Positions 1 to 64,000 of a stretch of DNA of 64,000 nucleotides are shown here, one piece after another. Position 1 is the stretch's first letter. Each line of letters begins with the position of its first letter. Below the pieces are notes generated by a model that was given only the letters and a program-made list of their open reading frames with translations, ran no database searches and was not told where the DNA came from. This DNA comes from Natronobacterium texcoconense (GTDB lineage: Archaea; Halobacteriota; Halobacteria; Halobacteriales; Natrialbaceae), in contig NZ_FNLC01000002.1 in the NCBI RefSeq assembly GCF_900104065.1, positions 726,995 to 790,994 of the forward strand, read 5' to 3'. A program made the translations under genes and the position numbers.

Positions 1-546
1 TCGACAGTCGTCGCCCTCGACCCTGACCGCACCGCCAGTCGCCGAACAGAACGTGTCCGCGCGGGACGCCTGCCCGTCCTGAACTTCGTACTCGGTCCGG
101 TAGGCTCGTTCCGCGAGTTCGTCCGTCTCGAGCGTGACGCCGAGCTCCCTGGCAGCAGCGTCGATAGCGGCGACGACGACCGCTGCCGAGGAGCCGATCC
201 CGGCACCGAGCGGAATGTCGCTCTCGATGGTCACGTCGAATCCGACGTCGTCCTCGCCCGTTACGTCCCGGACCTGTTCGATCGCACCGTCGACGTACCC
301 CATCGCCGCGCTGACCAGCGATTCGGAGGCATCGATGTCCGGGTGTCCGTCCGTCGGCCCGCCGTACTCGACCGTGAAGCCGTCGAGACTGAGATCCTCG
401 GCGTGGACCCGGAGCTTGCTGTCGTCGCGCTTCTCGACGCCGACCCGCGCCCGTAACTCGATAGCACACGGGACGGCAGGTTCGCCGTAGACCACTGCAT
501 GTTCCCCGAAGAGATAGACCTTGCCGGGGGCACTCGAAACTGCCAT
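1..546 (-). CDS. mvk: Mevalonate kinase, N-terminal part (cut by window edge)
   Basis: Phosphorylates mevalonate in the archaeal isoprenoid (ether-lipid) pathway in the cytosol. The 182 visible residues start MAVSSAPGKVYLFGEHAVVYG, with the GHMP-kinase N-terminal signature and then the glycine-rich ATP-binding loop IPLGAGIGSSAAV near residue 110. The C-terminal half, expected at about 320-330 residues in total, lies outside the window. The start is the first ATG of the frame; no in-frame upstream alternative is better. It is the last visible gene of the rps2-eno-rpoK-rps9 gene order, although thiR sits between it and rps2 on the other strand, so it may have its own promoter. HMG-CoA synthase of the same pathway is at 36242-37579. 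Confidence 0.93.
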   Translation of the reverse strand, partial: MAVSSAPGKVYLFGEHAVVYGEPAVPCAIELRARVGVEKRDDSKLRVHAEDLSLDGFTVEYGGPTDGHPDIDASESLVSAAMGYVDGAIEQVRDVTGEDDVGFDVTIESDIPLGAGIGSSAAVVVAAIDAAARELGVTLETDELAERAYRTEYEVQDGQASRADTFCSATGGAVRVEGDDCR

Positions 547-634
547 AGGCGGCCGTTCGCACGACGACGGTTAATAGCTATCCTCTCGAGTCGGCCGCGT
601 GTAGTTTAAGCCACCACCGTTCGAACGCGAACCC

Positions 635-1621
635 ATGTCTCTGGTCTTGCCGAGCGAACTCGTCGTCGATCGGTTTCTCCCGACGGTGCGTGCGATGATC
701 GCGCGGCGCCTCGCCGATCGCGGTATGACCCAACAGGAGATCGCGACCGAACTCGGCGTCACCCAGGCCGCCGTCAGCAAGTACCTGAGCGGCGACGGCG
801 GCGGAGACGACCGGTTTCGCAACCACTCCGAAACGGTCGCGACCGTCGACCGGATCGCCGACGGCCTCGCGAGCGACGAGATGGACGGCTACGACGCGCT
901 CGCGGAACTACTCGCACTCGTCCGCAGCCTCGAGGACCGTGGCCCAATCTGTGAGATTCACGAAGAAGAGATGCCCGAACTCGAGGGACTGGGCTGTGAT
1001 CTCTGCGTCCGGGGCCTCGACCCCGACGTCAGAGTCGAGCGCGACGTCCTCGCGAACGTCCGGACCGCCGCGCGGACGCTCGCGTCGATCCCCCGGATGA
1101 CCGACTACGTCCCCAACGTCGGCACCAACGTCGGGATGGCACTGCCCGACGCCGAGAACGTGACCGACGTCGCTGCCGTCCCCGGACGCATCTACGCCAT
1201 GGGCGGACGGATCGAAATCCCGGCAAACCCCGAATTCGGCGCGTCACAGCACGTTGCAACCGCCGTCCTCGCCGCCAACGCCGTCGATCCGGACGTACGA
1301 GGCGCGATCAACGTCGCAACCGACGACCGACTTCTCGAGCGAGCAGCCGAACTCGGGTTCGAACCGCTCGAGTTCGACGCCGACTACGACGACCGCGGTC
1401 GGCACCTCCGGGAGCGGTTCGCCGACCACGGCGGAGTCCCGCCCGTCGCCTACCACCAGGGTGCGTTCGGCATCGAGCCCGTCACCTACGTCTTCGGGCG
1501 GACGGCACAGGAGGCAGCCGAACTACTCGAGGGACTGGTCACTGCAGCCGGTATCGACGACGTCCGGCTAGAACCCGACGAGTATCCGATACGGGATCCC
1601 GAGCGCGAAAATAGCGATTAG
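635..1621 (+). CDS. HTH-ThiN protein, ThiR-like thiamine regulator
   Basis: 328 aa. Residues about 28-55 form a helix-turn-helix (MTQQEIATELGVTQAAVSKY). A cysteine cluster follows (CEIHEEEM...CDLC, about residues 108-130). The C-terminal 170 residues, containing NVGTNVGMALPDAENVTDVAAVPGRI in two conserved blocks, match the ThiN thiamine-phosphate synthase domain. Known in this family: ThiN fused to ThiD is an enzyme, while ThiN fused to HTH (ThiR) is a thiamine-phosphate-sensing repressor in archaea. The HTH and lack of ThiD favour the regulator here. The start ATG is the first in frame and closely follows the AT-richer stretch near 605-615. The gene is divergent from mvk. Confidence 0.82.
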   Translation: MSLVLPSELVVDRFLPTVRAMIARRLADRGMTQQEIATELGVTQAAVSKYLSGDGGGDDRFRNHSETVATVDRIADGLASDEMDGYDALAELLALVRSLEDRGPICEIHEEEMPELEGLGCDLCVRGLDPDVRVERDVLANVRTAARTLASIPRMTDYVPNVGTNVGMALPDAENVTDVAAVPGRIYAMGGRIEIPANPEFGASQHVATAVLAANAVDPDVRGAINVATDDRLLERAAELGFEPLEFDADYDDRGRHLRERFADHGGVPPVAYHQGAFGIEPVTYVFGRTAQEAAELLEGLVTAAGIDDVRLEPDEYPIRDPERENSD

Positions 1622-1690
1622 CGCGACCGCCGCGAACACGACTACCGGCGGAATCTTCTCTTCCTCGAACTCGAACACCTTGTCGATCAT
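1568..1690 (-). CDS. Small single-pass membrane protein, 40 aa
   Basis: A 40-codon frame from ATG (1690) to TAG, convergent with and overlapping the last 54 nt of the ThiN gene. The product begins MIDKVFEFEEEKIPPVVV with a charged, acidic start, then about 18 hydrophobic residues (VVVFAAVALIAIFALGIP) and a short tail ending RILVGF. This is a plausible one-helix membrane protein with no recognisable domain. It lies 130 nt downstream of rps2 in the same direction, so it could be the distal gene of the ribosomal operon. Function unknown. The clean amphipathic-then-hydrophobic layout is the main support; it is too short to be certain without homologues. Confidence 0.55.
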   Translation of the reverse strand: MIDKVFEFEEEKIPPVVVFAAVALIAIFALGIPYRILVGF

Positions 1691-1822
1691 ACCGGACGGT
1701 TACGACGGAACGCAGGTAACTCCTTCGTCCTGGCGAGTACACGAAACCGATCTCGAAAGCCACGGCTACACGTACCGGTCGAGACGTCACAGGAGAGAAC
1801 GGAAAACGAACAGTTCTGGAAC

Positions 1823-2620
1823 TTAGACGCCGCTCTCGAAGTCCTCGAGCGAGTAGGACGGCTCGGCACCGCGGCGGTCGAGGACCTCGTTTGCGAGCAG
1901 CCAGTAAACGACCGAGAGGGCCTTGCGACCCTTGTTGTTGGTCGGGACGACCAGGTCGACGTTGCTGACCTGGTTGTTCGAGTCACACATCGCGATAACC
2001 GGGATACCCACCGTGATGGCCTCCTTGACGGCCTGGGCGTCGCCGATCGGGTCCGTGACGACGACCACGTCGGGTTCGATGTAGCCGTCGTACTTGGGGT
2101 TCGTCAGCGTGCCCGGGATGAATCGACCCGTGCGTGCTCGAGCGCCGACCGCTTCCGCGAACTTCTCGGCCGGGAAGCGACCGTACTGGCGACTCGAGGT
2201 GACCAGGATCTGTTCGGGGGAGTAGTTGGCGAGGAAGTCCGCGGCCGTACGGATGCGGCCGTCGGTCTTCGAGACGTCCAGTACGTAGAGACCGTCGGTT
2301 CGGACGCGGTGGATGAACCGCTCCATGTCCTTGGTCTTCTGCTGGGTCCCGATGTGGACACCGGCGCCGAGGTAGTCCTCGACGGGGATCAGCAGGTCGG
2401 CTTCCTCGTCGGACATCACGTCGTCGTCGAGGGCCGGGCCTGCCTCTTCCTCGGGTTCTTCTGCCTCGGCGTCGGCCTCGTCGGCCTCGGCGTCGGCGGT
2501 CTGTTCCGCTGGCTCGACGTCGTCCTGATCGGCGGCGGGGCCGGTTCCTTCGGCCGGCTCCTCGTCGATCTCTTCTTCGGCGGCGTCGAGCCCTTCCTGA
2601 GATGCGTTGTCGTCTGTCAT
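1823..2620 (-). CDS. rps2: 30S ribosomal protein S2
   Basis: 265 aa. The archaeal S2/SA core starts at about residue 70 ([20 protein letters not shown]) and holds the characteristic [19 protein letters not shown] and [12 protein letters not shown] segments. It is preceded by a roughly 65-residue acidic extension rich in E, D and A, as is usual for halophile S2. The chosen ATG overlaps the enolase stop codon as ATGA; the frame stays open much further upstream, but that part is the shadow of enolase. Small-subunit assembly protein, the last ribosomal gene of the tRNA-Leu operon. Confidence 0.96.
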
Positions 2621-3822
2621 GTCGCGTCGTCTGCGATTCTGATGAGCTCGTTGAGCTTTGCGGTTCGCTCGCCGCCGACGGCACCCGTCTTGATGAAGGG
2701 TGCGTCGGTCGCGACGGCGAGGTGTGCGATAGTCGTGTCCTCGGTCTCGCCCGAACGGTGGGAGACGACCGAGTCGTAGCCGTTTGCGGTCGCGAGTTCG
2801 ATCGCGTCGAAGGCGTCGGTTAGCGTCCCGATCTGGTTTGGCTTGATCAGGATGCTGTTTGCCGCGCCCTGGTCGATCCCCTCGTGGAGCCGATCCGTGT
2901 TCGTGACGAACAGGTCGTCGCCACAGATCAGCGTCTCGTCGCCGACCTCGTCGGTGAGTTCGGCGAACGCGTCGTAGTCGTCCTCGTCGAGCGGATCCTC
3001 GACGTAGACCAGATCGTACTCGTCGACGAGTTCGGCGATGTAGGCGATCTGTTCGTCCGTGTCGCGGCTCTCGTCGCTGTACTCGTAGGTCTCCGAGTCG
3101 GAATCGTACAGCTCCGCGCCGGCGACGTCGAGTCCGAGTCCGATCTCGAATCCAACGTCGTCTTCGACCAGCGAGACCGCTTCGTCGACGATCTCGAACG
3201 CTTCCGCGTCGTCGATCGACGGCGCCCACGCGCCTTCATCGCCCTTACCGCAGGCGATTCCGCGTTCCTCGAGGAGGTCCGCGACGGCCTCGTGGACGGC
3301 GGCGTTGGCGAAGACTGCGTCTTCGACGCTCGGTGCGCCGACCGGCGCAGCCAGAAACTCCTGGATGTCGGTCGCGTCGGCGGCGTGTTCGCCGCCACCG
3401 ACGACGTTGCCGAGCGGGACCGGGAAGTTCTGGCCGCGGAAGGTGCCACCGAGGTGCTGGAACAGCGGCGCGCCGAGCACGTCGGCACCGGCTTTCGCGG
3501 CGGCCATCGAGATCGCGACCGCGCTGTTGGCACCGATCTCCGAGAAGTCGTCGGTCCCATCGGCCGCGTGCAGGATGGCGTCGACTTCGCGCTGGTTACC
3601 GGCGTACGCCTCGCCGACGAGACGCGGGACTGCGTGTTCGCGGGCCGCTGCAATCGCTTCGGACGGTGGCCGTTCGACGGCCTCGTACTCGCCCGTACTG
3701 GCACCGCTCGGTGCTGCCGCACGGCCGAAGCCACCGCTCTCGGTGAGTACGTCGGCCTCGACCGTCGGGTTGCCACGCGAGTCGAGCGTTCGGCGGAGCC
3801 GAACGTCGGTAATCAGCGTCAT
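2617..3822 (-). CDS. eno: Enolase (phosphopyruvate hydratase)
   Basis: 401 aa. Interconverts 2-phosphoglycerate and phosphoenolpyruvate in the cytosol. It begins [25 protein letters not shown], the standard enolase N-terminus, and has the loop [11 protein letters not shown]. The catalytic barrel carries the Mg ligands in [14 protein letters not shown] and CGDDLFVTN, and the C-terminal lysine and SHRSGETED motifs. The length is slightly below the bacterial 430 but usual for haloarchaea. ATGA overlaps on both sides (with rpoK upstream and rps2 downstream) show tight translational coupling in the S9-type operon, a long-known haloarchaeal gene order. Confidence 0.97.
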
Positions 3823-4004
3823 TTTCGATCCTTCCCTCGCTTGACCGTAAAGGGCAACACGCCAGCGTCGTACTCTTCGGCAGCGATCAGGATCGGTTCG
3901 GCCTGATCCGTCTCGATCAACACCGGTGCCCCGTACGATACCTGCAGCGCTCGCGCGCCGAGGATGCGGGCTTTCTCGTATCGGTTGTGACGTTGCTGTT
4001 GCAT
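3819..4004 (-). CDS. rpoK: RNA polymerase subunit K (Rpb6/omega)
   Basis: 61 aa. Small assembly subunit of archaeal RNA polymerase. It shows the Rpb6 core [21 protein letters not shown], followed by a basic end (VKRGKDRK). It overlaps eno by 4 nt (ATGA) and lies 1 nt after rpoN, so all three are in one transcript. No tRNA gene is found between rpoK and eno. Confidence 0.95.
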
Positions 4005-4005
4005 G

Positions 4006-4200
4006 TTACTGGTACGGAGAGACGACGTCGACGAGGTCGGTGTGACTCACGAGCATGCGCCGACAGCAGTAGCGGTCGACGCCGAGGTCGTCGAGCACTT
4101 CCTGGGGATCTTCGTCGCCTTCGTTCGCCCGCTCGTCGAACTCCTCCCAGTGCTCGCCGACGACGCTGCCACAGGTGAAACACCGAACCGGTACCATCAT
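4006..4200 (-). CDS. rpoN: RNA polymerase subunit N (Rpb10)
   Basis: 64 aa. Zinc-binding subunit of archaeal RNA polymerase. It has the near-invariant start [15 protein letters not shown] (CxxC, residues 7-10) and the CCRRM pair that completes the zinc site near residue 45. A double ATG leaves residue 1 or 2 as the start. Located between rps9 and rpoK in the operon, 12 nt after rps9. Confidence 0.96.
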
Positions 4201-4212
4201 GAGTTGATCACC

Positions 4213-4611
4213 TTAACGGTAGGACTTCTGGTAGCGAGCCCGAGCGCCCGGGCCGCCCCACTTCTTTGGTTCGGACTGACGAACGTCGTTGACCAGCAGC
4301 GACCGGTCGAACTCCATGAACGCATCGCGGAGTTCGGCGTCGTTCGTGTGCTGGACGATACCGCGAGCGATGGCGGTACGGACGGCGTCTGCCTGTCCGC
4401 TAATTCCGCCACCCTCGACGTCGACGTCGATGTCCATCTCGCTGCGCAGCTCCTCGCCCACGATGCGGAACGGCTCGAGCATCTTGAGCCGCGACATCTC
4501 GGGCTCGACGAGCTCGACGGGCTTGGAGTTAACTCGTACGCGGCCCTCTCCCTCGCGCACGGTGGCGCGAGCGACGGCCGTCTTTTTCTTGCCACTCGTG
4601 TTGGTTACCAT
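4213..4611 (-). CDS. rps9: 30S ribosomal protein S9
   Basis: 132 aa. Small-subunit protein whose basic C-terminal tail reaches the P-site tRNA. The sequence shows [16 protein letters not shown] at the start, [19 protein letters not shown] in the middle, and the typical end [13 protein letters not shown]. The start overlaps the rpl13 stop by 7 nt. Same operon as L13 and L18e. Confidence 0.97.
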
Positions 4612-5048
4612 GTGACGTTAGCACCCAGTTGGTCGGAGACTTCGCCCAGTTGGACGAAGCGAATGTTCGAAAGCCGATCCAGCGACGTATCCTCGAGGAC
4701 TTCCGCCTCCTGTTCGTCCTCGTAGGGGTTGCCGACGTAGACGCGGACGTTCTCGAGTGCTTCGCGACCGCGGGGCTTCTTGTACGGAAGCATGCCACGG
4801 ACGGAGCGCTTGAAGATCGTATCCGGTCGCTTCGGGTAGTACGGCCCGCTGTCGGAACCGAGCTGGAGACGCTTCCGGTACGTCTGGAAGACGTCTTCCT
4901 TGCTACCGGTGATGACTGCGTCTTCGGCGTTGACGATGGCGACGCGCTCGCCGTCGAGCGCACGCTGTGCGACCTGGCTCGCGACGCGACCGAGAATACA
5001 GTCTCGGGCGTCGACGACGACGTCTGCGTCGAACTCTGCGATACTCAT
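4605..5048 (-). CDS. rpl13: 50S ribosomal protein L13
   Basis: 147 aa. Large-subunit assembly protein. The archaeal L13 pattern is clear: [21 protein letters not shown], then [22 protein letters not shown], and [21 protein letters not shown]. It overlaps the end of rpl18e by 4 nt and the start of rps9 by 7 nt, so translation of the three is probably coupled. Confidence 0.97.
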
Positions 5049-5398
5049 CGAATCACCCGTACGTCGGATCCATCGGGGTTCTCTTCGAGCACCTGCTCGA
5101 GCGGTACTGGGTCACCGACCTGGTCGATCTTCGTCTCTGCGGACGAAGAGAAATCGACTGCAGCGACGGTGACGTTCTTCTGTAGTGCGCCGGATCCCAG
5201 CACCTTGCCGGGAACGACGACGGTCTCTTCTTCGCGTGCGTATCGCTCGATCTGTCCCAGGTTCACCTCAGCGTGAGTGCGCCGGGGCTTCTCGAGACGA
5301 TCCGCAACGTCTCGCCAGACGTCGGCGTCCGTCTCGCGGGACGTCGACTTCAGGTCGGCGATGAGATCGTTAAGTCTCGGGTTAGTCTTGCTACTCAT
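5045..5398 (-). CDS. rpl18e: 50S ribosomal protein L18e
   Basis: 117 aa from [16 protein letters not shown], which is the expected L18e start. An ATG seven codons upstream (5419) would add MQIWRQP and is not conserved-looking. The L18e/L15 fold residues [21 protein letters not shown] are present. First protein gene after tRNA-Leu in this operon; 90 nt separate them, consistent with tRNA processing from a common transcript. Confidence 0.94.
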
Positions 5399-5488
5399 TG
5401 GTTGCCTCCAAATCTGCAATCGACCGGCGACGGAGCGTCACCGGTCGTGGTCGTTGTACTGACCGTGGAATCAATTCGAGAGAAGTGA

Positions 5489-5573
5489 TGCAGGGAGCAG
5501 GATTTGAACCTGCGGACTCCTACGAGACAGCGCCCTGAACGCTGCGCCGTTGGCCAGACTTGGCTATCCCTGC
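5489..5573 (-). tRNA. tRNA-Leu (anticodon CAG)
   Basis: 85-nt class II tRNA. The acceptor stem GCAGGGA pairs with TCCCTGC, with discriminator A at 5489. The anticodon stem AGCG/CGCT encloses the loop TTCAGGG, so the anticodon is CAG (reads CUG). There is a long variable arm, and the T arm has GGTTCAAATCC. No CCA is encoded and no intron is seen. It heads the rpl18e-rpl13-rps9-rpoN-rpoK-eno-rps2 operon, as known for the halobacterial S9 operon. Confidence 0.96.
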
Positions 5574-5598
5574 TTGCACTTCTGTCTACCCGCCGCCC

Positions 5599-5616
5599 CT
5601 TCAAACCCCTTTCGAT
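5599..5616 (-). promoter_or_regulatory. Candidate promoter of the tRNA-Leu/S9 operon
   Basis: On the minus strand the sequence reads a purine-rich BRE-like CGAAAGGG followed by TTTGAAG, centred about 30 nt upstream of the tRNA-Leu 5' end at 5573. The position fits a haloarchaeal TATA/BRE pair for direct tRNA transcription. The box is not a strong consensus. Confidence 0.4.
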
Positions 5617-5745
5617 TCCATCGGACGAAACCGAGCCGCGAGACGCGAACGCGTCAGCCTCGTAGCACACGGCACTGACGGCTCTCCGTGCGTCCTCGCG
5701 CTCGATTTCGTCGGATTCGGGTCGGGGGCGTGGGTTCATACTAGT

Positions 5746-6495
5746 CTATAGCTGTACTGCTTCTTCGAGTTCGGTCGCGCGCGTCTCGATCGTGTCCGCG
5801 GCACGCGTGACCAGCTCTTCGACGGGGAACGAGCCGTCCGTCTCCACGCGGAAGACGAAGGCGTTCGGGACGTCCTCGACCTCGACCTCTTTACCGGGAT
5901 ATCGGTTCGAGAGGTCGTGATCGAACTCGCTCGTCGGAACGAGCTCTCCGTCGTCCTCGATTACGCCACGGACGATCCGGCTTTCTTCCTCCTCGAACTC
6001 CGGTACGTCGCCTTTCACCTCCACGCGCTGGAGGTGTCGGTAGCCGACGGCCACACCGCCCTGGTGTTTGGCGTGTTCCTTGCCGCGATCGAGCATTGCC
6101 TCGGCTTCGGCTTCCAGGCGCTGGCCGTCCTTGAGTTCGATGATCGGGACGTTCTCGTCCGCTGGCTCGACGAGCTCGTCGCTCGTCTCGAGATCGCCGG
6201 AGTAGGCGGTGGCTGGTCCTTCGACGTCGATCGAGAGCGTGACGGTGTCGTCCTCGCCGAACTCGCCTTCCGGTGGGGTCGTCAGCGGGACGAGCCCCAG
6301 TCGAAGTGCGAGTTGTTCGTCGAACATGACCGACGAGTTCTCGATGAACCGAACGGTATCGATCGCCATCGTGGGCACGTCGGCGAGCATCGCGCGACGA
6401 ATCCCGTTGGCGAACGCGGGCGTAACGCCGCGAACGAGAAACCGCGCGTCTCGGTCGTCGCGTTCGACGAACTCGACGTCGTACTCCTCAGTCAT
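5746..6495 (-). CDS. rpoD: RNA polymerase subunit D (Rpb3/alpha-like)
   Basis: 249 aa. Assembly platform subunit of archaeal RNA polymerase that pairs with RpoL. It shows the alpha-motif region [22 protein letters not shown] near residue 30 and the C-terminal alpha dimerisation segment. No cysteine-rich ferredoxin-like insert is present, as expected for haloarchaea. It ends the rps13-rps4-rps11 operon, 3 nt after rps11. The DNA between it and tRNA-Leu (5574-5745) has no gene. Confidence 0.96.
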
Positions 6496-6498
6496 GGT

Positions 6499-6888
6499 CT
6501 AGTAGCCGCCCTTGCCTTTGGGAGCGCGCGATCCGTCGTGTGGGATCGGCGTGACGTCCTCGATTCGTCCGATCTCGATACCGGAGCGAGCGAGCGCACG
6601 GATCGTCGCCTGTGCGCCCGGACCGGGGGACTTCTGGAGGTTTCCGCCGGGGCCACGGACTCGTACGTGGAGTCCGGTGATGCCTGCGGCCTTGACCTCT
6701 TCGGCGACGGATTCGGCCATCTGCATCGCAGCGTACGGCGATGCTTCGTCGCGGTTCTGCTTGACCGCCGTTCCACCGCTGGACTTGGCGATCGTCTCCG
6801 CGCCCGTGAGGTCCGTCACGGTCATGATGGTGTTGTTGAACGATGCGTGCACGTGGGCGATGCCCCACTTTTCGTCGTCCTGGCTCAT
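6499..6888 (-). CDS. rps11: 30S ribosomal protein S11
   Basis: 129 aa. Platform protein of the small subunit. Diagnostic segments: [20 protein letters not shown] at the N-terminus, [20 protein letters not shown] in the middle, and the end [21 protein letters not shown]. Adjacent genes are rps4 (3 nt upstream) and rpoD (3 nt downstream), the standard archaeal alpha-operon order. Confidence 0.98.
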
Positions 6889-6891
6889 GGT

Positions 6892-7413
6892 TTACTGACC
6901 CTCCGCGCGTTCCGGGTGAAGCTCGTCCGCGAGCGGGCTGTTCTCGTCGAACTCGACGAGGTTCTCCTCGTCGACGTCGACGACGTAGGATGGCACCTGG
7001 TGGCGCTGGCCACCGACCACGATGTGACCGTGCGTGATGAACTGGCGAGCCTGCTCGGGCGTGTTCGCGAATCCCTTGCGGTAAACGACCGTCTGGAGTC
7101 GGCGTTCGAGGACGTCTTCGACCTCGAGGCCGAGGACGTCGCCGAGTTCGTCGGCTTCGTCGAGGATGCCGACGCGCTTGAGTCGTCCGAGGAACTCCTC
7201 GGAGCGGCGGGCGACGACTTCGTCGCCCTGGGCCTGGCCGAGCAGTTCCCGTGCCTCGCGCCGGTAGGAACGAAGCTGAGACTGGGCACGCCAGAGCTCC
7301 TCTTTGTTCTTGAGGCCGTAGCGGTCACTCAGGGAGTGTTCGGTGGCGATGCGTTCACCCTGGTAGGGGTGATTCGGCGTCTCGTACTGTTTGGTGTCGG
7401 TTCCGAGTGGCAT
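6892..7413 (-). CDS. rps4: 30S ribosomal protein S4
   Basis: 173 aa. Primary 16S-rRNA-binding protein that nucleates small-subunit assembly. The S4 RNA-binding domain is visible in [20 protein letters not shown] followed by [19 protein letters not shown]. The N-terminus is [20 protein letters not shown], typical of the archaeal/eukaryotic S4/S9e group. It lies 2 nt after rps13 and 3 nt before rps11. Confidence 0.97.
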
Positions 7414-7415
7414 CG

Positions 7416-7937
7416 TTATTCACCCTCCCCTTCGTCGTCGCCTTCTTCGGCAGCCTCTTCGCGGATCTCTTCGACGTTGACTCCGATGGTGCCCTCCGTA
7501 CGACCGGTGGACTTGGTTCGCTGACCGCGAACCTTCTGGCCGCGCTTGTGACGCACGCCCCTGTAGGAGTCGATCATCTTCATCCGGTTGATGTCGTGCT
7601 GACGAGTCAGCTGGAGATCGTTGCCGATCTCGTGGGTCGTTTCGCCGGTGTAGAAGTCCGACTGGCGGTTGTTGAGCCAGTCAGGAACTTCGTCGGCGTA
7701 GTTCTCTACGAGTTCGACGACCTCGTCGATGACGTCGTCGTCGAGTCGACCGAACGTCGCCGTTCGATCGACGCCCGCTTCGTCGGCGATGATTCGGGCG
7801 GTCCGTCGACCGACTCCGTTCATCTCCGACAGCGAGCGCTCGACCGACTTCGTCCCGTCGAGGTCGGTTTGACCGATACGGACGAAGTACTGAAGGTCTT
7901 CGTCCTCCTCTTGTTCTTGGGGTTCTTCTGCGCTCAT
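7416..7937 (-). CDS. rps13: 30S ribosomal protein S13
   Basis: 173 aa. Head protein of the small subunit contacting the intersubunit bridge. It has an acidic haloarchaeal N-terminus, then [20 protein letters not shown], the helix-hairpin-helix [16 protein letters not shown], and the basic [20 protein letters not shown]. The acidic C-terminal tail is a normal halophile feature. First protein gene of its operon, 73 nt after tRNA-Ser. Confidence 0.97.
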
Positions 7938-8010
7938 GTGTCGTGTATCTGTGTCTGGTCTGCAGGCGTTGCAAAGTCGACTGGCGAAAGGCCAGTCTCG
8001 GTAAATCCGA

Positions 8011-8093
8011 CGTCGTGGCGGGGATTCGAACCCCGGAGGCTTGACGCCACATGGTTAGCAACCATGCGCCTTGGGCCGCTTGGCTACCACGAC
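8011..8093 (-). tRNA. tRNA-Ser (anticodon GCT)
   Basis: 83-nt class II tRNA. The acceptor GTCGTGG pairs with CCACGAC, with discriminator G at 8011. The anticodon stem CATGG/CCATG holds the loop TTGCTAA, giving anticodon GCT (codons AGC/AGU). The T arm contains GGTTCGAATCC. No CCA is encoded. It precedes rps13 in the same direction and is probably part of its transcript. Confidence 0.95.
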
Positions 8094-8179
8094 ACCGTTT
8101 CTGTCTGGTATCGTCGCCCTCTCGGACTCGGGGATCACTCCCCTACACGTATTGCACCCGAACGTACCCCGGTCGACTA

Positions 8180-8185
8180 CTTAAG
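8180..8185 (-). promoter_or_regulatory. CTTAAG box, candidate promoter of tRNA-Ser/rps13 operon
   Basis: GCTTAAGTAG on the minus strand, about 90 nt upstream of the tRNA-Ser 5' end, would give a 55-60 nt leader before the tRNA. The same CTTAAG core occurs 27 nt upstream of tRNA-Val (47814) and before the TFB gene (53931), which supports its use as a TATA-type element in this genome. Confidence 0.35.
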
Positions 8186-8284
8186 CGCAACGAAAGTCTC
8201 GGGCCGTCGGCGGGATATCCCATGCCAGCCACCAGCACGCCGACGAACCTACTAGTGGGCTGACTTTATTATGGCGGGGCTGCT

Positions 8285-8290
8285 GGAGGT
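8285..8290 (+). promoter_or_regulatory. Strong Shine-Dalgarno that sets the GTG start at 8296
   Basis: A perfect GGAGGT lies 5 nt upstream of GTG 8296, with a TTTATTA-like TATA box about 30 nt upstream of the codon (8264-8270). It is one of the few clear leadered starts in the window and decides the non-ATG start of the DUF4129 gene. Confidence 0.65.
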
Positions 8291-8295
8291 AACTA

Positions 8296-9255
8296 GTGCC
8301 CCGAGATCGACTCCCCTCCGTCGTTCGGCTGGCCGCCGCCATCGGCGGTATCGCCGCGATCGCTCTGGCCGCTGCGACCGTCGAATCGCCCGTCGAGTTC
8401 GGCGATTCGGGCGGTGCCGGCCCCGGCGACGGCGAGGGAGTCGGCGTCACCGACCAGCCACCCGGTTCCCAGCCAGCCGACCCTCTCGACGTGCCACCGT
8501 TTCTCGAGTACCTCATCTACGCCCTGCTGATTCTCGGCGCGATTATCGTGGTCTGGTATCTGCTTACCCACAGACGCGACGCCCTCCGCGTGATCGCGCT
8601 CTGTCTGTTCGTCGCCCTCGCCGTCTTCGCAATCGTCCAGTTGATGCCCGAGTTACCGCCGCCGGAAGGTGCCGTCGAAGAGCCAGTCGGGGGATTCGAC
8701 GGCGGCGACGGTGACGGGTTCGGAACCGGGAACGGCGATGCGGTCGCCGGCGAACCGCTGCTTGCGGTCCTCGCGCTCGTGACCGCGATCGTCGTCGGCG
8801 GACTCTTTCTCAGCCGTCACAGGGATTCGGAAGCGACTCCCGGCGAGACGCCGGCCGAACCCGACGACGGCGAGGACCGAGTCCCGGGTACCGCAGCCGT
8901 CGGCTCCGCTGCAGGTCGAGCAGCCGACCGGATCGAGGGCGGGACCGACGTCGACAACGAGATCTATCGCGCCTGGCGGGAGATGACCCGCCCGCTCGAG
9001 GTCGATCGGCCGGAGTCGAGCACGCCTCGCGAGTTCGCCGATGCTGCGATCGAGGCCGGCATCGACCGCGAGCACGTCGAAGAACTCACTCGTCTGTTCG
9101 AGGACGTCAGGTACGGCCACGAGGAAACGACGCCGGAGATGGAACGGCGGGCGACGACCGTCCTCCGGAAGATCGAATCGGTCTACACCGACGTCGACGA
9201 CGAGCCGACCGATTTCAGCGAGCCAGACGATAGCGGCTGGGGGGACAGTCGATGA
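8296..9255 (+). CDS. Membrane protein with C-terminal DUF4129 domain
   Basis: 319 aa, GTG start set by the GGAGGT at 8285. An N-terminal hydrophobic helix (about residues 9-28) is followed by a Gly/Asp-rich linker, membrane segments at about 72-92, 98-116 and 155-173, then a cytosolic acidic linker. The C-terminal part (IYRAWREMTRPLEV...STPREFADAAIEAG, about 225-310) matches the DUF4129 domain found beside transglutaminase, DUF58 and MoxR genes. The biochemical role is unknown; the family context suggests assembly or quality control of surface proteins. Its stop overlaps the DUF58 start (ATGA), so the two are co-translated. Confidence 0.85.
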   Translation: MPRDRLPSVVRLAAAIGGIAAIALAAATVESPVEFGDSGGAGPGDGEGVGVTDQPPGSQPADPLDVPPFLEYLIYALLILGAIIVVWYLLTHRRDALRVIALCLFVALAVFAIVQLMPELPPPEGAVEEPVGGFDGGDGDGFGTGNGDAVAGEPLLAVLALVTAIVVGGLFLSRHRDSEATPGETPAEPDDGEDRVPGTAAVGSAAGRAADRIEGGTDVDNEIYRAWREMTRPLEVDRPESSTPREFADAAIEAGIDREHVEELTRLFEDVRYGHEETTPEMERRATTVLRKIESVYTDVDDEPTDFSEPDDSGWGDSR

Positions 9256-11252
9256 GGACCGACCGTCGTACCACGTTCCTGTTCCTGGGACTTGCCGCGT
9301 TCGTCGGCGCGATAGCGGTCAGTAGTGGCCTGCTGACGATCGGGCTGAGCGAGATGACCGTCGTGGTCGTCTCCCTGGCCGTGCTCGCGATCGCCTACCG
9401 GAGCCTCTCCCGGCGACGCGGCGCCCGGACACAGATCGGTACGCCGGAGCCGGAACGAACCGTTACCGTCGAGGTTCCCGGTGAAACGGTCGTCGACGCC
9501 CTCTCGACGTTCCGGCGCGTTTCCAGCCGCCACGGAAGCGTCAGTCGGCGGATCTCGGACGGGCTCCGGGACGCCGCCGTCGCCGTCCTCACCCGATTCG
9601 AGGGCGACTCGCCGGAGACGGCCGAACGGCGACTCGAGGACGGAACCTGGACCGACGACCCGCTCGCAGCCGCCTTTCTCTCGCAGAAACTCGAGTACAC
9701 CGACGATTCGATCCGTGCTCGTGTCGGCCGGTTCTTCGGATTCGAGGGGTCGCGGTTCCAGTCGGGCGTCTCCCACACTGTCGCCGAGATCGCTGCGATC
9801 GGATACGAGTCCGATGCGGACGCCGACGAGGGGGAGCGGAACCTGCCGAGTTACAGCTACTGGCGCGGATCCGCTTCGAACGACGAACCGTCCCGGCGAA
9901 CGACCGACGATACGGCCGACGGAATCGAGCCATCCCGACGGGCCGCGACCGGCTACTGGACCGGGATCGGCGTCGTCGCGCTGACTGCCGTCGGGATCGG
10001 CGCGATCGCCGAATCGCCGGCCGTCGTTCTCGCCGGCGTCGTCGGCGTCGGCTACGCGGGCTTTGCCCGGGCGTTCGACCCGCCGACGCTCGACCTCTCC
10101 CTCGAGCGCGAACTCAGCGAGACGCATCCGGAACCCGGCGACGAGGTCGACGTCACCGTCACGATCACGAACGACGGCGGCGGGTTCGTTCCCGACCTCC
10201 GGATCGTCGACGGCGTCCCCTCCGGGATGGTCGTCACCGAGGGGGCGAGTCGGCTCGGGACCGCGCTTCGCCCCGGCGAGTCGACGACGCTCGAGTACAC
10301 CGTGACGGTCCAGCGAGGGAGCCACGAGTTCGACCCCGCGCTCGTGATCGCGCGCGACCTCTCGCGGTCGACGGAACGGGAGTTCTTCCTCGGCTCCGAA
10401 CGCGAGGCGGAGACGACCGTCGTCTGCGAACCGGAACTGCGCCCGATCGCCACGTCGGTCCCGATACGGGCGACCGCGACGTCGTTTGCCGGCCGGCTGA
10501 CGACCGCCGACGGCGGCTCCGGGACGACGTTTCACTCCGTTCGGGAGTACCGCCCCAGCGACCCGCTCTCGCGGATCGACTGGAACCGCCGCGCGAAGAC
10601 CGGCGAACTGACGACGGTCGAGTTCCACGAGGAACGCTCGGCCCGCGTGATCGTTCTCGTCGACGCCCGGAAAGCAGCCTACGTCGCGCCGACAGCCGAC
10701 GGCACCCACGCCGTCGACCGCTCGATCACCGCTGCAGGTCGAATCGGTGCCACCCTCTTAGAGGACGGCCACTCGGTCGGACTCGCCGGGATCGGGCCGG
10801 TCGGTTCGGGCAAGCAGCGCCGATCGAGCGACGAGGCCTGCTGGCTCGCTCCCGCCTCCGGACGCCACCACGAACTGCAGTTCCGGGAGTTGCTCGCGAC
10901 GCATCCCCAGTTCGACGCCGCTCCGCCCGAGCGGGAGGTTCCGTGGCTCACCCAGTTGCGAACCCTTCGGCGGCGGCTCTCGGCCGAGACCGGGATCGTC
11001 CTGCTCTCGCCGCTGTGTGACGGCGGCTCGGCCGACGTCGCCCGCCGACTCGAGGCGCGTGGTCATCCAGTGACGGTCGTCAGCCCCGACCCGACCGCCG
11101 ACGAAACTGCCGGCCAGCGACTGGCCCAGGTCGCCCGGCGCGTCCGTCGGTTCGACCTCGAGCGGGCCGGCGTCCGGGTCGTCGACTGGCCCGACGACGA
11201 ATCGATCGACGAAACGTTCGCTCGGTATGCCCACGCCGGAGGTGGGCTCTAA
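9252..11252 (+). CDS. DUF58 domain protein with extracellular-type repeat
   Basis: 666 aa. Two N-terminal membrane helices (about residues 10-50), a second pair at about 240-275, then a beta-rich CARDB/DUF11-like region (VDVTVTITNDGGGFVPDLRI) and the DUF58 core around residue 430 (EYRPSDPLSRIDWNRRAKTGEL), followed by a von Willebrand A-like segment (RVIVLVDARKA). DUF58 proteins normally work with MoxR-type AAA ATPases; no moxR is present here. Overlaps the DUF4129 gene upstream and the membrane protein downstream by 4 and 1 nt. Confidence 0.88.
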   Translation: MRTDRRTTFLFLGLAAFVGAIAVSSGLLTIGLSEMTVVVVSLAVLAIAYRSLSRRRGARTQIGTPEPERTVTVEVPGETVVDALSTFRRVSSRHGSVSRRISDGLRDAAVAVLTRFEGDSPETAERRLEDGTWTDDPLAAAFLSQKLEYTDDSIRARVGRFFGFEGSRFQSGVSHTVAEIAAIGYESDADADEGERNLPSYSYWRGSASNDEPSRRTTDDTADGIEPSRRAATGYWTGIGVVALTAVGIGAIAESPAVVLAGVVGVGYAGFARAFDPPTLDLSLERELSETHPEPGDEVDVTVTITNDGGGFVPDLRIVDGVPSGMVVTEGASRLGTALRPGESTTLEYTVTVQRGSHEFDPALVIARDLSRSTEREFFLGSEREAETTVVCEPELRPIATSVPIRATATSFAGRLTTADGGSGTTFHSVREYRPSDPLSRIDWNRRAKTGELTTVEFHEERSARVIVLVDARKAAYVAPTADGTHAVDRSITAAGRIGATLLEDGHSVGLAGIGPVGSGKQRRSSDEACWLAPASGRHHELQFRELLATHPQFDAAPPEREVPWLTQLRTLRRRLSAETGIVLLSPLCDGGSADVARRLEARGHPVTVVSPDPTADETAGQRLAQVARRVRRFDLERAGVRVVDWPDDESIDETFARYAHAGGGL

Positions 11253-11857
11253 TGAGCGACGCCGACGACCCGGCCGTCGACGACGTGGACGTCGGGCGTC
11301 CGGATCCCGACGAAGGCGTCGACCTCACACGTAAACCGACGATCGCCTCGAGCGTCGCCGCCGTCGTCACCGCGACCGTCGCGGCGCTCGTCGCCGGTCT
11401 CGTCTCCGTCACTGCACTCGGGGTCGGCGTCGCTGGCGTCGTCGTCCTCGCCGTCGGCCTCGCGATTGGAAACCGGGACGCCGTCGACGTCGGCGCGCTC
11501 GTCGTCTTCCTGGGCATCCTGCTCGCTGGCCTCCAGGGTGGTGCAACCGCAGTCGAACCGACGCTCGTCGGTACGATCGCGACGGTTCTCGCCTGGGACC
11601 GCGCCCACGCCGCGATCGACCTCGGCGAGCAACTCGGCCGCGAACCACCGACGCTCCGCCTCGAGGCCGTCGGCTTCGCCTCGAGTCTCCTGGTCGGGCT
11701 ACTGGCGGGCACGTTCGGCTACGCCGTCTACGTCTTCGGTGGCGGCGGCCAGCCCGTTCCCGCGCTCGTGTTGCTGTTGCTCGCGGCGCTTTTCATCACG
11801 ATCGGGTTAGGTGCCGGGAAGGAACGGGGAGACTGGCGCTCGAGTCGCGGGTACTAG
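11252..11857 (+). CDS. Hydrophobic membrane protein of the DUF58 operon
   Basis: 201 aa. An acidic N-terminus of about 30 residues is followed by about six hydrophobic segments in two groups (residues 35-110 and 145-190) with a short charged loop between (AWDRAHAAIDLGEQLGREPP). It resembles the small haloarchaeal membrane proteins that accompany DUF58/DUF4129 pairs (annotated as DUF7519), an identification from memory and context. The start ATG overlaps the DUF58 stop codon (TAATG). Likely a membrane partner; no enzymatic motif is visible. Confidence 0.75.
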   Translation: MSDADDPAVDDVDVGRPDPDEGVDLTRKPTIASSVAAVVTATVAALVAGLVSVTALGVGVAGVVVLAVGLAIGNRDAVDVGALVVFLGILLAGLQGGATAVEPTLVGTIATVLAWDRAHAAIDLGEQLGREPPTLRLEAVGFASSLLVGLLAGTFGYAVYVFGGGGQPVPALVLLLLAALFITIGLGAGKERGDWRSSRGY

Positions 11858-11988
11858 CGGTGGCTGACCGTACATACGTTCGGACCGAGTGTGAAATTCG
11901 GGTGCCGTTCGGAATAGGCGATTATTGGAGTTTCCGTCGATCGCCCCGCTGTCAAAAGCCGCGTGCTGCATACGGAGGGTGAAGTCAG

Positions 11989-12008
11989 CACGAAGTCGTG
12001 AAGAATTG
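11989..12008 (+). repeat. Flanking hairpin repeat, copy 1
   Basis: CACGAAGTCGTGAAGAATTG. It contains the perfect inverted repeat CACGA-AG-TCGTG and matches 18 of 20 bases with 14436-14455. The two copies lie in the same orientation on either side of the hydrolase/regulator pair. Confidence 0.55.
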
Positions 12009-12104
12009 TCGTCGCAGACGGACGGCCTCAGTACTCGAACCCGGGCGGACCACTGATGCCGATCCGGTTCCAACTAACGGTGCTGAATCCGCAGGTGTGG
12101 CGAT

Positions 12105-13148
12105 TCAGGCGACGTTCCCGCCAAGGTCCGCTCGGATCGGTTCGATATCCTCGCCGTCGAGTGCGCGTCTGTGGAACTCGACAATGTCGCTCACCGCTGG
12201 CTCTGGCGTGTGCCCTGTATTCTCGTATACCCTGAAGACCGCGTTTACGTTGTATTCTTCGTAGACGGACTTGCAGTACGGAAACCGCTCTTCGTGAACG
12301 TCTTCCCCGTAAGTGAGTACAGCGACTCCACGGAGTTCCGGATCGGTCCATGCGTCGGGGTACAGAAGTGCGTCCTTGTCGTCGTCTTCACCCATGTACA
12401 GAAACTGGTCTACGTTGCGGAACGCTTCCAGGTCGAATGGCTTTCCGACTAACTCCTCGACGTTCGCGATACCCACGGGATAGTCCAGGTTTCGTTCCCC
12501 GAATCCACGGATCTCGGCACGCTCTTCTGGCAGAATCACCAGCCCATTGATCCCACCGGCCGACACCGAGCAAACGCGGTCGGGATGCAAGGCAGTAAAT
12601 CGGTTGACGAAGGCTGCTTGCGAGGAGAAACCGTTCAGCATGAACTCCTCGGGAACCGGATAGCCGGCGTCCGCGAGTCGCTCCCGTGCGTCCTCGACCA
12701 TACAGAGCAGTTGTCGGTCCACGCGCTCGAGTGGCCCCTCGTCGAGTTGCATCGTTCTGGCACAGAGCATGTGGATCATGTGCGTCCAGTCGACTGGTTC
12801 CTCGAACGGACGAGGGAAGACGGGAATCAGATATGGGGATCCGAGTTCGTCGGCGATCCGGCGGCCGTATCCGTTCTCGATTCGCTGTCCGGCCAGTTCG
12901 AGATGCTCCTCGAAGTCTTCGATCTGTTGTCCGACGTTGTGGGGTTCGACGAGTAAGGGTCTCGTCCCGGAACCGCACTCCGCCCACCGGGTACTCGATT
13001 CGCTTCCGATCCCTTCCGGCATGGCGAGATAGTAGGGGTAATTAAACCCACGCTCGGGGTCTGCTTCGACGAGTGTCGCCTCGTTCGACCTGTGACGCTC
13101 TTCTTCGCCCCGATCTACCGACGCGGTGTCACTGTTTCCGTCTTGCAT
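12105..13148 (-). CDS. Cytosolic alpha/beta-hydrolase-like protein
   Basis: 347 aa. Closely related along its whole length to the central domain of the secreted protein at 56413-58125 (shared LVEADP..GF.YPYYL, IPVFPRP, LNGFS, PFDLEAFR.VDQF.YMGE, VFR.YE..GHTP and IRADLGGNV). The probable nucleophile is Ser175 in LNGFSSQAAFV, with a late Gly-His (GHTPEPA) as the candidate catalytic histidine; this suggests an esterase/PHB-depolymerase-like serine hydrolase. No signal peptide is seen. ATG 13148 is chosen because a TTTATG box about 30 nt upstream would give a nearly leaderless mRNA; upstream in-frame ATGs fall inside that promoter. Divergent from the regulator at 13303. Confidence 0.72.
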   Translation of the reverse strand: MQDGNSDTASVDRGEEERHRSNEATLVEADPERGFNYPYYLAMPEGIGSESSTRWAECGSGTRPLLVEPHNVGQQIEDFEEHLELAGQRIENGYGRRIADELGSPYLIPVFPRPFEEPVDWTHMIHMLCARTMQLDEGPLERVDRQLLCMVEDARERLADAGYPVPEEFMLNGFSSQAAFVNRFTALHPDRVCSVSAGGINGLVILPEERAEIRGFGERNLDYPVGIANVEELVGKPFDLEAFRNVDQFLYMGEDDDKDALLYPDAWTDPELRGVAVLTYGEDVHEERFPYCKSVYEEYNVNAVFRVYENTGHTPEPAVSDIVEFHRRALDGEDIEPIRADLGGNVA

Positions 13149-13302
13149 GGAATAACGGGCGGACTGCACCCCCATAAACATAATTTGAAAAACATTTCTG
13201 TGAGGTCTGTTACTGAACCCCTTTTCAATAGTATTTTTGAGAGTTCCGGCTCGGACGACTGTCGACGGGAACACTGAAAACTGAACCACCCGAAGGACGA
13301 CC

Positions 13303-14193
13303 ATGGTCGGGGAAGATTCGACAGCGGAGCTCGAAGAGACGTTCAGCGTGGTCGCAAACGATATCCGACTCGACATTCTGTGGACGCTCTGGGAGATCTA
13401 CACGGACAACCCATCTCCTGACCCCGGCTCTGTTCCGTTCTCGACACTCAAAGACCGGGTCGGTGTCCGGGATTCGGGTCAGTTCCACTACCACCTCGAC
13501 GAGTTGGTTCCCCGGTTTGTCACACGTCACGAAGATGGCTACACCCTGACCTACGCCGGTGCACGAATCATCGGGGCAGCAGTCTCCGGTATCTACACTG
13601 ATACGCAAACGACGCTCGAGACGACGGCGGCGGATTCTTGCCCAGATCCCTCCTGCGAGGGAGAGCTCGAACTCGGGTACCACCAGGGTCACGTGCGCGC
13701 CACCTGTAACTCCTGCGAGGAGAGACAAATCATGTCTGCTCCCCCGATTCTCGTCGGCGCACACGATGTCGACCGGAATCCGGGACTGCTCGGGTCGTTC
13801 ACTCTGACGCAGCTCCAGAAGACCGTACGCGGGTTCTGCCATCTCTGTAGCGGTCCGGTCGAGGGAAGCGTAGTCCAGCAGTCCCTCGACGACGAGGTGG
13901 AGACCGGCGAGAACGTCGAGATCGTCTACGAATGCCAGGAGTGTGAAGCGGCGTCGTACACTGCTGCAACGACGGCAATTCTGGGCCATCCGGCCGTCGT
14001 GTCGCTGTTGTACGACGCAGGTATCGACTACCGAAAAATTTCGCCCTGGCACATCACGCGGACTCTCAACTCCAAAGAACGTGTCAACAGCGAGGATCCA
14101 GTCCGGGTAGAAGTTACGGTGTCGATCGCAGACACGAAACTAACTGCCATATTGGACGAGAATCTCACAGTTCTCGACTGTTCCGAGCAGTAG
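13303..14193 (+). CDS. ArsR-like winged-helix regulator with two zinc ribbons
   Basis: 296 aa. The N-terminal 80 residues are an ArsR-type winged helix (FSVVANDIRLDILWTLWE ... FHYHLDELVPRF). Then come CPDPSCEG...CNSCEE (about residues 113-145) and CHLC...CQEC (about 185-215), two four-cysteine sites that probably bind zinc, and a C-terminal beta-rich domain. This layout is common in haloarchaeal regulators (DUF7351-like). It shares a 154-nt intergenic region with the divergent hydrolase gene and is the obvious candidate to control it. A weak SD (AAGGA) precedes the ATG. Confidence 0.8.
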   Translation: MVGEDSTAELEETFSVVANDIRLDILWTLWEIYTDNPSPDPGSVPFSTLKDRVGVRDSGQFHYHLDELVPRFVTRHEDGYTLTYAGARIIGAAVSGIYTDTQTTLETTAADSCPDPSCEGELELGYHQGHVRATCNSCEERQIMSAPPILVGAHDVDRNPGLLGSFTLTQLQKTVRGFCHLCSGPVEGSVVQQSLDDEVETGENVEIVYECQECEAASYTAATTAILGHPAVVSLLYDAGIDYRKISPWHITRTLNSKERVNSEDPVRVEVTVSIADTKLTAILDENLTVLDCSEQ

Positions 14194-14543
14194 AGGTGCC
14201 CTGCTTCCCTCGAATATTCCGAGCAAGAGGGCCGTACTCGACTTCTGACCGTGCCGGCTACCATCGGAGATGAAGATACTCTCGCACTCGTAGGGTTTTT
14301 ATTGGGTGGAAATCGACACATTGGTCGATGAAGCGGCGAGTCGAGACGGCATGCTCGCCGCGGCCTCATTCAACCCCACACGATCCAGGTCGAAACCTCG
14401 CCGAGAGCGTCTAACCGTGGCCCGTGTCCGCTATTCACCAAGTCGTGAAGAATCGGTCCTGAAATCGGTAGAATAACTGACGTCAGTCCGCACGCGCAGC
14501 CACGGAATTCCCCATCGAGTAGAAATCGTGCTCCTAACCCTTG
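14194..14543. other. 350-nt gene-free stretch with repeat-like remnants
   Basis: No convincing gene. A TTTTTATTG box (about 14297) precedes a 28-codon frame at 14328 of random composition. 14367-14396 on the minus strand resembles a haloarchaeal CRISPR repeat (GTTTC... then TGTGGGGTTGAA, 30 nt), but only one copy is seen. 14436-14455 is the second copy of the 20-nt hairpin repeat. The composition looks like eroded mobile or intergenic DNA. Confidence 0.5.
14436..14455 (+). repeat. Flanking hairpin repeat, copy 2
   Basis: CACCAAGTCGTGAAGAATCG, 18 of 20 identical to 11989-12008. With one more flanking base pair it can fold as TTCAC...GTGAA. See the finding on 11989-14455. Confidence 0.55.
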
Positions 14544-15548
14544 CTAAACCCGAACCGACTCCTCGAGGTACTTCTCGTTGATCTCCCACTCGCCGTCCCC
14601 GTTCCTGATCATGTACTCGCCGTAGTAGGGGACCCGGTTTGCGACGGTCTCGCGGAACGTCTCGCGGATCTCCGGTTTCGTCATCTCGCCCATCGAACGG
14701 AGGTCGTCGTTGCGGTTGAGACAGCCCTTGAGATAGCCCTCGTGGGTTACCCGAACGCGGTGACAGTTGGCACAGAAGGTGGGGTTCTCGACGGGGTCGA
14801 CGATCTCGACCATCCCGCGGCCGGCGTTGGGGTCGTCACTCGAGTCGCCCTCGCCGATCCAGTAGCGCTTGCGGTCGTGCATCTCCCGGTGTTCGATCTC
14901 GTCGGCTTGCTCGGCCAGCCAGTCGTGGACGCGCTGGATGTCGATGTTCCACTCGGGCTTGCCGGTGAGTTCGGGCATGTACTCGATGAGCTGGAGCTGC
15001 AGGCCGTCGTTTTCCGCGACGTGGTCGACCATCTCGGGGACGTAGCCCGCAGTGTGCTCGAAGACGACCATGTTGAGCTTGACGGGGTCTAAGCCAGCGT
15101 CGAGAGCGGCCTCGACGCCCTCGAGCACCTTCTCGTAGGCACCGCTCTGGGTGACCGCAGCGAAGTCCTCGGGGTCGAGCGCGTCCTGGGAGACGTTCAC
15201 CCGCTCGAGGCCAGCGTCGACGAGATCCTCGGCGCGACCGGGGAGGAAGGTGCCGTTCGTCGTCAGCGAGACCTCCATCTGGTCTGGCGTCCGTCGGATG
15301 ATCTCCTCTAAGTCCTGTCGGAGCATCGGTTCGCCGCCGGTGAACTTCACCGAATCGACGTCGAACTCGACGGCGACCTCGAGAAACCGGACGACGTCGT
15401 CGGCGCTCATCTCGTCGTCCTGTGGGTCCATCGGGCCGCGGGTGTCTCCCAGCCCCTCGTTGTGACAGTAGACGCAATCGAAGTTGCACCGATCCGTCAG
15501 CGAGACGCGTACCCCCGTCACCTCGCGCCCGAACTCGTCGGTGAGCAT
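14544..15548 (-). CDS. moaA: GTP 3',8-cyclase (molybdenum cofactor biosynthesis)
   Basis: 334 aa. Radical-SAM enzyme that makes the first intermediate of molybdopterin from GTP with MoaC. The N-terminal 4Fe-4S site is CNFDCVYC (Cys21, 25, 28), SAM binding GGEP near residue 72, and the C-terminal cluster [10 protein letters not shown]...LKGC is complete. ATG 15548 ([20 protein letters not shown]) matches the family start; the frame is open about 35 codons further, but that extension is not conserved. No other moa genes are adjacent. Confidence 0.95.
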
Positions 15549-15680
15549 GCCACACTGTTGCAGGCGGATCCGCTTAAACTCGCCGGGTAAATCGGGACCA
15601 TCGTAACCAAATTCGGTTTCGTAGAATCGGCTGGCGCCGACGGCACAACACATACCCTCGACCGTCCCGAACCGACACCC

Positions 15681-15896
15681 ATGGACGACGAGATGCTCGA
15701 CGACCAGCGACGACTCGTCGAACTCATCGAGGAAGAGGGCTGGGACGTAACCGACCTCGAGATTTCCGCCTACGACAGCCCGTGGGCCGACGAAGACGAT
15801 CCGGAAGCGACGGTGACGATCACCGCTCGAAAGCCCTACGAGAGCGACGGCGAAGAGGGGGACGGTGACGACGAGAGCCCGTTTCGCGTGAACTAG
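15681..15896 (+). CDS. Small acidic protein, unknown function
   Basis: 71 aa, [20 protein letters not shown] at the start, then [20 protein letters not shown] and a very acidic tail. Soluble, no cysteines, no recognised domain. The composition and an intact frame with haloarchaeal codon use support a real gene. It is divergent from moaA (132 nt apart) and its stop codon abuts the stop of the M48 protease gene on the other strand. Confidence 0.7.
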
Positions 15897-17047
15897 CTAC
15901 TCTCGAGTTCGAGCAGCCGATCGTACCGCTCGTCGATCGACGGATGCGTGTTCGGAAACCGAAGTGACCGGCTCGCGTCTACCGCCTCGGTCGCCCGGTC
16001 GAGCGTCGATCGGGACCGGAACTCGTACTCCCCCGCGTCGATCGGCCCGTCGTCGAACCACTCCGACGACTCGTCCTCGCCGTCGGTCGACTCATCCCCA
16101 CTCGATCCGGAGAACTGGTAGTCGACGTCCCGAAGGTAGAACTCTTCGTCCTCCGACTCGTCTTCCTCGAGTTCGAACGCCTGTGGCAGGATACACATCG
16201 CCTGCGTCCCGTCGCGTGCCCGGAGGTCCGCGTCTTGCGGTGTCGCCTCCTCGAGCGTGACGAGTGCGCTCGCGAGCGCACCGGGCGATCCGGCCAGCAC
16301 GGCACCTGCACGGTCGGCTGCGAGTTCGCGGTACTGCGAGAGCAGACGATGAACGCTGCGGGCGCCGATCCAGAACGGTGCCGCGACCGTGAACGTGACG
16401 ACGGAGATTCCCGCGATCCAGAGCGCTTCGCCGGGGCGCTTGCGCCAGTGGCCGTCGGAGAAGTCGATCGCCCAGTCGCGAAGACAGTTACTCACCCGGA
16501 CGATCGTCTCGGTGATCCCGGCGAGCGCGCCGGCCAGTTCCATGACGAGCGCGTCGCGGTTCGCGACGTGTGCAACCTCGTGGGCGAGGACGGCCTCGAG
16601 TTCGTCGTCCGACAGCGCCTCGAGCAACGCCGTCGAGACGACGATCGTCGCGTTCGACGGCCGCCCGACCGCGAGCGAGTTCGGCACGTCGCTGTCGATC
16701 ACCGCGATCGTCGGCGTCGGAACGCCAGCGCTGGCTGCGAGCCGGTCGGCGATCGCGTACAGTTCCGGGCGATCATCCCGCGGCGTCGGTTCGGCTCCAG
16801 TCCGCTCGAGCGTTCGGTGGTAGCCGTAGACGGTCCCGGCAGCCAGCAGCCCGACCGTCACCAGGCCGAGGACGAGCGGCGACCTGCTCACGTGTGTCAG
16901 GTCGGCCGAGACGAGTGAACCCGTCCACTCGAGCAGCCGAAGAGTGACCCAGACGAACGCGACGGTCAGTGTCGCGAGGACGAGCAACGACGTGCCGATC
17001 CGGACGGCGAGACCACGATCGGCAGTAGCGAGCAGGGAGGGACTCAC
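15893..17047 (-). CDS. M48-family membrane metalloprotease (HtpX-like)
   Basis: 384 aa. Two N-terminal membrane helices (about residues 16-40 and 58-80), then the zinc motif HEVAH in [13 protein letters not shown] with the downstream Glu in the helix [10 protein letters not shown], and two more hydrophobic segments between them. Likely degrades misfolded membrane proteins at the cytosolic face. The 80-residue acidic insert rich in D/E/S near the C-terminus is unusual and may be a halophile loop. GTG 17047 is preferred over an ATG at 17116 because a TTATTCTT box lies 27 nt upstream, giving a leaderless start. Confidence 0.85.
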
Positions 17048-17079
17048 GACCTTCGTTTGACAGGTCGGAAGAATAATGG

Positions 17080-17451
17080 TTACGTTCGGTTCTCGAGTTC
17101 GATCCGATCGGAGCATCCATCGTAGTCGGACTCGCTCGAAACGATCGGATCGTCTCCAGACGCGACCAGATGGAGCGCATCGAAGGGCGTAAATCCGTCG
17201 TCCTCTACGTAGCTGGCCGCTGCGAGAACGTCTTCGGTCTCGCTACGGATATCCACGAGCGACCGAGCAGCCGTCACCGTTCGAAGGACGTCCCAGTTTT
17301 CTCGATACGCAACCAGCATCAGTTCGATCAGCGTTTCCCGGCCGGTCCACAGCTCGTCTTGCCGCTTTTCGTATACCTCTTCCGCGGCTTCCTGGAGCCA
17401 GTCGTCATCTTTGATCAAAGCGAGCAGAAAGTCCGTCTCGGCGTACGTCAC
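17080..17451 (-). CDS. PIN-domain toxin, VapC-like
   Basis: 123 aa. Begins MTYAETDFLLALIKDDDWLQ and has the conserved acidic positions of a PIN ribonuclease: the early D/E, the central Glu of RETLIELML and the Asp of FTPFDALHLVAS. It probably cleaves RNA and is held inactive by the AbrB-type partner encoded immediately upstream, whose stop codon it overlaps (ATGA). The M48 gene follows 32 nt downstream with its own promoter, so co-transcription is possible but not needed. Confidence 0.82.
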   Translation of the reverse strand: MTYAETDFLLALIKDDDWLQEAAEEVYEKRQDELWTGRETLIELMLVAYRENWDVLRTVTAARSLVDIRSETEDVLAAASYVEDDGFTPFDALHLVASGDDPIVSSESDYDGCSDRIELENRT

Positions 17452-17672
17452 TGTCCAGCCTCTTCGAGCGCTTCGTCAAGTGCGCCCTCTTTGAGTTCGT
17501 CGGCCGTTTTGTCGCTCTTGCGGGCCTCTTCGCGAAGTGCCTCGAGCGGATCGTCGGGAACGGGAACGAGAACGAGACGGTCACCCCGGTCGATGAGTTC
17601 GAACTCCTCCCCGAACTCCTTCCGGACGGACTTGGGGAGATAGATACGCCCGTCGTCGGTGCTGACTCGCAT
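17448..17672 (-). CDS. AbrB/SpoVT-type antitoxin, VapB-like
   Basis: 74 aa from MRVSTDDGRIYLPKSVRKEF, a swapped-hairpin AbrB DNA-binding domain (GRIYLPKSVRKEFG, then DRLVLVPVP), followed by an acidic helical tail that should wrap the toxin. An upstream in-frame ATG at 17699 adds nine residues that do not look like this family, so 17672 is preferred. It probably also autorepresses the pair. Confidence 0.83.
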   Translation of the reverse strand: MRVSTDDGRIYLPKSVRKEFGEEFELIDRGDRLVLVPVPDDPLEALREEARKSDKTADELKEGALDEALEEAGQ

Positions 17673-17777
17673 AGTTGCCAGTACGCGCCAAAATGGCATT
17701 ATTCTTCCGCCAGCACGAATAGAATGGAAACACTAGCAATCGAGTGGGAAAATAGGGCGGTGTTTTCCGTCAGTTTA

Positions 17778-19244
17778 TCAGCCCTTGATGTTACAGACGG
17801 GGAACGTCCGTGCCACCTTGTCGCCGATGCCCAGCGCGTCCGAGACGCGGACGACCTCGTCGACGTCCTTGTAGACGCCCGGCGCCTCCTCGGCGACCGT
17901 CGCTCCGGACTGGGCCTTGACGTAGATCTGGTCTTGCTCCTCGAGTTGCTGCTGGACGTCCCCGCCCCAGAACTCGTCTTTGGCCTGGGTGCGACTCATC
18001 AGCCGACCTGCGCCGTGGGCGGTGGAGCCGAAGGTGAGGTCCATCGAGTTCTCGCCGCCACGGAGGACATAGTTACCTGCGCCCATGCTGCCGGGGATGA
18101 TGACCGGCTGGCCGACGTCGCGGTAGGCCTTCGGGACCTCGGGGTGGCCGGCGGGGAAGGCTCGAGTCGCGCCCTTGCGGTGGACGAAGAGTTCCCGCTG
18201 TTCCCCGTCGACTTCGTGGGTTTCCTTCTTTGCGATGTTGTGAGCTACGTCGTACAGGAGATCCATCTCCATCTCTTCCCAGGGGCGGTCGAAGACGCGC
18301 TCGAACACCTGCCGCGTGCGGTGCATGATCAGCTGGCGGTTGACCCACGCGAAGTTGATCGCGGCGTTCATCGCCTTGTAGTAGTCGTCGGCGAGTTGCG
18401 ATCCTGCAGGTGCCGCGGCCAATTCCTTGTCTGGAAGCTGATTCAGCAGCCCCTGATGTTGCTGTTCGATCTTCCGCAGGTAGTCGTTGCAGGTCTGGTG
18501 ACCCAGTCCCCGCGATCCGCAGTGGATGAGGACGACGATCTGGTCCTCCTCGAGACCGTAGGCCTCGCCGACCTTCTCGTCGAAGACGTCGGTAACGCGC
18601 TGGACCTCGAGGAAGTGGTTACCCGAGCCAAGCGAGCCGATCTGGTTCTTCCCGCGGTCCTTTGCCTTCTGGCTGATCTTCGACGCGTCGGCCTCCTCCC
18701 GGTGGCCTTCGTCCTCGCAGTGCAGCAGGTCTCCCTCGACGCCGTGACCGTTCTCGACGGCCCACTCGACGCCTCGCTCGAGGACCTCGTCGACGGTGTC
18801 GACGCCGGCTTCGACGATGCCGCCGCCGCCCAGCCCCGACGGAACGTTGGCGAACAGCGAGTCGACGAGTTCCTCCTCGTGACCTTGCAACTCGTCGTAG
18901 GTGAGGTTCGTCCGCATCATCCGGACGCCGCAGTTGATGTCGTAGCCGACCGCTCCCGGCGAAATACAGCCGTTTTCGGCGTCGAGTGCGCCGACCCCAC
19001 CGACGGGGAAGCCGTACCCCTGGTGACCGTCGGGCATACAGATCGCGTAGTTCGTGATCCCCGGCAGGTGGGTCGTGTTCTTGATCTGCTCTAGGGTCTT
19101 GTCCTCCTTGATCTCGTCGAGCAGCGCCTCGCTCGCGAGCACTCGTGCGGGCGCTCGCATATCGCCCTCCTGTGGGATCTCCCAGACGTACTCACGCACC
19201 TGCTCGAGCGTGATACCGTCGGCGTCGTAGGTGGATTTGCTCAT
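17778..19244 (-). CDS. rtcB: RNA-splicing ligase RtcB
   Basis: 488 aa. GTP/Mn-dependent 3'-phosphate/5'-OH RNA ligase that joins tRNA halves after intron removal. Signatures: YDINCGVRMMRTNLT, GSLGSGNHFLEVQ, IHCGSRGLGHQ and the guanylylated-histidine motif TAHGAGRLMSR; ends FPVCNIKG as in archaeal RtcB. It carries no intein, unlike some archaeal homologues, judging from its uninterrupted length. Archease, its activating partner, is encoded at 21446-21865. Confidence 0.96.
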   Translation of the reverse strand: MSKSTYDADGITLEQVREYVWEIPQEGDMRAPARVLASEALLDEIKEDKTLEQIKNTTHLPGITNYAICMPDGHQGYGFPVGGVGALDAENGCISPGAVGYDINCGVRMMRTNLTYDELQGHEEELVDSLFANVPSGLGGGGIVEAGVDTVDEVLERGVEWAVENGHGVEGDLLHCEDEGHREEADASKISQKAKDRGKNQIGSLGSGNHFLEVQRVTDVFDEKVGEAYGLEEDQIVVLIHCGSRGLGHQTCNDYLRKIEQQHQGLLNQLPDKELAAAPAGSQLADDYYKAMNAAINFAWVNRQLIMHRTRQVFERVFDRPWEEMEMDLLYDVAHNIAKKETHEVDGEQRELFVHRKGATRAFPAGHPEVPKAYRDVGQPVIIPGSMGAGNYVLRGGENSMDLTFGSTAHGAGRLMSRTQAKDEFWGGDVQQQLEEQDQIYVKAQSGATVAEEAPGVYKDVDEVVRVSDALGIGDKVARTFPVCNIKG

Positions 19245-19483
19245 ACTCGAGACTCCGTCCGCGACGATGAAAGATGTTCGTCTTCAGACGATCGAACTGA
19301 CTGTCGGTGTCAGCGATGGGTTGTCGATCGTCTGGAGAGCAGTTCGCCGGTTGCAAGCAACACTGTCGCGCATCCAAAATAGACAGTAGGCCTTCCTGAA
19401 ACCCAAATCCCGATCTGTATTGGATCGGACGCTTGAAAGAAAGAAGTCATGACATTTTTCTAAGAGAGGTTCGTGCAGGGAGT

Positions 19484-20173
19484 ATGAGCTCACAGAACCC
19501 GGGTTCGGACTGGGAATCGGCAGCGAGTAGTGACGGAACCGTCCAGCCATCCGGTGGTGACGACGACGGATTGTTCGGCTTTTCGATCAGTTATCCCGGA
19601 CGAAACGGGTGGAAAACCGTATTTATCGGCGGCGTCCTCGGACTGTTCTTCTGGTTGATCGTTCCGGCACTGATCCTCGCTGGCTACTTCGTTCGAACGA
19701 CGAAAGCAGCGGGAGAGGGACGGCCCGAACCGCCAGAGTTCGACGACTGGGGCGGAATGCTGGTCGACGGGCTGGGGCTGTTTCTGGTGTTCATCCCCGT
19801 CATCGTCGTTTACAGCCTGGTCGTCGTCGTAGCCATGGAAGTCCACCTCGCGGCCTACCTCGTGGCCAGCATCGCGCTCGCCTACCCGTTGCCCGCGATT
19901 TACGTCAATTACTCGATGAGCGATTCCTGGCTCGGCGCTTACGACGTGTCGGGACTGCAGACCCTTGTTACGGACAAGACGTACGTATTCGGCTTTCTCC
20001 TGTACGCATTCGTCATCAACGGAATCGGTGTCATCGTGGCGATGGTCCTGCTCGGACTCTCGCTGTTGACGATCGTCGGCTGGATCATCCTCTGGCCGAT
20101 GATCTACTTCTACTGGTACGGAATCGACGCGTCCCTCTGGGGGCGAGTCTACAACCGGATCCACCGAGCCTGA
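19484..20173 (+). CDS. DUF4013 membrane protein
   Basis: 229 aa starting MSSQNPGSDWESAASSDGTV. After a polar N-terminus comes the DUF4013 pattern (SISYPGRNGWKTVFIGGVLG; LILAGYFVRTTKAAGEG with PPEFDDWGGMLVDGL) and about five membrane helices through residue 225. Function unknown; the family is widespread in haloarchaea and methanogens. An ATG 17 codons upstream (19433) exists, but the conserved part and promoter spacing favour 19484. Divergent from rtcB. Confidence 0.85.
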   Translation: MSSQNPGSDWESAASSDGTVQPSGGDDDGLFGFSISYPGRNGWKTVFIGGVLGLFFWLIVPALILAGYFVRTTKAAGEGRPEPPEFDDWGGMLVDGLGLFLVFIPVIVVYSLVVVVAMEVHLAAYLVASIALAYPLPAIYVNYSMSDSWLGAYDVSGLQTLVTDKTYVFGFLLYAFVINGIGVIVAMVLLGLSLLTIVGWIILWPMIYFYWYGIDASLWGRVYNRIHRA

Positions 20174-20211
20174 TCTGACTGCAGACGACCAATCCCGTTT
20201 TCACGCGAATA

Positions 20212-21396
20212 CTACTCCTCGAGTTCGACCTCGAGCAGGAACTCCCCTAACTCGTCGGTGACGGTTCGCGGATTCGTCGCCAATCGTCGCTCCTGAACGA
20301 GCGTGTTCTCGACGATTTCGTCGACGTCGGAGCGCTCGAGGCCGACCTCGTCGAACGAACCTGGCAGTCCGATCGAGTCCCGGAGGCGTTCGCACTCGGC
20401 GATCAGTGCCTCGGGTTCGGGTTCCTCGCTACCGACTCCGAGACCGGCGGCGACGGCGGTATACTCCTCGCGACGCACTGGCAGGTTGTAGGTCAGTCCA
20501 GCGCGGATCGACGCACCGAGACACTCGCCGTGCGGGCGGTCGGTCATCCCGCCGACCGTACTCGCCAGCGCGTGGACTGCTCCCAGTCCGGATGCGGAGA
20601 AGGCCATTCCCGCCAGGTGCGAGCCGAGACTCATCGCGCGCCGGGCCTCGCGGTCGTCGCCGTCGAAGACGGCCCGTTCGAGCGAGCCGTGTACCAGCAC
20701 GAGCGCGCGCCAGGCGAGGCTCCGGGAGACGGGATTCGCCCCCTGATAGGTGATCGGCCGAGGCTCGACCCAGCGATAGTCGCGAGCAAGCAGCGACTCG
20801 AGGGCGTGGACGAACGCGTCGAAGCCCGAGCGTGCGGTCACCGCCCGCGGCAGTCCGAACGTGAGTTCGGGATCGACCAGCGCCACGTCGGGTCGGAGGT
20901 GTTCGTCGCTGGCACCGCGTTTGACGCCGTCGTGGGTGACGACCGCCGTCTGGGTGGCCTGCGAGCCGGTGCCGCTGGTCGTCGGGACCGCGATTAGCGG
21001 CGCGATCGGTCCGGGGACTGCGTCGACGCCGACGTAGTCTGCGGGGTCGCCTCCGTGGGCGAGCAGGACCGCTGCGAGTTTCGCCGTGTCGAGACAGGAA
21101 CCCCCGCCGACGGCGACGACGCCGTCGACCGCTGCGGTCGGGAGATTCTCGAAGTCCTCGGTCGAGGGTTCCGTCGAGGCGTAGTAGACGATCGGTTCCG
21201 CGTCGATTCCGTCGGTGACGCGCTCGAGGAGGCCAGCGTCCTCGACGCCGCGGTCGGTGACGATCAGGGGGTTCGAGACGCCGTAGCGCTCGAGAACGTC
21301 GTCCAGGTCGGCCGTGACACCGTCGCCGAACCGCGTGTCCGTCGTCGTAAACCGGAACGGGGTCGATCCGGGCTCGCCGAACTCGTATCCGTGCAT
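20212..21396 (-). CDS. Iron-containing (group III) alcohol dehydrogenase
   Basis: 394 aa. NAD(P)-dependent dehydrogenase of the iron-ADH superfamily. The Rossmann part contains VVAVGGGSCLDTAKLAAVLL, then PLIAVPTTSGTGSQATQTAV. Metal-binding positions are expected at the Asp of SGFDAFVHALES and the histidines of GAVHALASTVGG and DRPHGECLG, all present. The natural substrate cannot be told from the sequence (lactaldehyde, maleylacetate or other). It lies between the DUF4013 gene and archease; 49 nt separates it from archease on the same strand. Confidence 0.9.
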   Translation of the reverse strand: MHGYEFGEPGSTPFRFTTTDTRFGDGVTADLDDVLERYGVSNPLIVTDRGVEDAGLLERVTDGIDAEPIVYYASTEPSTEDFENLPTAAVDGVVAVGGGSCLDTAKLAAVLLAHGGDPADYVGVDAVPGPIAPLIAVPTTSGTGSQATQTAVVTHDGVKRGASDEHLRPDVALVDPELTFGLPRAVTARSGFDAFVHALESLLARDYRWVEPRPITYQGANPVSRSLAWRALVLVHGSLERAVFDGDDREARRAMSLGSHLAGMAFSASGLGAVHALASTVGGMTDRPHGECLGASIRAGLTYNLPVRREEYTAVAAGLGVGSEEPEPEALIAECERLRDSIGLPGSFDEVGLERSDVDEIVENTLVQERRLATNPRTVTDELGEFLLEVELEE

Positions 21397-21445
21397 GGTG
21401 GTGAGTGACGGGGGAAGCGAAAAAGTGTACTGCCGCCGGCACCGG

Positions 21446-21865
21446 TCAGACGTCGAAGACGACGTAGGCTTCCCACCCGTCGTCGACTCGCTCGAGTCGC
21501 ATCTCCGAGTACGTCACAGCCTTGATCTCGCGGGCGGTGATTTCCGTGAGCGGAATCCCGCGGGCGCTGGCCTCGAGCGACCAGTCACCCCCGTCGGACT
21601 CGTCGATCGACTCGACCCGGTGCTCGACGGGGAGTTCGTTCCGAACGTCCCTGAGGTAGACGAGTTCGTCCAGGTAGTCGAACAGCAGTGCCTCGCGACG
21701 TTCGGCGGTTACCGACACCGAAAACCGGCCGTCGCCGTCGTCGGGCATCGTCTCGCAGGACGCGGCCGCCAGTCCGTCGGCGACCGCGGCGAAGACGTCC
21801 TCGAGCGTCTCACCGGTCGCTTCGACCGCGATGTCGGCCGTGTGGTCTCGCAGTTCGAACGGCAT
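21446..21865 (-). CDS. Archease, RtcB-activating protein
   Basis: 139 aa. Starts MPFELRDHTADIAVEATG, the archease hallmark (DHTADI), with the acidic metal-binding residues and the end VKAVTYSEMRL typical of the family. Archease speeds guanylylation of RtcB and allows multiple turnovers. RtcB is 2.2 kb away on the same strand with two unrelated genes between, so the pair is close but not an operon. Confidence 0.94.
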   Translation of the reverse strand: MPFELRDHTADIAVEATGETLEDVFAAVADGLAAASCETMPDDGDGRFSVSVTAERREALLFDYLDELVYLRDVRNELPVEHRVESIDESDGGDWSLEASARGIPLTEITAREIKAVTYSEMRLERVDDGWEAYVVFDV

Positions 21866-21982
21866 TTCCCACGGCTACGGGGCCCCGATCCGTATGCCCG
21901 TCGTTTCGAGTATCGGACTCCGGGGAAATTCCCTAGTTAGTTGTTTTAGCCCGTTCCAGCCGGGGAACCAGTCCCGGAGGAA

Positions 21983-21989
21983 TTATATT
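21983..21989 (+). promoter_or_regulatory. TATA box deciding the GTG start at 22013
   Basis: TTATATT within GGAATTATATTGG lies 27 nt before GTG 22013, the usual haloarchaeal distance for a leaderless transcript, so the earlier in-frame GTG at 22007 is less likely. Confidence 0.55.
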
Positions 21990-22012
21990 GGCGACGATGT
22001 TAGGGTGTGGTA

Positions 22013-22489
22013 GTGAGCGTCAACATCGACAGTCGAGTCGTCGCGCCGGGGAGCGACGACTACGTCGACGAAGCCTGGCAGCTCAAGGAACGGATCAGTA
22101 GCCAGGAAGGGGTTCTCAAACAGCGCCACGACTTTTTCACCGACGCATACCGCCGCTCGAAGGTCCACTGTTACGTCTTCAACGACGAACTCGTCGGGTT
22201 CGCAGCCGTTCGGCGCGACGGCTACATTCTCTTTCTCGCGGTCGCACCCGAATGCCGCGGCGAGGGGATCGGCAAACGGTTGGTCGCTCGAGTCGCAGAC
22301 GACCACGATTCGATCACCTGTCACGCCCGTACGAGCAACGAGAACGCCCTCCAGTTCTACGAACACCTCGGGTTCGAGATCAAACGGCGAATCGACGACT
22401 ATTACGAGGACGGCGGCGACGCCTACTACCTGAAACTCGGTTCCGACGTCGGCATCGCCGACCGGATCTCCGAGTTGATGCGCCGGTAG
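22013..22489 (+). CDS. GNAT-family N-acetyltransferase
   Basis: 158 aa, starting MSVNIDSRVVAPGSDDYVDE from a GTG. The acetyl-CoA loop is VAPECRGEGIGKRLV (about residues 77-91), with the beta strand YILFLAVAP before it and NENALQFYEHLGFEIKRR after it. The substrate is unknown; the ending KLGSDVGIADRISELMRR is typical of a conserved haloarchaeal RimI-like group. Confidence 0.86.
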   Translation: MSVNIDSRVVAPGSDDYVDEAWQLKERISSQEGVLKQRHDFFTDAYRRSKVHCYVFNDELVGFAAVRRDGYILFLAVAPECRGEGIGKRLVARVADDHDSITCHARTSNENALQFYEHLGFEIKRRIDDYYEDGGDAYYLKLGSDVGIADRISELMRR

Positions 22490-22537
22490 CCCGGAATCGT
22501 CGGTAGAGCGTCCTCGATAGCCCTGCTCGAGGAGTTA

Positions 22538-23089
22538 CTACTCGTTTCCGTTCGCGGACCCGTTCCGATCCCGAACGACGCCCTCGACGAACCCGCGTCG
22601 CAGGATCGTCAACAGCAGGTACGTCTCGTACTTCTGGCTCCGGCAGTGCTCGCAGGGAGCCATCTCGTCGGCGATCCGTTCGATACTCTCGCCGTGGTCG
22701 GCCTCGAGTTCCGAGACGATCTCCGCAATCTCGGGTGCGATCTCGGCGGCCATCGCCGCGACGTCCTCTCGGCGGTCGTCGGGGATCGCGTACGAAAGAA
22801 CGATGGTGTTCGCCCGGTAGTACTTGGTCGTTCCACCGCCGCGTTCCTCGAGTCGCGCGACCTCGACGAGACCGGCGTCCCGTAGTTCGTTGACGTGGTG
22901 CCGGACCGTGTTGAGCGTCCGGTCGTACCCCCGGCGCTCGAGTCGCTCGTCGAGGTCCGACACCGAGAGTGCTTCCTCTGCGAGCATGTCCAGGATCATC
23001 GCCCGGATCGGTTCGTCGACCGCACTCGAGACGTTCGTGTCCCGGACCGCGACGTCTTCGATCGCGACGTCCGACGTGAATTCTGCCAT
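22538..23089 (-). CDS. Winged-helix (ArsR-like) regulator, probable metal sensor
   Basis: 183 aa. The N-terminal part carries a winged helix (IRAMILDMLAEEALSVSDLD ... TVRHHVNELRDAGLVEV), then a helical region, and CEHC near residue 148, a possible metal site. It is divergent from the HMA/P-type-ATPase genes with 158 nt between, and CTTATAC at 23117-23123 is a promoter about 28 nt upstream of its own start. Context strongly suggests it controls the metal transport operon on the other side. Confidence 0.78.
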   Translation of the reverse strand: MAEFTSDVAIEDVAVRDTNVSSAVDEPIRAMILDMLAEEALSVSDLDERLERRGYDRTLNTVRHHVNELRDAGLVEVARLEERGGGTTKYYRANTIVLSYAIPDDRREDVAAMAAEIAPEIAEIVSELEADHGESIERIADEMAPCEHCRSQKYETYLLLTILRRGFVEGVVRDRNGSANGNE

Positions 23090-23195
23090 CGATTGTCGGA
23101 AGTTGGTGGTCGTTCCGTATAAGTCGTCAGACTGGCGGGACCCCCTAGACGAGTCGTTTCACCGGTGAAAGCGGACGTCACTGGACGAAAACACA

Positions 23196-23214
23196 TCATT
23201 TGAGTGATATACTT
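23196..23214 (+). promoter_or_regulatory. Candidate operator/TATA upstream of the HMA-ATPase operon
   Basis: ATCA-N6-TGAT (23196-23199 and 23206-23209) overlaps the TATA-like GATATACT (23207-23214), so a dimeric regulator bound here would block transcription. The HMA start ATG follows 34 nt downstream. Confidence 0.4.
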
Positions 23215-23247
23215 GTGCCGCGGGTTCGTAGAACCGCTCGAGAACAG

Positions 23248-23463
23248 ATGACGGACATCACCGAATACCGCGTGACCGACTTCGATTGTCCGACGTGTGC
23301 GAGCAACGTCGAACGATCACTCTCCCGAACTGACGGCGTCGAACACGTCGAGGTCCACTACACCACGGGCCGCGTCGAGATCGAATACGACGGCTCCGCC
23401 GTGGATCCGGAGACGTTCGAACGGGCCATCTCGAACCAGGGGTACACGCCCCGCCCACGGTGA
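23248..23463 (+). CDS. Stand-alone HMA heavy-metal-binding protein
   Basis: 71 aa, MTDITEYRVTDFDCPTCASN. A single ferredoxin-like HMA domain with the metal-binding Cys14-Pro-Thr-Cys17 and the end of the fold in ISNQGYTPRP. In most P1B ATPases this module is fused to the N-terminus; here it is a separate gene 6 nt before an ATPase that has no HMA of its own, so it probably acts as the metal chaperone or detachable sensor domain. The upstream in-frame codons (from 23200) overlap the TATA region and are rejected. Confidence 0.86.
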   Translation: MTDITEYRVTDFDCPTCASNVERSLSRTDGVEHVEVHYTTGRVEIEYDGSAVDPETFERAISNQGYTPRPR

Positions 23464-23469
23464 CGACGC

Positions 23470-25371
23470 GTGAACGCGAAGCGTCAGTTCCAGAAGTACC
23501 GACAGCCGGTAGTCGTCGCCGCTAGCGGGCTGCTGTTCGCGGTTGGTTGGAGTCTCGGCTATCTCTTCGGTCTCGAGAGTGCGAGCGCCATGTTCATGGT
23601 ACTCGCAGCCGCCGTCGGCGGCTACGACGTCGCGAAGAAGGCCTACTACACGCTGCGGGCCCGGACGGTCGGTATCAACACGCTCGTCACCCTGGCCGCG
23701 GTCGGTGCGATCCTCATCGGCGAGTACTGGGAAGCCGCGGCCGTCGTCTTCCTGTTCGCGCTGGGGAACTATCTCGAGGCACGAACGATGGGCAAGACCC
23801 GGTCGGCGCTCGAGGAGTTACTCGAGTTGACGCCGGATACGGCGATCGTTCGGCGCGACGGCGAAGAGGTAGAAGTCCGCGCACGGGAGGTCGAACCGGG
23901 CGAAACGGTCGTCGTCAAACCCGGTGCAAAAGTGCCCGTCGATGGCGAGGTGACGGGCGGCGAGAGCGCGATCGACCAATCCCCCGTCACCGGCGAGAGC
24001 GTCCCCGTCCACAAGGACGCGGGCGACGAGGTCTACGCCGGCACGATCAACCAGGAGGGAGCCCTCGAGGTCGTCGCGACCGGTACCGGTCGGGACACGA
24101 CCCTCGAGCGGATCATCCGCCGCGTCGAGGAGGCCCAGGAGGCGAAGGCGCCGACGGAGACGATCATCGAGCGGTTCGCGACGTACTACACGCCCGCGAT
24201 CGTCGTGCTGGCGGTCGGCGCGTACGCGGTCACCGGGAACGCGATCCTCGCGCTGACGCTGCTCGTGATCGGCTGTCCCGGCGCGCTGGTGATCGGACCG
24301 CCGGTCAGCATCGTCAGTGCGATCGGTAACGCCGCGCGCTCGGGCGTCCTCATGAAGGGCGGCGAACACCTCGAGACGGCCGGCAAGATCGACCTCGTCG
24401 CGTTCGACAAGACCGGTACCCTGACGAAGGGCGAGACGACCGTCGCGGACGTCGAGGGATTCGCCGTCGACGAAGACGACGTCCTCCGGTACGCTGCGAT
24501 CGCAGAGAAACGGAGCGAACACCACCTCGCCGACGCGATCCTCGAGGCCGCTCGAGACCGCAGCACCGGGTCGGACGGAGCGTACGCGACCGACGGTGGA
24601 CTCGCGCTCGAGTCCCGAACGATCCCCGACCCGGACGAGTTCGAGGTCGCCCCCGGGAAAGGCGTCGTCGCCCGGCACGACGGCCGCCGAATCGTCGTCG
24701 GTAACCGGGCGCTGCTCGCGGAACACGAAATCGACCTCCCCGGGGAGGTCGCCGCCTACGCCCGCGAACGCGAAGAGAGCGGCGAGACGGCAGTCTACGT
24801 CGTCCTCGGGGACGACGCCGTCGGCGTCGTCTCGCTACGAGACGAACTCCGTGAGGACGCAGCGGACGTCGTCGCCGCGCTGCAGGACGCCGGCGTCCGA
24901 ACGGTGATGCTGACCGGCGACAACGAACGCACCGCTCGAGCGGTCGCCGATACCGTCGGAATCGACGACTACCGGGCAGCCCTGCTCCCCGAGGAGAAAC
25001 AGGAGACCATCGAGTCGTTTCGGGCGGAGGATCACGTCGTCGCGATGGTCGGCGATGGGATCAACGACGCTCCGTCGCTCGCGACCGCCGACGTCGGGAT
25101 CGCGATGGGCGCTGCGGGAACGGACACCGCCATCGAGACGGCGGACATGGCGCTGATGGCCGACGACCTCGAGCGCATCCCGTATGCCGTCGGCCTCAGC
25201 AAGGCGACCCGCTGGAACATCGGCGAGAACGTCACCATCGCCGTGGCGACGGTCGTCCTACTGCTTGCCGGCGTCTTCGCGGGCTACGTCCACATGGCAA
25301 GCGGGATGCTCGTCCACATCGGCAGCGTGTTGCTGGTCATCCTGAACGGCATGCGACTACTGCGGTACTAA
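23470..25371 (+). CDS. Heavy-metal P1B-type ATPase, CPG-motif variant
   Basis: 633 aa, GTG start. ATP-driven metal exporter in the cell membrane. The order is four N-terminal membrane helices without any HMA, actuator SPVTGESVPV, then the transmembrane metal site Cys269-Pro-Gly where CPC is usual, phosphorylation site D313KTGTLTKG, and GDGINDAPSLATADVGIAMG. The nucleotide-domain motif usually SEHPLA reads SEHHLA. The last helices end HMASGMLVHIGSVLLVILNG, like Zn/Cd-transporting members. Which metal is carried is open. Followed 8 nt later by the FmdE-family gene. Confidence 0.9.
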   Translation: MNAKRQFQKYRQPVVVAASGLLFAVGWSLGYLFGLESASAMFMVLAAAVGGYDVAKKAYYTLRARTVGINTLVTLAAVGAILIGEYWEAAAVVFLFALGNYLEARTMGKTRSALEELLELTPDTAIVRRDGEEVEVRAREVEPGETVVVKPGAKVPVDGEVTGGESAIDQSPVTGESVPVHKDAGDEVYAGTINQEGALEVVATGTGRDTTLERIIRRVEEAQEAKAPTETIIERFATYYTPAIVVLAVGAYAVTGNAILALTLLVIGCPGALVIGPPVSIVSAIGNAARSGVLMKGGEHLETAGKIDLVAFDKTGTLTKGETTVADVEGFAVDEDDVLRYAAIAEKRSEHHLADAILEAARDRSTGSDGAYATDGGLALESRTIPDPDEFEVAPGKGVVARHDGRRIVVGNRALLAEHEIDLPGEVAAYAREREESGETAVYVVLGDDAVGVVSLRDELREDAADVVAALQDAGVRTVMLTGDNERTARAVADTVGIDDYRAALLPEEKQETIESFRAEDHVVAMVGDGINDAPSLATADVGIAMGAAGTDTAIETADMALMADDLERIPYAVGLSKATRWNIGENVTIAVATVVLLLAGVFAGYVHMASGMLVHIGSVLLVILNGMRLLRY

Positions 25372-25379
25372 CCACCACA

Positions 25380-26030
25380 ATGAGCAAACCGACTCACGAA
25401 ACCGACCGAACGAACTGGACCGTCGACTACGACGTCGAACCGATCCGACTGCGCGACCCTGCGGCCGAGGCACTGGCCGTCCTCGAGCCCGGCGATCCGA
25501 TCGTCGTCACCTACGAGGACGTCGTGAAAGCAGCGGGCCACTCCTGTCCCACGACGGCGGGCGCATATCGTATCGCGAAAGACGGGCTCGAGGCGCTGTA
25601 CCCGGACGCCGACGAACTCCCCGTCCGCGGTGACGTCGCGGTACTGGCCGGCGGCCCTCGCGACGATTCGGCCTACGGCGTAACGGCGCGGCTGATCTCG
25701 TACGTGACGGGAGCCGCAGGCGAGGACGGCTTCGGTGGTCTGGCAGGCGGCCACGGCGACCGACAGCATACGTTGCGGTACGGCGCGATCGGCACCGACG
25801 GGATCAGCTTCGAGTTCACGCGAACGGACACCGACGAAACCGTGCGAGTCACCTACGACGTCGCCGCGATCCCCGACGGCGGGCCGGCGATCGGAAACCT
25901 GCCGAAATTAATCGACGGCACGGCGACCGACGAGGAACGCGCGGCGTTCGCCGACGACTGGCACGGGCGAGTAGGGGAAATTCTCGAGGGCGAGCGGTAT
26001 GTCTCGGTCGAACGTAGGACAGAATCGTAG
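25380..26030 (+). CDS. FmdE-family metal-binding protein
   Basis: 216 aa. It contains the FmdE domain with its metal-ligand segment KAAGHSCPTTAGAYRIAKDG and a following GDVAVLAGGPRDDSAYG. FmdE was named from formylmethanofuran dehydrogenase operons, but most homologues lie in other contexts and have no assigned reaction. Here it is translationally close to a P1B ATPase (8 nt) and an HMA protein, which suggests a role in metal storage or delivery instead of methanogenic metabolism, which haloarchaea lack. Confidence 0.8.
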   Translation: MSKPTHETDRTNWTVDYDVEPIRLRDPAAEALAVLEPGDPIVVTYEDVVKAAGHSCPTTAGAYRIAKDGLEALYPDADELPVRGDVAVLAGGPRDDSAYGVTARLISYVTGAAGEDGFGGLAGGHGDRQHTLRYGAIGTDGISFEFTRTDTDETVRVTYDVAAIPDGGPAIGNLPKLIDGTATDEERAAFADDWHGRVGEILEGERYVSVERRTES

Positions 26031-26096
26031 AGGATAGAGGAAGTTTCGCCGAACAAGGTGCAATTCTCCGGTTTTGGCGCAGAAATTGGACTACGA

Positions 26097-27443
26097 CTAC
26101 GCGCCGTGATGTCCCTCCGGCAGGCCACGCCGCTCGAACATATTCTCCCGCAGTGTCTCGCCGTCGTACCCCTCGCGGATCATTCCGCGCTCGCGAAGGA
26201 CCGGAACGACGTACTCCGCGAAGTCCTGCAGGGTGCCCGGACGAGTCACTTCCTTGAGGTTGAAGCCGTCGACGCCGACCTCGTCTCGCCAGGACTCGAG
26301 TTCGTCCGCGACGGTCTCGGGGCCGCCGACGATCACGGGTGAGGTGGTGCCGAGGCCGGCGAACTGCGCGACCTCTTCGACGGTCCACTCGCGGTCGGGG
26401 TCGTTCTTCGTGAAGGCGTTGATCGTCCCGCGGATGGCGTCGGTCTCGATGTGTTCGACCGCCTGGTCTGGCTCGAGTTCGGAGAGGTCCATGTCGATGA
26501 AGCCCGACAGCAGGGAGAGTGTGCCTTCGACGCTGATGTGTTCCTTGTAAGTCTCGTACTTCTTCTGGGCAATTGCGTCGGTCTCGGCCGTGACGACGAC
26601 GATGCCGGGGAAGAACTTCAGGGAGTCGGGGTCGCGGCCGTGTGCTTCGACGCGCTCCTGCATGTCCTCGATGTAGTCGCGGGTAGCTTCCTTCGTCGGC
26701 TGGGAGACGAACACGCCCTCGGCGTTTTTCGCCGCGAACTCGCGGCCGCGATCCGAGGACCCGGCCTGGTAGATGACCGGCGTTCGCTGTGGCGAGGGCT
26801 CGCAACCGTGCGGGCCGGGAATCGAGAAGTACTCGCCGTCGTAGTCGATGGCGTGGACCTTTTCGGGGTCGGTGTAGGTGCCGGCGTCGGCGTCGCGGAC
26901 GACCGCGTCGTCCTCCCACGAATCTTCCCAGAGACGGTAACAGACGTCCATGAACTCGTCGGCACGGTCGTAGCGTTCGTCGTGTTCCATCCGGTCGCCC
27001 AGTCCCAGGTTTTCGGCGGCGCTCTCGAGATAGGAGGTGACGACGTTGAACGCGATGCGGCCGTCGCTGACGTGATCGAGCGTCGAAAGTTCACGGGCGA
27101 GCTGGTAGGGGTGGACGTAGCTCGTCGAGCGCGTGATCGCGAACCCGATGTCGTCAGTCACCTCGGCCATCGCGGGGACGAGCGCCTGCGGCGCGTTCGA
27201 GGGGGTCTGAATCGCCCGCCGAATTGCGGGGTCGCGGTCGTCGTCGTAGACGTCGTAGATGCCCCGCACGTCGGCGAAGAAGATAGCGTCGAAACCGGCT
27301 CGTTCGGCCGTCTGTGCGACATCGGTCCAGTACTCGCGGTCGGTGTACCGGTGAGATTGATCCCCCGGAATCGTCCAGGAACCCGGCGAGACGTGCTCGA
27401 CCGAGTTCATCGTAAAGAGATTGAAGTGCAAGTGGTCGCTCAT
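26097..27443 (-). CDS. Flavin-dependent monooxygenase, NtaA/SnaA/DszA type
   Basis: 448 aa. Luciferase-like (LLM class) enzyme using FMNH2 from a separate reductase. It shows the family's N-terminal pattern (LFTMNSVEHVSPGSW, AERAGFDAIFFADV), SDGRIAFNVVTSYL and PVIYQAGSSDRGREFAAKNA. The closest well-known members oxidise nitrilotriacetate, pristinamycin or dibenzothiophene; the substrate here is unknown and no reductase is adjacent. ATG 27443 gives the usual start (MSDHLHFNLF); an ATG three codons before is possible. Confidence 0.9.
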   Translation of the reverse strand: MSDHLHFNLFTMNSVEHVSPGSWTIPGDQSHRYTDREYWTDVAQTAERAGFDAIFFADVRGIYDVYDDDRDPAIRRAIQTPSNAPQALVPAMAEVTDDIGFAITRSTSYVHPYQLARELSTLDHVSDGRIAFNVVTSYLESAAENLGLGDRMEHDERYDRADEFMDVCYRLWEDSWEDDAVVRDADAGTYTDPEKVHAIDYDGEYFSIPGPHGCEPSPQRTPVIYQAGSSDRGREFAAKNAEGVFVSQPTKEATRDYIEDMQERVEAHGRDPDSLKFFPGIVVVTAETDAIAQKKYETYKEHISVEGTLSLLSGFIDMDLSELEPDQAVEHIETDAIRGTINAFTKNDPDREWTVEEVAQFAGLGTTSPVIVGGPETVADELESWRDEVGVDGFNLKEVTRPGTLQDFAEYVVPVLRERGMIREGYDGETLRENMFERRGLPEGHHGA

Positions 27444-27591
27444 CGTCTGCACGTTTCCCTGTTCGGGAAAAAGGAATCCGACACCGGAGAAATTCGGGTG
27501 CGATCGACGACGCGGGGATTCGCTCGAGTAGACTCCTCACGAGCGGTCGAGTCGTGCCCGAGGGAGTCGGCCTCGAGCGCCCGACGCCCGA

Positions 27592-28821
27592 TCAGCAGGA
27601 ACAGTAGTAGTCCGGCCCGCCGAACTCCGTCTCGAGCACCTGCAGCGCCGGGCCGGGATCGGACGGCCGGTAGACGCCCGTCGTCAGCCCCTGCGTGGAC
27701 TCGAACTCGCCGGACAGCAGTGCGGTCCACTCGTCGTTCGAGAGCACGTCGGGGAACGACGGCGAACTCGCGAGCAAGGAGAGGTAGTCGGGGAGGTAGA
27801 TCCAGCGGGCCTCCTGCGGTTCCGGCGACTCGTACTCGAGTCCGACGGCGTCGGCGTAGGCCGCGTACGGCAGGTTCGCACCGGCCTCGACGGGCATCGA
27901 GATCCACTTCCAGGGCCGGGTGTTGACGTCGAGCAGGACGTACTCCTCGCGGTCGCTGTCGTAGACGAACTCGGCCTCGCTGATGCCATAGTAGCCGCTC
28001 TCCTCGAGGACGGATCGAGCACGCGCCTCGAGTTCGGGGTCCTCGACCGTGTCGACGACACAGGAGGTGCCAAAGCCCTGCGGGTAGCGGACGCGGGCGT
28101 TGCCGACGACGCTCAGGACGTCGCCGTCGGGGGAACGGTAGGAAGCCAGCGATCGGTCCTCTCCCGTGGCGACGGGGACTTTCTCCTGGGCCATCACGCG
28201 AACGCCGGCCTCCTGTGCCCCGGTGACGACCTCGAGGAACTCCTCGCGGTCGGCCACTTCGACGACGTTCGTGCCGAGCAGTTCCTCGAATTCGCGCTTG
28301 CGAGCGGGTTTGACGACCAGCGGGAAGCCGAGCCGATCCGCGGCGTCGTCGGGGTCGACCTCGGAGAGCCGGTAGGTCTCGGGGTAGGGCACCTCGAGTT
28401 CCTCGGCGGTCGCGTACAGCGACTCCTTGTCGAGGACGTCGGCAATCACGTCCTGTTTCGCAAAGGGAAGTCGGACGCCGTCGGGTTCGGTTTCGGCGAA
28501 CGCGTGGACCCATTCGTCCATACAGGGGAAGGCGACGGGGTCGTGGTCCAGCACGTCGGCGACCGACTCGACGTCCTCGCGGAAGCCGTCCGGGTCGTCT
28601 AGCGGGAAGGTTACCTCGCCTGCGGCGACGACGGCCTCGGAAGGCGGTGCGACGCCGTCGCCGGTGCGATCCAGGGCGATTACGGGAACGTCGTGGGTGG
28701 CGAGCGCCCGTGCGACGCTTACGCCCGTGATGTGGGCGTTGGAGACGATTGCTGGCGGCCGATCGAACGACGCTTCCTCGAGCGTCTCGCGGAGGTCCGC
28801 GAGCGACGTGAACTGTGTCAT
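27592..28821 (-). CDS. ATP-grasp carboxylate-amine ligase-like protein
   Basis: 409 aa. The pre-ATP-grasp domain (PPAIVSNAHITGVSVARALA) is followed by the ATP-grasp fold: LGFPLVVKPARKREFEELLG (ATP lysine), a Glu/Val hinge at VMAQEKVPV, and the metal-binding end SEAEFVYDSDREEYVLLDVN with TRPWKWISM. It should join an amine to a carboxylate with ATP, but the substrates are unknown. A cysteine-rich end (YYCSC) is unusual. It is alone on this strand between the monooxygenase and the divergent priS. Confidence 0.86.
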   Translation of the reverse strand: MTQFTSLADLRETLEEASFDRPPAIVSNAHITGVSVARALATHDVPVIALDRTGDGVAPPSEAVVAAGEVTFPLDDPDGFREDVESVADVLDHDPVAFPCMDEWVHAFAETEPDGVRLPFAKQDVIADVLDKESLYATAEELEVPYPETYRLSEVDPDDAADRLGFPLVVKPARKREFEELLGTNVVEVADREEFLEVVTGAQEAGVRVMAQEKVPVATGEDRSLASYRSPDGDVLSVVGNARVRYPQGFGTSCVVDTVEDPELEARARSVLEESGYYGISEAEFVYDSDREEYVLLDVNTRPWKWISMPVEAGANLPYAAYADAVGLEYESPEPQEARWIYLPDYLSLLASSPSFPDVLSNDEWTALLSGEFESTQGLTTGVYRPSDPGPALQVLETEFGGPDYYCSC

Positions 28822-28979
28822 AGTCGAACCTGCGCATCGGCCGGACTAAACCCTGCGGTCCCGGACGTCCTGGCCGCCGTCGCCGACGGCGAAAGAGTTC
28901 GCGATTCGTTCTCACGGTCCACTACTGACCGTCAGTTTCGGCAGGATTATACTTCCCCACCTACGACTACCCGAGGCGC

Positions 28980-30155
28980 ATGGAGGAGCGAACGAGGGCC
29001 TATCTTCGAGGGCGGTTCCGCGATCACTATCGACGGACGGAGCTTACGCCACCGCCCGCGGCCAACGAACGCGAGTGGGGCTATATCCCCTGGACCGAGG
29101 GACCCGACACGACTATGGTCCGCCATCGTTCGCTGCTCGAGTTAGGGGAGCTTTCGGAGTTTCTCGTCCGGAAGCGCCCGCAACACGTCTACTTCTCCGC
29201 GGGTCGCTTCCGCGACCCTGGGGCAGCCTCGATGAACGAAAAGAACTGGCAGTCGGCCGACCTGGTCTTCGACCTCGACGCCGACCACTTGCCGAGTGTC
29301 ACCCTGGGCGAGGACTCCTACGCCGAGATGCTCGCGAAGTGTAAAGACGCGCTGCTCCGCCTGCTGAACTTTCTCGAGGACGACTTCGCCTTCGAGAACA
29401 TGGAAATCGTCTTCTCCGGCGGCCGGGGATATCACGTCCACGTCCGCGACGAGAACGTGCTCCACCTCGAGCGAGAACACCGCCGCGAGATCGTTGACTA
29501 CGTCCGCGGGATCGGCCTGGACTTCGAGGAACTGATCGAGACCGAGACCGTCGCCGGAATCGGCCGAAAGACACCGACGGAGCGCCGAACACTCCAGATC
29601 GAGGGCGGCTGGGGCCGACGCACCCACGACCATTTCATGGATTTCGTCGACGAACTCCTCGAGATGGACGAAGCCGACGCCCTCGAGCGCCTCCAAGAGT
29701 TCGACGGCATCGGCGAGGGGAAGGCACAGGCGACGCTCAACGCCGCGCGGAACAACCGGGAGGGACTCGAGGAGGGTAACGTCACGGTCCACACTGCCGT
29801 TTCTCAGCTGGCCGAACGGTTCGCCTCGAAAGCCGTCGACCGGGACAACGCGCCGATCGACGAACCCGTGACCACCGACACGAACCGACTTATCCGCTTG
29901 CCGGGGAGTCTCCACGGCGGCAGCGGACTGAAGACGGTTCGACTCGAGCGCGACGAACTCGAGGACTTCGACCCCCTCGTCGATGCCGTCCCGGAAACGT
30001 TCGAAGGACAGGAGATCACGGTCGACGTCACCGACGGCGGCGAGGTCGAACTCGGAGGAGATAGCTTTACAGTCTCGGAGGGAGACCAGTCACTACCGGA
30101 GTACGTTGCCGTCTTTCTGATGACACGCGGCAGGGCCGAAAAGGAGAAAGAATGA
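28980..30155 (+). CDS. priS: DNA primase small (catalytic) subunit
   Basis: 391 aa. Archaeo-eukaryotic primase that makes RNA/DNA primers with PriL. The catalytic aspartates are in LVFDLDAD (Asp98, Asp100), followed by the nucleotide-binding SGGRGYHVHV and a later RLPGSLHGGSGL with the conserved His. The length matches haloarchaeal PriS. Its stop overlaps the GINS start (ATGA at 30152), an arrangement conserved in archaea that couples primase and helicase accessory factor. Confidence 0.96.
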   Translation: MEERTRAYLRGRFRDHYRRTELTPPPAANEREWGYIPWTEGPDTTMVRHRSLLELGELSEFLVRKRPQHVYFSAGRFRDPGAASMNEKNWQSADLVFDLDADHLPSVTLGEDSYAEMLAKCKDALLRLLNFLEDDFAFENMEIVFSGGRGYHVHVRDENVLHLEREHRREIVDYVRGIGLDFEELIETETVAGIGRKTPTERRTLQIEGGWGRRTHDHFMDFVDELLEMDEADALERLQEFDGIGEGKAQATLNAARNNREGLEEGNVTVHTAVSQLAERFASKAVDRDNAPIDEPVTTDTNRLIRLPGSLHGGSGLKTVRLERDELEDFDPLVDAVPETFEGQEITVDVTDGGEVELGGDSFTVSEGDQSLPEYVAVFLMTRGRAEKEKE

Positions 30156-31048
30156 ATCTAGACGAACTGCGCTCGGTCCAGAGCAAGGAGCGCCAGAAAG
30201 ACAGCCTCCAGAATCTGCGCCCCTCGTTCTACCAGGAGGTCGGCGACTACATCGCCGACCTCGAGGACGAACGAGACCGCGTAGCCGAGCGTGCTGACGA
30301 TCCGTTCTCCTCGCCGGAGGTCGGCCGCCTCACCGACGAGATCGAGACGGCCAAGGACGTCGTCGAGGCGATCTACGAGCGCCGGATGGGAAAACTCGTC
30401 AAGCAGGCCAGCCTCGCTGCGGCGGGGATGGCAGCCAACGACGAGGGACTCACCGCCGAGGAAGCAGACCTCTTCGACGACCTCGTCGACCGCATCGAGT
30501 CGAACAAGGGACGCGTCCTCGACGTGCTCGAGGGAGAGGAGGTCGTCGCGGCCGACGACGCTTCCACGAGCACGGCAGACGCTCATCCTGACGACAGTCC
30601 CGGGACGGCAACGGAGCCAACCGCCGACGTGACGTCCGACGCCCCACCAGATCAGCCACCCGCAGACGACACACCGCCGGCACCGCCACAGGAGCCGCCG
30701 GAACCCGGACTCGAGGACCCACCGGAGCCGGAACCCTCGAGCGGCGTCTCGGCCGCGGACGTCATGGGCGGCGAACCGGATTCGATCGGTGATTCGTCGA
30801 GTTCTGACGGCGAGCACGGCGGGACGGAATCCGACGCGCTCGAGTCGCCGGATTCGGATGCGGACACAGCCACTGACGACGCCGACGGCGACGTCGACCG
30901 CGTCACCGTCCGCATCACGCGCGACGTCGGCCCCATTCTCGGTGTCGACGACCGCGAGTACACGCTCTCGGCCGACGACGTCGTCACCCTGCCCGAACAG
31001 AACGCCGATCCGCTACTCGAGCAGGAAGCGGCCGAACCGCTCGAGTAG
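30152..31048 (+). CDS. GINS complex subunit (Gins51/Gins15 family)
   Basis: 298 aa. The N-terminal A domain (about residues 1-115, LDELRSVQSKERQKDSLQNL, IETAKDVVEAIYERRMGKLV) is followed by a long acidic, Pro/Ser-rich linker (about 130-245) and a small C-terminal B domain (VTVRITRDVGPILGVDDREY). GINS links MCM helicase to primase and Cdc45/RecJ. The long disordered acidic linker is normal for halophiles, though large. ATGA-coupled to priS. Confidence 0.92.
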   Translation: MNLDELRSVQSKERQKDSLQNLRPSFYQEVGDYIADLEDERDRVAERADDPFSSPEVGRLTDEIETAKDVVEAIYERRMGKLVKQASLAAAGMAANDEGLTAEEADLFDDLVDRIESNKGRVLDVLEGEEVVAADDASTSTADAHPDDSPGTATEPTADVTSDAPPDQPPADDTPPAPPQEPPEPGLEDPPEPEPSSGVSAADVMGGEPDSIGDSSSSDGEHGGTESDALESPDSDADTATDDADGDVDRVTVRITRDVGPILGVDDREYTLSADDVVTLPEQNADPLLEQEAAEPLE

Positions 31049-31059
31049 ATCCGTTTTCG

Positions 31060-31251
31060 TTACTGACCGGCGTCGGACTGGTTCTCGAGGAACAGTACGG
31101 TGCTGCAGCCGAGCAGAAAGACGCCGAGCAGGAGGTGAAACCAGCCGTCGGGCAGCCGATCCGACAGCCCGAGTAGGACGTCGAGAAAGAGCACGAGAGA
31201 TATCGAGACGAGTATCGTCACTTCGAGGTTGTTCGACGGTTGGCGTTTCAT
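31060..31251 (-). CDS. Small two-helix membrane protein, 63 aa
   Basis: Starts MKRQPSNNLEVTILVSISLV; two hydrophobic segments (about residues 12-29 and 36-54) joined by the loop GLSDRLPDGW, then a polar tail. No recognised family. It lies tail-to-tail with the GINS gene (11 nt apart). A longer in-frame start at 31317 adds a basic non-conserved extension and was rejected. Confidence 0.65.
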   Translation of the reverse strand: MKRQPSNNLEVTILVSISLVLFLDVLLGLSDRLPDGWFHLLLGVFLLGCSTVLFLENQSDAGQ

Positions 31252-31355
31252 TCGCGATTCCTGTCGGTTTAGCGACACGTAAGTCTGTCTCCCACGTCGA
31301 ACCTGCACTGGTGGCAAACCACAACGCCTACAGTGACCCTCCCCAAGGGACGGCT

Positions 31356-31832
31356 ATGCTCGACATCGGCGACGAGGCACCCGAATTCGAACTTCCGAAC
31401 CAGCACGGCGAGACGATCCGACGCTCCGAGTTCGACGGCCGGGTCGTCGTCTACTTCTATCCACGCGCGAACACCGACGGCTGTACGACGGAAGCCCTCG
31501 AGTTCGAGGAGCGACTCGCCGACTTCGAGGACCGGGACGCCGCGGTCGTCGGTATCAGCGACGATCCGGTTTCCGATCTCGAGTCGTTTGCGGACGATCA
31601 CGACCTCACGTTCGACCTGCTCTCGGACGAGCACGGCGAGGTCGCAACGCTGTACGACTCCTACGGCGAAAAGAAGATGTTCGGCAACACGTTCGACGGC
31701 GTCTTCCGGAACACGTACGTCGTCGGGCCGGACGGCCGGATCGAAGCGGTCTACGAGAACGTCTCGCCGGAAGGACACGCCGACGAAGTGCTTGCGGGCC
31801 TCGAGAACGCCGACGCCGTCGCGTCCGACTGA
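31356..31832 (+). CDS. bcp: Peroxiredoxin, Bcp/PrxQ family, one-cysteine type
   Basis: 158 aa. Thiol peroxidase reducing H2O2 and organic hydroperoxides in the cytosol. The core PRANTDGCTTEALEFEE gives the peroxidatic Cys43; the resolving cysteine five residues later (present in most Bcp proteins) is Leu48, and the protein has no other cysteine. Reduction must therefore involve an external thiol. The start ATG 31356 matches MLDIGDEAPEFELPNQHGE of the family; open codons upstream overlap the GINS gene frame and are not part of it. Confidence 0.9.
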   Translation: MLDIGDEAPEFELPNQHGETIRRSEFDGRVVVYFYPRANTDGCTTEALEFEERLADFEDRDAAVVGISDDPVSDLESFADDHDLTFDLLSDEHGEVATLYDSYGEKKMFGNTFDGVFRNTYVVGPDGRIEAVYENVSPEGHADEVLAGLENADAVASD

Positions 31833-31854
31833 CGCGACTGGCTTCGAGTAGCGC

Positions 31855-34119
31855 TTACTGGAACGTTCGACCGAGCTGGTCCGCTTCCTGGGCGGGTTCG
31901 GCTCGCTGGAACTCCTCTTCGATCTCCTCGTAGCGCTCGCGCGTCTCGGTGGTCACGCTCGGACCGACTTCCTCGAGGGCGTTCTCGAAGTGTTCCTTGC
32001 TGATACGGACGTTACCGACCGTGTCGTCGATCTCGTCGGGGTCGACGGAGTTGATGAACTCGCGGCTGGCGGACATCGAGGCTTCGCGACAGACGGCTTC
32101 GATGTCGGCACCGACGTAACCCTCGGTCTCGCTCGCGAGCCAGTCGAGGTCGACGGCCTCCGCAAGCGGCTTGTCGCGGGTGTGAACCTCGAAGATCTTC
32201 TTGCGCCCGTCCTCGTCGGGAACCGGGACGTGGACGTGACGGTCCAGCCGGCCAGGACGGAGCAGTGCCGAGTCGATCAGGTCGGGACGGTTCGTGGTGG
32301 CGATGACGACGACGTCCTCGAGTTCCTCGAGGCCGTCGAGTTCCGTCAGTAGCTGGGAGACGACGCGTTCGCCGACGCCGGAGTCGGTCTGGCCGCGGCC
32401 GCGTTCGCCCGCGATCGAGTCGATCTCGTCGAAGAAGATCACGGTCGGGGCGTTCGATCGTGCCTTCTCGAAGACCTCGCGAACGCCTTTCTCGGACTCG
32501 CCGACGTACTTGTTCAGCAGTTCGGGGCCCTTGATCGAGATGAAGTTCGACTCGGCCTCGTTCGCCACTGCCTTCGCGAGCAGCGTCTTGCCGGTCCCCG
32601 GTGGCCCGTACATGAGGACGCCTTTCGCGGCCTCCATGTCCATCTGCTCGAAGACCCCGGGATAGTCCAGCGGCCACTGGATGGTCTCGCGCAGCCGTTC
32701 TTTGGTGTCGCCGAGTCCGCCGACGTCGTCCCAGGTGACGTCGGGAACTTCGACGAAGACCTCGCGCATCGCCGAGGGCTGGATTCCCTTGAGCGCGTCC
32801 TTGAGGTCGCCCTCGGTTACCTGCAACGACTCGAGGACGTCGGCGTCGATCTCCTGGGATTCCAGATCGAGGTCGGGACGGATGCGCCGCAGGGCGTTCA
32901 TCGCGCTCTCGCGAGCGAGGCTCTCGAGGTCGGCGCCGACGAAGCCATGGGTGTTAGCGGCGTAGTGCTCCAGATCGATCGACTCCTCGAGGGGCATCCC
33001 GCGGGTGTGGACCTGCAGGATCTCCCGGCGGCCGTCCTTGTCGGGGACGCCGATCTCGATCTCGCGGTCGAAGCGACCGCCACGACGGAGCGCAGGGTCG
33101 ATGTCGTCGACGCGGTTGGTTGCGGCGATGACGGTAACGCGACCGCGCTCCTCGAGGCCGTCCATCAGGCTGAGCAGTTGCGCGACGACGCGCCGTTCGA
33201 CGTCACCGCCGGCCTCCTCGCGTTTGGCGGCGATGGAGTCGAGTTCGTCGATGAAGATGATCGCGGGGGCGTTCTCCTCGGCCTCCTCGAAGACCTCACG
33301 GAGTTGCTCCTCGCTCTCGCCGTAGTACTTGGACATGATCTCCGGCCCGGAGATCGTTTCGAAGTGGGCGTCGATCTCGTTGGCGACGGCCTTGGCCATC
33401 AGCGTCTTGCCGGTCCCCGGTGGGCCGTGCAGGAGGACGCCTTTCGGCGGCTCGATGCCGAGTTGCTGGAACAGCTCGGGGTGACGCATCGGCAACTCGA
33501 TCATCTCCCGGACCTGGTCGAGTTCGTTGTCGAGGCCGCCGATGTCCTCGTAGGTGACGTTCGGGACGCCTTCGGCCGAGGCGTCGCCGCCGGCACCGAC
33601 CTGTTCGGCCGGCGTCTCGGAGAGTTCGATGCTCGTCGAGTCGGTGATGACGACGGTGCCGCCCGGCGTGGTGCTCGCGATCTTCAGCGGCACCGACTGG
33701 CCGGAACTGGCCATCGGACCGAACGATAGCGAGAAGGGGACGGTCTGGCCCTCGGTGACGGCCTGCCCGCTCAGTTTGTCGCGGACGAGCGGGCCGATGT
33801 CGCCGCGAATGCGGAGGTTCTGCGGGAGCGCGACAGTGACCGACTTGGCGGGTTTGACGTCCGCCTGTTCGATCGTCACGCTGTCGTCGATCCCGACGCC
33901 TGCCTCCTGGCGCAGACGGCCGTCGATCCGGACGATCCCCCGTCCCTCGTCTTCGGGGTAGCCCGGCCAGACGCGGGCGACGGCCTGGCTGTCGCCACCG
34001 CCGCTGATGACGATGTAGTCCCCGTTCTCGAGGTCGAGTTCACGCATCGAGACGCGATCGATCGCGGCCAGTCCGCGCCCGGCGTCTTTCTGTTTGAGTG
34101 GTTTGACGGTGAGTTTCAT
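31855..34119 (-). CDS. AAA ATPase of the CDC48/VAT/p97 family
   Basis: 754 aa. Unfoldase that feeds ubiquitin-like-tagged or damaged proteins to the proteasome. The N-terminal double-psi barrel ([20 protein letters not shown]; residues 1-180) is followed by two AAA modules, each with GPPGTGKT and an IDELDSIA or DEIDSIAG Walker B and arginine-finger region. The ending is acidic and lacks the eukaryotic C-terminal motif. Its start is overlapped by the stop of the DUF7127-like gene upstream (ATGA). Confidence 0.96.
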
Positions 34120-34361
34120 AGATCGCCCTCCAGTTCGACAGTGAGGACCCCGTTTTTGATAAACGTGTTCGCGTCGTCTGCCGCCTCGGGGAGATCGATC
34201 TCGTACTGTTCCTCCCCGATGACGACAATGACGGTGTCGGCGACGAGGTCGACGGTGGCCTCCTCCTGGGAGCCGAAGTCGACCGCGAGCACCGCACCGT
34301 CGTCGTATTCGTACTGACGGGCTAGGTGCCCGTCTTCGCCGGTGAATTGCTCGAGAGTCAT
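34116..34361 (-). CDS. Small Hsp20-like protein (DUF7127-type) coupled to CDC48
   Basis: 81 aa. Beta-rich: [47 protein letters not shown]. The end resembles the last strands of an alpha-crystallin/Hsp20 domain ([11 protein letters not shown]). Overlaps the CDC48 start by ATGA, so it may help present clients to the ATPase, an inference from gene order. A TATA box at 34392-34401 lies about 33 nt upstream, so the mRNA is nearly leaderless. Confidence 0.82.
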
Positions 34362-34391
34362 GTTGGTACTAACTCAACGTAAGTTGTTCGA

Positions 34392-34401
34392 ATATATAAA
34401 T
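34392..34401 (-). promoter_or_regulatory. TATA box of the small Hsp20-like/CDC48 operon
   Basis: TTTATATATT on the minus strand, centred about 35 nt from the ATG at 34361. It is one of the strongest TATA matches in the window and sits in a very AT-rich stretch (34380-34410). Confidence 0.65.
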
Positions 34402-34563
34402 TTGTCGTCGACTAATCGCAGTACTGCGTCGGGTATCCCGAAAACAGCGTTGTTCGCAGTTCACAGCAGGCGTCGGACAGAGCGGCGGACAGAGAACCAC
34501 TGTCGACTCGAGATCGGTACCGAAGTCGGTGGCTTTTCACGCCACGATCACCGACTGACGGGT

Positions 34564-35427
34564 ATGATCGACGACGAGACGCCGGTACTCGACAACCACC
34601 TCCATCTCGATCCGGACAACCACCGGGGAATCGACGCCGTCGAGGACTTCGCTCGCCTGGGCGGGACACACCTGCTCGTGGTCAACAAACCCTCCTGGCA
34701 CCTCGACGTCGAGGCCGACCGTGGCGAGGACTTCCGGCCGGTCTTCGAACGTACCATCGAGGTCGTCGAGGAAGCCTCCGCAGTTCTCGAGGGTCGTGCC
34801 TGGCCCGTCCTGGGTGTCCACCCCGGGCTGATCTCGCGGCTCGTCGACGAGCGCGGCTACAGTCCAGAGGAAGCCCGCGAAATCATGCAGAGCGGGATCG
34901 ACGTCGCGGCGGAGTACGTCGCCGACGGCGAGGCGCTCGCGCTGAAGTCCGGTCGGCCCCACTACGACGTCGACGATAGCGTGTGGGAGGCGTCGAACGA
35001 CGTCATGCGCCACGCGTTCGAACACGGCGGCGACCTCGACTGTGCCGTCCAGTTGCACACGGAAGCCAGCGAGGAGATGACCGAGGTCGCAGACTGGGCC
35101 GAGGACGCCGGTATGGAACGCCACCAGGTCGTCAAACACTACGCGGCCGGGCGTCTCGAGGGCCCCACTCCGAGCGTCATGAGCGAGAAAGACCGACTCG
35201 AGCGGGCGGCAGAACGCGGCGAGCCCTTCCTGATGGAGACCGACTACGTGGACGACCCTGACCGGCCGGGTGCCGTGCTGGGGCCGAAGACGGTGCCCCG
35301 ACGGGTTCGCTGGCTGCTCGAGGAAGGCTACGAGGAAGCCGTCCACAACGCCCACGTCGAGACGCCGAAACTCGTCTACGGAATCGACACCGAAACGACG
35401 CTCGATCGCCGTTCTGACGGCTCCTAA
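34564..35427 (+). CDS. TatD-related metal-dependent hydrolase
   Basis: 287 aa starting MIDDETPVLDNHLHLDPDNH, where NHLHLD is the metal-binding HxH motif of TatD/amidohydrolase proteins. Further ligands are in VLGVHPGL, the CAVQLHTEAS strand and the end of the barrel at METDYVDDP. This is a haloarchaeal subgroup of TatD-like proteins with unknown substrate. The frame is open upstream of 34564, but that part falls in the CDC48/TATA intergenic region and is not coding. Confidence 0.88.
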   Translation: MIDDETPVLDNHLHLDPDNHRGIDAVEDFARLGGTHLLVVNKPSWHLDVEADRGEDFRPVFERTIEVVEEASAVLEGRAWPVLGVHPGLISRLVDERGYSPEEAREIMQSGIDVAAEYVADGEALALKSGRPHYDVDDSVWEASNDVMRHAFEHGGDLDCAVQLHTEASEEMTEVADWAEDAGMERHQVVKHYAAGRLEGPTPSVMSEKDRLERAAERGEPFLMETDYVDDPDRPGAVLGPKTVPRRVRWLLEEGYEEAVHNAHVETPKLVYGIDTETTLDRRSDGS

Positions 35428-35509
35428 CGACGATTCGTGGTGTTCCGGTGGGACTAGTTTTGCCTCAGTGTAGAGAAAGGCATTTCAAGCGGCCGGTGTA
35501 GGTGTCTGT

Positions 35510-36091
35510 ATGAGCAATCCCCCGACCGAGTTCTACTCGGAGGAGCGCTGGCAGAACTGGATCGATCGCATCAAAGACGAAGACATCGATCCGGAAGACG
35601 AAGACTCGGCTCGCCTCCTGCTCAACCTGCAGGACGACACGGCGATAGCGATCGCGAAGATCGTCGCCGCCTACGACGACGGGGACCTCGACGAAGAAGA
35701 AGCGCTCGAGGAGATCGCCGACGTTCGCGAGATCGTTCTCGGCGAGGTCGACATCGAGAACGAGGAGAAACTCATCCTCGTCGACGGCGTCCAGACGAGT
35801 CTCGTCTGCGTCTTCTTCGCGGCCGAGGAGTACGTCGCGAACGCCCCGGCCGAGGAAGGAAGCGTCGGCGACTACCTCGGCGCTGCGGCCGACGCCGAAG
35901 CCGAAGAGGACCTAGACGCCGCACTCGGCTACGCGGCACAGGCTGGCACGCTCATCATCGACGGCGAGGAACTCGACATGCAGGTCGCCGAAGACCTCGA
36001 GTACGGCCTCGTCACCGAGTGGATCAACGGTCTCGACAGCCTCCAGAGCGCGATGAGCGATCCCGAAGTCGTCGAAGAAGAAGACGAGTAA
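35510..36091 (+). CDS. DUF2150 family protein
   Basis: 193 aa. Highly acidic soluble protein: begins MSNPPTEFYSEERWQNWIDR, then a helical middle with EEALEEIADVREIVLGEVD and YLGAAADAEAEEDLDAALGY. It matches the archaeal DUF2150 family, for which no function is known. 150 nt before the HMG-CoA synthase gene, on the same strand but with a separate promoter there. Confidence 0.85.
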   Translation: MSNPPTEFYSEERWQNWIDRIKDEDIDPEDEDSARLLLNLQDDTAIAIAKIVAAYDDGDLDEEEALEEIADVREIVLGEVDIENEEKLILVDGVQTSLVCVFFAAEEYVANAPAEEGSVGDYLGAAADAEAEEDLDAALGYAAQAGTLIIDGEELDMQVAEDLEYGLVTEWINGLDSLQSAMSDPEVVEEEDE

Positions 36092-36211
36092 CGCCGAGCT
36101 TTTCCCGTCGTCACTTTCGACCACGGCCGATTTCTACGTCGAGTAGTGTCACCTCTCTTCGACCGGATGCGTCACTCGATAACGTCGATCGTCGAAAGCT
36201 CGAACGACAAT

Positions 36212-36220
36212 ACCATATAT
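36212..36220 (+). promoter_or_regulatory. TATA box of the HMG-CoA synthase gene
   Basis: ACCATATAT, about 26 nt before the ATG at 36242, indicates leaderless transcription and excludes the longer open frame that begins near 36146. Confidence 0.55.
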
Positions 36221-36241
36221 CTCCTCCCGCATTATCCCGCT

Positions 36242-37579
36242 ATGACAGCAGTCGGTATCGACGCGGTCGAAATCTGGACCGGGAATCTCGAACTCGACTT
36301 GCCCGGCACGTTCGCCCCGCAGAAGGGCGAAGACCCGGAAAAGTACACGAAAGGTCTCGGTCTCTACGCCAGTTCCTTCCCCGACAGCTACGAAGACATC
36401 GTCACGATGGGAGCAAACGCTGCCCATCGCCTGATGGAACGCAAGGGCCTCGAGACCGACGATATCGGTCGTATCGACGTCGCGACCGAGAGCGCGTTCG
36501 ACAACTCGAAGCCGGTTTCGACGTACGTCGCTGGTTGTCTCGAGCAGGTCTTCGAGGGTGACTTCCACCACGCGAACAAGGGCGAACGGAAGTTCGCCTG
36601 TATCGCAGGGACCCAGAGTCTCGACGACGCCTGCAACTGGATTCGCGCGGGCCGCAACCGCGGCCGCGCGGCACTGGTCATCGCGACCGACACCGCCCTC
36701 TACGCTCGCGGTGACGCCGGCGAAGCGACCCAGGGCGCCGGTGCCGTCGCGATGTTGATCGACGAGGACCCCGACCTGGTCGAACTCTCGACCGAACAGG
36801 GCTACGGCTCGGCCGACGAGACCGACTTCCTCAAGCCAAACCAGCAGTTCCCCTCCGTCGACGGCAAACGCTCCGTGCAGGTGTACCTCGCCCGCATGCG
36901 CGAGGCGCTCGAGGACTACGAGAGCGTCGCCGGCGACGTTCACGTCGACGACGTCGCGTACGCGCCGTTCCACACCCCGTTCCCGGGCATGGTCCGGAAG
37001 GCCGCCTTGCTCGCGTACCGACACATCGTCCGCGACACGACCATCGAGGACGAACTCGCCGACGAGATCGGTCGCCAGCCCCGACCCGAGGCGTTCGACG
37101 ACGACGAGGCCTACCGCGACGCGCTCCGGGAGTACATGGACGAACTCAAGGAGACCGACCGCTACCAGGAGTGGTACGCCGAGACCATCGATCCGACCCT
37201 GACCGTCTCGCGCAACGTCGGCAACTGGTACACCGGCTCCGTCCACGTCGCCCGCGTCAGTGCCCTCAAACACGCTCTCGACGAGGGTCGAGACATGACC
37301 GGTGAGACCATGCTCATCGGCTCCTACGGCAGCGGTGCTCAGGCGGAAATTCACGCCGAAACAGTCTGTGACGGCTGGGAAGAAGAGATCGAGGCGCTGA
37401 ACGTCGATGCCCAGATCGAGGAGCGCTACGACCTCGAGTGGGAGGACTACGAGGAGATCCACGACGCCCACAACCACGACGTCGACTCCGACGTCGAGGA
37501 GCTCACGACGCCCGAAGGAGAGTTCGTCTTCGACGGCTGGGGACGAATGGGCGAGCGCAAGTACCGCTACGTCGAGTAG
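36242..37579 (+). CDS. hmgB: Hydroxymethylglutaryl-CoA synthase
   Basis: 445 aa. Condenses acetyl-CoA and acetoacetyl-CoA to HMG-CoA, the first committed step toward mevalonate. It begins MTAVGIDAVEIWTGNLELDL; catalytic Glu83 is in ATESAFD, Cys120 in KFACIAGTQS, and the His in FHTPFPGMVRKA. The length fits the larger archaeal/eukaryotic type. With mvk at the left edge, the window carries two mevalonate-pathway genes 36 kb apart. Confidence 0.95.
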   Translation: MTAVGIDAVEIWTGNLELDLPGTFAPQKGEDPEKYTKGLGLYASSFPDSYEDIVTMGANAAHRLMERKGLETDDIGRIDVATESAFDNSKPVSTYVAGCLEQVFEGDFHHANKGERKFACIAGTQSLDDACNWIRAGRNRGRAALVIATDTALYARGDAGEATQGAGAVAMLIDEDPDLVELSTEQGYGSADETDFLKPNQQFPSVDGKRSVQVYLARMREALEDYESVAGDVHVDDVAYAPFHTPFPGMVRKAALLAYRHIVRDTTIEDELADEIGRQPRPEAFDDDEAYRDALREYMDELKETDRYQEWYAETIDPTLTVSRNVGNWYTGSVHVARVSALKHALDEGRDMTGETMLIGSYGSGAQAEIHAETVCDGWEEEIEALNVDAQIEERYDLEWEDYEEIHDAHNHDVDSDVEELTTPEGEFVFDGWGRMGERKYRYVE

Positions 37580-37597
37580 TACCGTTCCACGCGTCGA

Positions 37598-37641
37598 CTG
37601 ATGGGGCGAATCGACCCACACCGCCGGATTCGCCCCATCAG
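37598..37641 (+). terminator. Perfect 15-bp hairpin downstream of HMG-CoA synthase
   Basis: CTGATGGGGCGAATC (37598-37612) and GATTCGCCCCATCAG (37627-37641) pair perfectly around a 14-nt loop, starting 18 nt after the stop codon. No T-run follows, so it is not a classical oligo-T terminator; it may be an mRNA 3'-end stabiliser or processing structure. Confidence 0.6.
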
Positions 37642-37783
37642 CTCAGGCCTGGATCGCCACTAGCGACCGTCGACTTTTCGACCGACTGTCTCGAGACGAC
37701 GCCGGCGACGGCGTCGAGGCGAAACCCATTAGCGCGTCCAGCAGGTAGCTCGACTGACATCGAATCCTCGAGGTCGACCACGC

Positions 37784-38590
37784 ATGGATCCACTCACACT
37801 CCTCGGTATCGACGTGGCGCTGTTCTTCGTCATCGGCTTGCTCGCCGGCGCTCACTGTATCGGGATGTGTGGGCCGCTGGTGACCGTCTACGCGAGCCAG
37901 ATGGACAGCGGCAGTGACGCGGTTGCCGACGGCGGGCGAACGGGTCATCTGTCGACCTACGAGGTCCGCCAGCACGCACTGTTCAATCTCGGCCGGATGG
38001 GGAGTTACACGATCCTCGGGGCAGCCTTCGGCGCGCTCGGGAGCGTCCTGTTCGTGACGACCGCGGAGTTGACGTCGATCGTCGACGTCGCACGCGGCGG
38101 CGTCGGCCTCGTCGTCGGCGCGTTCGTCGTCGTCACCGGAATCTACTACCTGCTCGGACGGACGACCGGCGGCATCCACCTGCCGGGCCTGCAGCGACTC
38201 ACCGGCTGGCTCACCGCTCGCGTCGACCGTCTGGCGAACGGCCCCGGCATAATCGGGCTGGGTGCGGTCCACGGACTGCTCCCCTGTCCCGTGCTCTACC
38301 CGGCGTTCCTCTATGCGTTCGCGATCGGATCGCCGACCGGCGGCGCGCTCGCGCTGGCCGCGCTCGGGGCCGGAACGATCCCTGCAGTCTTCGCCTACGG
38401 GACCGTCCTCGAGACCGTCGACGTCGCCCACCGGCGGCGCGTCCACCGGCTGCTCGGGGTCGCGTTCGTCGTCTTGGGCTACGTCCTGCTGGCTCACGGG
38501 CTGATGGCGCTTGGCTATCCCGTCCCCCACCCCGAGTTGCCGTTCTACGACGGCATCGACGCGCCGGGCACCGGACACGACCACCACTGA
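37784..38590 (+). CDS. TauE/SafE-like (UreH_2) membrane protein
   Basis: 268 aa. About six membrane helices. The N-terminal helix contains GAHCIGMCGPLVTVYA, the H-C-x-x-M-C-G-P motif of this family, and a second related segment HGLLPCPVLYPAFL. The C-terminus ends GHDHH, a possible metal site. Relatives sit next to CcoI-type copper ATPases in bacterial cbb3-oxidase assembly; here the copper ATPase gene follows by 6 nt. Probable role in copper (or heme/thiol) handling for a terminal oxidase. Not a sulfite transporter on this evidence. Confidence 0.84.
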   Translation: MDPLTLLGIDVALFFVIGLLAGAHCIGMCGPLVTVYASQMDSGSDAVADGGRTGHLSTYEVRQHALFNLGRMGSYTILGAAFGALGSVLFVTTAELTSIVDVARGGVGLVVGAFVVVTGIYYLLGRTTGGIHLPGLQRLTGWLTARVDRLANGPGIIGLGAVHGLLPCPVLYPAFLYAFAIGSPTGGALALAALGAGTIPAVFAYGTVLETVDVAHRRRVHRLLGVAFVVLGYVLLAHGLMALGYPVPHPELPFYDGIDAPGTGHDHH

Positions 38591-38596
38591 TCGACG

Positions 38597-41083
38597 ATGA
38601 CTGACGAACCACTCGACGAAACCGGATCTGCTCCCGACGGTAGCGACACGACCGACGACGGCTGTACGCTGTGTGATCTGCCGGTCGAGGGCAGCGGCGT
38701 CGTCGCGGACGGCAACGCGTTCTGCTGTGCCGGCTGTCGCGAGGTCTACGACGCCCTCGGCGACGTCGAGGACGTTAGCGCAGAAGACGTCCGCGAACGC
38801 CAAACCGTCGATACCGACCCCGACGACGACCCAGCCGTTCCGGACGACCACGAGGCGACCTACCTCGAGGTCGACGGGATGTACTGTGCGACCTGCGAGG
38901 CGTTCATCGAGTCGGTCGCCACGGAGACCGACGGCGTCAGCGCGGCGAGTGCCAGTTACGTGACCGACACGGTCCGGATCGACCACGATCCCGACGCCGT
39001 CGACGGCGAGGAACTACAGGACGTCGTCAGCGGCCTCGGCTACAGTGCCTACGACCGCGACGACGCGTTCAGTCGCCGCCAGGCCGACAACTGGGCGATG
39101 GCACGGATCGCGGTCGGCGTCCTGATGGGGATGATGGTGATGTTGCAGTACGTCGTCATCATCTACCCGACCTACTTCGGCGGGCTCTTCTACGACGAGC
39201 GCACCTACCAGTTCTTCACGGAAACGCTCGCGAGCGACCTCGCGACGCCGTTTTACCTCATGATCGCCGCGCTGACGACGGTCGTCCTCGGGGTCACTGG
39301 AAAGCCGATCCTGCAGGGCGCTTACGTCGCCATCAAGACGCGGACGCCGAACATGGACCTGCTGGTCTCGATCGCAGCCGTCAGCGCCTACCTCTACAGC
39401 ACCCTCTCGATCGCCGTCGGCGGGCCACACATCTACTACGACGTCACCGTCGCGATCATCGTCATCGTCTCCGTCGGGAGCTACTACGAGTCGGAGATCA
39501 AACGCGAGGCGACCCAGCGCCTCTCCGATCTGACGACCGTCCAGGTCGACGACGCACGCCGCGTTCTCGAGAACGGCGACCACGAGGACGTCGCCGTCGG
39601 CGACCTGGTGGCGGGCGACCGCGTACTGGTTCGGACCGGCGAACGCGTCCCCGTCGACGGCGAGATCGTCGACGGCGAGGCGGCGGTCGACGAGGCGGTC
39701 GTCACCGGCGAATCTCTGCCCGTGACCAAGGAGGCCGGAGACGACGTCGTCGGCGGGTCGATGGTCGCCGAAGGCGCGCTGACCGTCCACGTCGGCGAGG
39801 ATGCGACGAGCACCCTCGACCGGATCACCGAACTCGTCTGGGATCTCCAGAGTGGCACCCACGGCATCCAGAAGCTCGCGGACAAACTGGCGACGATCTT
39901 CGTCCCGCTCGTGCTCGTCCTGGCGACGGTCGTCACCGCGATCTACCTCCTGACAGGTGCCGGCGTCGCAACCTCCCTGCTGATCGGGCTCACCGTCCTG
40001 ATCGTCTCCTGTCCGTGCGCGCTCGGGCTGGCGACCCCACTAGCCGTCGCCGCAGGGATCCGCGACGCCCTACGAAACTCGATCGTCGTCTTCGACGACA
40101 GCGTCTTCGAACGCATCCGCGACGCCGACACCGTCGTCTTCGACAAGACCGGCACCCTGACGACCGGCGAGATGTCCGTCGTCGAGACCGACCTCGAGGA
40201 CGACCTGCTCGAGCAGGCCGCGGCGCTCGAGCGCCGATCCGCCCATCCGGTCGGGCAGGCGATCGCGGCTGCAGCGCCGATCGCGGACGGAGGAAGCGTC
40301 GAGGCGGCCTCGAGCGAGAGCGAACCCGAAGACGCGAGCGACGAGCGCGTCGACTCCTTCGAAAGTCACCGGAACGGTGTCTCGGGCGTCGTCGACGGCG
40401 AGGCGGCCGTCGTCGGCCACCCGGATCTGTTCCGCGACCGCGGCTGGGAAATGCCCGACTCGATCGCGGACCGTATCGACGACGCCCGCGAGACAGGGAA
40501 CGTGCCGGTCGCCGTCGGCCGTGACGGAACGGCCGAGGGCGTCGTGGTCGTCGGCGACGAACTCCGCGAGGAGTGGGGCGAGACGCTGTCGACGATCGCC
40601 GAGACAGACGTCGAGGTCGTCGTCCTCACCGGCGACGATCCACGTGCGGCGACCCGGTTCCGTGAGAACGACGCCGTCGACCGCGTGTTCGCCGGCGTCC
40701 CGCCCGAAGGAAAAGCCGAGACCGTCGAACGGCTCAAGGGAACCGGCCGAACGGTCATGGTCGGCGACGGGACCAACGACGCGCCGGCGCTCGCGGCCGC
40801 CGACCTCGGCATCGCGCTCGGCGGCGGCACTGCGATGGCCGCCGACGCCGCAGACGTCGCGCTCGTCGACGACGACCTCTCGTCGGTCGACACCGTCTTC
40901 GAACTCGCCCGCGCAACCGACCGCCGGGTCAAGGGCAACATCGGCTGGGCGTTCTGTTACAACGCCATCGCGATCCCGCTTGCCGTTACCGGACTGCTCA
41001 ATCCGCTTTTCGCGGCGATCGCGATGGGAGCGAGTAGCCTGCTGGTCGTCACGAACTCCTCGCGGTCGCTGATCGAGGACTGA
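38597..41083 (+). CDS. CcoI/FixI-like copper P1B-type ATPase
   Basis: 828 aa. It begins with a cysteine-rich metal-binding domain (CTLCDLPVEG...CCAGC, residues about 23-47) typical of CcoI/FixI ATPases, then an HMA domain with Cys97-x-x-Cys100, eight membrane helices, the transport motif Cys472-Pro-Cys474, D516KTGTLTTG, SAHPVGQA and GDGTNDAPALAAADLGIALG. Such pumps move copper into the periplasm or pseudo-periplasm for oxidase loading. Adjacent to and 6 nt after the TauE/SafE-like gene, a pairing that supports copper delivery to a respiratory enzyme. Confidence 0.93.
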   Translation: MTDEPLDETGSAPDGSDTTDDGCTLCDLPVEGSGVVADGNAFCCAGCREVYDALGDVEDVSAEDVRERQTVDTDPDDDPAVPDDHEATYLEVDGMYCATCEAFIESVATETDGVSAASASYVTDTVRIDHDPDAVDGEELQDVVSGLGYSAYDRDDAFSRRQADNWAMARIAVGVLMGMMVMLQYVVIIYPTYFGGLFYDERTYQFFTETLASDLATPFYLMIAALTTVVLGVTGKPILQGAYVAIKTRTPNMDLLVSIAAVSAYLYSTLSIAVGGPHIYYDVTVAIIVIVSVGSYYESEIKREATQRLSDLTTVQVDDARRVLENGDHEDVAVGDLVAGDRVLVRTGERVPVDGEIVDGEAAVDEAVVTGESLPVTKEAGDDVVGGSMVAEGALTVHVGEDATSTLDRITELVWDLQSGTHGIQKLADKLATIFVPLVLVLATVVTAIYLLTGAGVATSLLIGLTVLIVSCPCALGLATPLAVAAGIRDALRNSIVVFDDSVFERIRDADTVVFDKTGTLTTGEMSVVETDLEDDLLEQAAALERRSAHPVGQAIAAAAPIADGGSVEAASSESEPEDASDERVDSFESHRNGVSGVVDGEAAVVGHPDLFRDRGWEMPDSIADRIDDARETGNVPVAVGRDGTAEGVVVVGDELREEWGETLSTIAETDVEVVVLTGDDPRAATRFRENDAVDRVFAGVPPEGKAETVERLKGTGRTVMVGDGTNDAPALAAADLGIALGGGTAMAADAADVALVDDDLSSVDTVFELARATDRRVKGNIGWAFCYNAIAIPLAVTGLLNPLFAAIAMGASSLLVVTNSSRSLIED

Positions 41084-41124
41084 TGGTCAACGGAATCATT
41101 GCAGAGTAGCGCATACGACAGGGT

Positions 41125-42366
41125 ATGGCAGACAGGCCCGACCTACCCTCGTGGGACTTCGACCGCCCGGGGCTCGCCGCCCTCGTCGCCACAACGGTCG
41201 TGCTGGCAGCGCTCGTCATCCTGCCGTACGTCCAGTACGTCCTGCTTGGGATCGTCCTCGCGTACATTCTCGTGCCTGCCCAGCGTCGTCTCGAGCAGTA
41301 CGTGGGGTCGATGATCGCTGCCGGCGTCCTCGTCGCAGTTGCGATCCTCGCGATCTTGCTCCCGGTCGCGTACGTACTCGCGCTTGCGTTCCGCGAGGCA
41401 CTGCAAGTCGTCGAGGCAATCCAGGAAGGAGACCTCGACGTGGCAGCGATCGAGGCACGTCTCGAGGCGACGGGGTATCCGGTCGATCTCGCCGGCATGT
41501 ACGGCGAGTACCAGGAACCGATCACGACGGGGATCCAGGGGCTGGCTACGGGCGGTCTCGAGATTGTTGGCGGCCTACCGGGAATCCTGATCGGACTCAC
41601 GGTGACGCTTTTCGTACTGTTCGCGCTGTTGCGTGATCGCGAACGGTTGATCAGCTGGATTCGGGAGGTCGTCCCGATCGAAGACGAGATCCAGCGGGAA
41701 TTGCTCGCGGGCTACGACCAGTTGATGTGGGCATCGGTCGTCGGTAACGTTGCGGTCGCGATCATCCAGGCGATCGCACTCGGTATCGGGCTTGCGATAC
41801 TGGACGTTCCCGCGGTGGTCTTTCTGACCGTCGCGACGTTCGTCCTTGCACTGCTCCCGCTGGTGGGTGCCTTTGGCGTCTGGGTGCCACTCTCGGTGTA
41901 TCTGGTTGCGGCCGGTCGGCCCATCGCGGCGGCCGGGCTCGTCGCCTACGGTTCGATCGTCAGCGCCTCAGATACCTACCTGCGCCCCGCGCTCATCGGC
42001 CGGACGAGTGCGTTCAACTCCGCGATTATCGTCGTCGGTATCTTCGGCGGGATCATCGTCTTCGGCGCGGTCGGCCTGTTCGTCGGTCCCGTCGTCCTCG
42101 GCGGTGCGAAAATCACGGTCGACGTCTACGTTCGAGAGCAGTGGGATCGAGCGACTGAGGCCGACACTCCGGCAGAAACGAGCCAGTCCACGCAGGCAGC
42201 CGGCGAGTCGCTGAACGACGAAACCGAGCGGCACGAACCGGATTCCGACGACGAATCGCCGAGCGACGACACTGTCGATCCGGCGCTAGAGGAACAAGAC
42301 GAGTCCGACGCAGACGAGACCGAACTCGGAACGGATACGGCGACCGATCCCGACTCCGCTCCATAG
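41125..42366 (+). CDS. AI-2E family (PerM-like) transporter
   Basis: 413 aa. Eight or so membrane segments, with the re-entrant pattern and the conserved [28 protein letters not shown]... region typical of the AI-2E/UPF0118 family. A roughly 55-residue, strongly acidic soluble tail (from about residue 350) is specific to halophiles. Members export small molecules or ions (some Na+/H+); the substrate here is unknown. Downstream of the copper ATPase by 41 nt on the same strand. Confidence 0.87.
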
Positions 42367-42587
42367 CCGTCGGATACCCGTTCGGTACAAGTCCCCATGC
42401 GAACGAGCCGCGTCCGAAAGGGTGCGTTAATTATCCCCTGGCTGTTATCCCCGTATATCGTGTCTCGAATCGACAGCCGCGTACTCCACAGGCGGGGGCA
42501 GACAGTCGACGCTACCGGTGGTTCCGAGGGCGGAGTCGGAATCGGACGCGAAACCACATCTGCAGTCGAACGAGACAGCCACAACCC

Positions 42588-43925
42588 ATGACCGAATCAC
42601 AGACGACGGGGAGTCCGTACGCTCCCCATACGGACGACGAACAGGCGGCGATGCTCGAGGCCGTCGGCGCCGACACAGTCGAGGAACTGTTCGACATCCC
42701 CGACGCAGTCGAGTTCGACGGGGAGTTCGGCATCGACACGCGAACTGAACGCGAGACCAGGGAACTGGTCCGATCGATACTCGACCGCAACGACGACCTC
42801 ACCGAACTGCTCGGGCGCGGTCACTACGGCTACTACGTGCCGTCGGTGGTCGACCACCTCGCGGATCGCTCGGAGTTTCTGACCTCCTACACCCAGTACC
42901 AGCCCGAAGTGTCCCAGGGGTTCCTGCAGGCACTGTTCGAGTATCAGTCGCTGCTGGTCGAGTTGACCGGCCTCGAGATCGCAAACTGCTCGATGTACGA
43001 CGCTGCGACGGCACTTGGCGAGGCCGCGACGCTGGCCGAACGCGTCCGCTCGACCAGCGGGACGCGCGTGCTCGTCCCCGACCTCCTGCGTGACGGTCGG
43101 CGAAGCACGCTCGAGAACTACGTCGCCGGCACGGACCTCGTCGTCGAGGAGTACCCAACCGAAGACGGCGGCGTCGACTTCGGGGCGCTCGAGGAGACCG
43201 TCGACGAGGACGTCGTCATGGTCTACGCCGAGAATCCGACGGTCCGGGGAACGATCGAGGAGCGACTCGCCGAGATCGGCGACCTCACCGAGGAGAGCGA
43301 CGCCCTGTTCGTGCTCGGCTCGGATCCGGTCGCACTGTCGCTGCTTCAGCGGCCGGCCGACGTCGGTGCCGACGTGGTCGTCGGCGACGCCAGCGTCCTC
43401 GGCCTGCCGACGAGTTACGGGATGGGGCTCGGCCTCTTTGCCTGTCGTGAGGACTACCTCCGGCAGGTGCCCGGCCGACTCGTCGGGGCCAGCGACGACG
43501 CGACCGACCGCCGTGCCTACACACTGACGCTGCAGACCCGCGAACAGCACATCCGACGCGAGCGAGCGACGAGTAACATCTGTACGAACCAGGCGTGGGT
43601 CGCCCTGCGAACCGCGATGCACGCCGCCTCCCTCGGCCCCAACGGGATGGTCGATCTCGCGAAACGCGGCGTTCGGCGGGCCGAGGAACTCGCAGATCGG
43701 CTCGACGAACTCGAGGGCGTCACGGCACCGGTCCACGACCGGCGGCACTTCCGCGAGTTCGTCGCGACAGTCGACGAGCCAGCGGCGACGGTCGCCGCGG
43801 ATCTCGAGGACCGCGGCTTCGCGGTCCACGTCGTCGACGACCACGAGATCCAGATCTGCACTGCGGGTGCAAGCGACGAGGAAATCGATGAGTTCGCCGA
43901 GACGTTCTCGGAGGTGGTACGATGA
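42588..43925 (+). CDS. gcvPA: Glycine dehydrogenase (decarboxylating) subunit 1
   Basis: 445 aa. N-terminal half of the PLP-dependent P-protein of the glycine cleavage system, which decarboxylates glycine and passes the methylamine to GcvH. It shows [58 protein letters not shown] and [13 protein letters not shown]. Stop and start of gcvPB overlap (ATGA), so the two halves are made together. gcvT and gcvH are not in this window. Confidence 0.95.
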
Positions 43926-45367
43926 GCGACGAACAGGTTCGATACGATCAGGCTCGCTACGTCGAGGACGGCCAGTACGAACCGCTGCTCTCCGAGAAGG
44001 ACCTGACGCGGGTCGACGTCGACGACGACTCGCCGCTACCCGACGACCTTACCCGGGACTCCCTCGAGTTGCCGGAACTCTCCGAGCCCGAACTGGCTCG
44101 TCATTACACGCGACTCTCCCAGATGATCTACGGGATCGACACCGGTCCCTACCCGCTGGGGTCGTGTACGATGAAGTACAACCCCAAGTTCACCGAGGAC
44201 GTCGCGGCGCTCCCCTCGGCTGGGGTCCACCCCGACCGCTCGGAGGAGTCGGTCCAGGGCACTCTCGAACTGCTGTACCGGTTGCAGGACTACCTCGGTC
44301 GGATCGGCGGCATGGACGCCGTCACGCTTCAGCCGCCAGCGGGTGCGGCCGGCGAGTTCGTCGGCATCCGCGTCGCCACGGCCTACCACGAACACAACGG
44401 CGAGGACCACCGCGACGAGGTCATCATCCCCGAAAGCGCCCACGGGACCAACTTCGCGACCGCCGCGCTGGGCGGCTACGACGTCGTCTCCCTGCCAAGC
44501 GACGACGAAGGACGCGTCGACCTCGAGGCGCTCGAGGCCGCCCTCTCGGAGGACACGGCAGCGCTGATGCTGACGAACCCGAACACGCTCGGGCTGTTCG
44601 AGCGCGATATTACGGAAATCGCGGAGATGGTCCACGACGTCGGCGGCCTGCTGTACTACGACGGGGCGAACCTCAACGCCCTGCTCGGCCGCGCTCGTCC
44701 GGGCGACATGGGCTTCGACGTGATGCACTACAACGTCCACAAGACGTTCGCGACGCCCCACGGCGGCGGTGGCCCCGGTGCGGGTCCCGTCGGCGTCGCA
44801 GAGAAACTCGAGCCGTTCCTGCCGGCGCCCCGCGTCCGGGAAGCCGAGGGCGACGCGGACTACGAACTGTTCGATCCCGAACACACCATCGGCAAGGTCC
44901 ACGGCTACCAGGGCAACTGGCTCGTGCTGATCAAGGCGTTCGCCTACATCGCTCGCCTCGGCGACGAAGGACTGGCGGATGCGAGCGCCAAGGCGGTACT
45001 CAACGCGAACTACCTCGCGAGCCAGATCGGTTACGACGTCCCCTACGAGCCGTTCCACCACGAGTTCGTCGCCAGCGCCGGTGACCAGGACGCCGCCGAC
45101 GTCGCCAAACGGATGCTCGACTACGGCGTCCATCCGCCGACGACCAAGTGGCCCGAGATCGTTCCCGAGGCGCTGATGACCGAGCCGACGGAAGTCGAGA
45201 GCAAGGATACGCTGGACCGCCTCGCCGCAGCGTTCGACGCCGTCGCCGAAGAAGACGACGAGACGCTCGAGGCCGCTCCCGAGCGGACGACCGCACGGCG
45301 GATCGACCAGACGAACGCGGCTCGAGATCCACAGCTGTCCTGGCATACGCTCGAGGACGGCGAGTAA
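43922..45367 (+). CDS. gcvPB: Glycine dehydrogenase (decarboxylating) subunit 2
   Basis: 481 aa. C-terminal half of the P-protein, carrying the PLP lysine in [20 protein letters not shown]. Other marks: [40 protein letters not shown] and [19 protein letters not shown]. The C-terminus ends in an acidic tail. Together with subunit 1 it forms the heterotetrameric enzyme of archaea and many bacteria. Followed by a 98-nt gap and an opposing gene. Confidence 0.95.
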
Positions 45368-45465
45368 CTGGCAGCGAACGGTTCTTTTTCGGTCGATCGC
45401 TCGAGTGACGTGTCTCCAGAAGTCGAAGAGAGACGGCAGAATCGGACCGGGACGCCGATCGATCG

Positions 45466-45648
45466 CTACGACTGCGCAGCGCTCGAGTCGACTGCGGTTC
45501 CGTCGTCGCCGATGCGGACGAAGCCGTAGTCACAGTCCGGGCAGTGCCACTTGACTTTCTCACCGAGGTGCAGCGTCGTACTCGCCGCACGGTAGAACGT
45601 CTTCTCTCCCCCGCAGTCGGGGCAGTCGTGGTCGAGTTCTAGGGCCAT
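45466..45648 (-). CDS. Small zinc-ribbon protein, 60 aa
   Basis: MALELDHDCPDCGGEKTFYR ... KVKWHCPDCDYGFVRI: two CPxC motifs (CPDC and CPDC) separated by about 25 residues form a zinc ribbon. The tail is polar. It belongs to a widely seen haloarchaeal type of small zinc finger with no assigned role. The intact frame and spacing of cysteines support it as a gene. Confidence 0.82.
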   Translation of the reverse strand: MALELDHDCPDCGGEKTFYRAASTTLHLGEKVKWHCPDCDYGFVRIGDDGTAVDSSAAQS

Positions 45649-45773
45649 ACGGCGGGGTTGTGGGCGGAGTGAGTTTATGCTTTCGTCATCGGTCGCGCTC
45701 GCCAGGATACCCCGCCATAGGGCGGGTCTCCCGTCGGCTAGCTGTTAAGTAACTGCCGGGCGACGATCCAGCC

Positions 45774-46307
45774 ATGCCGATCTACACAGGACGTGGCGAC
45801 GATGGCGAGACCGACCTCCGGGACATGAGCCGGGTGTCGAAGACCAGTCCCCGCATCGAGGCCTACGGCACCGTCGACGAACTCAACGCCCTGCTCGGGA
45901 GCGTCCGTCCGACGGGATACGACGACGTCGACGACCAGCTCCGGACGATCCAGAACCACCTCCACGTCGTCCAGGCCGACTTCGCCAACCCCGACCCCGA
46001 GGAGGACGATCCCGTCATCCGGGAGGAGCACGTCGAGACCGTCGAGGAGTGGATCGACGACCACGACGACGAACTCGAGCCGCTGACCTCCTTCATCCTC
46101 CCGTCGGGATCGAATCACGGCTCGCGGCTCCACCACGCCCGCGCGGTCTGTCGACGCGCCGAACGTCGAGCTGTCGAGCTGGCGGAGGAAGAACAGATCA
46201 ACGAACAGGCCGTCCAGTACCTGAATCGGCTCTCGGATGGCCTGTTTACGCTGGCTCGCGTGGTCAACCAGCGCGACGGAGAAACGGAAGAAGCGCCGCA
46301 GTACTGA
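45774..46307 (+). CDS. Cobalamin adenosyltransferase, PduO type
   Basis: 177 aa. ATP:cob(I)alamin adenosyltransferase that makes adenosylcobalamin. N-terminal MPIYTGRGDDGETDLRDMSR (PduO nucleotide loop), then RIEAYGTVDELNALLGSVRP, SSGSNHGSRLHHARAVCRRAERRAVELAE-like helix, and NRLSDGLFTLARVVN. A GTTAAG box 26-30 nt upstream gives a near-leaderless start. Divergent from the zinc-ribbon gene. Confidence 0.93.
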   Translation: MPIYTGRGDDGETDLRDMSRVSKTSPRIEAYGTVDELNALLGSVRPTGYDDVDDQLRTIQNHLHVVQADFANPDPEEDDPVIREEHVETVEEWIDDHDDELEPLTSFILPSGSNHGSRLHHARAVCRRAERRAVELAEEEQINEQAVQYLNRLSDGLFTLARVVNQRDGETEEAPQY

Positions 46308-46335
46308 CGGGCAAGATACGGCCTAGGGCCGCGAT

Positions 46336-46671
46336 CTATGCGGTTTCAGCTGCGTTTTCCGGTACTGCCTCGAGGATCGTCTCGGCGACAGCCAGGTTCC
46401 GGTCCGGTTCGACGCTGTTCGCCCGGTCATCGTACTCGAGCACGTCCGCGTCGTCCAGCAGGGGCAGATGAACGTGATGCAGACCGACCTCGAGACGCTG
46501 GTTCGACGTCGGGGACGCAGTACTCGACGTAGACAGTTCCGCAGAGAGATGTGTGACGACGTCTGCGGTCTCGATACAGGTTCCCTCCCGTACGAGATAC
46601 TCACAGACTTTCCGACGGCGATAGTCGGCGAGCGCTTCTAACACCGTATCGATGGTTCCAGGATGTGACAT
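46336..46671 (-). CDS. DUF7344-type HTH protein
   Basis: 111 aa. MSHPGTIDTVLEALADYRRR KVCEYL: a short winged-helix-like start common in haloarchaeal DUF7344 proteins, followed by LEVGLHHVHLPLLDDADVLE (helix plus wing) and an acidic tail. Probably a DNA-binding or signal-linked regulator. It is downstream of and on the same strand as the HTH_10 gene, with a 7-bp hairpin (46683-46704) between. Confidence 0.75.
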   Translation of the reverse strand: MSHPGTIDTVLEALADYRRRKVCEYLVREGTCIETADVVTHLSAELSTSSTASPTSNQRLEVGLHHVHLPLLDDADVLEYDDRANSVEPDRNLAVAETILEAVPENAAETA

Positions 46672-46682
46672 CCATTCGGGTT

Positions 46683-46704
46683 TCCCACGGTCATTGTCGT
46701 GGGA
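46683..46704 (-). terminator. Hairpin between two minus-strand regulator genes
   Basis: TCCCACG (46683-46689) pairs with CGTGGGA (46698-46704) around an 8-nt loop. It lies just after the stop of the HTH_10 gene and 12 nt before the start of the DUF7344 gene on the same strand, where it could end or attenuate transcription. No T-run is seen. Confidence 0.35.
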
Positions 46705-46727
46705 GGGGAGCCTTCCAAGTCAGGCTT

Positions 46728-47378
46728 TTAAGTGCGGTCCCTCGGAAACATCGATTCGATCAACGCCGAAACCGCCCGACGTAACCGTTCCGAAACCGAC
46801 TGCGATGAAATCCCCAGCCGATTCCCGAGTTCGGTCTGGGTGATTCGTCGAGGGACCTCGAAGTACCCAGAGTCGTACGCCGTCAGCAGTGCTTCGTGCT
46901 GGGTCGACGAAAGTGTCGCCTCGAGTCCGTTATCGCGGTCTTCACTCCGGTACAAGGAGAGCAGCGTAAACGTGCCGCCGTTGTCGACGTACCGCCGTCG
47001 GTACTCGACGAGCGTCGATCGGTCGGGAAACTGCATCCGGACTCGCCAGCCGTCGTTCGTCCCCTGGGCATCGAGCAGGACGACGCCGTCCGCAGACCAC
47101 ATCGGAAACGTGGACTGTCGATGGCCCTCTTCCGTCAGATCGACTCGATAGAAACTCCGGTCGTCCGTCTCGTCCAGTCGACGAAACTCCGCGGCCGTCG
47201 AATCGTCCTCGAGGGCGTCTTCGAACCGCTCCTGACTGACGCCCGACGCCCAGAACAGCAGGCGGATCGTACCCTCGTCGGTCAGGTACTGTGCTGCGTG
47301 TCTGAGCAAAACGTCGGAAAACTCGGCCAGGGTGCTCTGGAGGATCGTAGAAGACACGACGTACCTGGCGACCAGCAT
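46728..47378 (-). CDS. Bacterio-opsin-activator-like (HTH_10) regulator
   Basis: 216 aa. The C-terminal HTH_10 domain is clear (ITQTELGNRLGISSQSVSER), preceded by a long beta-rich sensor region (about residues 5-150) similar to the Bat/BAT-type regulators of haloarchaea. ATG 47378 is chosen because TTTATAAA at 47401-47408 lies 27 nt upstream; the ATG at 47417 is outside the transcript. The controlled genes are unknown. Confidence 0.82.
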   Translation of the reverse strand: MLVARYVVSSTILQSTLAEFSDVLLRHAAQYLTDEGTIRLLFWASGVSQERFEDALEDDSTAAEFRRLDETDDRSFYRVDLTEEGHRQSTFPMWSADGVVLLDAQGTNDGWRVRMQFPDRSTLVEYRRRYVDNGGTFTLLSLYRSEDRDNGLEATLSSTQHEALLTAYDSGYFEVPRRITQTELGNRLGISSQSVSERLRRAVSALIESMFPRDRT

Positions 47379-47400
47379 ACCAAACTGATTAGCATACACA

Positions 47401-47408
47401 TTTATAAA
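47401..47408 (-). promoter_or_regulatory. TATA box of the HTH_10 regulator
   Basis: TTTATAAA, near-perfect and symmetric, centred 26 nt upstream of the ATG at 47378; it implies a leaderless mRNA and rules out the earlier ATG at 47417. Confidence 0.65.
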
Positions 47409-47532
47409 TGAGTTCAATACAGTCCGGTTCAGTCACGTGATCTGATCGGTACAACGTCGCGAGCGCTCGTCTGGCAGATTTTCTGACCTTCGCGAAAGGA
47501 CTTTATTCTCTCGAGACCTATCATCGGTGCAG

Positions 47533-47805
47533 ATGAACGCACGCAACCACTTCGAAGACAGCCTGTACTACCTCCGACGAGCCGGCGAACACGCAAAACT
47601 CGGTTTCGAGGAAACTCTCGAGACGACCGAACACCGCGCTCGAGTGCTGGTCGGTCGGGGAACGGAATCCGAAGAAGAAATAGAAGAACCGAGCCGCCTC
47701 GAAACCGTCGGTCAGCGCGTCGAGACGGAAGCTCGAGATCGCGTCTCGAGCGCTCGAGAACAGGTCGCCCGCGTTCGATCCGAGGAGCAGTCGGCCGACC
47801 GGTGA
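47533..47805 (+). CDS. Small charged helical protein (DUF7553-like)
   Basis: 90 aa. Begins MNARNHFEDSLYYLRRAGEH, then strongly helical, charged stretches (EETLETTEHRARVLVGRG; VGQRVETEARDRVSSAREQV). No cysteines or membrane segments. It resembles the haloarchaeal DUF7553 group, judged from memory. The ATG is preceded by an in-frame GTG two codons earlier. It precedes tRNA-Val by 40 nt. Confidence 0.7.
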   Translation: MNARNHFEDSLYYLRRAGEHAKLGFEETLETTEHRARVLVGRGTESEEEIEEPSRLETVGQRVETEARDRVSSAREQVARVRSEEQSADR

Positions 47806-47813
47806 AAGGAAGT

Positions 47814-47819
47814 CTTAAG
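47814..47819 (+). promoter_or_regulatory. CTTAAG promoter box of tRNA-Val
   Basis: GAAAGGAAGTCTTAAG: a purine-rich BRE-like run and a CTTAAG core 27 nt before the tRNA 5' end at 47846, the spacing expected for an archaeal tRNA promoter. Confidence 0.55.
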
Positions 47820-47845
47820 TCGGACGCGCGGGTACGACAGCCTGC

Positions 47846-47920
47846 GGGTTGGTGATCTAGTCCGGTTATGATACCTCCTTCACACGGAGGAAGTCGGCAG
47901 TTCAAATCTGCCCCAACCCA
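47846..47920 (+). tRNA. tRNA-Val (anticodon CAC)
   Basis: 75 nt. The acceptor GGGTTGG pairs with CCAACCC, discriminator A at 47920. The anticodon stem CCTCC/GGAGG encloses TTCACAC, so the anticodon is CAC (reads GUG). The T arm is GGCAG-TTCAAATC-TGCC. No CCA is encoded. Its 3' end is repeated nearby (48035-48052 direct, 48096-48117 inverted), suggesting it is used as an integration target. Confidence 0.95.
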
Positions 47921-47974
47921 TTTTTCGAGCGACAACTTGCGAGGAGCGTAGCGACGAGCACGTCGCTCGAAAAA
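47921..47974 (+). repeat. Long inverted repeat just after tRNA-Val
   Basis: TTTTTCGAGCGAC (47921-47933) pairs perfectly with GTCGCTCGAAAAA (47962-47974), a 13-bp stem with a 28-nt internal loop that is itself GC-rich with GCGAGGAGCG/AGCGACGAGC runs. It starts right at the tRNA end. The T-run on the left arm could also serve as the tRNA terminator. Confidence 0.65.
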
Positions 47975-47984
47975 TTGTTATGGG

Positions 47985-48044
47985 AGATTTGAACGAGGCG
48001 AGACGGCGCAGCGAAGCGAGCACGTCTCGACGTTGTTCAAATCT
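47985..48044 (+). repeat. Second inverted repeat containing tRNA-derived arms
   Basis: AGATTTGAAC (47985-47994) pairs with GTTCAAATCT (48035-48044); inner arms GCGAGACG and CGTCTCG extend the stem. The right arm is part of a copy of the tRNA-Val T arm. Confidence 0.6.
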
Positions 48045-48052
48045 GGCCCAAC
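48035..48052 (+). repeat. Direct partial copy of the tRNA-Val 3' end
   Basis: GTTCAAATCTGGCCCAAC matches GTTCAAATCTGCCCCAAC at 47900-47917 in 17 of 18 positions, in the same orientation, 135 nt downstream. Confidence 0.7.
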
Positions 48053-48095
48053 GTCACGATCCTATCGCTCACGAATTTGCTCGCGACAGAAATAG

Positions 48096-48117
48096 TGGGT
48101 TATCGGGCAGATTTGAA
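48096..48117 (-). repeat. Inverted partial copy of the tRNA-Val 3' end
   Basis: Plus-strand TGGGTT-AT-CGGGCAGATTTGAA equals the reverse complement of the tRNA-Val 3' end with a small insertion; 13 consecutive bases (GGGCAGATTTGAA, 48105-48117) are exact. It lies 30 nt before the end of the nuclease gene. Confidence 0.65.
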
Positions 48118-48146
48118 TCAGACGAATTACAGCCGAGAGGCGAGAA

Positions 48147-49502
48147 TCACACGACTTCACGAAGAACGACCTCGAGATCCCGCTCTAGCTCCGACGCCTG
48201 GAGTATCGTGATCGGCTTGTCGGCTTGATCACCGAGCGAAGCCGTATCGGACTCGAGATCCTGAACGACAAGGAGACCGTTCCACCCCGAGCCAAAGCAG
48301 TTCTGGGCATCGGGGTCGCTCTTGTGCTCGAAGACGAATTCCTCGTTGACACGCAGGAACGCGAGATATTCGAGCGTCTCCTTGACTCCCTGTCGTATCG
48401 TATCGACGTTCGTGCTGTTTTTCACTTCGGTTATCAGGTACTCGTGGTCGCCGTTCTCGGAGATGATCTCGAGGACGATGATGTCGGGTCGACCGGTGTG
48501 GTTTCGAAACTCTCGGCCGAAGTAGTCGCTCGCGATTTCCTGGGCGGTGAGCTGAACCTTCTCGGTTCGCGACAGCTCGTCTTTGTCCTCCTCGGGAACG
48601 GCGAGAAAGGACAGATCGCGGTCTCGGGCGGAGTTGTCGTGGTAGAGGACGATCTCCTTGTCGCCTTCGAACCGTGCAACCTCCTGTCGGTCCGTGGCGA
48701 TCGTCTTGAACTGGGGCTGGGTCTCCCGTAGCTCCTCGAGCGTCGCGACGAACCGGAACAGGACGAACAGTTCGAACAGCGAGTCCGTGTCGTCGGGTGC
48801 GATCGCCGTTTCCTCGAGCAGCGTTCGAATCGCGTCGGGTTCGCCTCGGAACAGTTCCTGTCGAGAGCGGAGGAGCGACGCGGCGTTCCGGTAGAGATCG
48901 TGTCGCGAGTTCGCGGCAGTCGTGAGCATACGCTCGGTCGGTTCGTACGCTTCCGGATCTCGAATCCGTCGGACGTGAACGTTCCGTTCGACGATTCGCT
49001 GCAACTCGTCGATCAGATTCTCGTTGCCGTTCCACGTCTCGCTGACCCACTCGTACTCGCCACGGAGATACTGTTCTGCCTCCTGAATCGTAGTGTGAAC
49101 GACCGAGATGAGGTGTTTGAGAACGACGTTCTCCGGAATGTCGTAATCCTCGGATCGATTCTCACAGACGAAGATCGAACTATCTCGAGGATAGTCGGAG
49201 TATCGTTTCTCGATCGTGTCCTGCCAGTTGATTCGGCCGTCGACGGTTCCGCGTCGAGTTCGTGACCGCGTCCGGGTTTCCGTTCGAACACTGCGGAGCT
49301 GTTTCGGCAGTTCCCTGACGAACGAGACGACGTCCTCCTTGAGGATGAAATGGAGATCGAGAAGGAGTTCGTACTCCTCGAACCGCTCGTCTAGCTGCTC
49401 GGGCTTGATCGACTTCGCCAGTTCGCGTTCGGGAAAGCTCCCATGCATCGCGTATGCCAGGATGTCCTGGGTGAGCTCCTCGAGCAGTTCGTCTCTATTC
49501 AT
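48147..49502 (-). CDS. PD-(D/E)XK nuclease-like partner of an McrB-like ATPase
   Basis: 451 aa. The N-terminal 230 residues are helical, with IFVCENRSEDYDIPENVVLK, similar to the PEN...LK segment of DUF2357/McrC-type proteins, and SLFELFVLFRFVATLEEL around 241. The C-terminal part carries a PD-(D/E)XK core: RPD (338-340) ... ITEVKNS with Glu359-x-Lys361. Likely the nuclease subunit of a restriction-like defence pair. Its ATG overlaps the ATPase stop by 8 nt, so the two are coupled. Low sequence similarity to classical McrC; the name is functional inference. A frame open 85 codons further upstream is the shadow of the ATPase gene. Confidence 0.72.
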   Translation of the reverse strand: MNRDELLEELTQDILAYAMHGSFPERELAKSIKPEQLDERFEEYELLLDLHFILKEDVVSFVRELPKQLRSVRTETRTRSRTRRGTVDGRINWQDTIEKRYSDYPRDSSIFVCENRSEDYDIPENVVLKHLISVVHTTIQEAEQYLRGEYEWVSETWNGNENLIDELQRIVERNVHVRRIRDPEAYEPTERMLTTAANSRHDLYRNAASLLRSRQELFRGEPDAIRTLLEETAIAPDDTDSLFELFVLFRFVATLEELRETQPQFKTIATDRQEVARFEGDKEIVLYHDNSARDRDLSFLAVPEEDKDELSRTEKVQLTAQEIASDYFGREFRNHTGRPDIIVLEIISENGDHEYLITEVKNSTNVDTIRQGVKETLEYLAFLRVNEEFVFEHKSDPDAQNCFGSGWNGLLVVQDLESDTASLGDQADKPITILQASELERDLEVVLREVV

Positions 49503-51738
49503 CGGTGAGCGGAACCTGAAGCATCTCTCCTGCTGCTCGCTCGAGTAACGATTCGTCGACGTCCTGAACGGCTGCGATCCGACGAACGATTCGCTTTCGT
49601 TTCGGAACCCCCTCCAGCTGCGGGAAGACGTAGCTGATGACGGCCTGAGTGAGATGATACTCGAGTTCCGCTTCTGGGTGATGGGAGACGTATCGGAGAA
49701 CGTCTTCGATGATCGCCGGTCCGATCGCTCGTTCGTCGATTGCGTGGTTCGTCTCACGCCAGACGCGCCCGACGGCCATCGCCTGTTTCCGACCGACGTC
49801 GATGTTCCAGCTATCAGCGTAGTCGAAGACGATGTCCTCCAGTATTTCCTCGTCGGCCTGGCTTTCGGGAAGTCGAGGCGCTGGGACTCTGACGAACGCG
49901 AACCGACGCATGAACGCGTAACTCATCTCGTACAGCGAGGTCTTGTCGTACGCGTTCATCGTCGCGAAGATGCGCCACGAGCTCGGGACGTGGTACTGGT
50001 GGGCTGCAGGAGCCCCGTTCGATCGCTCGGCCGTCGAGAGTTCGATTTCGTGACCGTTCTCGGTGTAGGGGAGTTGGACTGATTGTCCGGAGAGAAGCGT
50101 GAAGAGTTGGCCGAACGCCTTGTCGATGTCGGCTCGGTTGAGTTCGTCGATGACGATCAACTCGTTCGACTGCGTGCCCGTATCGCTGTCCTTGAGCCGA
50201 TTGAGAACGATACCTGGTTTGAACGAGAGGTTCTCCTGTCCCGTATCGGACTCGCCCGGCATGTATCCGCCCACGGTGTCGAACGTCGACCAGTCCGCGG
50301 TCGCAGTCGTCATTTCGAAGTCCGTGTAGAGATGCGGGTGTGTCCGGACCAGATAGTTACAGACCCGCTCTGCGATTTCGGTCTTTCCAGTTCCCGGCGG
50401 CCCAGTCAGGAGGACGTGCTTACCTGAACGGAGCGCAGTCGAGATGCTCTCGAGGATCTTTCGCCCCTGGTCGTTTCTGAAGTACAGTCCCTCGAGTATC
50501 TCCTCCGGGATCGATCCGTCGAACGTGTCGTAGACGTTGACCGGGGATGCATCGGCCAACTCCGCGGCCATAGCTTCGATCAGCGTTACCGGTCGCTCGC
50601 GATCGGGTTCGCCGTCCTCCGTTCGGAACGCTGCAAACGTCGACTGGACCGGAAACTCGGTGCCGGAGACGTCCGTGCAAATCCCGTTTGCCCGTTCGAT
50701 AGGCAGACAGTTTGCCGTGAGAGCAGCTATCTCGCGGCCGATCACGTCGCGGTCTTTCTCCTCGAGTGAACGGGCGGTGTCGATCTCTTCTACCGAGCCA
50801 CACCAGAACACCCGATCGAAACTCGCAACGAGCGGGAACTCCTTTTCGTCCGTGTACTCGTCGCCCCACCACGGCTCGTCCTTTTCGAACTTCTCGCCGA
50901 GGATTCCAGCCCCGATCAGCCCGCTCGTCTGGTCGGCAAGATCGGGGTTCGACGGTTCGGCCCGTGAGTGAAAGAGCACGACGTCGCCGGACTCGAGTTG
51001 CCTCCAGTTGCTCCGGTCCTCGAACGAGACCGAACTGTACTCGAGTGCCGTGAGCCAGTAGTCCGGCGGTGCCGTGAACTTGTAGACGGTCGATTCCGTT
51101 GCTTCGATATGCTTCGTCAGTGGATGATCGACGATCGTCGACTGATCAGGTTCGTCCTCGGTGACGACCGGATACCGTTTTTCACCCTTGATCCGTTCGA
51201 GGAACGCCTCGACGGAGGAAAATTCGGAGGAGAAGCTCGATCCGCTTCGATCGAAGTTGATCGCGCTGAAGGTGTCGTTCGGCCAGCCCTTGAACCCGAT
51301 CGTGTCCCAGAACTCCGCACGGTCGAGTTCGGCCTCGTAGATCGGCTCGAGAAACATTACGTGCGGGAACGATTCGTCGGTGACCTCTCCCCAGCCGACG
51401 ACCTGCGTGAACGTTTCGGCCGTGTCCTCGTCAAGGACGGTCGCGTGAGCGATTCGGGCCAACGTCGTGTACGATCCGTCTCTACGGCCGTTTCGGTCGG
51501 CAAACAGCAAGTAATCGCCCTCGTCGGCTGGCTCGTCTTCCTGATTTCCCCACACACGTAGCGTGTCGTGGTCACCCGGTACGTCACAGATGTTCTCGAG
51601 GCACTCCCGTCTCACTCCCTCGAGAACGGTTCGTTCGAAGTTGGTCCGAATCGGCCCGTCGCCAGTCTTCACTGGCACCTGATAGATCGTCGGCTCGCCG
51701 TCCTCCGTGAACCACGCTGTCACGTCCTCGTCGGTCAT
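49495..51738 (-). CDS. McrB-like AAA+ ATPase with two N-terminal PUA/EVE-like segments
   Basis: 747 aa. The C-terminal half is an AAA_5/McrB-type motor: Walker A GPPGTGKT (446-453), Walker B ELIVIDELNRAD (526-537), sensor FATMNAYD (591-598) and arginine-finger region FMRRF. The N-terminal half has two beta-rich segments, about 70-135 (DYLLFADRNG...YTTLARIAHATV) and about 225-315 (SGDVVLFHSRA... GLIGAGILG ... FPLVASFDRVFW), which look like PUA/EVE-type modified-base readers. Inferred role: recognises modified or foreign DNA and drives the nuclease encoded next. The start ATG is overlapped by the stop of the 40-aa leader gene (ATGA). Confidence 0.78.
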   Translation of the reverse strand: MTDEDVTAWFTEDGEPTIYQVPVKTGDGPIRTNFERTVLEGVRRECLENICDVPGDHDTLRVWGNQEDEPADEGDYLLFADRNGRRDGSYTTLARIAHATVLDEDTAETFTQVVGWGEVTDESFPHVMFLEPIYEAELDRAEFWDTIGFKGWPNDTFSAINFDRSGSSFSSEFSSVEAFLERIKGEKRYPVVTEDEPDQSTIVDHPLTKHIEATESTVYKFTAPPDYWLTALEYSSVSFEDRSNWRQLESGDVVLFHSRAEPSNPDLADQTSGLIGAGILGEKFEKDEPWWGDEYTDEKEFPLVASFDRVFWCGSVEEIDTARSLEEKDRDVIGREIAALTANCLPIERANGICTDVSGTEFPVQSTFAAFRTEDGEPDRERPVTLIEAMAAELADASPVNVYDTFDGSIPEEILEGLYFRNDQGRKILESISTALRSGKHVLLTGPPGTGKTEIAERVCNYLVRTHPHLYTDFEMTTATADWSTFDTVGGYMPGESDTGQENLSFKPGIVLNRLKDSDTGTQSNELIVIDELNRADIDKAFGQLFTLLSGQSVQLPYTENGHEIELSTAERSNGAPAAHQYHVPSSWRIFATMNAYDKTSLYEMSYAFMRRFAFVRVPAPRLPESQADEEILEDIVFDYADSWNIDVGRKQAMAVGRVWRETNHAIDERAIGPAIIEDVLRYVSHHPEAELEYHLTQAVISYVFPQLEGVPKRKRIVRRIAAVQDVDESLLERAAGEMLQVPLTDE

Positions 51739-51857
51739 AGCTCCGTGACACCTGCCGATCGTGACTGTTCTGGTTCGTGCTTCTCGAACGAACCTACCGC
51801 GGTCTCGAGAGAGTCCCAGCCCGCGATATCCGTCGCGGTAATCTGCTGGAGAGTCAT
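51735..51857 (-). CDS. 40-aa leader gene of the AAA/nuclease operon
   Basis: 40 codons, MTLQQITATDIAGWDSLETA...; no cysteines, no membrane segment. Its stop overlaps the ATPase start as ATGA. A TATA-like TTCATAAGA lies about 25 nt upstream of the ATG, so it is the leaderless first gene of the operon; an ATG 23 codons earlier (51926) would lie upstream of the promoter. No recognised family. It may be a regulator or immunity peptide, or simply drive coupled translation. Confidence 0.5.
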   Translation of the reverse strand: MTLQQITATDIAGWDSLETAVGSFEKHEPEQSRSAGVTEL

Positions 51858-51956
51858 ACGGCGATGGATACACTCACATCTTATGAATGTACGGCCCTCG
51901 GATACGACGCACCCGACATCACTCACTCGAGACCGAGACAGACGGTTGCAATCGAG

Positions 51957-52688
51957 TTACGCGTCCTCGAGCCGCTCAACAGTATCCACGACTCCCGCCA
52001 CGAGATTCTCCGGCGAAAACCCTCGAACCAGCCGCGACTCGAGTCGCTTCCGTGCGGTAATCCGTTTGTGTCTCGCTTCCGTACTTCCGACACCCTTCGG
52101 CCGTTCGATCTCCACGATATCGGCAATCGGGTCGACGATGGAGCCGCGGGTGACGTCCTCGTAGACGCGTTCGGTCTCGAGGTCGGCGAGCCAGAGCGTC
52201 CACTGGAAGCCGTCCGTCCCGATGGCGGCCAGCACGCCGTCGTCGCCGGCCGCCTCGCGAAACGCTTCGTCGTCGAGGTAGCCAGCGATCGCCTCGGTCG
52301 CTGCCCCCGGTGATTCCCGACGTTCGCGGTTGATGGCCGTCACCTCGAGGACACAGGTGAGGCGGTCGTCGACACCCAGCAGTTCGTATTCGGGCCGGGA
52401 TCGATCGACCGTGGGGTAGTCGGACGGCTCGCGTCGAAGCCGAACCGACGAATCGGCGTCCGAGTAGCCAAGCGCCTCGAGACACGGGTCGACGAGTTCG
52501 CGTCGGGTGAACTCTTCGGGCGACTGCTCGAGGACGACGCCGTTGACGCACTCGCCTTCGAGGAGGGTGTGTAGCTGTCCGCCCTCCCGTCGGGCGATGA
52601 AGGATTCGACGAACCGCTGGACGACGCCGACGAGCTGGCCGGCGCGACGGTCGTCCTGGCTGTAATCGGTGAGGCTACTCTGGGTCAT
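51957..52688 (-). CDS. Restriction-enzyme N-domain-like protein, possibly inactive
   Basis: 243 aa starting MTQSSLTDYSQDDRRAGQLV. The order (PEEFTRRELVDPCLEALGY... then SRPEYELL...TCVLEVTAINRE) matches the N-terminal nuclease domain of type I/IIG restriction enzymes, but the expected E-x-K reads E-x-T (Glu115-Val-Thr117). No methylase or helicase domain follows, so it is either a truncated remnant or a repurposed domain. It sits 99 nt upstream of the 40-aa gene on the same strand. Assignment is tentative. Confidence 0.55.
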   Translation of the reverse strand: MTQSSLTDYSQDDRRAGQLVGVVQRFVESFIARREGGQLHTLLEGECVNGVVLEQSPEEFTRRELVDPCLEALGYSDADSSVRLRREPSDYPTVDRSRPEYELLGVDDRLTCVLEVTAINRERRESPGAATEAIAGYLDDEAFREAAGDDGVLAAIGTDGFQWTLWLADLETERVYEDVTRGSIVDPIADIVEIERPKGVGSTEARHKRITARKRLESRLVRGFSPENLVAGVVDTVERLEDA

Positions 52689-52861
52689 TGCGGTCGGTGA
52701 TCGGCCGTTTACAGGTCTCGTAATTCGCCGGCGCGCCTCGAGTCCGATTGGTCGTCGCTCGAGGCCGTCGACGTCCCATCTCGTCTGGGTGTCACCTACG
52801 GAAGAGGTTCCTAAAGAAATTCCGACCAGTCGTCTCTCCCTGTTCCGACTCGTACGCTAAT

Positions 52862-53875
52862 TTACTCTCTCGGTGCGAACTCGAGTTCCGAGCAGTCGTA
52901 CGTGTAGCGTTTGATCCCGTTTTCCTCGCAGTGGCCGGCCAGCGTTCCGGGGCAGACGGCTTCGGCTTCGAAGTCCCCGAGGTAGGCGACGGTCACTTCG
53001 TTTCCCTCCGAACGTTCGACCACCACGGCCGTGTTCGGATCGTCGTGGCTGGTCTTGATCACTCGATCCCCCGGAACGTACGGGTTCCGTGCGAACTCGA
53101 GGTTTTCGTGGTTGTACGTCCAGCGTTTGATGTCCGTGTCGTCACAGTACGACGCCAGAATCGCCGGATGGTACTCGCGCCAGTCGGCAGGCCCGTCGTC
53201 GAGCGAACTCGGGAACGCGACCCGGACCGCCTCGCCGTCCATCTCCTGACCGAAGGCGCTCGTGTTCTTCTCGGGCGGTAACACCTCGATGACGACGCCA
53301 ACCGACCGATCGTCGTCGCTGGCTTTCACCACTCGATCGCCCGGCTGGAACGGGTTCTCGGGTTTCTGGTTCATGTGGGCGGTGTTCGGTCCGAGTTCGA
53401 GTAACTCGTTCATCGGGCGTGCCGCGAGGTGGTCGAGTTTCGCCGGCGACTCGCCCGAGTACTGCGTTTCCGTCTCGACTTTCGACTCGAGCGTCTCGAC
53501 CCGTTCCCAGCCAAGCATGATGAGACTGTCCTCGTTGTCGCGGTGCCAGACCATCACCACGATGTCGTCGTCGGAATCGCGCTCGACGAGCGTCTCGGGC
53601 AGGAACGCCGAAACGTCTCGAGAGGTCTTCACGTCTACCTCGTAGCCGAACACCTCGAAGTCGTGACCGGCGAAACTCTCGGGGTTGCACCGCCGCATCG
53701 CTTCCTCGTTTTTCCACTCCCACATCTCGACGGGCAGGTATTCGCGACAGAACTGCTCGAACGCGAGTTCGCCCAGGTTTCCGATTCGTTTGCCGTCCAC
53801 GTCGTCGGCCCCCTGGATGACGGCCTGGTGGTTTGCGCGTTCGTAGTCTATTTTATCCGGTATGAACCGATACAT
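52862..53875 (-). CDS. PD-(D/E)XK nuclease-like protein with two tandem C-terminal repeats
   Basis: 337 aa. N-terminal nuclease-like core: GNLGELAFEQF (Glu36), HDFEVFGYEVDVKTSRD with Asp72 and Asp81-x-Lys83, the D...(D/E)xK pattern. The C-terminal half has two copies of a roughly 75-residue beta-rich unit: about 177-262 (PGDRVVKASDDDRSVGVVIE ... IKRWTYNHENLEF) and 267-334 (PGDRVIKTSHDDPNTAVVVE ... IKRYTYDCSELEF). The repeats resemble SH3/KOW-like folds. Not a family I can name. It is on the same strand as the AAA/nuclease block, 173 nt upstream of the 243-aa gene. Confidence 0.6.
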   Translation of the reverse strand: MYRFIPDKIDYERANHQAVIQGADDVDGKRIGNLGELAFEQFCREYLPVEMWEWKNEEAMRRCNPESFAGHDFEVFGYEVDVKTSRDVSAFLPETLVERDSDDDIVVMVWHRDNEDSLIMLGWERVETLESKVETETQYSGESPAKLDHLAARPMNELLELGPNTAHMNQKPENPFQPGDRVVKASDDDRSVGVVIEVLPPEKNTSAFGQEMDGEAVRVAFPSSLDDGPADWREYHPAILASYCDDTDIKRWTYNHENLEFARNPYVPGDRVIKTSHDDPNTAVVVERSEGNEVTVAYLGDFEAEAVCPGTLAGHCEENGIKRYTYDCSELEFAPRE

Positions 53876-53930
53876 AAACTGAACATTTTCCAGGAGTGAA
53901 ATGAATCTTTATTACCACAGCGGCAGCGAG

Positions 53931-53940
53931 CCCTTAAGGG
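53931..53940 (+). promoter_or_regulatory. Palindromic CTTAAG box before the TFB gene
   Basis: CCCTTAAGGG is a perfect palindrome centred 27 nt before GTG 53963. Like the tRNA-Val and tRNA-Ser boxes it may be a TATA-type element; its symmetry could also allow TFB autoregulation. A second AT-rich box (TTTATTA, about 53906) lies farther upstream. Confidence 0.4.
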
Positions 53941-53962
53941 TGTGCAAGGCGAGTACTGGTAC

Positions 53963-54928
53963 GTGACGAATAATCTCACCCGTCAGCGAGAGCGCGAGAG
54001 GTCGGAAACGGAAGAAGACGCGCACCAGTCGGGGGAACGGGTGTGTACGGAATGTGAGACAGATACACTGATCAAAAGTGACGGACGGGGAGAACTCGTC
54101 TGTGAGAACTGTGGGCTGATCGTCGAGGAACCAAACGTCGATCGTGGCCCGGAGTGGCGCGCGTTCAACCACTCCGAGCGACAGAGCAAGTCCCGCGTCG
54201 GTGCACCGATTACGCAGGCGATGCACGACAAGGGGCTCACCACCCAGATCGACTGGAAGAATGCGGACGCCGCCGGGAACTCGCTGTCCGCCGAAAAGCG
54301 AAGTCAGATGAGCCGGCTTCGCAAGTGGCAAGAGCGCATTCGAACGAAAGACGCCGGCGAGCGAAACCTCCAGCAGGCACTCAGCGAGATCGACCGCATG
54401 GCGAGCGCACTGGGGGTCCCACGCGCGGTTCGCGAGGTCGCAAGCGTCATTTATCGACGGGCGCTCGACGAGGACCTCATCCGCGGTCGGTCGATCGAGG
54501 GCGTCGCAACCGGCTGTCTCTATGCAGCCTGTCGCAAAGAGGGAATCCCACGGAGTCTGGAGGAGGTCGCCGAGGTGTCACGCGTCGAGCGCCAAGAGAT
54601 CGGCCGCACGTACCGGTACGTCGCCCAGAGCCTCGATCTGGGAATGCGGCCGGTCGACCCCCACGAGTTCGTCCCCCGGTTCTGTTCCGAACTCGAGGTG
54701 AGCGAAGAGGTTCACACCAAAGCAAACGAGATCATTACCGTGACCACTGAACAGGGACTGTTATCCGGCAAGTCACCGACGGGGTTCGCTGCTGCGGCGA
54801 TTTATGCGGCCTCGTTGCTCTGTCACGAGAAGAAGACCCAGCGTGAAGTCGCAGACGTCGCCCAGGTGACGGAGGTCACGATCCGAAACCGGTATCAGGA
54901 GCAGATCGAAGCGCTAGGGATTCAGTAG
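53963..54928 (+). CDS. tfb: Transcription initiation factor IIB paralogue
   Basis: 321 aa from GTG. Zinc ribbon CTEC...LVCENCGLIV (about residues 26-48), B-reader/linker RGPEWRAFNHSERQSKSRVG, then two cyclin-like repeats with the TFB signatures (RSIEGVATGCLYAACRKEGI; SGKSPTGFAAAAIYAASLLC) and the terminal TEVTIRNRYQEQIEAL. Haloarchaea encode several TFBs that pair with different TBPs to steer gene sets. This one stands beside the defence-like genes but reads away from them. Start choice between GTG 53942 and 53963 rests on promoter spacing. Confidence 0.94.
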   Translation: MTNNLTRQRERERSETEEDAHQSGERVCTECETDTLIKSDGRGELVCENCGLIVEEPNVDRGPEWRAFNHSERQSKSRVGAPITQAMHDKGLTTQIDWKNADAAGNSLSAEKRSQMSRLRKWQERIRTKDAGERNLQQALSEIDRMASALGVPRAVREVASVIYRRALDEDLIRGRSIEGVATGCLYAACRKEGIPRSLEEVAEVSRVERQEIGRTYRYVAQSLDLGMRPVDPHEFVPRFCSELEVSEEVHTKANEIITVTTEQGLLSGKSPTGFAAAAIYAASLLCHEKKTQREVADVAQVTEVTIRNRYQEQIEALGIQ

Positions 54929-55059
54929 CTGGCCCCACACTAACGAAAGTCGTCCGAGTTCGGAGACGGTCCGAGAGGTTATCCACGTTCAGTTCGTCTA
55001 GTACTCGTCGAGCGAAGCGACAGCATCGACTACCGAACACCGCTTCACCACGAGTATCC

Positions 55060-55302
55060 ATGACAAACGACAACCCCGCGGAGAACGCAGCGGACGACCA
55101 GCTCGGAACTCTCGATTCGATCCTCGAGACCCACCAGTATCCGACGACGACTGACGACCTGATCGCCGAACACGGAGAGTTCGAGGTTCAGTCCCAGGAC
55201 GGAGAGACGACTCTTCGGGAGCTACTCGAGCCGATCGACGACGAAACGTACGACTCCGCCGACGAGGTCCAAAACCGGATACTGAGGCTGTTGCATCGAT
55301 AG
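55060..55302 (+). CDS. Small haloarchaeal protein, DUF5789/DUF2795-like
   Basis: 80 aa. MTNDNPAENAADDQLGTLDS, then YPTTTDDLIAEHGEFEVQSQ ... RELLEPIDDETYDSADEVQN. The YP-T-TDDLIAEHG and the ending DETYDSADEV are typical of the DUF2795/DUF5789 group (small helical proteins of unknown function). Good codon use; 131 nt after the TFB gene on the same strand. Confidence 0.8.
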   Translation: MTNDNPAENAADDQLGTLDSILETHQYPTTTDDLIAEHGEFEVQSQDGETTLRELLEPIDDETYDSADEVQNRILRLLHR

Positions 55303-55329
55303 CGACGGGTTCGAACTACGTGAGTTCCA

Positions 55330-56298
55330 CTACCAACCGAAGATGCTCCGGTTCCGTGAGAGCATCGAGCGATCCAGGTACAGGTTCTCGAGTCCGACGT
55401 CTCGCGCGTGCTGGACGACCGCCTCGTACTCGTCTTCGGTGATCGGCCGGCTGATCTCGTCGTAGAACTCTTCCTCGCGGGCCTTGTAGTAGGGTCGGTA
55501 CTGGGCCATGATATCGACGAACGTCGCCTCGGAGATCTCTTCGGCGACGAACTCGAGTACCCGTTTCGCGCTCTCGACGTGGTTGGGCATGACCAGATGA
55601 CGGACGAGCAGACCCTCGGTCGCGAGTCCAGTATCGTCGATCTCGAGGTCGCCGACTTGCCGGTGCATCTCGCGCAACGAATCGGTGACGTTCGACCAGT
55701 AGCCGGGTGCTTTCGAGTACTTGGCCGCCGCAGCGTCGTCGCCCCACTTCACGTCGGGCATGTAGATATCGACGATCCCCTCGAGTCGCTCTACGATCTC
55801 GGCGCGCTCGTAGCCGCCGCAGTTCCAGACGATCGGCAGGTCGAGCCCCCTATCTCTGGCAATCTTGACGGCCTCGACCAGATGTGGCGAGTGATGCGTC
55901 GGCGAGACGAAGTTGATGTTGTGACAGCCGTTCGCCTCGAGTTCCAGCATCATCTCGGCGATTTCGCCGGCCGTCGCGGGGTCGCCCTCGGCTTCGTGGC
56001 TGGTCTCGAAATTCTGGCAGAAGACACACTTCATGTTGCAGTTGGCGAGGAAGATAGTCCCGCTGCCGTTGTGCCCCTTCAGGGGCTCTTCCTCGCCGAA
56101 GTGTGGGAAGTACGCCGAGACGTAGGCGGTGTCGTCGACCTGGCAGGTGCCGACGTTTCCCGCCGTCCGATCGACGCGACAGTCGTAAGCACAGAGGTCA
56201 CAGTCGGCGTATCGACTTCGAAGGTCGTCGATTCGCCGCTCGAACTCCTCGTTCTCGAGGTCGTGGTAGTTTGGCGTCGTCGAGTGGCCGGTGCTCAT
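55330..56298 (-). CDS. Radical-SAM protein, PflX/PflA-related
   Basis: 322 aa. The radical-SAM cluster is Cys87-NMK-Cys91-VF-Cys94, followed by QNFETSHEAEG. An N-terminal cysteine-rich segment (CDLCAYDC...VGTC, residues 33-52) precedes it, as in the COG1313/PflX subgroup. It may install a glycyl radical or act in AmmeMemoRadiSam-type pathways; the substrate is unknown. No glycyl-radical enzyme lies nearby. Stands alone on this strand. Confidence 0.88.
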   Translation of the reverse strand: MSTGHSTTPNYHDLENEEFERRIDDLRSRYADCDLCAYDCRVDRTAGNVGTCQVDDTAYVSAYFPHFGEEEPLKGHNGSGTIFLANCNMKCVFCQNFETSHEAEGDPATAGEIAEMMLELEANGCHNINFVSPTHHSPHLVEAVKIARDRGLDLPIVWNCGGYERAEIVERLEGIVDIYMPDVKWGDDAAAAKYSKAPGYWSNVTDSLREMHRQVGDLEIDDTGLATEGLLVRHLVMPNHVESAKRVLEFVAEEISEATFVDIMAQYRPYYKAREEEFYDEISRPITEDEYEAVVQHARDVGLENLYLDRSMLSRNRSIFGW

Positions 56299-56412
56299 GT
56301 CAGGACCTATCGCGATCGGTGGCTAAACGCGTGTTGCAAGGTACCATTCACCACGATAGTTGTGGCCGCAAACGAATCCACAGTCGAAGGAGAGCGTTGA
56401 ACGGAGACGAAC

Positions 56413-58125
56413 TCACGCGTCTCGAGCGAGTCGCCGCGTGAGGAGATAGCCGAACCCGCCGAGCGCGGCGATTCCGCTCGCGAGACCGAACCCAGGCTTC
56501 TCGTCGGCAGGGGTAGACCCGACGCGGATCTGGACGACGTCCTCGTAGGTCTCTCCCGCGTCGTCGGTCGCGGTCAATCGGACGTTGTGGGCACCGCGGT
56601 CCTCGAACGTGTGGGTGACGAGGTCGCCGGTCGCCGTCTCGTCGCCGAACTCCCACTCGTACTCGACGAGGTCGCGGTCCCAGACGGCAGACCGGGTCGC
56701 GTCGAAGGCGACCTGTTCACCGACACTCGGCTCCCGTGGCTCGTGATCGATGTAGGCACGGAGGTTCGGAACGTTGCCGCCCAGATCCGCCCGGATCTCG
56801 TCGACGTCGTCCCCGGCGAGGCTCCGTTCGTGGAACTCGACGAGGTCTGCCCGCGCCGGTCGAGGCGTGTGGCCCACGTCTTCGTAACTCCGGAATACGG
56901 CGTCGACGCCGACTTCGTCGTAGACGGCCTTGCAGAACGGGAACCGTTCGCGCTGGATGTCGTGACCGTAGACTGCGAGCGCCGTCTCCCGTAGTTCGTC
57001 GTCGGTCCAGGCGTCGTCGAACGGGATCGTGTCGTTGTTGTCGAGTTCACCCATATACCGGAACTGATCGACCTCACGAAACGCCTCGAGGTCGAACGGC
57101 TCGCCGGTCACCTCCTCGAGGTTGGCGACGCCGATATGGTACGCCAGTCGGCGTCCTTTTGCCTCCTCGAGCGGGAGAATCGCCATCCCGTTGAGTCCAC
57201 CGGCTGTGACCGACCGGACCACCTCGGGATGGAGCGCGGCGAATCGATCGACGAAATTCCCTGCCGCGGAGAAGCCGTTCAGCATGATCCCGTCGTCGAC
57301 GGCGTAGCCACGCTCCTCGAGTCGATTCCGTGCGTCGTCGACCATCGCGAGCAATTGTAGGTCGACCCGCTCGAGGTTGCCGTCGTCGATCGCCATCGTC
57401 GTATCGTCCAGCTGGTGGACGTAGTGGTCGCCGCTGACGGGGTTTCGCTGTGGCCGGGGGAACACCGGCACGAGAAACGGACTCGAGAGTGCGTCCGCGA
57501 TCTCCCGGCCGATACCGTCCTCGACCGTCCGGTCGGCAGCCTCGAGGTGTCGATCGAACTCGTCGGTGGCCGTTCCCGTGTTGGTCGGCTCGACGAGCAT
57601 CGGTGTCGCTTCCGCATCGGCGAGTCGGGCCGGCGCGTAGAGGTAGTAGGGATAGTCGAACCCAGCGTCCGGATCGGCCTCGACGAGTCGTGTCTCGAGG
57701 CCCGCGACCACCTCGAGACTCCCGTCGAACGCGACGGTGGCGGTGTCGCGAGCGAGGCCGTTCCCCGAACTCCGCTGGTAGGCGTCGACGGCGAGTTCGA
57801 GTTCCGTCTCCGCCCCGATCGGTTCGGTGAGCGGAATCTCGAGGCCTTCGACGAGCGTCTCCGCCTCGACCTCCGTGCGGCCGAGTTCGCCTCGCGATTC
57901 GTGGCGAACGGTGACGACGACGTCGACGTCCGTGACGACCATCGCGACGGTAACCGCGTCGCCCGCGGACTGCTGGTCCCCGAACGTTACCGAGACAGGT
58001 TCGTCGCGGTCGCCGGCAGCAACCCCTGTGCCTGCGATCCCGACTGTCGCGCCGATACCTGTCCCGATCGCTCGGATCAGCCCGCGCCGGCCGGGTCCGT
58101 CACCCCCACTCGAGTCGGCTACCAT
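56413..58125 (-). CDS. Secreted, anchored alpha/beta-hydrolase-like protein with PKD domain
   Basis: 570 aa. A twin-arginine signal (Arg13-Arg14, GRRGLIRAIGTG) with a hydrophobic stretch leads to a beta domain (40-135), the hydrolase core (about 140-450) with Ser286 in LNGFSAAGNF and His419 in DVGHTP, a PKD domain (465-535, YEWEFGDE), and a C-terminal PGF-CTERM tail (PGFG at 544-547, hydrophobic helix, LLTRRLARD). Thus it is exported by Tat and anchored to a lipid by an archaeosortase. It is a paralogue of the cytosolic protein at 12105-13148. Substrate unknown; a surface polyester/ester hydrolase would fit. Confidence 0.82.
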   Translation of the reverse strand: MVADSSGGDGPGRRGLIRAIGTGIGATVGIAGTGVAAGDRDEPVSVTFGDQQSAGDAVTVAMVVTDVDVVVTVRHESRGELGRTEVEAETLVEGLEIPLTEPIGAETELELAVDAYQRSSGNGLARDTATVAFDGSLEVVAGLETRLVEADPDAGFDYPYYLYAPARLADAEATPMLVEPTNTGTATDEFDRHLEAADRTVEDGIGREIADALSSPFLVPVFPRPQRNPVSGDHYVHQLDDTTMAIDDGNLERVDLQLLAMVDDARNRLEERGYAVDDGIMLNGFSAAGNFVDRFAALHPEVVRSVTAGGLNGMAILPLEEAKGRRLAYHIGVANLEEVTGEPFDLEAFREVDQFRYMGELDNNDTIPFDDAWTDDELRETALAVYGHDIQRERFPFCKAVYDEVGVDAVFRSYEDVGHTPRPARADLVEFHERSLAGDDVDEIRADLGGNVPNLRAYIDHEPREPSVGEQVAFDATRSAVWDRDLVEYEWEFGDETATGDLVTHTFEDRGAHNVRLTATDDAGETYEDVVQIRVGSTPADEKPGFGLASGIAALGGFGYLLTRRLARDA

Positions 58126-58157
58126 TCCCCATCACCGGAAGGGCCGTCGCTACGTCG

Positions 58158-58165
58158 CATATACT
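58158..58165 (-). promoter_or_regulatory. TATA box of the secreted hydrolase gene
   Basis: GTATATGC on the minus strand, about 35 nt upstream of the ATG at 58125. Immediately upstream lies the inverted repeat 58174-58206. Confidence 0.5.
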
Positions 58166-58173
58166 GCTACGTG

Positions 58174-58206
58174 GTCGGCCAGCCACACATTATCATTGTG
58201 GCCGAC
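58174..58206. promoter_or_regulatory. Inverted repeat, likely regulator site
   Basis: GTCGGCCA (58174-58181) and TGGCCGAC (58199-58206) form a perfect 8-bp inverted repeat with a 17-nt centre rich in A/T (CACATTATCATTGTG is itself nearly symmetric). It sits just upstream of the TATA box of the secreted hydrolase gene, an activator or repressor position. Confidence 0.5.
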
Positions 58207-58356
58207 ATTGTACCGAAACGACAGTAACGAAGCGACGCCGTCAGCGAAACGAGCGGAAACCCGTCGCCGGCATCTCGAGTCGCGCCTCAGTAATCGTCAG
58301 TCGAACGTGATATTTCGATTCGAAACTACTTTCTCGGTCCTCTCAAAACGAGGGCC

Positions 58357-59718
58357 GTGGACGAGAATCGCCGTCAGTTCTGGGCCCTCTATCTCACGCG
58401 ATTCGCGGAAGGGTTCGGGTTCGTCGCGTTGATCACGCTGTTACCGTACTACATCAACGAACTCGATCCGTCGGGGACGACAGTCCTCGGAGTCACGATC
58501 AGCGCCGGGTTGATCGTCGGGCTCTACACGTCAGGGTTCACGTTCGTTCAGACGCTCGCTATCGTCCCGCTGTCCTGGGCCGGCGATCGGTTCGACAAGC
58601 GAACCGTGTTGCTCGTCGTGCTCGGATTCGGCATGGTCGTCTACGCGCTATTCCCGCTGGTCGACTCGAGCGCCTCGTTCATCGCAGTCCGCGCGCTCCA
58701 GGGGATCGTCGTCACCGGTGCCGGCCTGATGACGCTCTCACTGGTCGGCCAGATTGCGACGGGCGGGACGCGAGCGAACTACATCGGAAAAGCAAATGCC
58801 GCGAGTTTCGCCGCGTCGATCGTTGGCAGCCTCAGCGCAGGCGTCGTCTACGAGGCATTCGGGTTCGGACCGGTCTTCGCGATCGTCGTCGCCATCATGT
58901 TCGTCGCCTGGCTCGGTACCTTCCGGTACCTCGAGCGCGACGTCACCCGCGTCGCGGGCTTTCCGTTCACTGACCTCGCCCTGAACCGCCGAATTCTCAC
59001 GGTCTCGAGTTTCCGGTTCCAGTACGCGTTCTCCGTTACGCTGGTCCGTACCTGGATCCCGATCTTCGCCGGTGTCGCCGCGGCCGAAGGCGGGCTCGCG
59101 TACGGCGGACTCGCGGTCGCGCTCACCGTCGTCGCCGAGAAGTTCACCAACATGTGCTGTCAGCCGTTCACCGGCACGCTCTCGGACCGGTATGGCCGCG
59201 CCCTGTTCGTCTTCGCCGGCGGTGCAGCCTACGGGCTGGTCGCGCTCGCCGTCCCGTTCGCGCCGGCGATCGGTGCGGCCCTCGGCGCACCCTCCGAAAT
59301 CGTCGTCGGCATCCCCGCGATGCTCGCCGGACTCGCCGTTCCGCTCGGTGCGTGGTTCCCCCTCGAAACGATTCCCTCTCAGGTGACGCTGTTCGGCGAC
59401 GTCTCCCCGGCCTTCCTCCCGCTGGTCGCGCTCTCCGGGCTGCTCGGCGTCGCCGATAGCTTCCGGGAGCCGGCGAGCATGGCACTGTTCGCCGACGAGG
59501 GGACCGACGACGGCGGCGTCGCCTCGAGTTTCGGCATCCGGGAACTCGTCTGGCGGCCGGGCAGCGTTATCGCGCCGCTGCTCGGTGGCTGGCTCATGTA
59601 CGAGGTGAGCATGGCGTCGGTGTTCTACGTCGGCGGTGCGTTCGCGCTGACCGGCGTCGGAACGTTCTTCGCGATTCTCGCGTGGCGACACGGGGCGAGC
59701 GCGCTCACGGAGTGGTAA
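58357..59718 (+). CDS. MFS transporter
   Basis: 453 aa, GTG start. Twelve predicted membrane helices; the loop between helices 2 and 3 reads SWAGDRFDKRTVLLVVLG, the major-facilitator signature (D-R-x-D-K-R). The second half repeats it as TGTLSDRYGRALFVFAG. Substrate unknown; sequence resembles sugar/drug exporters only generally. Leadered or leaderless start is unclear; no strong SD is seen. Confidence 0.88.
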   Translation: MDENRRQFWALYLTRFAEGFGFVALITLLPYYINELDPSGTTVLGVTISAGLIVGLYTSGFTFVQTLAIVPLSWAGDRFDKRTVLLVVLGFGMVVYALFPLVDSSASFIAVRALQGIVVTGAGLMTLSLVGQIATGGTRANYIGKANAASFAASIVGSLSAGVVYEAFGFGPVFAIVVAIMFVAWLGTFRYLERDVTRVAGFPFTDLALNRRILTVSSFRFQYAFSVTLVRTWIPIFAGVAAAEGGLAYGGLAVALTVVAEKFTNMCCQPFTGTLSDRYGRALFVFAGGAAYGLVALAVPFAPAIGAALGAPSEIVVGIPAMLAGLAVPLGAWFPLETIPSQVTLFGDVSPAFLPLVALSGLLGVADSFREPASMALFADEGTDDGGVASSFGIRELVWRPGSVIAPLLGGWLMYEVSMASVFYVGGAFALTGVGTFFAILAWRHGASALTEW

Positions 59719-59735
59719 CGACTACGTGCCTCGAG

Positions 59736-60143
59736 TCACGCCTCGTCTTCCGTCTGCTCGAGCCACGCCTCGAGTACGGCCGTCTGGACCGTCCGCAGGT
59801 CCGTCTCTTGGATCGTCGCTGCCGCTTCGAACCGCTCCCGGGCGGCGGTTACCGTTCCCGATTCTGCTGCGACGTGTGTGAGCACGAACGCGTCGTGGTC
59901 GACGGCATCGGCGGCCGCGAAGTCGGCGTCATCGTACAGCGTCGCGAACTCGACGACGACCGTCGAGACGATCTCGTGGGTCACTTCGGCACCGGGATCG
60001 CCTGTCGAAATCGTCGAGTCCGACGGGTCGAAGTACGACTCGAGGTCGAGGACGCCCGCTTCCTCGTGAAGGTACTCGGCGAGACGCTCGTGAACCGGCC
60101 GCGAGAGATAGAGGCCGTACACCGTGAACCGATCGGCTGTCAT
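59736..60143 (-). CDS. Conserved-looking haloarchaeal protein, unknown function
   Basis: 135 aa, soluble, acidic. MTADRFTVYGLYLSRPVHER, then EVTHEIVSTVVVEFATLYDD and ATIQETDLRTVQTAVLEAWL. The regular helix/strand pattern and clean haloarchaeal codon use show a real gene, but I do not recognise the family. It lies tail-to-tail with the MFS gene (17 nt apart). Confidence 0.7.
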   Translation of the reverse strand: MTADRFTVYGLYLSRPVHERLAEYLHEEAGVLDLESYFDPSDSTISTGDPGAEVTHEIVSTVVVEFATLYDDADFAAADAVDHDAFVLTHVAAESGTVTAARERFEAAATIQETDLRTVQTAVLEAWLEQTEDEA

Positions 60144-60264
60144 ACCTCGTCGTTCGACCGGAGGCCCCTCAAACGTACGGCCCGCTGCGCCGGAGACCAG
60201 ACAATTCTCACCGGATCAGTCAGCGGTACTAGGCTTTTGTACGTGGTTCGAGAACACGACCCAT

Positions 60265-61326
60265 ATGCGAGCTGCCGTACTCGAGGACCACGGCGAACCG
60301 CTGTCGATCCAGGACGTCGAGTATCCGGAGCCGGAGCCGGACCAGGTCGTCGTCGAGACCGAGGCCTGTGGCGTCTGTCGCAGCGACTGGCACGCCTGGC
60401 AGGGCGACTGGAGCTGGATCGGCGCTGCAGTACAGGAGGGGCAGATCCTCGGCCACGAACCCGCGGGCGTCGTCGCCGAAGTCGGCGAGGACGTCGAGAC
60501 GCTCCGGGAGGGCGACCGGGTGGCCGTCCCCTTCCACCTCGGCGACGGCACCTGCCCGCACTGTCGCGAGGGGCGAGCCAACAACTGCGAGACAGTCGTT
60601 CCGCTCGGACTCACGGGGATCGCGCCCGGCGCGTTCGCGGAGGCGTTCCCGGTCCGACAGGCGGATTTCAACTGCGTGAAACTCCCCGATAGCGTCGACT
60701 TCGTCGAGATGGCCGGCCTCGGCTGTCGCTTTATGACCGCCTATCACGCGCTGGCCGACCGCGCCGACCTCCGGCCTGGCGACTACGTCGCCGTCCACGG
60801 CTGTGGCGGCGTCGGCCTCTCGGCGATCCACGTCGCCGACGCGGTCGGTGCCCACCCGATCGCGGTCGACGTCCGGGACGACAAACTCGAGCGGGCCCGA
60901 GAACTCGGTGCCGTCGAGACAGTCAATGTAACCGACGTCGAGAACCCCGCAAACGAGGTCAAGGCACTGGCGGGCGGCGGCACCGACGTCTCGATCGACG
61001 CCCTGGGGATCGAAGAGACCTGCCGGAACTCGATCCGGAGTCTCGGAACTCGCGGGAAACACGTCCAGATCGGCCTCACGACCGGCGAGGAAGCAGGCGA
61101 GATCGAACTCCCCGTCGACGCGATGACGATGCAGGAGATCGACTTCCGTGGCTCCTTCGGCATGCCGCTAACCCGGTACGAGGAACTGTTTACCCTGATC
61201 GAACAGAGGACGCTCGAGCCCAGCAAGATCGTCGGCGAAGAACTGTCGCTCGAGGACGTTCCGGAGACGCTCGCCTCGATGGACGACTACGAGACGGTCG
61301 GGATTCCAGTGATTACGGAGTTCTGA
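60265..61326 (+). CDS. Zinc-dependent alcohol dehydrogenase (MDR family)
   Basis: 353 aa. Catalytic zinc: Cys38 in GVCRSDWH and His64-Glu65 in LGHEPAGVV. The structural zinc lobe GDGTCPHCREGRANNC keeps three cysteines (97, 100, 108) while the first is Asp94, which can also bind zinc. Rossmann motif GCGGVGLSA (about 175) for NAD(P). The start ATG gives MRAAVLEDHGEPLSIQDVEY. Substrate unknown. A GC-rich hairpin (61332-61353) follows the stop. Confidence 0.9.
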   Translation: MRAAVLEDHGEPLSIQDVEYPEPEPDQVVVETEACGVCRSDWHAWQGDWSWIGAAVQEGQILGHEPAGVVAEVGEDVETLREGDRVAVPFHLGDGTCPHCREGRANNCETVVPLGLTGIAPGAFAEAFPVRQADFNCVKLPDSVDFVEMAGLGCRFMTAYHALADRADLRPGDYVAVHGCGGVGLSAIHVADAVGAHPIAVDVRDDKLERARELGAVETVNVTDVENPANEVKALAGGGTDVSIDALGIEETCRNSIRSLGTRGKHVQIGLTTGEEAGEIELPVDAMTMQEIDFRGSFGMPLTRYEELFTLIEQRTLEPSKIVGEELSLEDVPETLASMDDYETVGIPVITEF

Positions 61327-61331
61327 AACCC

Positions 61332-61353
61332 GGGCGGGGGCGGGAGCCCGCCC
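61332..61353 (+). terminator. GC-rich hairpin after the alcohol dehydrogenase
   Basis: GGGCGGG (61332-61338) pairs with CCCGCCC (61347-61353), 8-nt loop, starting 6 nt after the stop codon. No T-run. Likely a 3'-end structure of the mRNA. Confidence 0.45.
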
Positions 61354-62099
61354 TGGCATGAGAGACATGAGCGTACTCGAAGCGGGGGCGAGTCCACTTC
61401 CGAGCTCCGGGCACGAACGCACGCAACGGCTGGTCAGCGCGTCGTGATCGGGCCGAGCGCGTACCCGACGGGGCGTTCCATCCCCGCACGTGAATCAATG
61501 CAAGCACCCTCCTTTGTTATGGATCGAGTTGTCCGGTCGTAGCCTCCGTACACCCTCGACAGGATCGGTATAATCCAGATATAATCCGATGCTAGACTCG
61601 CTGTAGCGGGAGCGACCGTAGCCGCAGCGACCCCCGGAAAGCCGGACCCCCTCCATCGAAACCGTCCGTTCGACAGTCGACCGAGATCGACTCCCGGAGC
61701 AACCGCTCGGAGACACGCAGACGGCGCTCGAGACTGGCGGCTGGAACGACGGAGAGACCCCTGCCAGTAACGCCAGCAACTCGTCGCCGGCCGACCGCAA
61801 GCCACTTTCACTCGAGCGGTCGCTTCCCCCTCCGAAAGCCGACGATACCCCGCACTCGAGGCGGAGTGAAACCGGTTTGGTGGTCCGTTACCGCGTCGAC
61901 TTGCATCGAGAGACCGCCACGCAGTCCGGCGGTAATGAGTGATTATTCCGGCTCGAGGACGCATCCGCAGCACCGATATCGTGTGACAGGAGGACACACC
62001 GGTTATCCACCGACGGAACCCAGTAATACGGACGTTGTACGGCCTCACCTTTCGGTTACAAGCCGGATAACTACAACCGGTGGAGCCGACCGACCGGGT
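61354..62099. other. Gene-poor stretch, no convincing gene
   Basis: About 745 nt without a believable coding frame: open frames exist on both strands but their products are basic, serine/arginine-rich and lack haloarchaeal amino-acid balance. Local GC is lower and includes AT runs (about 61565-61600, 62020-62080). No tRNA or known repeat is seen. It may be an eroded mobile element or a large regulatory region between the ADH and the zinc-ribbon gene. Confidence 0.55.
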
Positions 62100-62315
62100 A
62101 TGATAACCTGCTCTAACTGCGAGACGCCCCAGTTCTTGCAGATCACCCAGAGCCGCGTCTACTTCGAGGACGGCGAGATGATCAACGAAATTTCGGAGTC
62201 CTACGAGTGCACCCTCTGTGGCTCGACCGGTCAGTACGTCTACGACGAGGACCACGACGAGGAGACGATCACCGGCGACGTCGAGTTGACGAAAGAACGC
62301 CCGAAGTTCGCCTGA
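62100..62315 (+). CDS. Small zinc-ribbon protein, 71 aa
   Basis: MITCSNCETPQFLQITQSRV ... YECTLCGSTGQYVYDEDHDE: a zinc ribbon with CSNC and CTLC, then an acidic tail ending ELTKERPKFA. Similar small zinc fingers are common in haloarchaea, of unknown role. The frame is open about 78 codons further upstream, but that part has non-haloarchaeal composition and is rejected. Confidence 0.8.
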   Translation: MITCSNCETPQFLQITQSRVYFEDGEMINEISESYECTLCGSTGQYVYDEDHDEETITGDVELTKERPKFA

Positions 62316-62424
62316 CAGCTAGCCCCTGGAACGGGGCGATAGGACACTCGAAGCCGTACCGAACAGGGTTTCTGGAACTGGCCATCAGTATCCGATCGGT
62401 CGTCTAATTGCCTGCTCGAGAAGT

Positions 62425-62718
62425 CTACTCCTCCGTTTCCTGTTCGTCCCGTCCGTTCGCGTTCGGGATCGTGACCCGTTCGCTCGAATCCACGTCCGAA
62501 GAAGCGGCGAGTGCTGCCTGCCGGCGACGGGCGTCCCACCGCTGGAACATGCCGTACTCGGTCATCGTCTCCATGCCAGCGATCGCAGCGGTGAGTTTGA
62601 TCCCGACGAGCGGGACGTCGGCGACCGAGACGATCACGTCCGCCCGGAGGATGGCACCGTCTCTGAGCAGGACGTCGATCACGTCGACGAACGCTTCGTC
62701 GTCCTTTCGCGGTCTCAT
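62425..62718 (-). CDS. gvpM: Gas vesicle protein GvpM
   Basis: 97 aa. The gas-vesicle GvpA/J/M core is visible: FVDVIDVLLRDGAILRADVI, then VSVADVPLVGIKLTAAIAGM ETM. GvpM is a minor, hydrophobic structural protein needed early in vesicle assembly. A polar C-terminal tail of about 35 residues (NANGRDEQETEE) follows. ATGA-coupled to gvpL. It is the last gene of the cluster seen here; the following DNA (to 62316) has none. Confidence 0.92.
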   Translation of the reverse strand: MRPRKDDEAFVDVIDVLLRDGAILRADVIVSVADVPLVGIKLTAAIAGMETMTEYGMFQRWDARRRQAALAASSDVDSSERVTIPNANGRDEQETEE

Positions 62719-63611
62719 GGATCTCGGGTCGTCGAATTCGGGTCGTTCGTATCCGTCTCACCCAGTTCCGGTGCGAACGTGTACGGCGGCCACGGCCCCG
62801 TAAAGCGCACCTCGAGGCCGTCGTTTGCCGCCACGTCGTCGAGGACCGATCCGATCGCCCCCTCGTCGTCCTCGTGGGCAAGCAGCGTGAGTCGACAGAG
62901 GGTTTCGCCGTCGTCCTCGACGTCGACCACGTCGTCGTCCAGTGACGCGGTCGGCGACCGCTCGAGGGCGTGGACCTCCCTGGCTTCCGCGGCGAGTCGT
63001 TCCTGCAGGTCGGCAGTCAGCGATTCTCGCCGGGCGGCCTGCAGTTCCGCGAGTCGCTGACCGAACTGTTTCTCGAGCAGGAACGCCGTTCCCTCCTCTG
63101 AATCGCCGATTTTCTCGTCGAGTTCACGCAGTCGGTCGTCCCGCTCGACCAGCGTCTCCTCGCCGACGGGATCGGTTTCGACGACCTCGACGCGGTACTC
63201 CCAGTGACCCTCGAGTCCCGACAGCGCCTGCTCGAGGGTCTCGGATTCCTCGCGAAGCCACTCGCGGACACCGTCGTCGTCGCCACGGAGGATGGTGTCG
63301 AACTGGAACGGGATCGGCGTTCCGAAGGTCTCGCCGGCCTCGTCGACGACCGCCTGATGGCGAACGAGCCAGCGCCGGACCTGTGCGAGGTCCGCGGAGT
63401 CGTAGATGCCGTCGCAGGCGTGAACGACCGCGCCGATCCCGTCCGCGGTGACGATCGAAACCGGTTCGCCGTCGACACCCGTCGTCTCGAGGGTGGCGTC
63501 CTCGTCGGCGCGAACGATACAGTAGAGGTACCGGCCGTCGTCTATCTCCGGCATCGCATCGGGATCCGGTTCGGTCTCGAGGCTCGCGTCGCCGGGGTCG
63601 TCGGGACTCAC
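62715..63611 (-). CDS. gvpL: Gas vesicle protein GvpL
   Basis: 298 aa. GvpL/GvpF family member: [20 protein letters not shown] near residue 26, [13 protein letters not shown]-like strand, PFQFDTIL, and the family end [15 protein letters not shown]. It interacts with the other minor Gvp proteins during nucleation. The acidic N-terminal 20 residues are typical of haloarchaea. Overlaps gvpK upstream and gvpM downstream by 4 nt each. Confidence 0.93.
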
Positions 63612-63958
63612 TCTTCTTCACCTCCGAAGACGGAGTAACCGGGTTCGTGGGTCTGTACGGTCCGTGGCTCGTCGTGGAGCTGCTGGATCGCATCGTTGAC
63701 CAGTCCGTCCAGGTCGCCACGCAGGTCCTCGACGCCGTCTTCGATTCCTTCGTCTTGTTTGAGCCGTTCGATCTCGGCCTCGATCGTCGCGAGCTGACTC
63801 CCGAGGCGTTCGATCTCTTCGTCCTCGAGGTTGCCCGACTCCATGCGTCGGACCGCCTCGCGTTCCAGTGCATCGATGAGGATCTCGACGACGGTGATGA
63901 CGAGCGTCATCAGACCCTGCCGTGCGTCCTCACCGTCGCCGACGTCGATTTTCGTCAC
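63608..63958 (-). CDS. gvpK: Gas vesicle protein GvpK
   Basis: 116 aa from GTG 63958. Helical core [24 protein letters not shown], then [20 protein letters not shown] and [10 protein letters not shown], the GvpK pattern. Required accessory protein of vesicle formation. It begins 1 nt after the gvpJ stop and overlaps gvpL by ATGA, the standard gvpJ-K-L-M order. Confidence 0.92.
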
Positions 63959-63959
63959 G

Positions 63960-64000
63960 TCAGTTCTCCTCCGTTTGCGCGGCCGCCTCCTCGTCGTGCT
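63960..64000 (-). CDS. gvpJ: Gas vesicle protein GvpJ, C-terminal end (cut by window edge)
   Basis: Only the last dozen codons are in the window (frame ...[15 protein letters not shown] at 63962-63960). The acidic tail and its position directly before gvpK identify it by gene order as gvpJ. The product's core lies outside the window. Confidence 0.6.

What the first reader, a model, noticed from the sequence alone, without database searches (positions are those of the whole stretch)
48147..51857. Candidate defence operon: AAA+ ATPase with two reader-like domains, overlapping nuclease, 40-aa leader
Three tightly overlapping minus-strand genes (ATGA and 8-nt overlaps). The 747-aa ATPase has an McrB-type motor ([25 protein letters not shown]), but its N-half holds two separate beta-rich segments (about 70-135 and 225-315) resembling PUA/EVE modified-base readers; most McrB proteins have one. 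The partner has a PD-(D/E)XK core (RPD...EVK) and a PEN-like N-segment closer to DUF2357 than to classical McrC. McrBC and EVE-McrB systems are established; the double-reader layout plus leader peptide beside a tRNA is what may be new.
Basis: partly seen in the sequence, partly recalled or inferred. Interest (0 to 1): 0.8.

Follow-up and report, generated by a model that had tools for sequence, protein, structure and literature searches.

The report
Two-reader McrBC behind a scavenged promoter
This is a haloarchaeal member of the known McrBC family of DNA-cutting defence systems, unusual in carrying two stacked modified-DNA reader domains, and its supposed leader peptide is the leftover front end and promoter of a different restriction-modification gene.

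Summary
The 747-aa motor and 451-aa nuclease genes overlap by 8 nt, and an adjacent homologous pair occurs in all 110 loci examined. The motor is McrB (best PDB match E. coli McrB, Z 17.3). The partner is a genuine but highly diverged McrC (best Foldseek match E. coli McrC, E 3e-5; invariant RPD...EVK) that no family library recognises. Reader 1 (residues 14-190) is a YTH-like domain of the Thermococcus gammatolerans McrB type (Z 14.5; profile E 2e-6), a domain reported to bind 6mA DNA. Reader 2 (204-348) is EVE-like, by profile reach and predicted topology only. The double-reader layout is one state of a much-shuffled array: relatives carry extra winged-helix, SRA-like, MrcB_N, MTaX1 or EVE modules, and the helical insert between the readers was lost at least three times. 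The 40-aa "leader" is not a dedicated peptide: it and 37 nt upstream are 87% identical to the promoter and start of an Eco57I-class type IIG gene, which in another genome follows the same 337-aa neighbour. The most likely function is modification-dependent (type IV) restriction. The antiviral role and 6mA specificity are inferred. Mutual exclusion with the type IIG gene was tested and not seen.

The parts
49495..51738 (-). McrB-family AAA+ motor with two N-terminal reader-like domains (747 aa)
   Evidence: AAA_5 E 2e-17; McrB best PDB sequence hit E 1.7e-12; AF2 pLDDT 85.9; E. coli McrB Z 17.3
51169..51699 (-). Reader 1 (residues 14-190): YTH-like domain of the T. gammatolerans McrB type; invariant Trp 63 and Trp 116 align with two TgMcrB Trp
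   Evidence: 6p0f Z 14.5, rmsd 3.3, 158 aligned, 23% identity; profile vs 6p0f E 2e-6 with alignment; relatives fused to an HNH-like domain
50695..51129 (-). Reader 2 (residues 204-348): EVE-like domain; conserved W228, GD, WWxDE
   Evidence: profile reaches proteins whose matched part is Pfam EVE (E 1.9e-10 and 5.6e-10); PH1033 and 6p0f are the top two PDB hits but weak (E 0.18, 0.22); predicted beta-alpha order
49513..50493 (-). AAA+ McrB motor domain (residues 416-742) with NxxD signature (MNAYDK)
48147..49502 (-). McrC: DUF2357-like helical/stalk part plus PD-(D/E)XK nuclease (451 aa)
   Evidence: Foldseek E. coli McrC 6hz4_M E 3e-5, prob 1.0; VIA Z 8.5, 8.1, 8.1 to McrC chains; 4 of 92 homologues touch DUF2357 weakly
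48420..48491 (-). Nuclease core RPD...EVK (residues 338-361)
   Evidence: invariant or at least 90% in 92 homologues
51735..51857 (-). 40-aa leader ORF = 5' stub of an Eco57I-class type IIG R-M gene (about the first 26-33 codons), then unrelated codons
   Evidence: residues 1-28 58-68% identical to the N-terminus of about 1200-aa proteins, E 7e-7 to 9e-6; DNA 79/91 identical; full gene hits Eco57I E 6e-25 and REase_MTase_IIG E 4.7e-67
51858..51894 (-). Promoter inherited from the type IIG gene (TATA-like ATTCATAA about 28 nt before the ATG)
   Evidence: start of the 79/91 DNA match to L145; TATA role inferred from sequence
51957..52688 (-). 243-aa neighbour of unknown family; looks HsdR_N-like by eye only, with EVT where EVK would be expected
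   Evidence: no hit in Pfam, PADLOC, NCBIfam or PHROGs; resemblance judged by eye
52862..53875 (-). 337-aa neighbour found beside McrBC or the type IIG gene in some relatives; also carried by a haloarchaeal virus
   Evidence: (phrog_18072 E 1.6e-182)
48035..48052 (+). Partial copy of the tRNA-Val 3' end (17/18 identical), possible old integration scar

Best explanation
A McrBC-type (type IV, modification-dependent) restriction system. McrB subunits form an AAA+ ring (inferred from family; probably GTP-driven). Their N-terminal arms carry two tandem PUA-superfamily readers: a YTH-like domain of the type that binds 6mA DNA in Thermococcus gammatolerans McrB, and an EVE-like domain. When a reader binds modified DNA the ring moves along it, and the bound McrC, with its PD-(D/E)XK core, cuts. 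The operon is transcribed from a promoter scavenged from an Eco57I-class type IIG restriction-modification gene; the 40-aa ORF is that gene's leftover 5' end, and McrB is translated after it through the ATGA overlap. Shown: homology, pairing, predicted fold of reader 1, McrC assignment, sequence origin of the stub and upstream region. Inferred: ring, nucleotide, modified-base specificity of each reader, cleavage, antiviral role, promoter activity, translational coupling.
For: Motor. Partner: RPD/EVK invariant or nearly so in 92, best fold E. coli McrC. Pairing: nuclease adjacent in 110 of 110 loci, with an 8-nt overlap in nearly all closer relatives. Patchy: 125 of 392 order genomes match at E 1e-20 or better, a count that includes more distant McrB relatives. 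Reader 1: 6p0f Z 14.5, profile E 2e-6 with two invariant Trp aligned; TgMcrB YTH binds 6mA DNA (PMC12707154, PMC7680126). Reader 2: profile reaches EVE proteins. Interchangeable N-modules MrcB_N E 2e-41, MTaX1 E 1.8e-7, EVE E 9.6e-8. Reader-1 relatives fused to an HNH-like domain. Stub and promoter.
Against: No functional data. The nuclease model is of moderate quality (pLDDT 75.5, pTM 0.61) and Foldseek TM-scores are low (0.19-0.24), so the McrC call rests on local fold match plus pairing and motifs. Reader 2 is not recognised by Pfam in any of 39 members, profile-profile scores with the EVE set were low, and it was not searched as a separate model. Reader specificities are not determined; the cage assignment rests on alignment. 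The sensor motif is MNAYDK, not MNxxDR.
Confidence: 0.88

Rival explanations
1. The locus is a DpnI/DpnII-like cassette swap: a 6mA-dependent McrBC replaced a 6mA-writing type IIG system at the same site, because the two cannot coexist, and kept its promoter.
For: Stub and promoter of an Eco57I-class gene at the junction; in G200 the same 337-aa neighbour precedes the intact type IIG gene; reader 1 is TgMcrB-like, a 6mA binder; alternative DpnI/DpnII/DpnIII cassettes are known (PMC12707154).
Against: No mutual exclusion: of 125 family genomes 33 have the strong reader-1 match, 25 the type IIG match, 6 both, 6.6 expected. The 337-aa gene sits near neither in 16 of 20 other genomes checked. Specificities unknown.
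Confidence: 0.15
2. The 40-aa ORF is a functional regulatory leader or small protein of the defence operon.
For: ATGA overlap with the motor start; slightly positive coding score (4.5); it is the first ORF after the conserved upstream region.
Against: Found beside no other McrB relative; its first about 28 residues match the N-terminus of a 1200-aa enzyme; DNA identity includes the non-coding upstream region and stops inside the ORF; by eye, 4 of 5 codon changes in the matched part are non-synonymous.
Confidence: 0.08
3. The two readers bind RNA or act in a non-defence role (PUA, EVE and YTH domains also bind RNA).
For: The PUA superfamily includes RNA readers; CoCoNuT McrBC relatives are predicted to target RNA (PMC11090510).
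Against: NxxD motif and no long coiled coil, unlike CoCoNuTs (and predicted structure); always paired with a PD-(D/E)XK McrC whose core is intact; N-modules swap with MrcB_N, MTaX1 and EVE; reader-1 relatives fused to an HNH-like domain.
Confidence: 0.04

Closest known systems
Thermococcus gammatolerans McrBC (YTH-McrB; 6p0f, 6ut5)
   Same: archaeal McrB with N-terminal YTH-like reader, McrB AAA+ motor, McrC partner; reader 1 matches at Z 14.5
   Different: one reader only; here a second EVE-like domain lies between reader 1 and the motor, and sequence identity is about 23%
EVE-McrB fusions (Bell et al. 2020, PMC7641849)
   Same: EVE-superfamily reader fused to McrB; additional domains reported as frequent
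   Different: the EVE-like domain is too diverged for Pfam and is stacked behind a YTH-like domain; the tandem pair was not found described in the papers I could read
E. coli K-12 McrBC
   Same: motor fold, McrC fold and adjacency
   Different: E. coli uses MrcB_N (DUF3578) as reader; some relatives of this system carry that very domain as an extra N-terminal module (L047, L049)
Eco57I-class type IIG R-M (source of the leader stub)
   Same: upstream region and about the first 26-33 codons
   Different: all enzymatic domains absent from the window

Membership tests
McrBC type IV restriction | McrB AAA+ motor with Walker A/B and Nx(xx)D signature | tested here: met
   Invariant GPPGTGK, DE, N595 and D598; McrB best PDB sequence and fold match; MNAYDK rather than MNxxDR
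McrBC type IV restriction | adjacent McrC with DUF2357-like N-part and PD-(D/E)XK nuclease | tested here: met
   110 of 110 loci; Foldseek McrC E 3e-5; VIA Z about 8; invariant core; model only moderate
McrBC type IV restriction | N-terminal specificity domain(s) | tested here: met
   two domains resolved in the AF2 model, swapped for known readers in relatives
McrBC type IV restriction | GTP use and modification-dependent DNA cleavage | not testable with these tools
   needs biochemistry
YTH-like reader (TgMcrB N-domain) | fold and sequence similarity over the whole domain | tested here: met
   Z 14.5 over residues 14-185; profile E 2e-6
YTH-like reader (TgMcrB N-domain) | 6mA-binding aromatic cage | tested here: inconclusive
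   two invariant Trp align with TgMcrB Trp; pocket geometry not inspected
EVE domain (reader 2) | profile homology to Pfam EVE | tested here: inconclusive
   indirect link at E 1e-10 to Pfam-EVE proteins; direct Pfam and PDB profile matches not significant
CoCoNuT | NxD motif and long coiled coils | tested here: not met
   NxxD invariant; no long coiled coil in the model
Type IIG R-M gene (leader ORF) | methyltransferase and nuclease domains | tested here: not met
   only the upstream region and N-terminal stub remain

The most novel reading that the evidence does not exclude
Haloarchaeal McrBs are combinatorial reader stacks (up to four candidate readers: winged helix, SRA-like, YTH-like, EVE-like) in which two or more marks must be read together, and this copy arose by a recombination that deleted a 6mA-writing type IIG gene, took over its promoter, and left a two-reader McrBC that now cuts the mark the lost gene used to make.
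Probability: 0.1. Interest if true: 0.65.

Novelty: new variant of a known kind. Interest (0 to 1): 0.4.

Why it matters
It shows that one McrBC motor-nuclease cassette in haloarchaea carries a variable stack of candidate DNA-modification readers, giving a natural series (one, two, three or more modules on the same motor) with which to ask whether tandem readers act as OR or AND gates. It also explains an apparent leader peptide as a recombination scar, a warning against reading small upstream ORFs in defence islands as new components.

Tried and rejected
Direct Pfam, PADLOC and NCBIfam hits for the nuclease: none in its single-sequence scans; over 92 homologues only weak DUF2357, PDDEXK_9 and McrBC touches. 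Profile-profile comparison of readers 1 and 2 with each other and with the EVE set gave low probabilities, so no claim of a reader duplication is made. Pfam on 39 reader-2 members: no EVE, YTH or PUA match. The VIA list for the motor model is filled by AAA+ chains, so no structural hit for reader 2 was visible; that is no evidence against it. Viral contigs: no relative of the nuclease found. Leader as an N-terminal extension of McrB: the upstream in-frame extension shows no resemblance by eye to relatives' N-modules (sequences). Mutual exclusion of McrBC and the type IIG gene: not seen. The TgMcrB structure paper (PMC6970917) is not held.
Full report
What is there. Three minus-strand ORFs are present at the stated coordinates: leader 51735-51857, motor 49495-51738, nuclease 48147-49502, with ATGA and 8-nt overlaps. 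The 8-nt motor/nuclease overlap recurs in nearly all closer relatives, and the nuclease is adjacent to the motor in all 110 loci fetched. At E 1e-20 or better, 125 of 392 genomes of the order match the motor protein, a count that includes more distant McrB relatives; presence is patchy even within the genus, as expected for a defence system.

The motor is McrB. Pfam gives AAA_5 (E 2e-17), NCBIfam and PDB give McrB as the nearest relative, and the AF2 model (pLDDT 85.9) matches E. coli McrB best (Z 17.3). The McrB signature is NxxD (MNAYDK), with N and D invariant in the 65-row alignment. This excludes the NxD CoCoNuT branch described in PMC11090510. McrB is described as GTP-specific (PMC7680126), so 'ATPase' should be read with care.

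The partner is McrC. No family library recognises the window protein, and plasmid records call its relatives hypothetical proteins. The AF2 model (pLDDT 75.5) finds E. coli McrC as its best Foldseek match (E 3e-5, prob 1.0) and three McrC chains at Z 8.1-8.5, although global TM-scores are low and Can2 nuclease chains score as well for part of the chain. The RPD...EVK core is invariant or nearly so in 92 homologues.

Reader 1, residues 14-190. It superposes on the N-terminal domain of Thermococcus gammatolerans McrB (6p0f: Z 14.5, rmsd 3.3, 158 residues, 23% identity), and a 33-row profile finds the same entry at E 2e-6. Two invariant Trp, W63 and W116, align with Trp in TgMcrB. That domain has a YTH fold and is reported to bind 6mA DNA (PMC7680126, PMC12707154). 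More distant relatives of reader 1 occur in about 340-350-aa proteins whose C-terminal part looks HNH-like by eye, the layout of known two-domain modification-dependent endonucleases. 6mA specificity here is inferred, not shown.

Reader 2, residues 204-348. The AF2 order of strands and helices is that of EVE/YTH/PUA-like domains (from general knowledge of the fold). A 39-row profile, run over 345 genomes of the phylum, reached proteins whose matched segment is Pfam EVE (E 1.9e-10 and 5.6e-10; Pfam EVE 5e-6 and 7e-7) and a protein in which the domain precedes what looks by eye like a nuclease part (L117). Against PDB sequences the two best hits, PH1033 (UPF0310) and 6p0f, are both of this superfamily but weak (E 0.18 and 0.22). 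Pfam sees no member directly and profile-profile scores with an EVE set were low. I call it EVE-like with about 80% confidence.

The layout is one state of a shuffled array. Module mapping shows relatives with a helical insert of about 130 aa between the readers, a further N-terminal extension of about 330 aa (winged-helix-like part plus an SRA-like part, the latter only E 0.14 in Pfam), MrcB_N (E 2e-41), MTaX1 (E 1.8e-7) or Pfam EVE (E 9.6e-8). On the McrC tree the insert is missing from the window, from L002, and from L003/L004/L047, three separate places; the sister clade of the window mostly carries the long form with the N-extension. The window copy is therefore probably a reduced version.

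The leader is a stub. A search of 61 genomes found that residues 1-28 are 58-68% identical to the extreme N-terminus of about 1200-aa proteins in four genomes (E 7e-7 to 9e-6). At the DNA level window 51804-51894 is 79/91 identical to the upstream region and start of one of them, L145. That gene in full (L154, 1208 aa) is an Eco57I-class type IIG restriction-modification enzyme (Pfam Eco57I E 6e-25; PADLOC REase_MTase_IIG E 4.7e-67). In the same genome the next gene found upstream is an 80%-identical homologue of the window's 337-aa gene at 52862-53875, so the local order is shared. The window genome has no close copy of the type IIG gene. Relatives without the stub start McrB directly behind a different, conserved promoter-like sequence. 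The simplest history is that a recombination joined the type IIG promoter and its first 26-33 codons to a McrB gene; loss of a longer N-extension in the same event is possible but not shown. The stub may still serve for coupled translation.

Surroundings. In two same-genus genomes the segment between tRNA-Val(CAC) and the AmmeMemoRadiSam-like gene holds other genes, and in L152 virus- or plasmid-like genes (by eye) follow the tRNA. A 17/18 copy of the tRNA 3' end lies at 48035-48052. This fits a site of recurrent insertion; the tRNA is not a component of the system.

A tested but unsupported extension. Because reader 1 resembles a 6mA reader and the lost gene was probably a 6mA writer, I asked whether the two exclude each other, as in DpnI/DpnII cassettes (PMC12707154). 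Of 125 family genomes, 33 have the strong reader-1 match (E below 1e-70), 25 the type IIG match and 6 both, against 6.6 expected (my count from the tables). No exclusion is seen, with phylogeny uncorrected and specificities unknown. The 337-aa gene lies near McrBC in only 4 of 20 further genomes.

Verdict. An ordinary kind of system (McrBC) in an unusual two-reader form, with a well-supported explanation for the leader. Most likely function is type IV restriction of modified foreign DNA; specificity and activity remain to be measured.

Noticed in passing
L182 (G335:C2:3082000-3088000), L183 (G276:C19:41500-49500), G362:C34: Type IIG genes occur as oppositely oriented halves, or as a full copy plus an inverted extra 3' half, flanked in L182 and L183 by a recombinase-like gene (by eye); looks like an invertible, phase-variable type IIG specificity system.
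   Followed up: partly
upstream of McrB in L008, L010, L011, L014, L017, L035, L039 and others: Conserved promoter-like sequence AACAGGATTTATAGGTAGATACTGTCTCGA with an ACAG-N16-CTGT dyad spanning the TATA-like box, close before the ATG; possible operator.
   Followed up: no
window 52862-53875: 337-aa protein (PHROG 18072, unknown function; nuclease-like motif by eye) found in 43 of 125 family genomes, beside McrBC or type IIG in some, and in Haloferax virus Halfgib1.
   Followed up: partly
L153 (G000:C2:664000-683000), 5088-9198: A second, diverged McrB/McrC pair (915 and 457 aa) in the same genome, outside the window.
   Followed up: no
L178, L179, L180, L181: Reader-1-like domains in stand-alone proteins of about 340-350 aa with an HNH-like C-terminus, two of them divergently side by side in L179.
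   Followed up: partly
L118 (64-1890): A protein with a radical-SAM-like N-part (by eye) and a C-terminal Pfam EVE domain.
   Followed up: no
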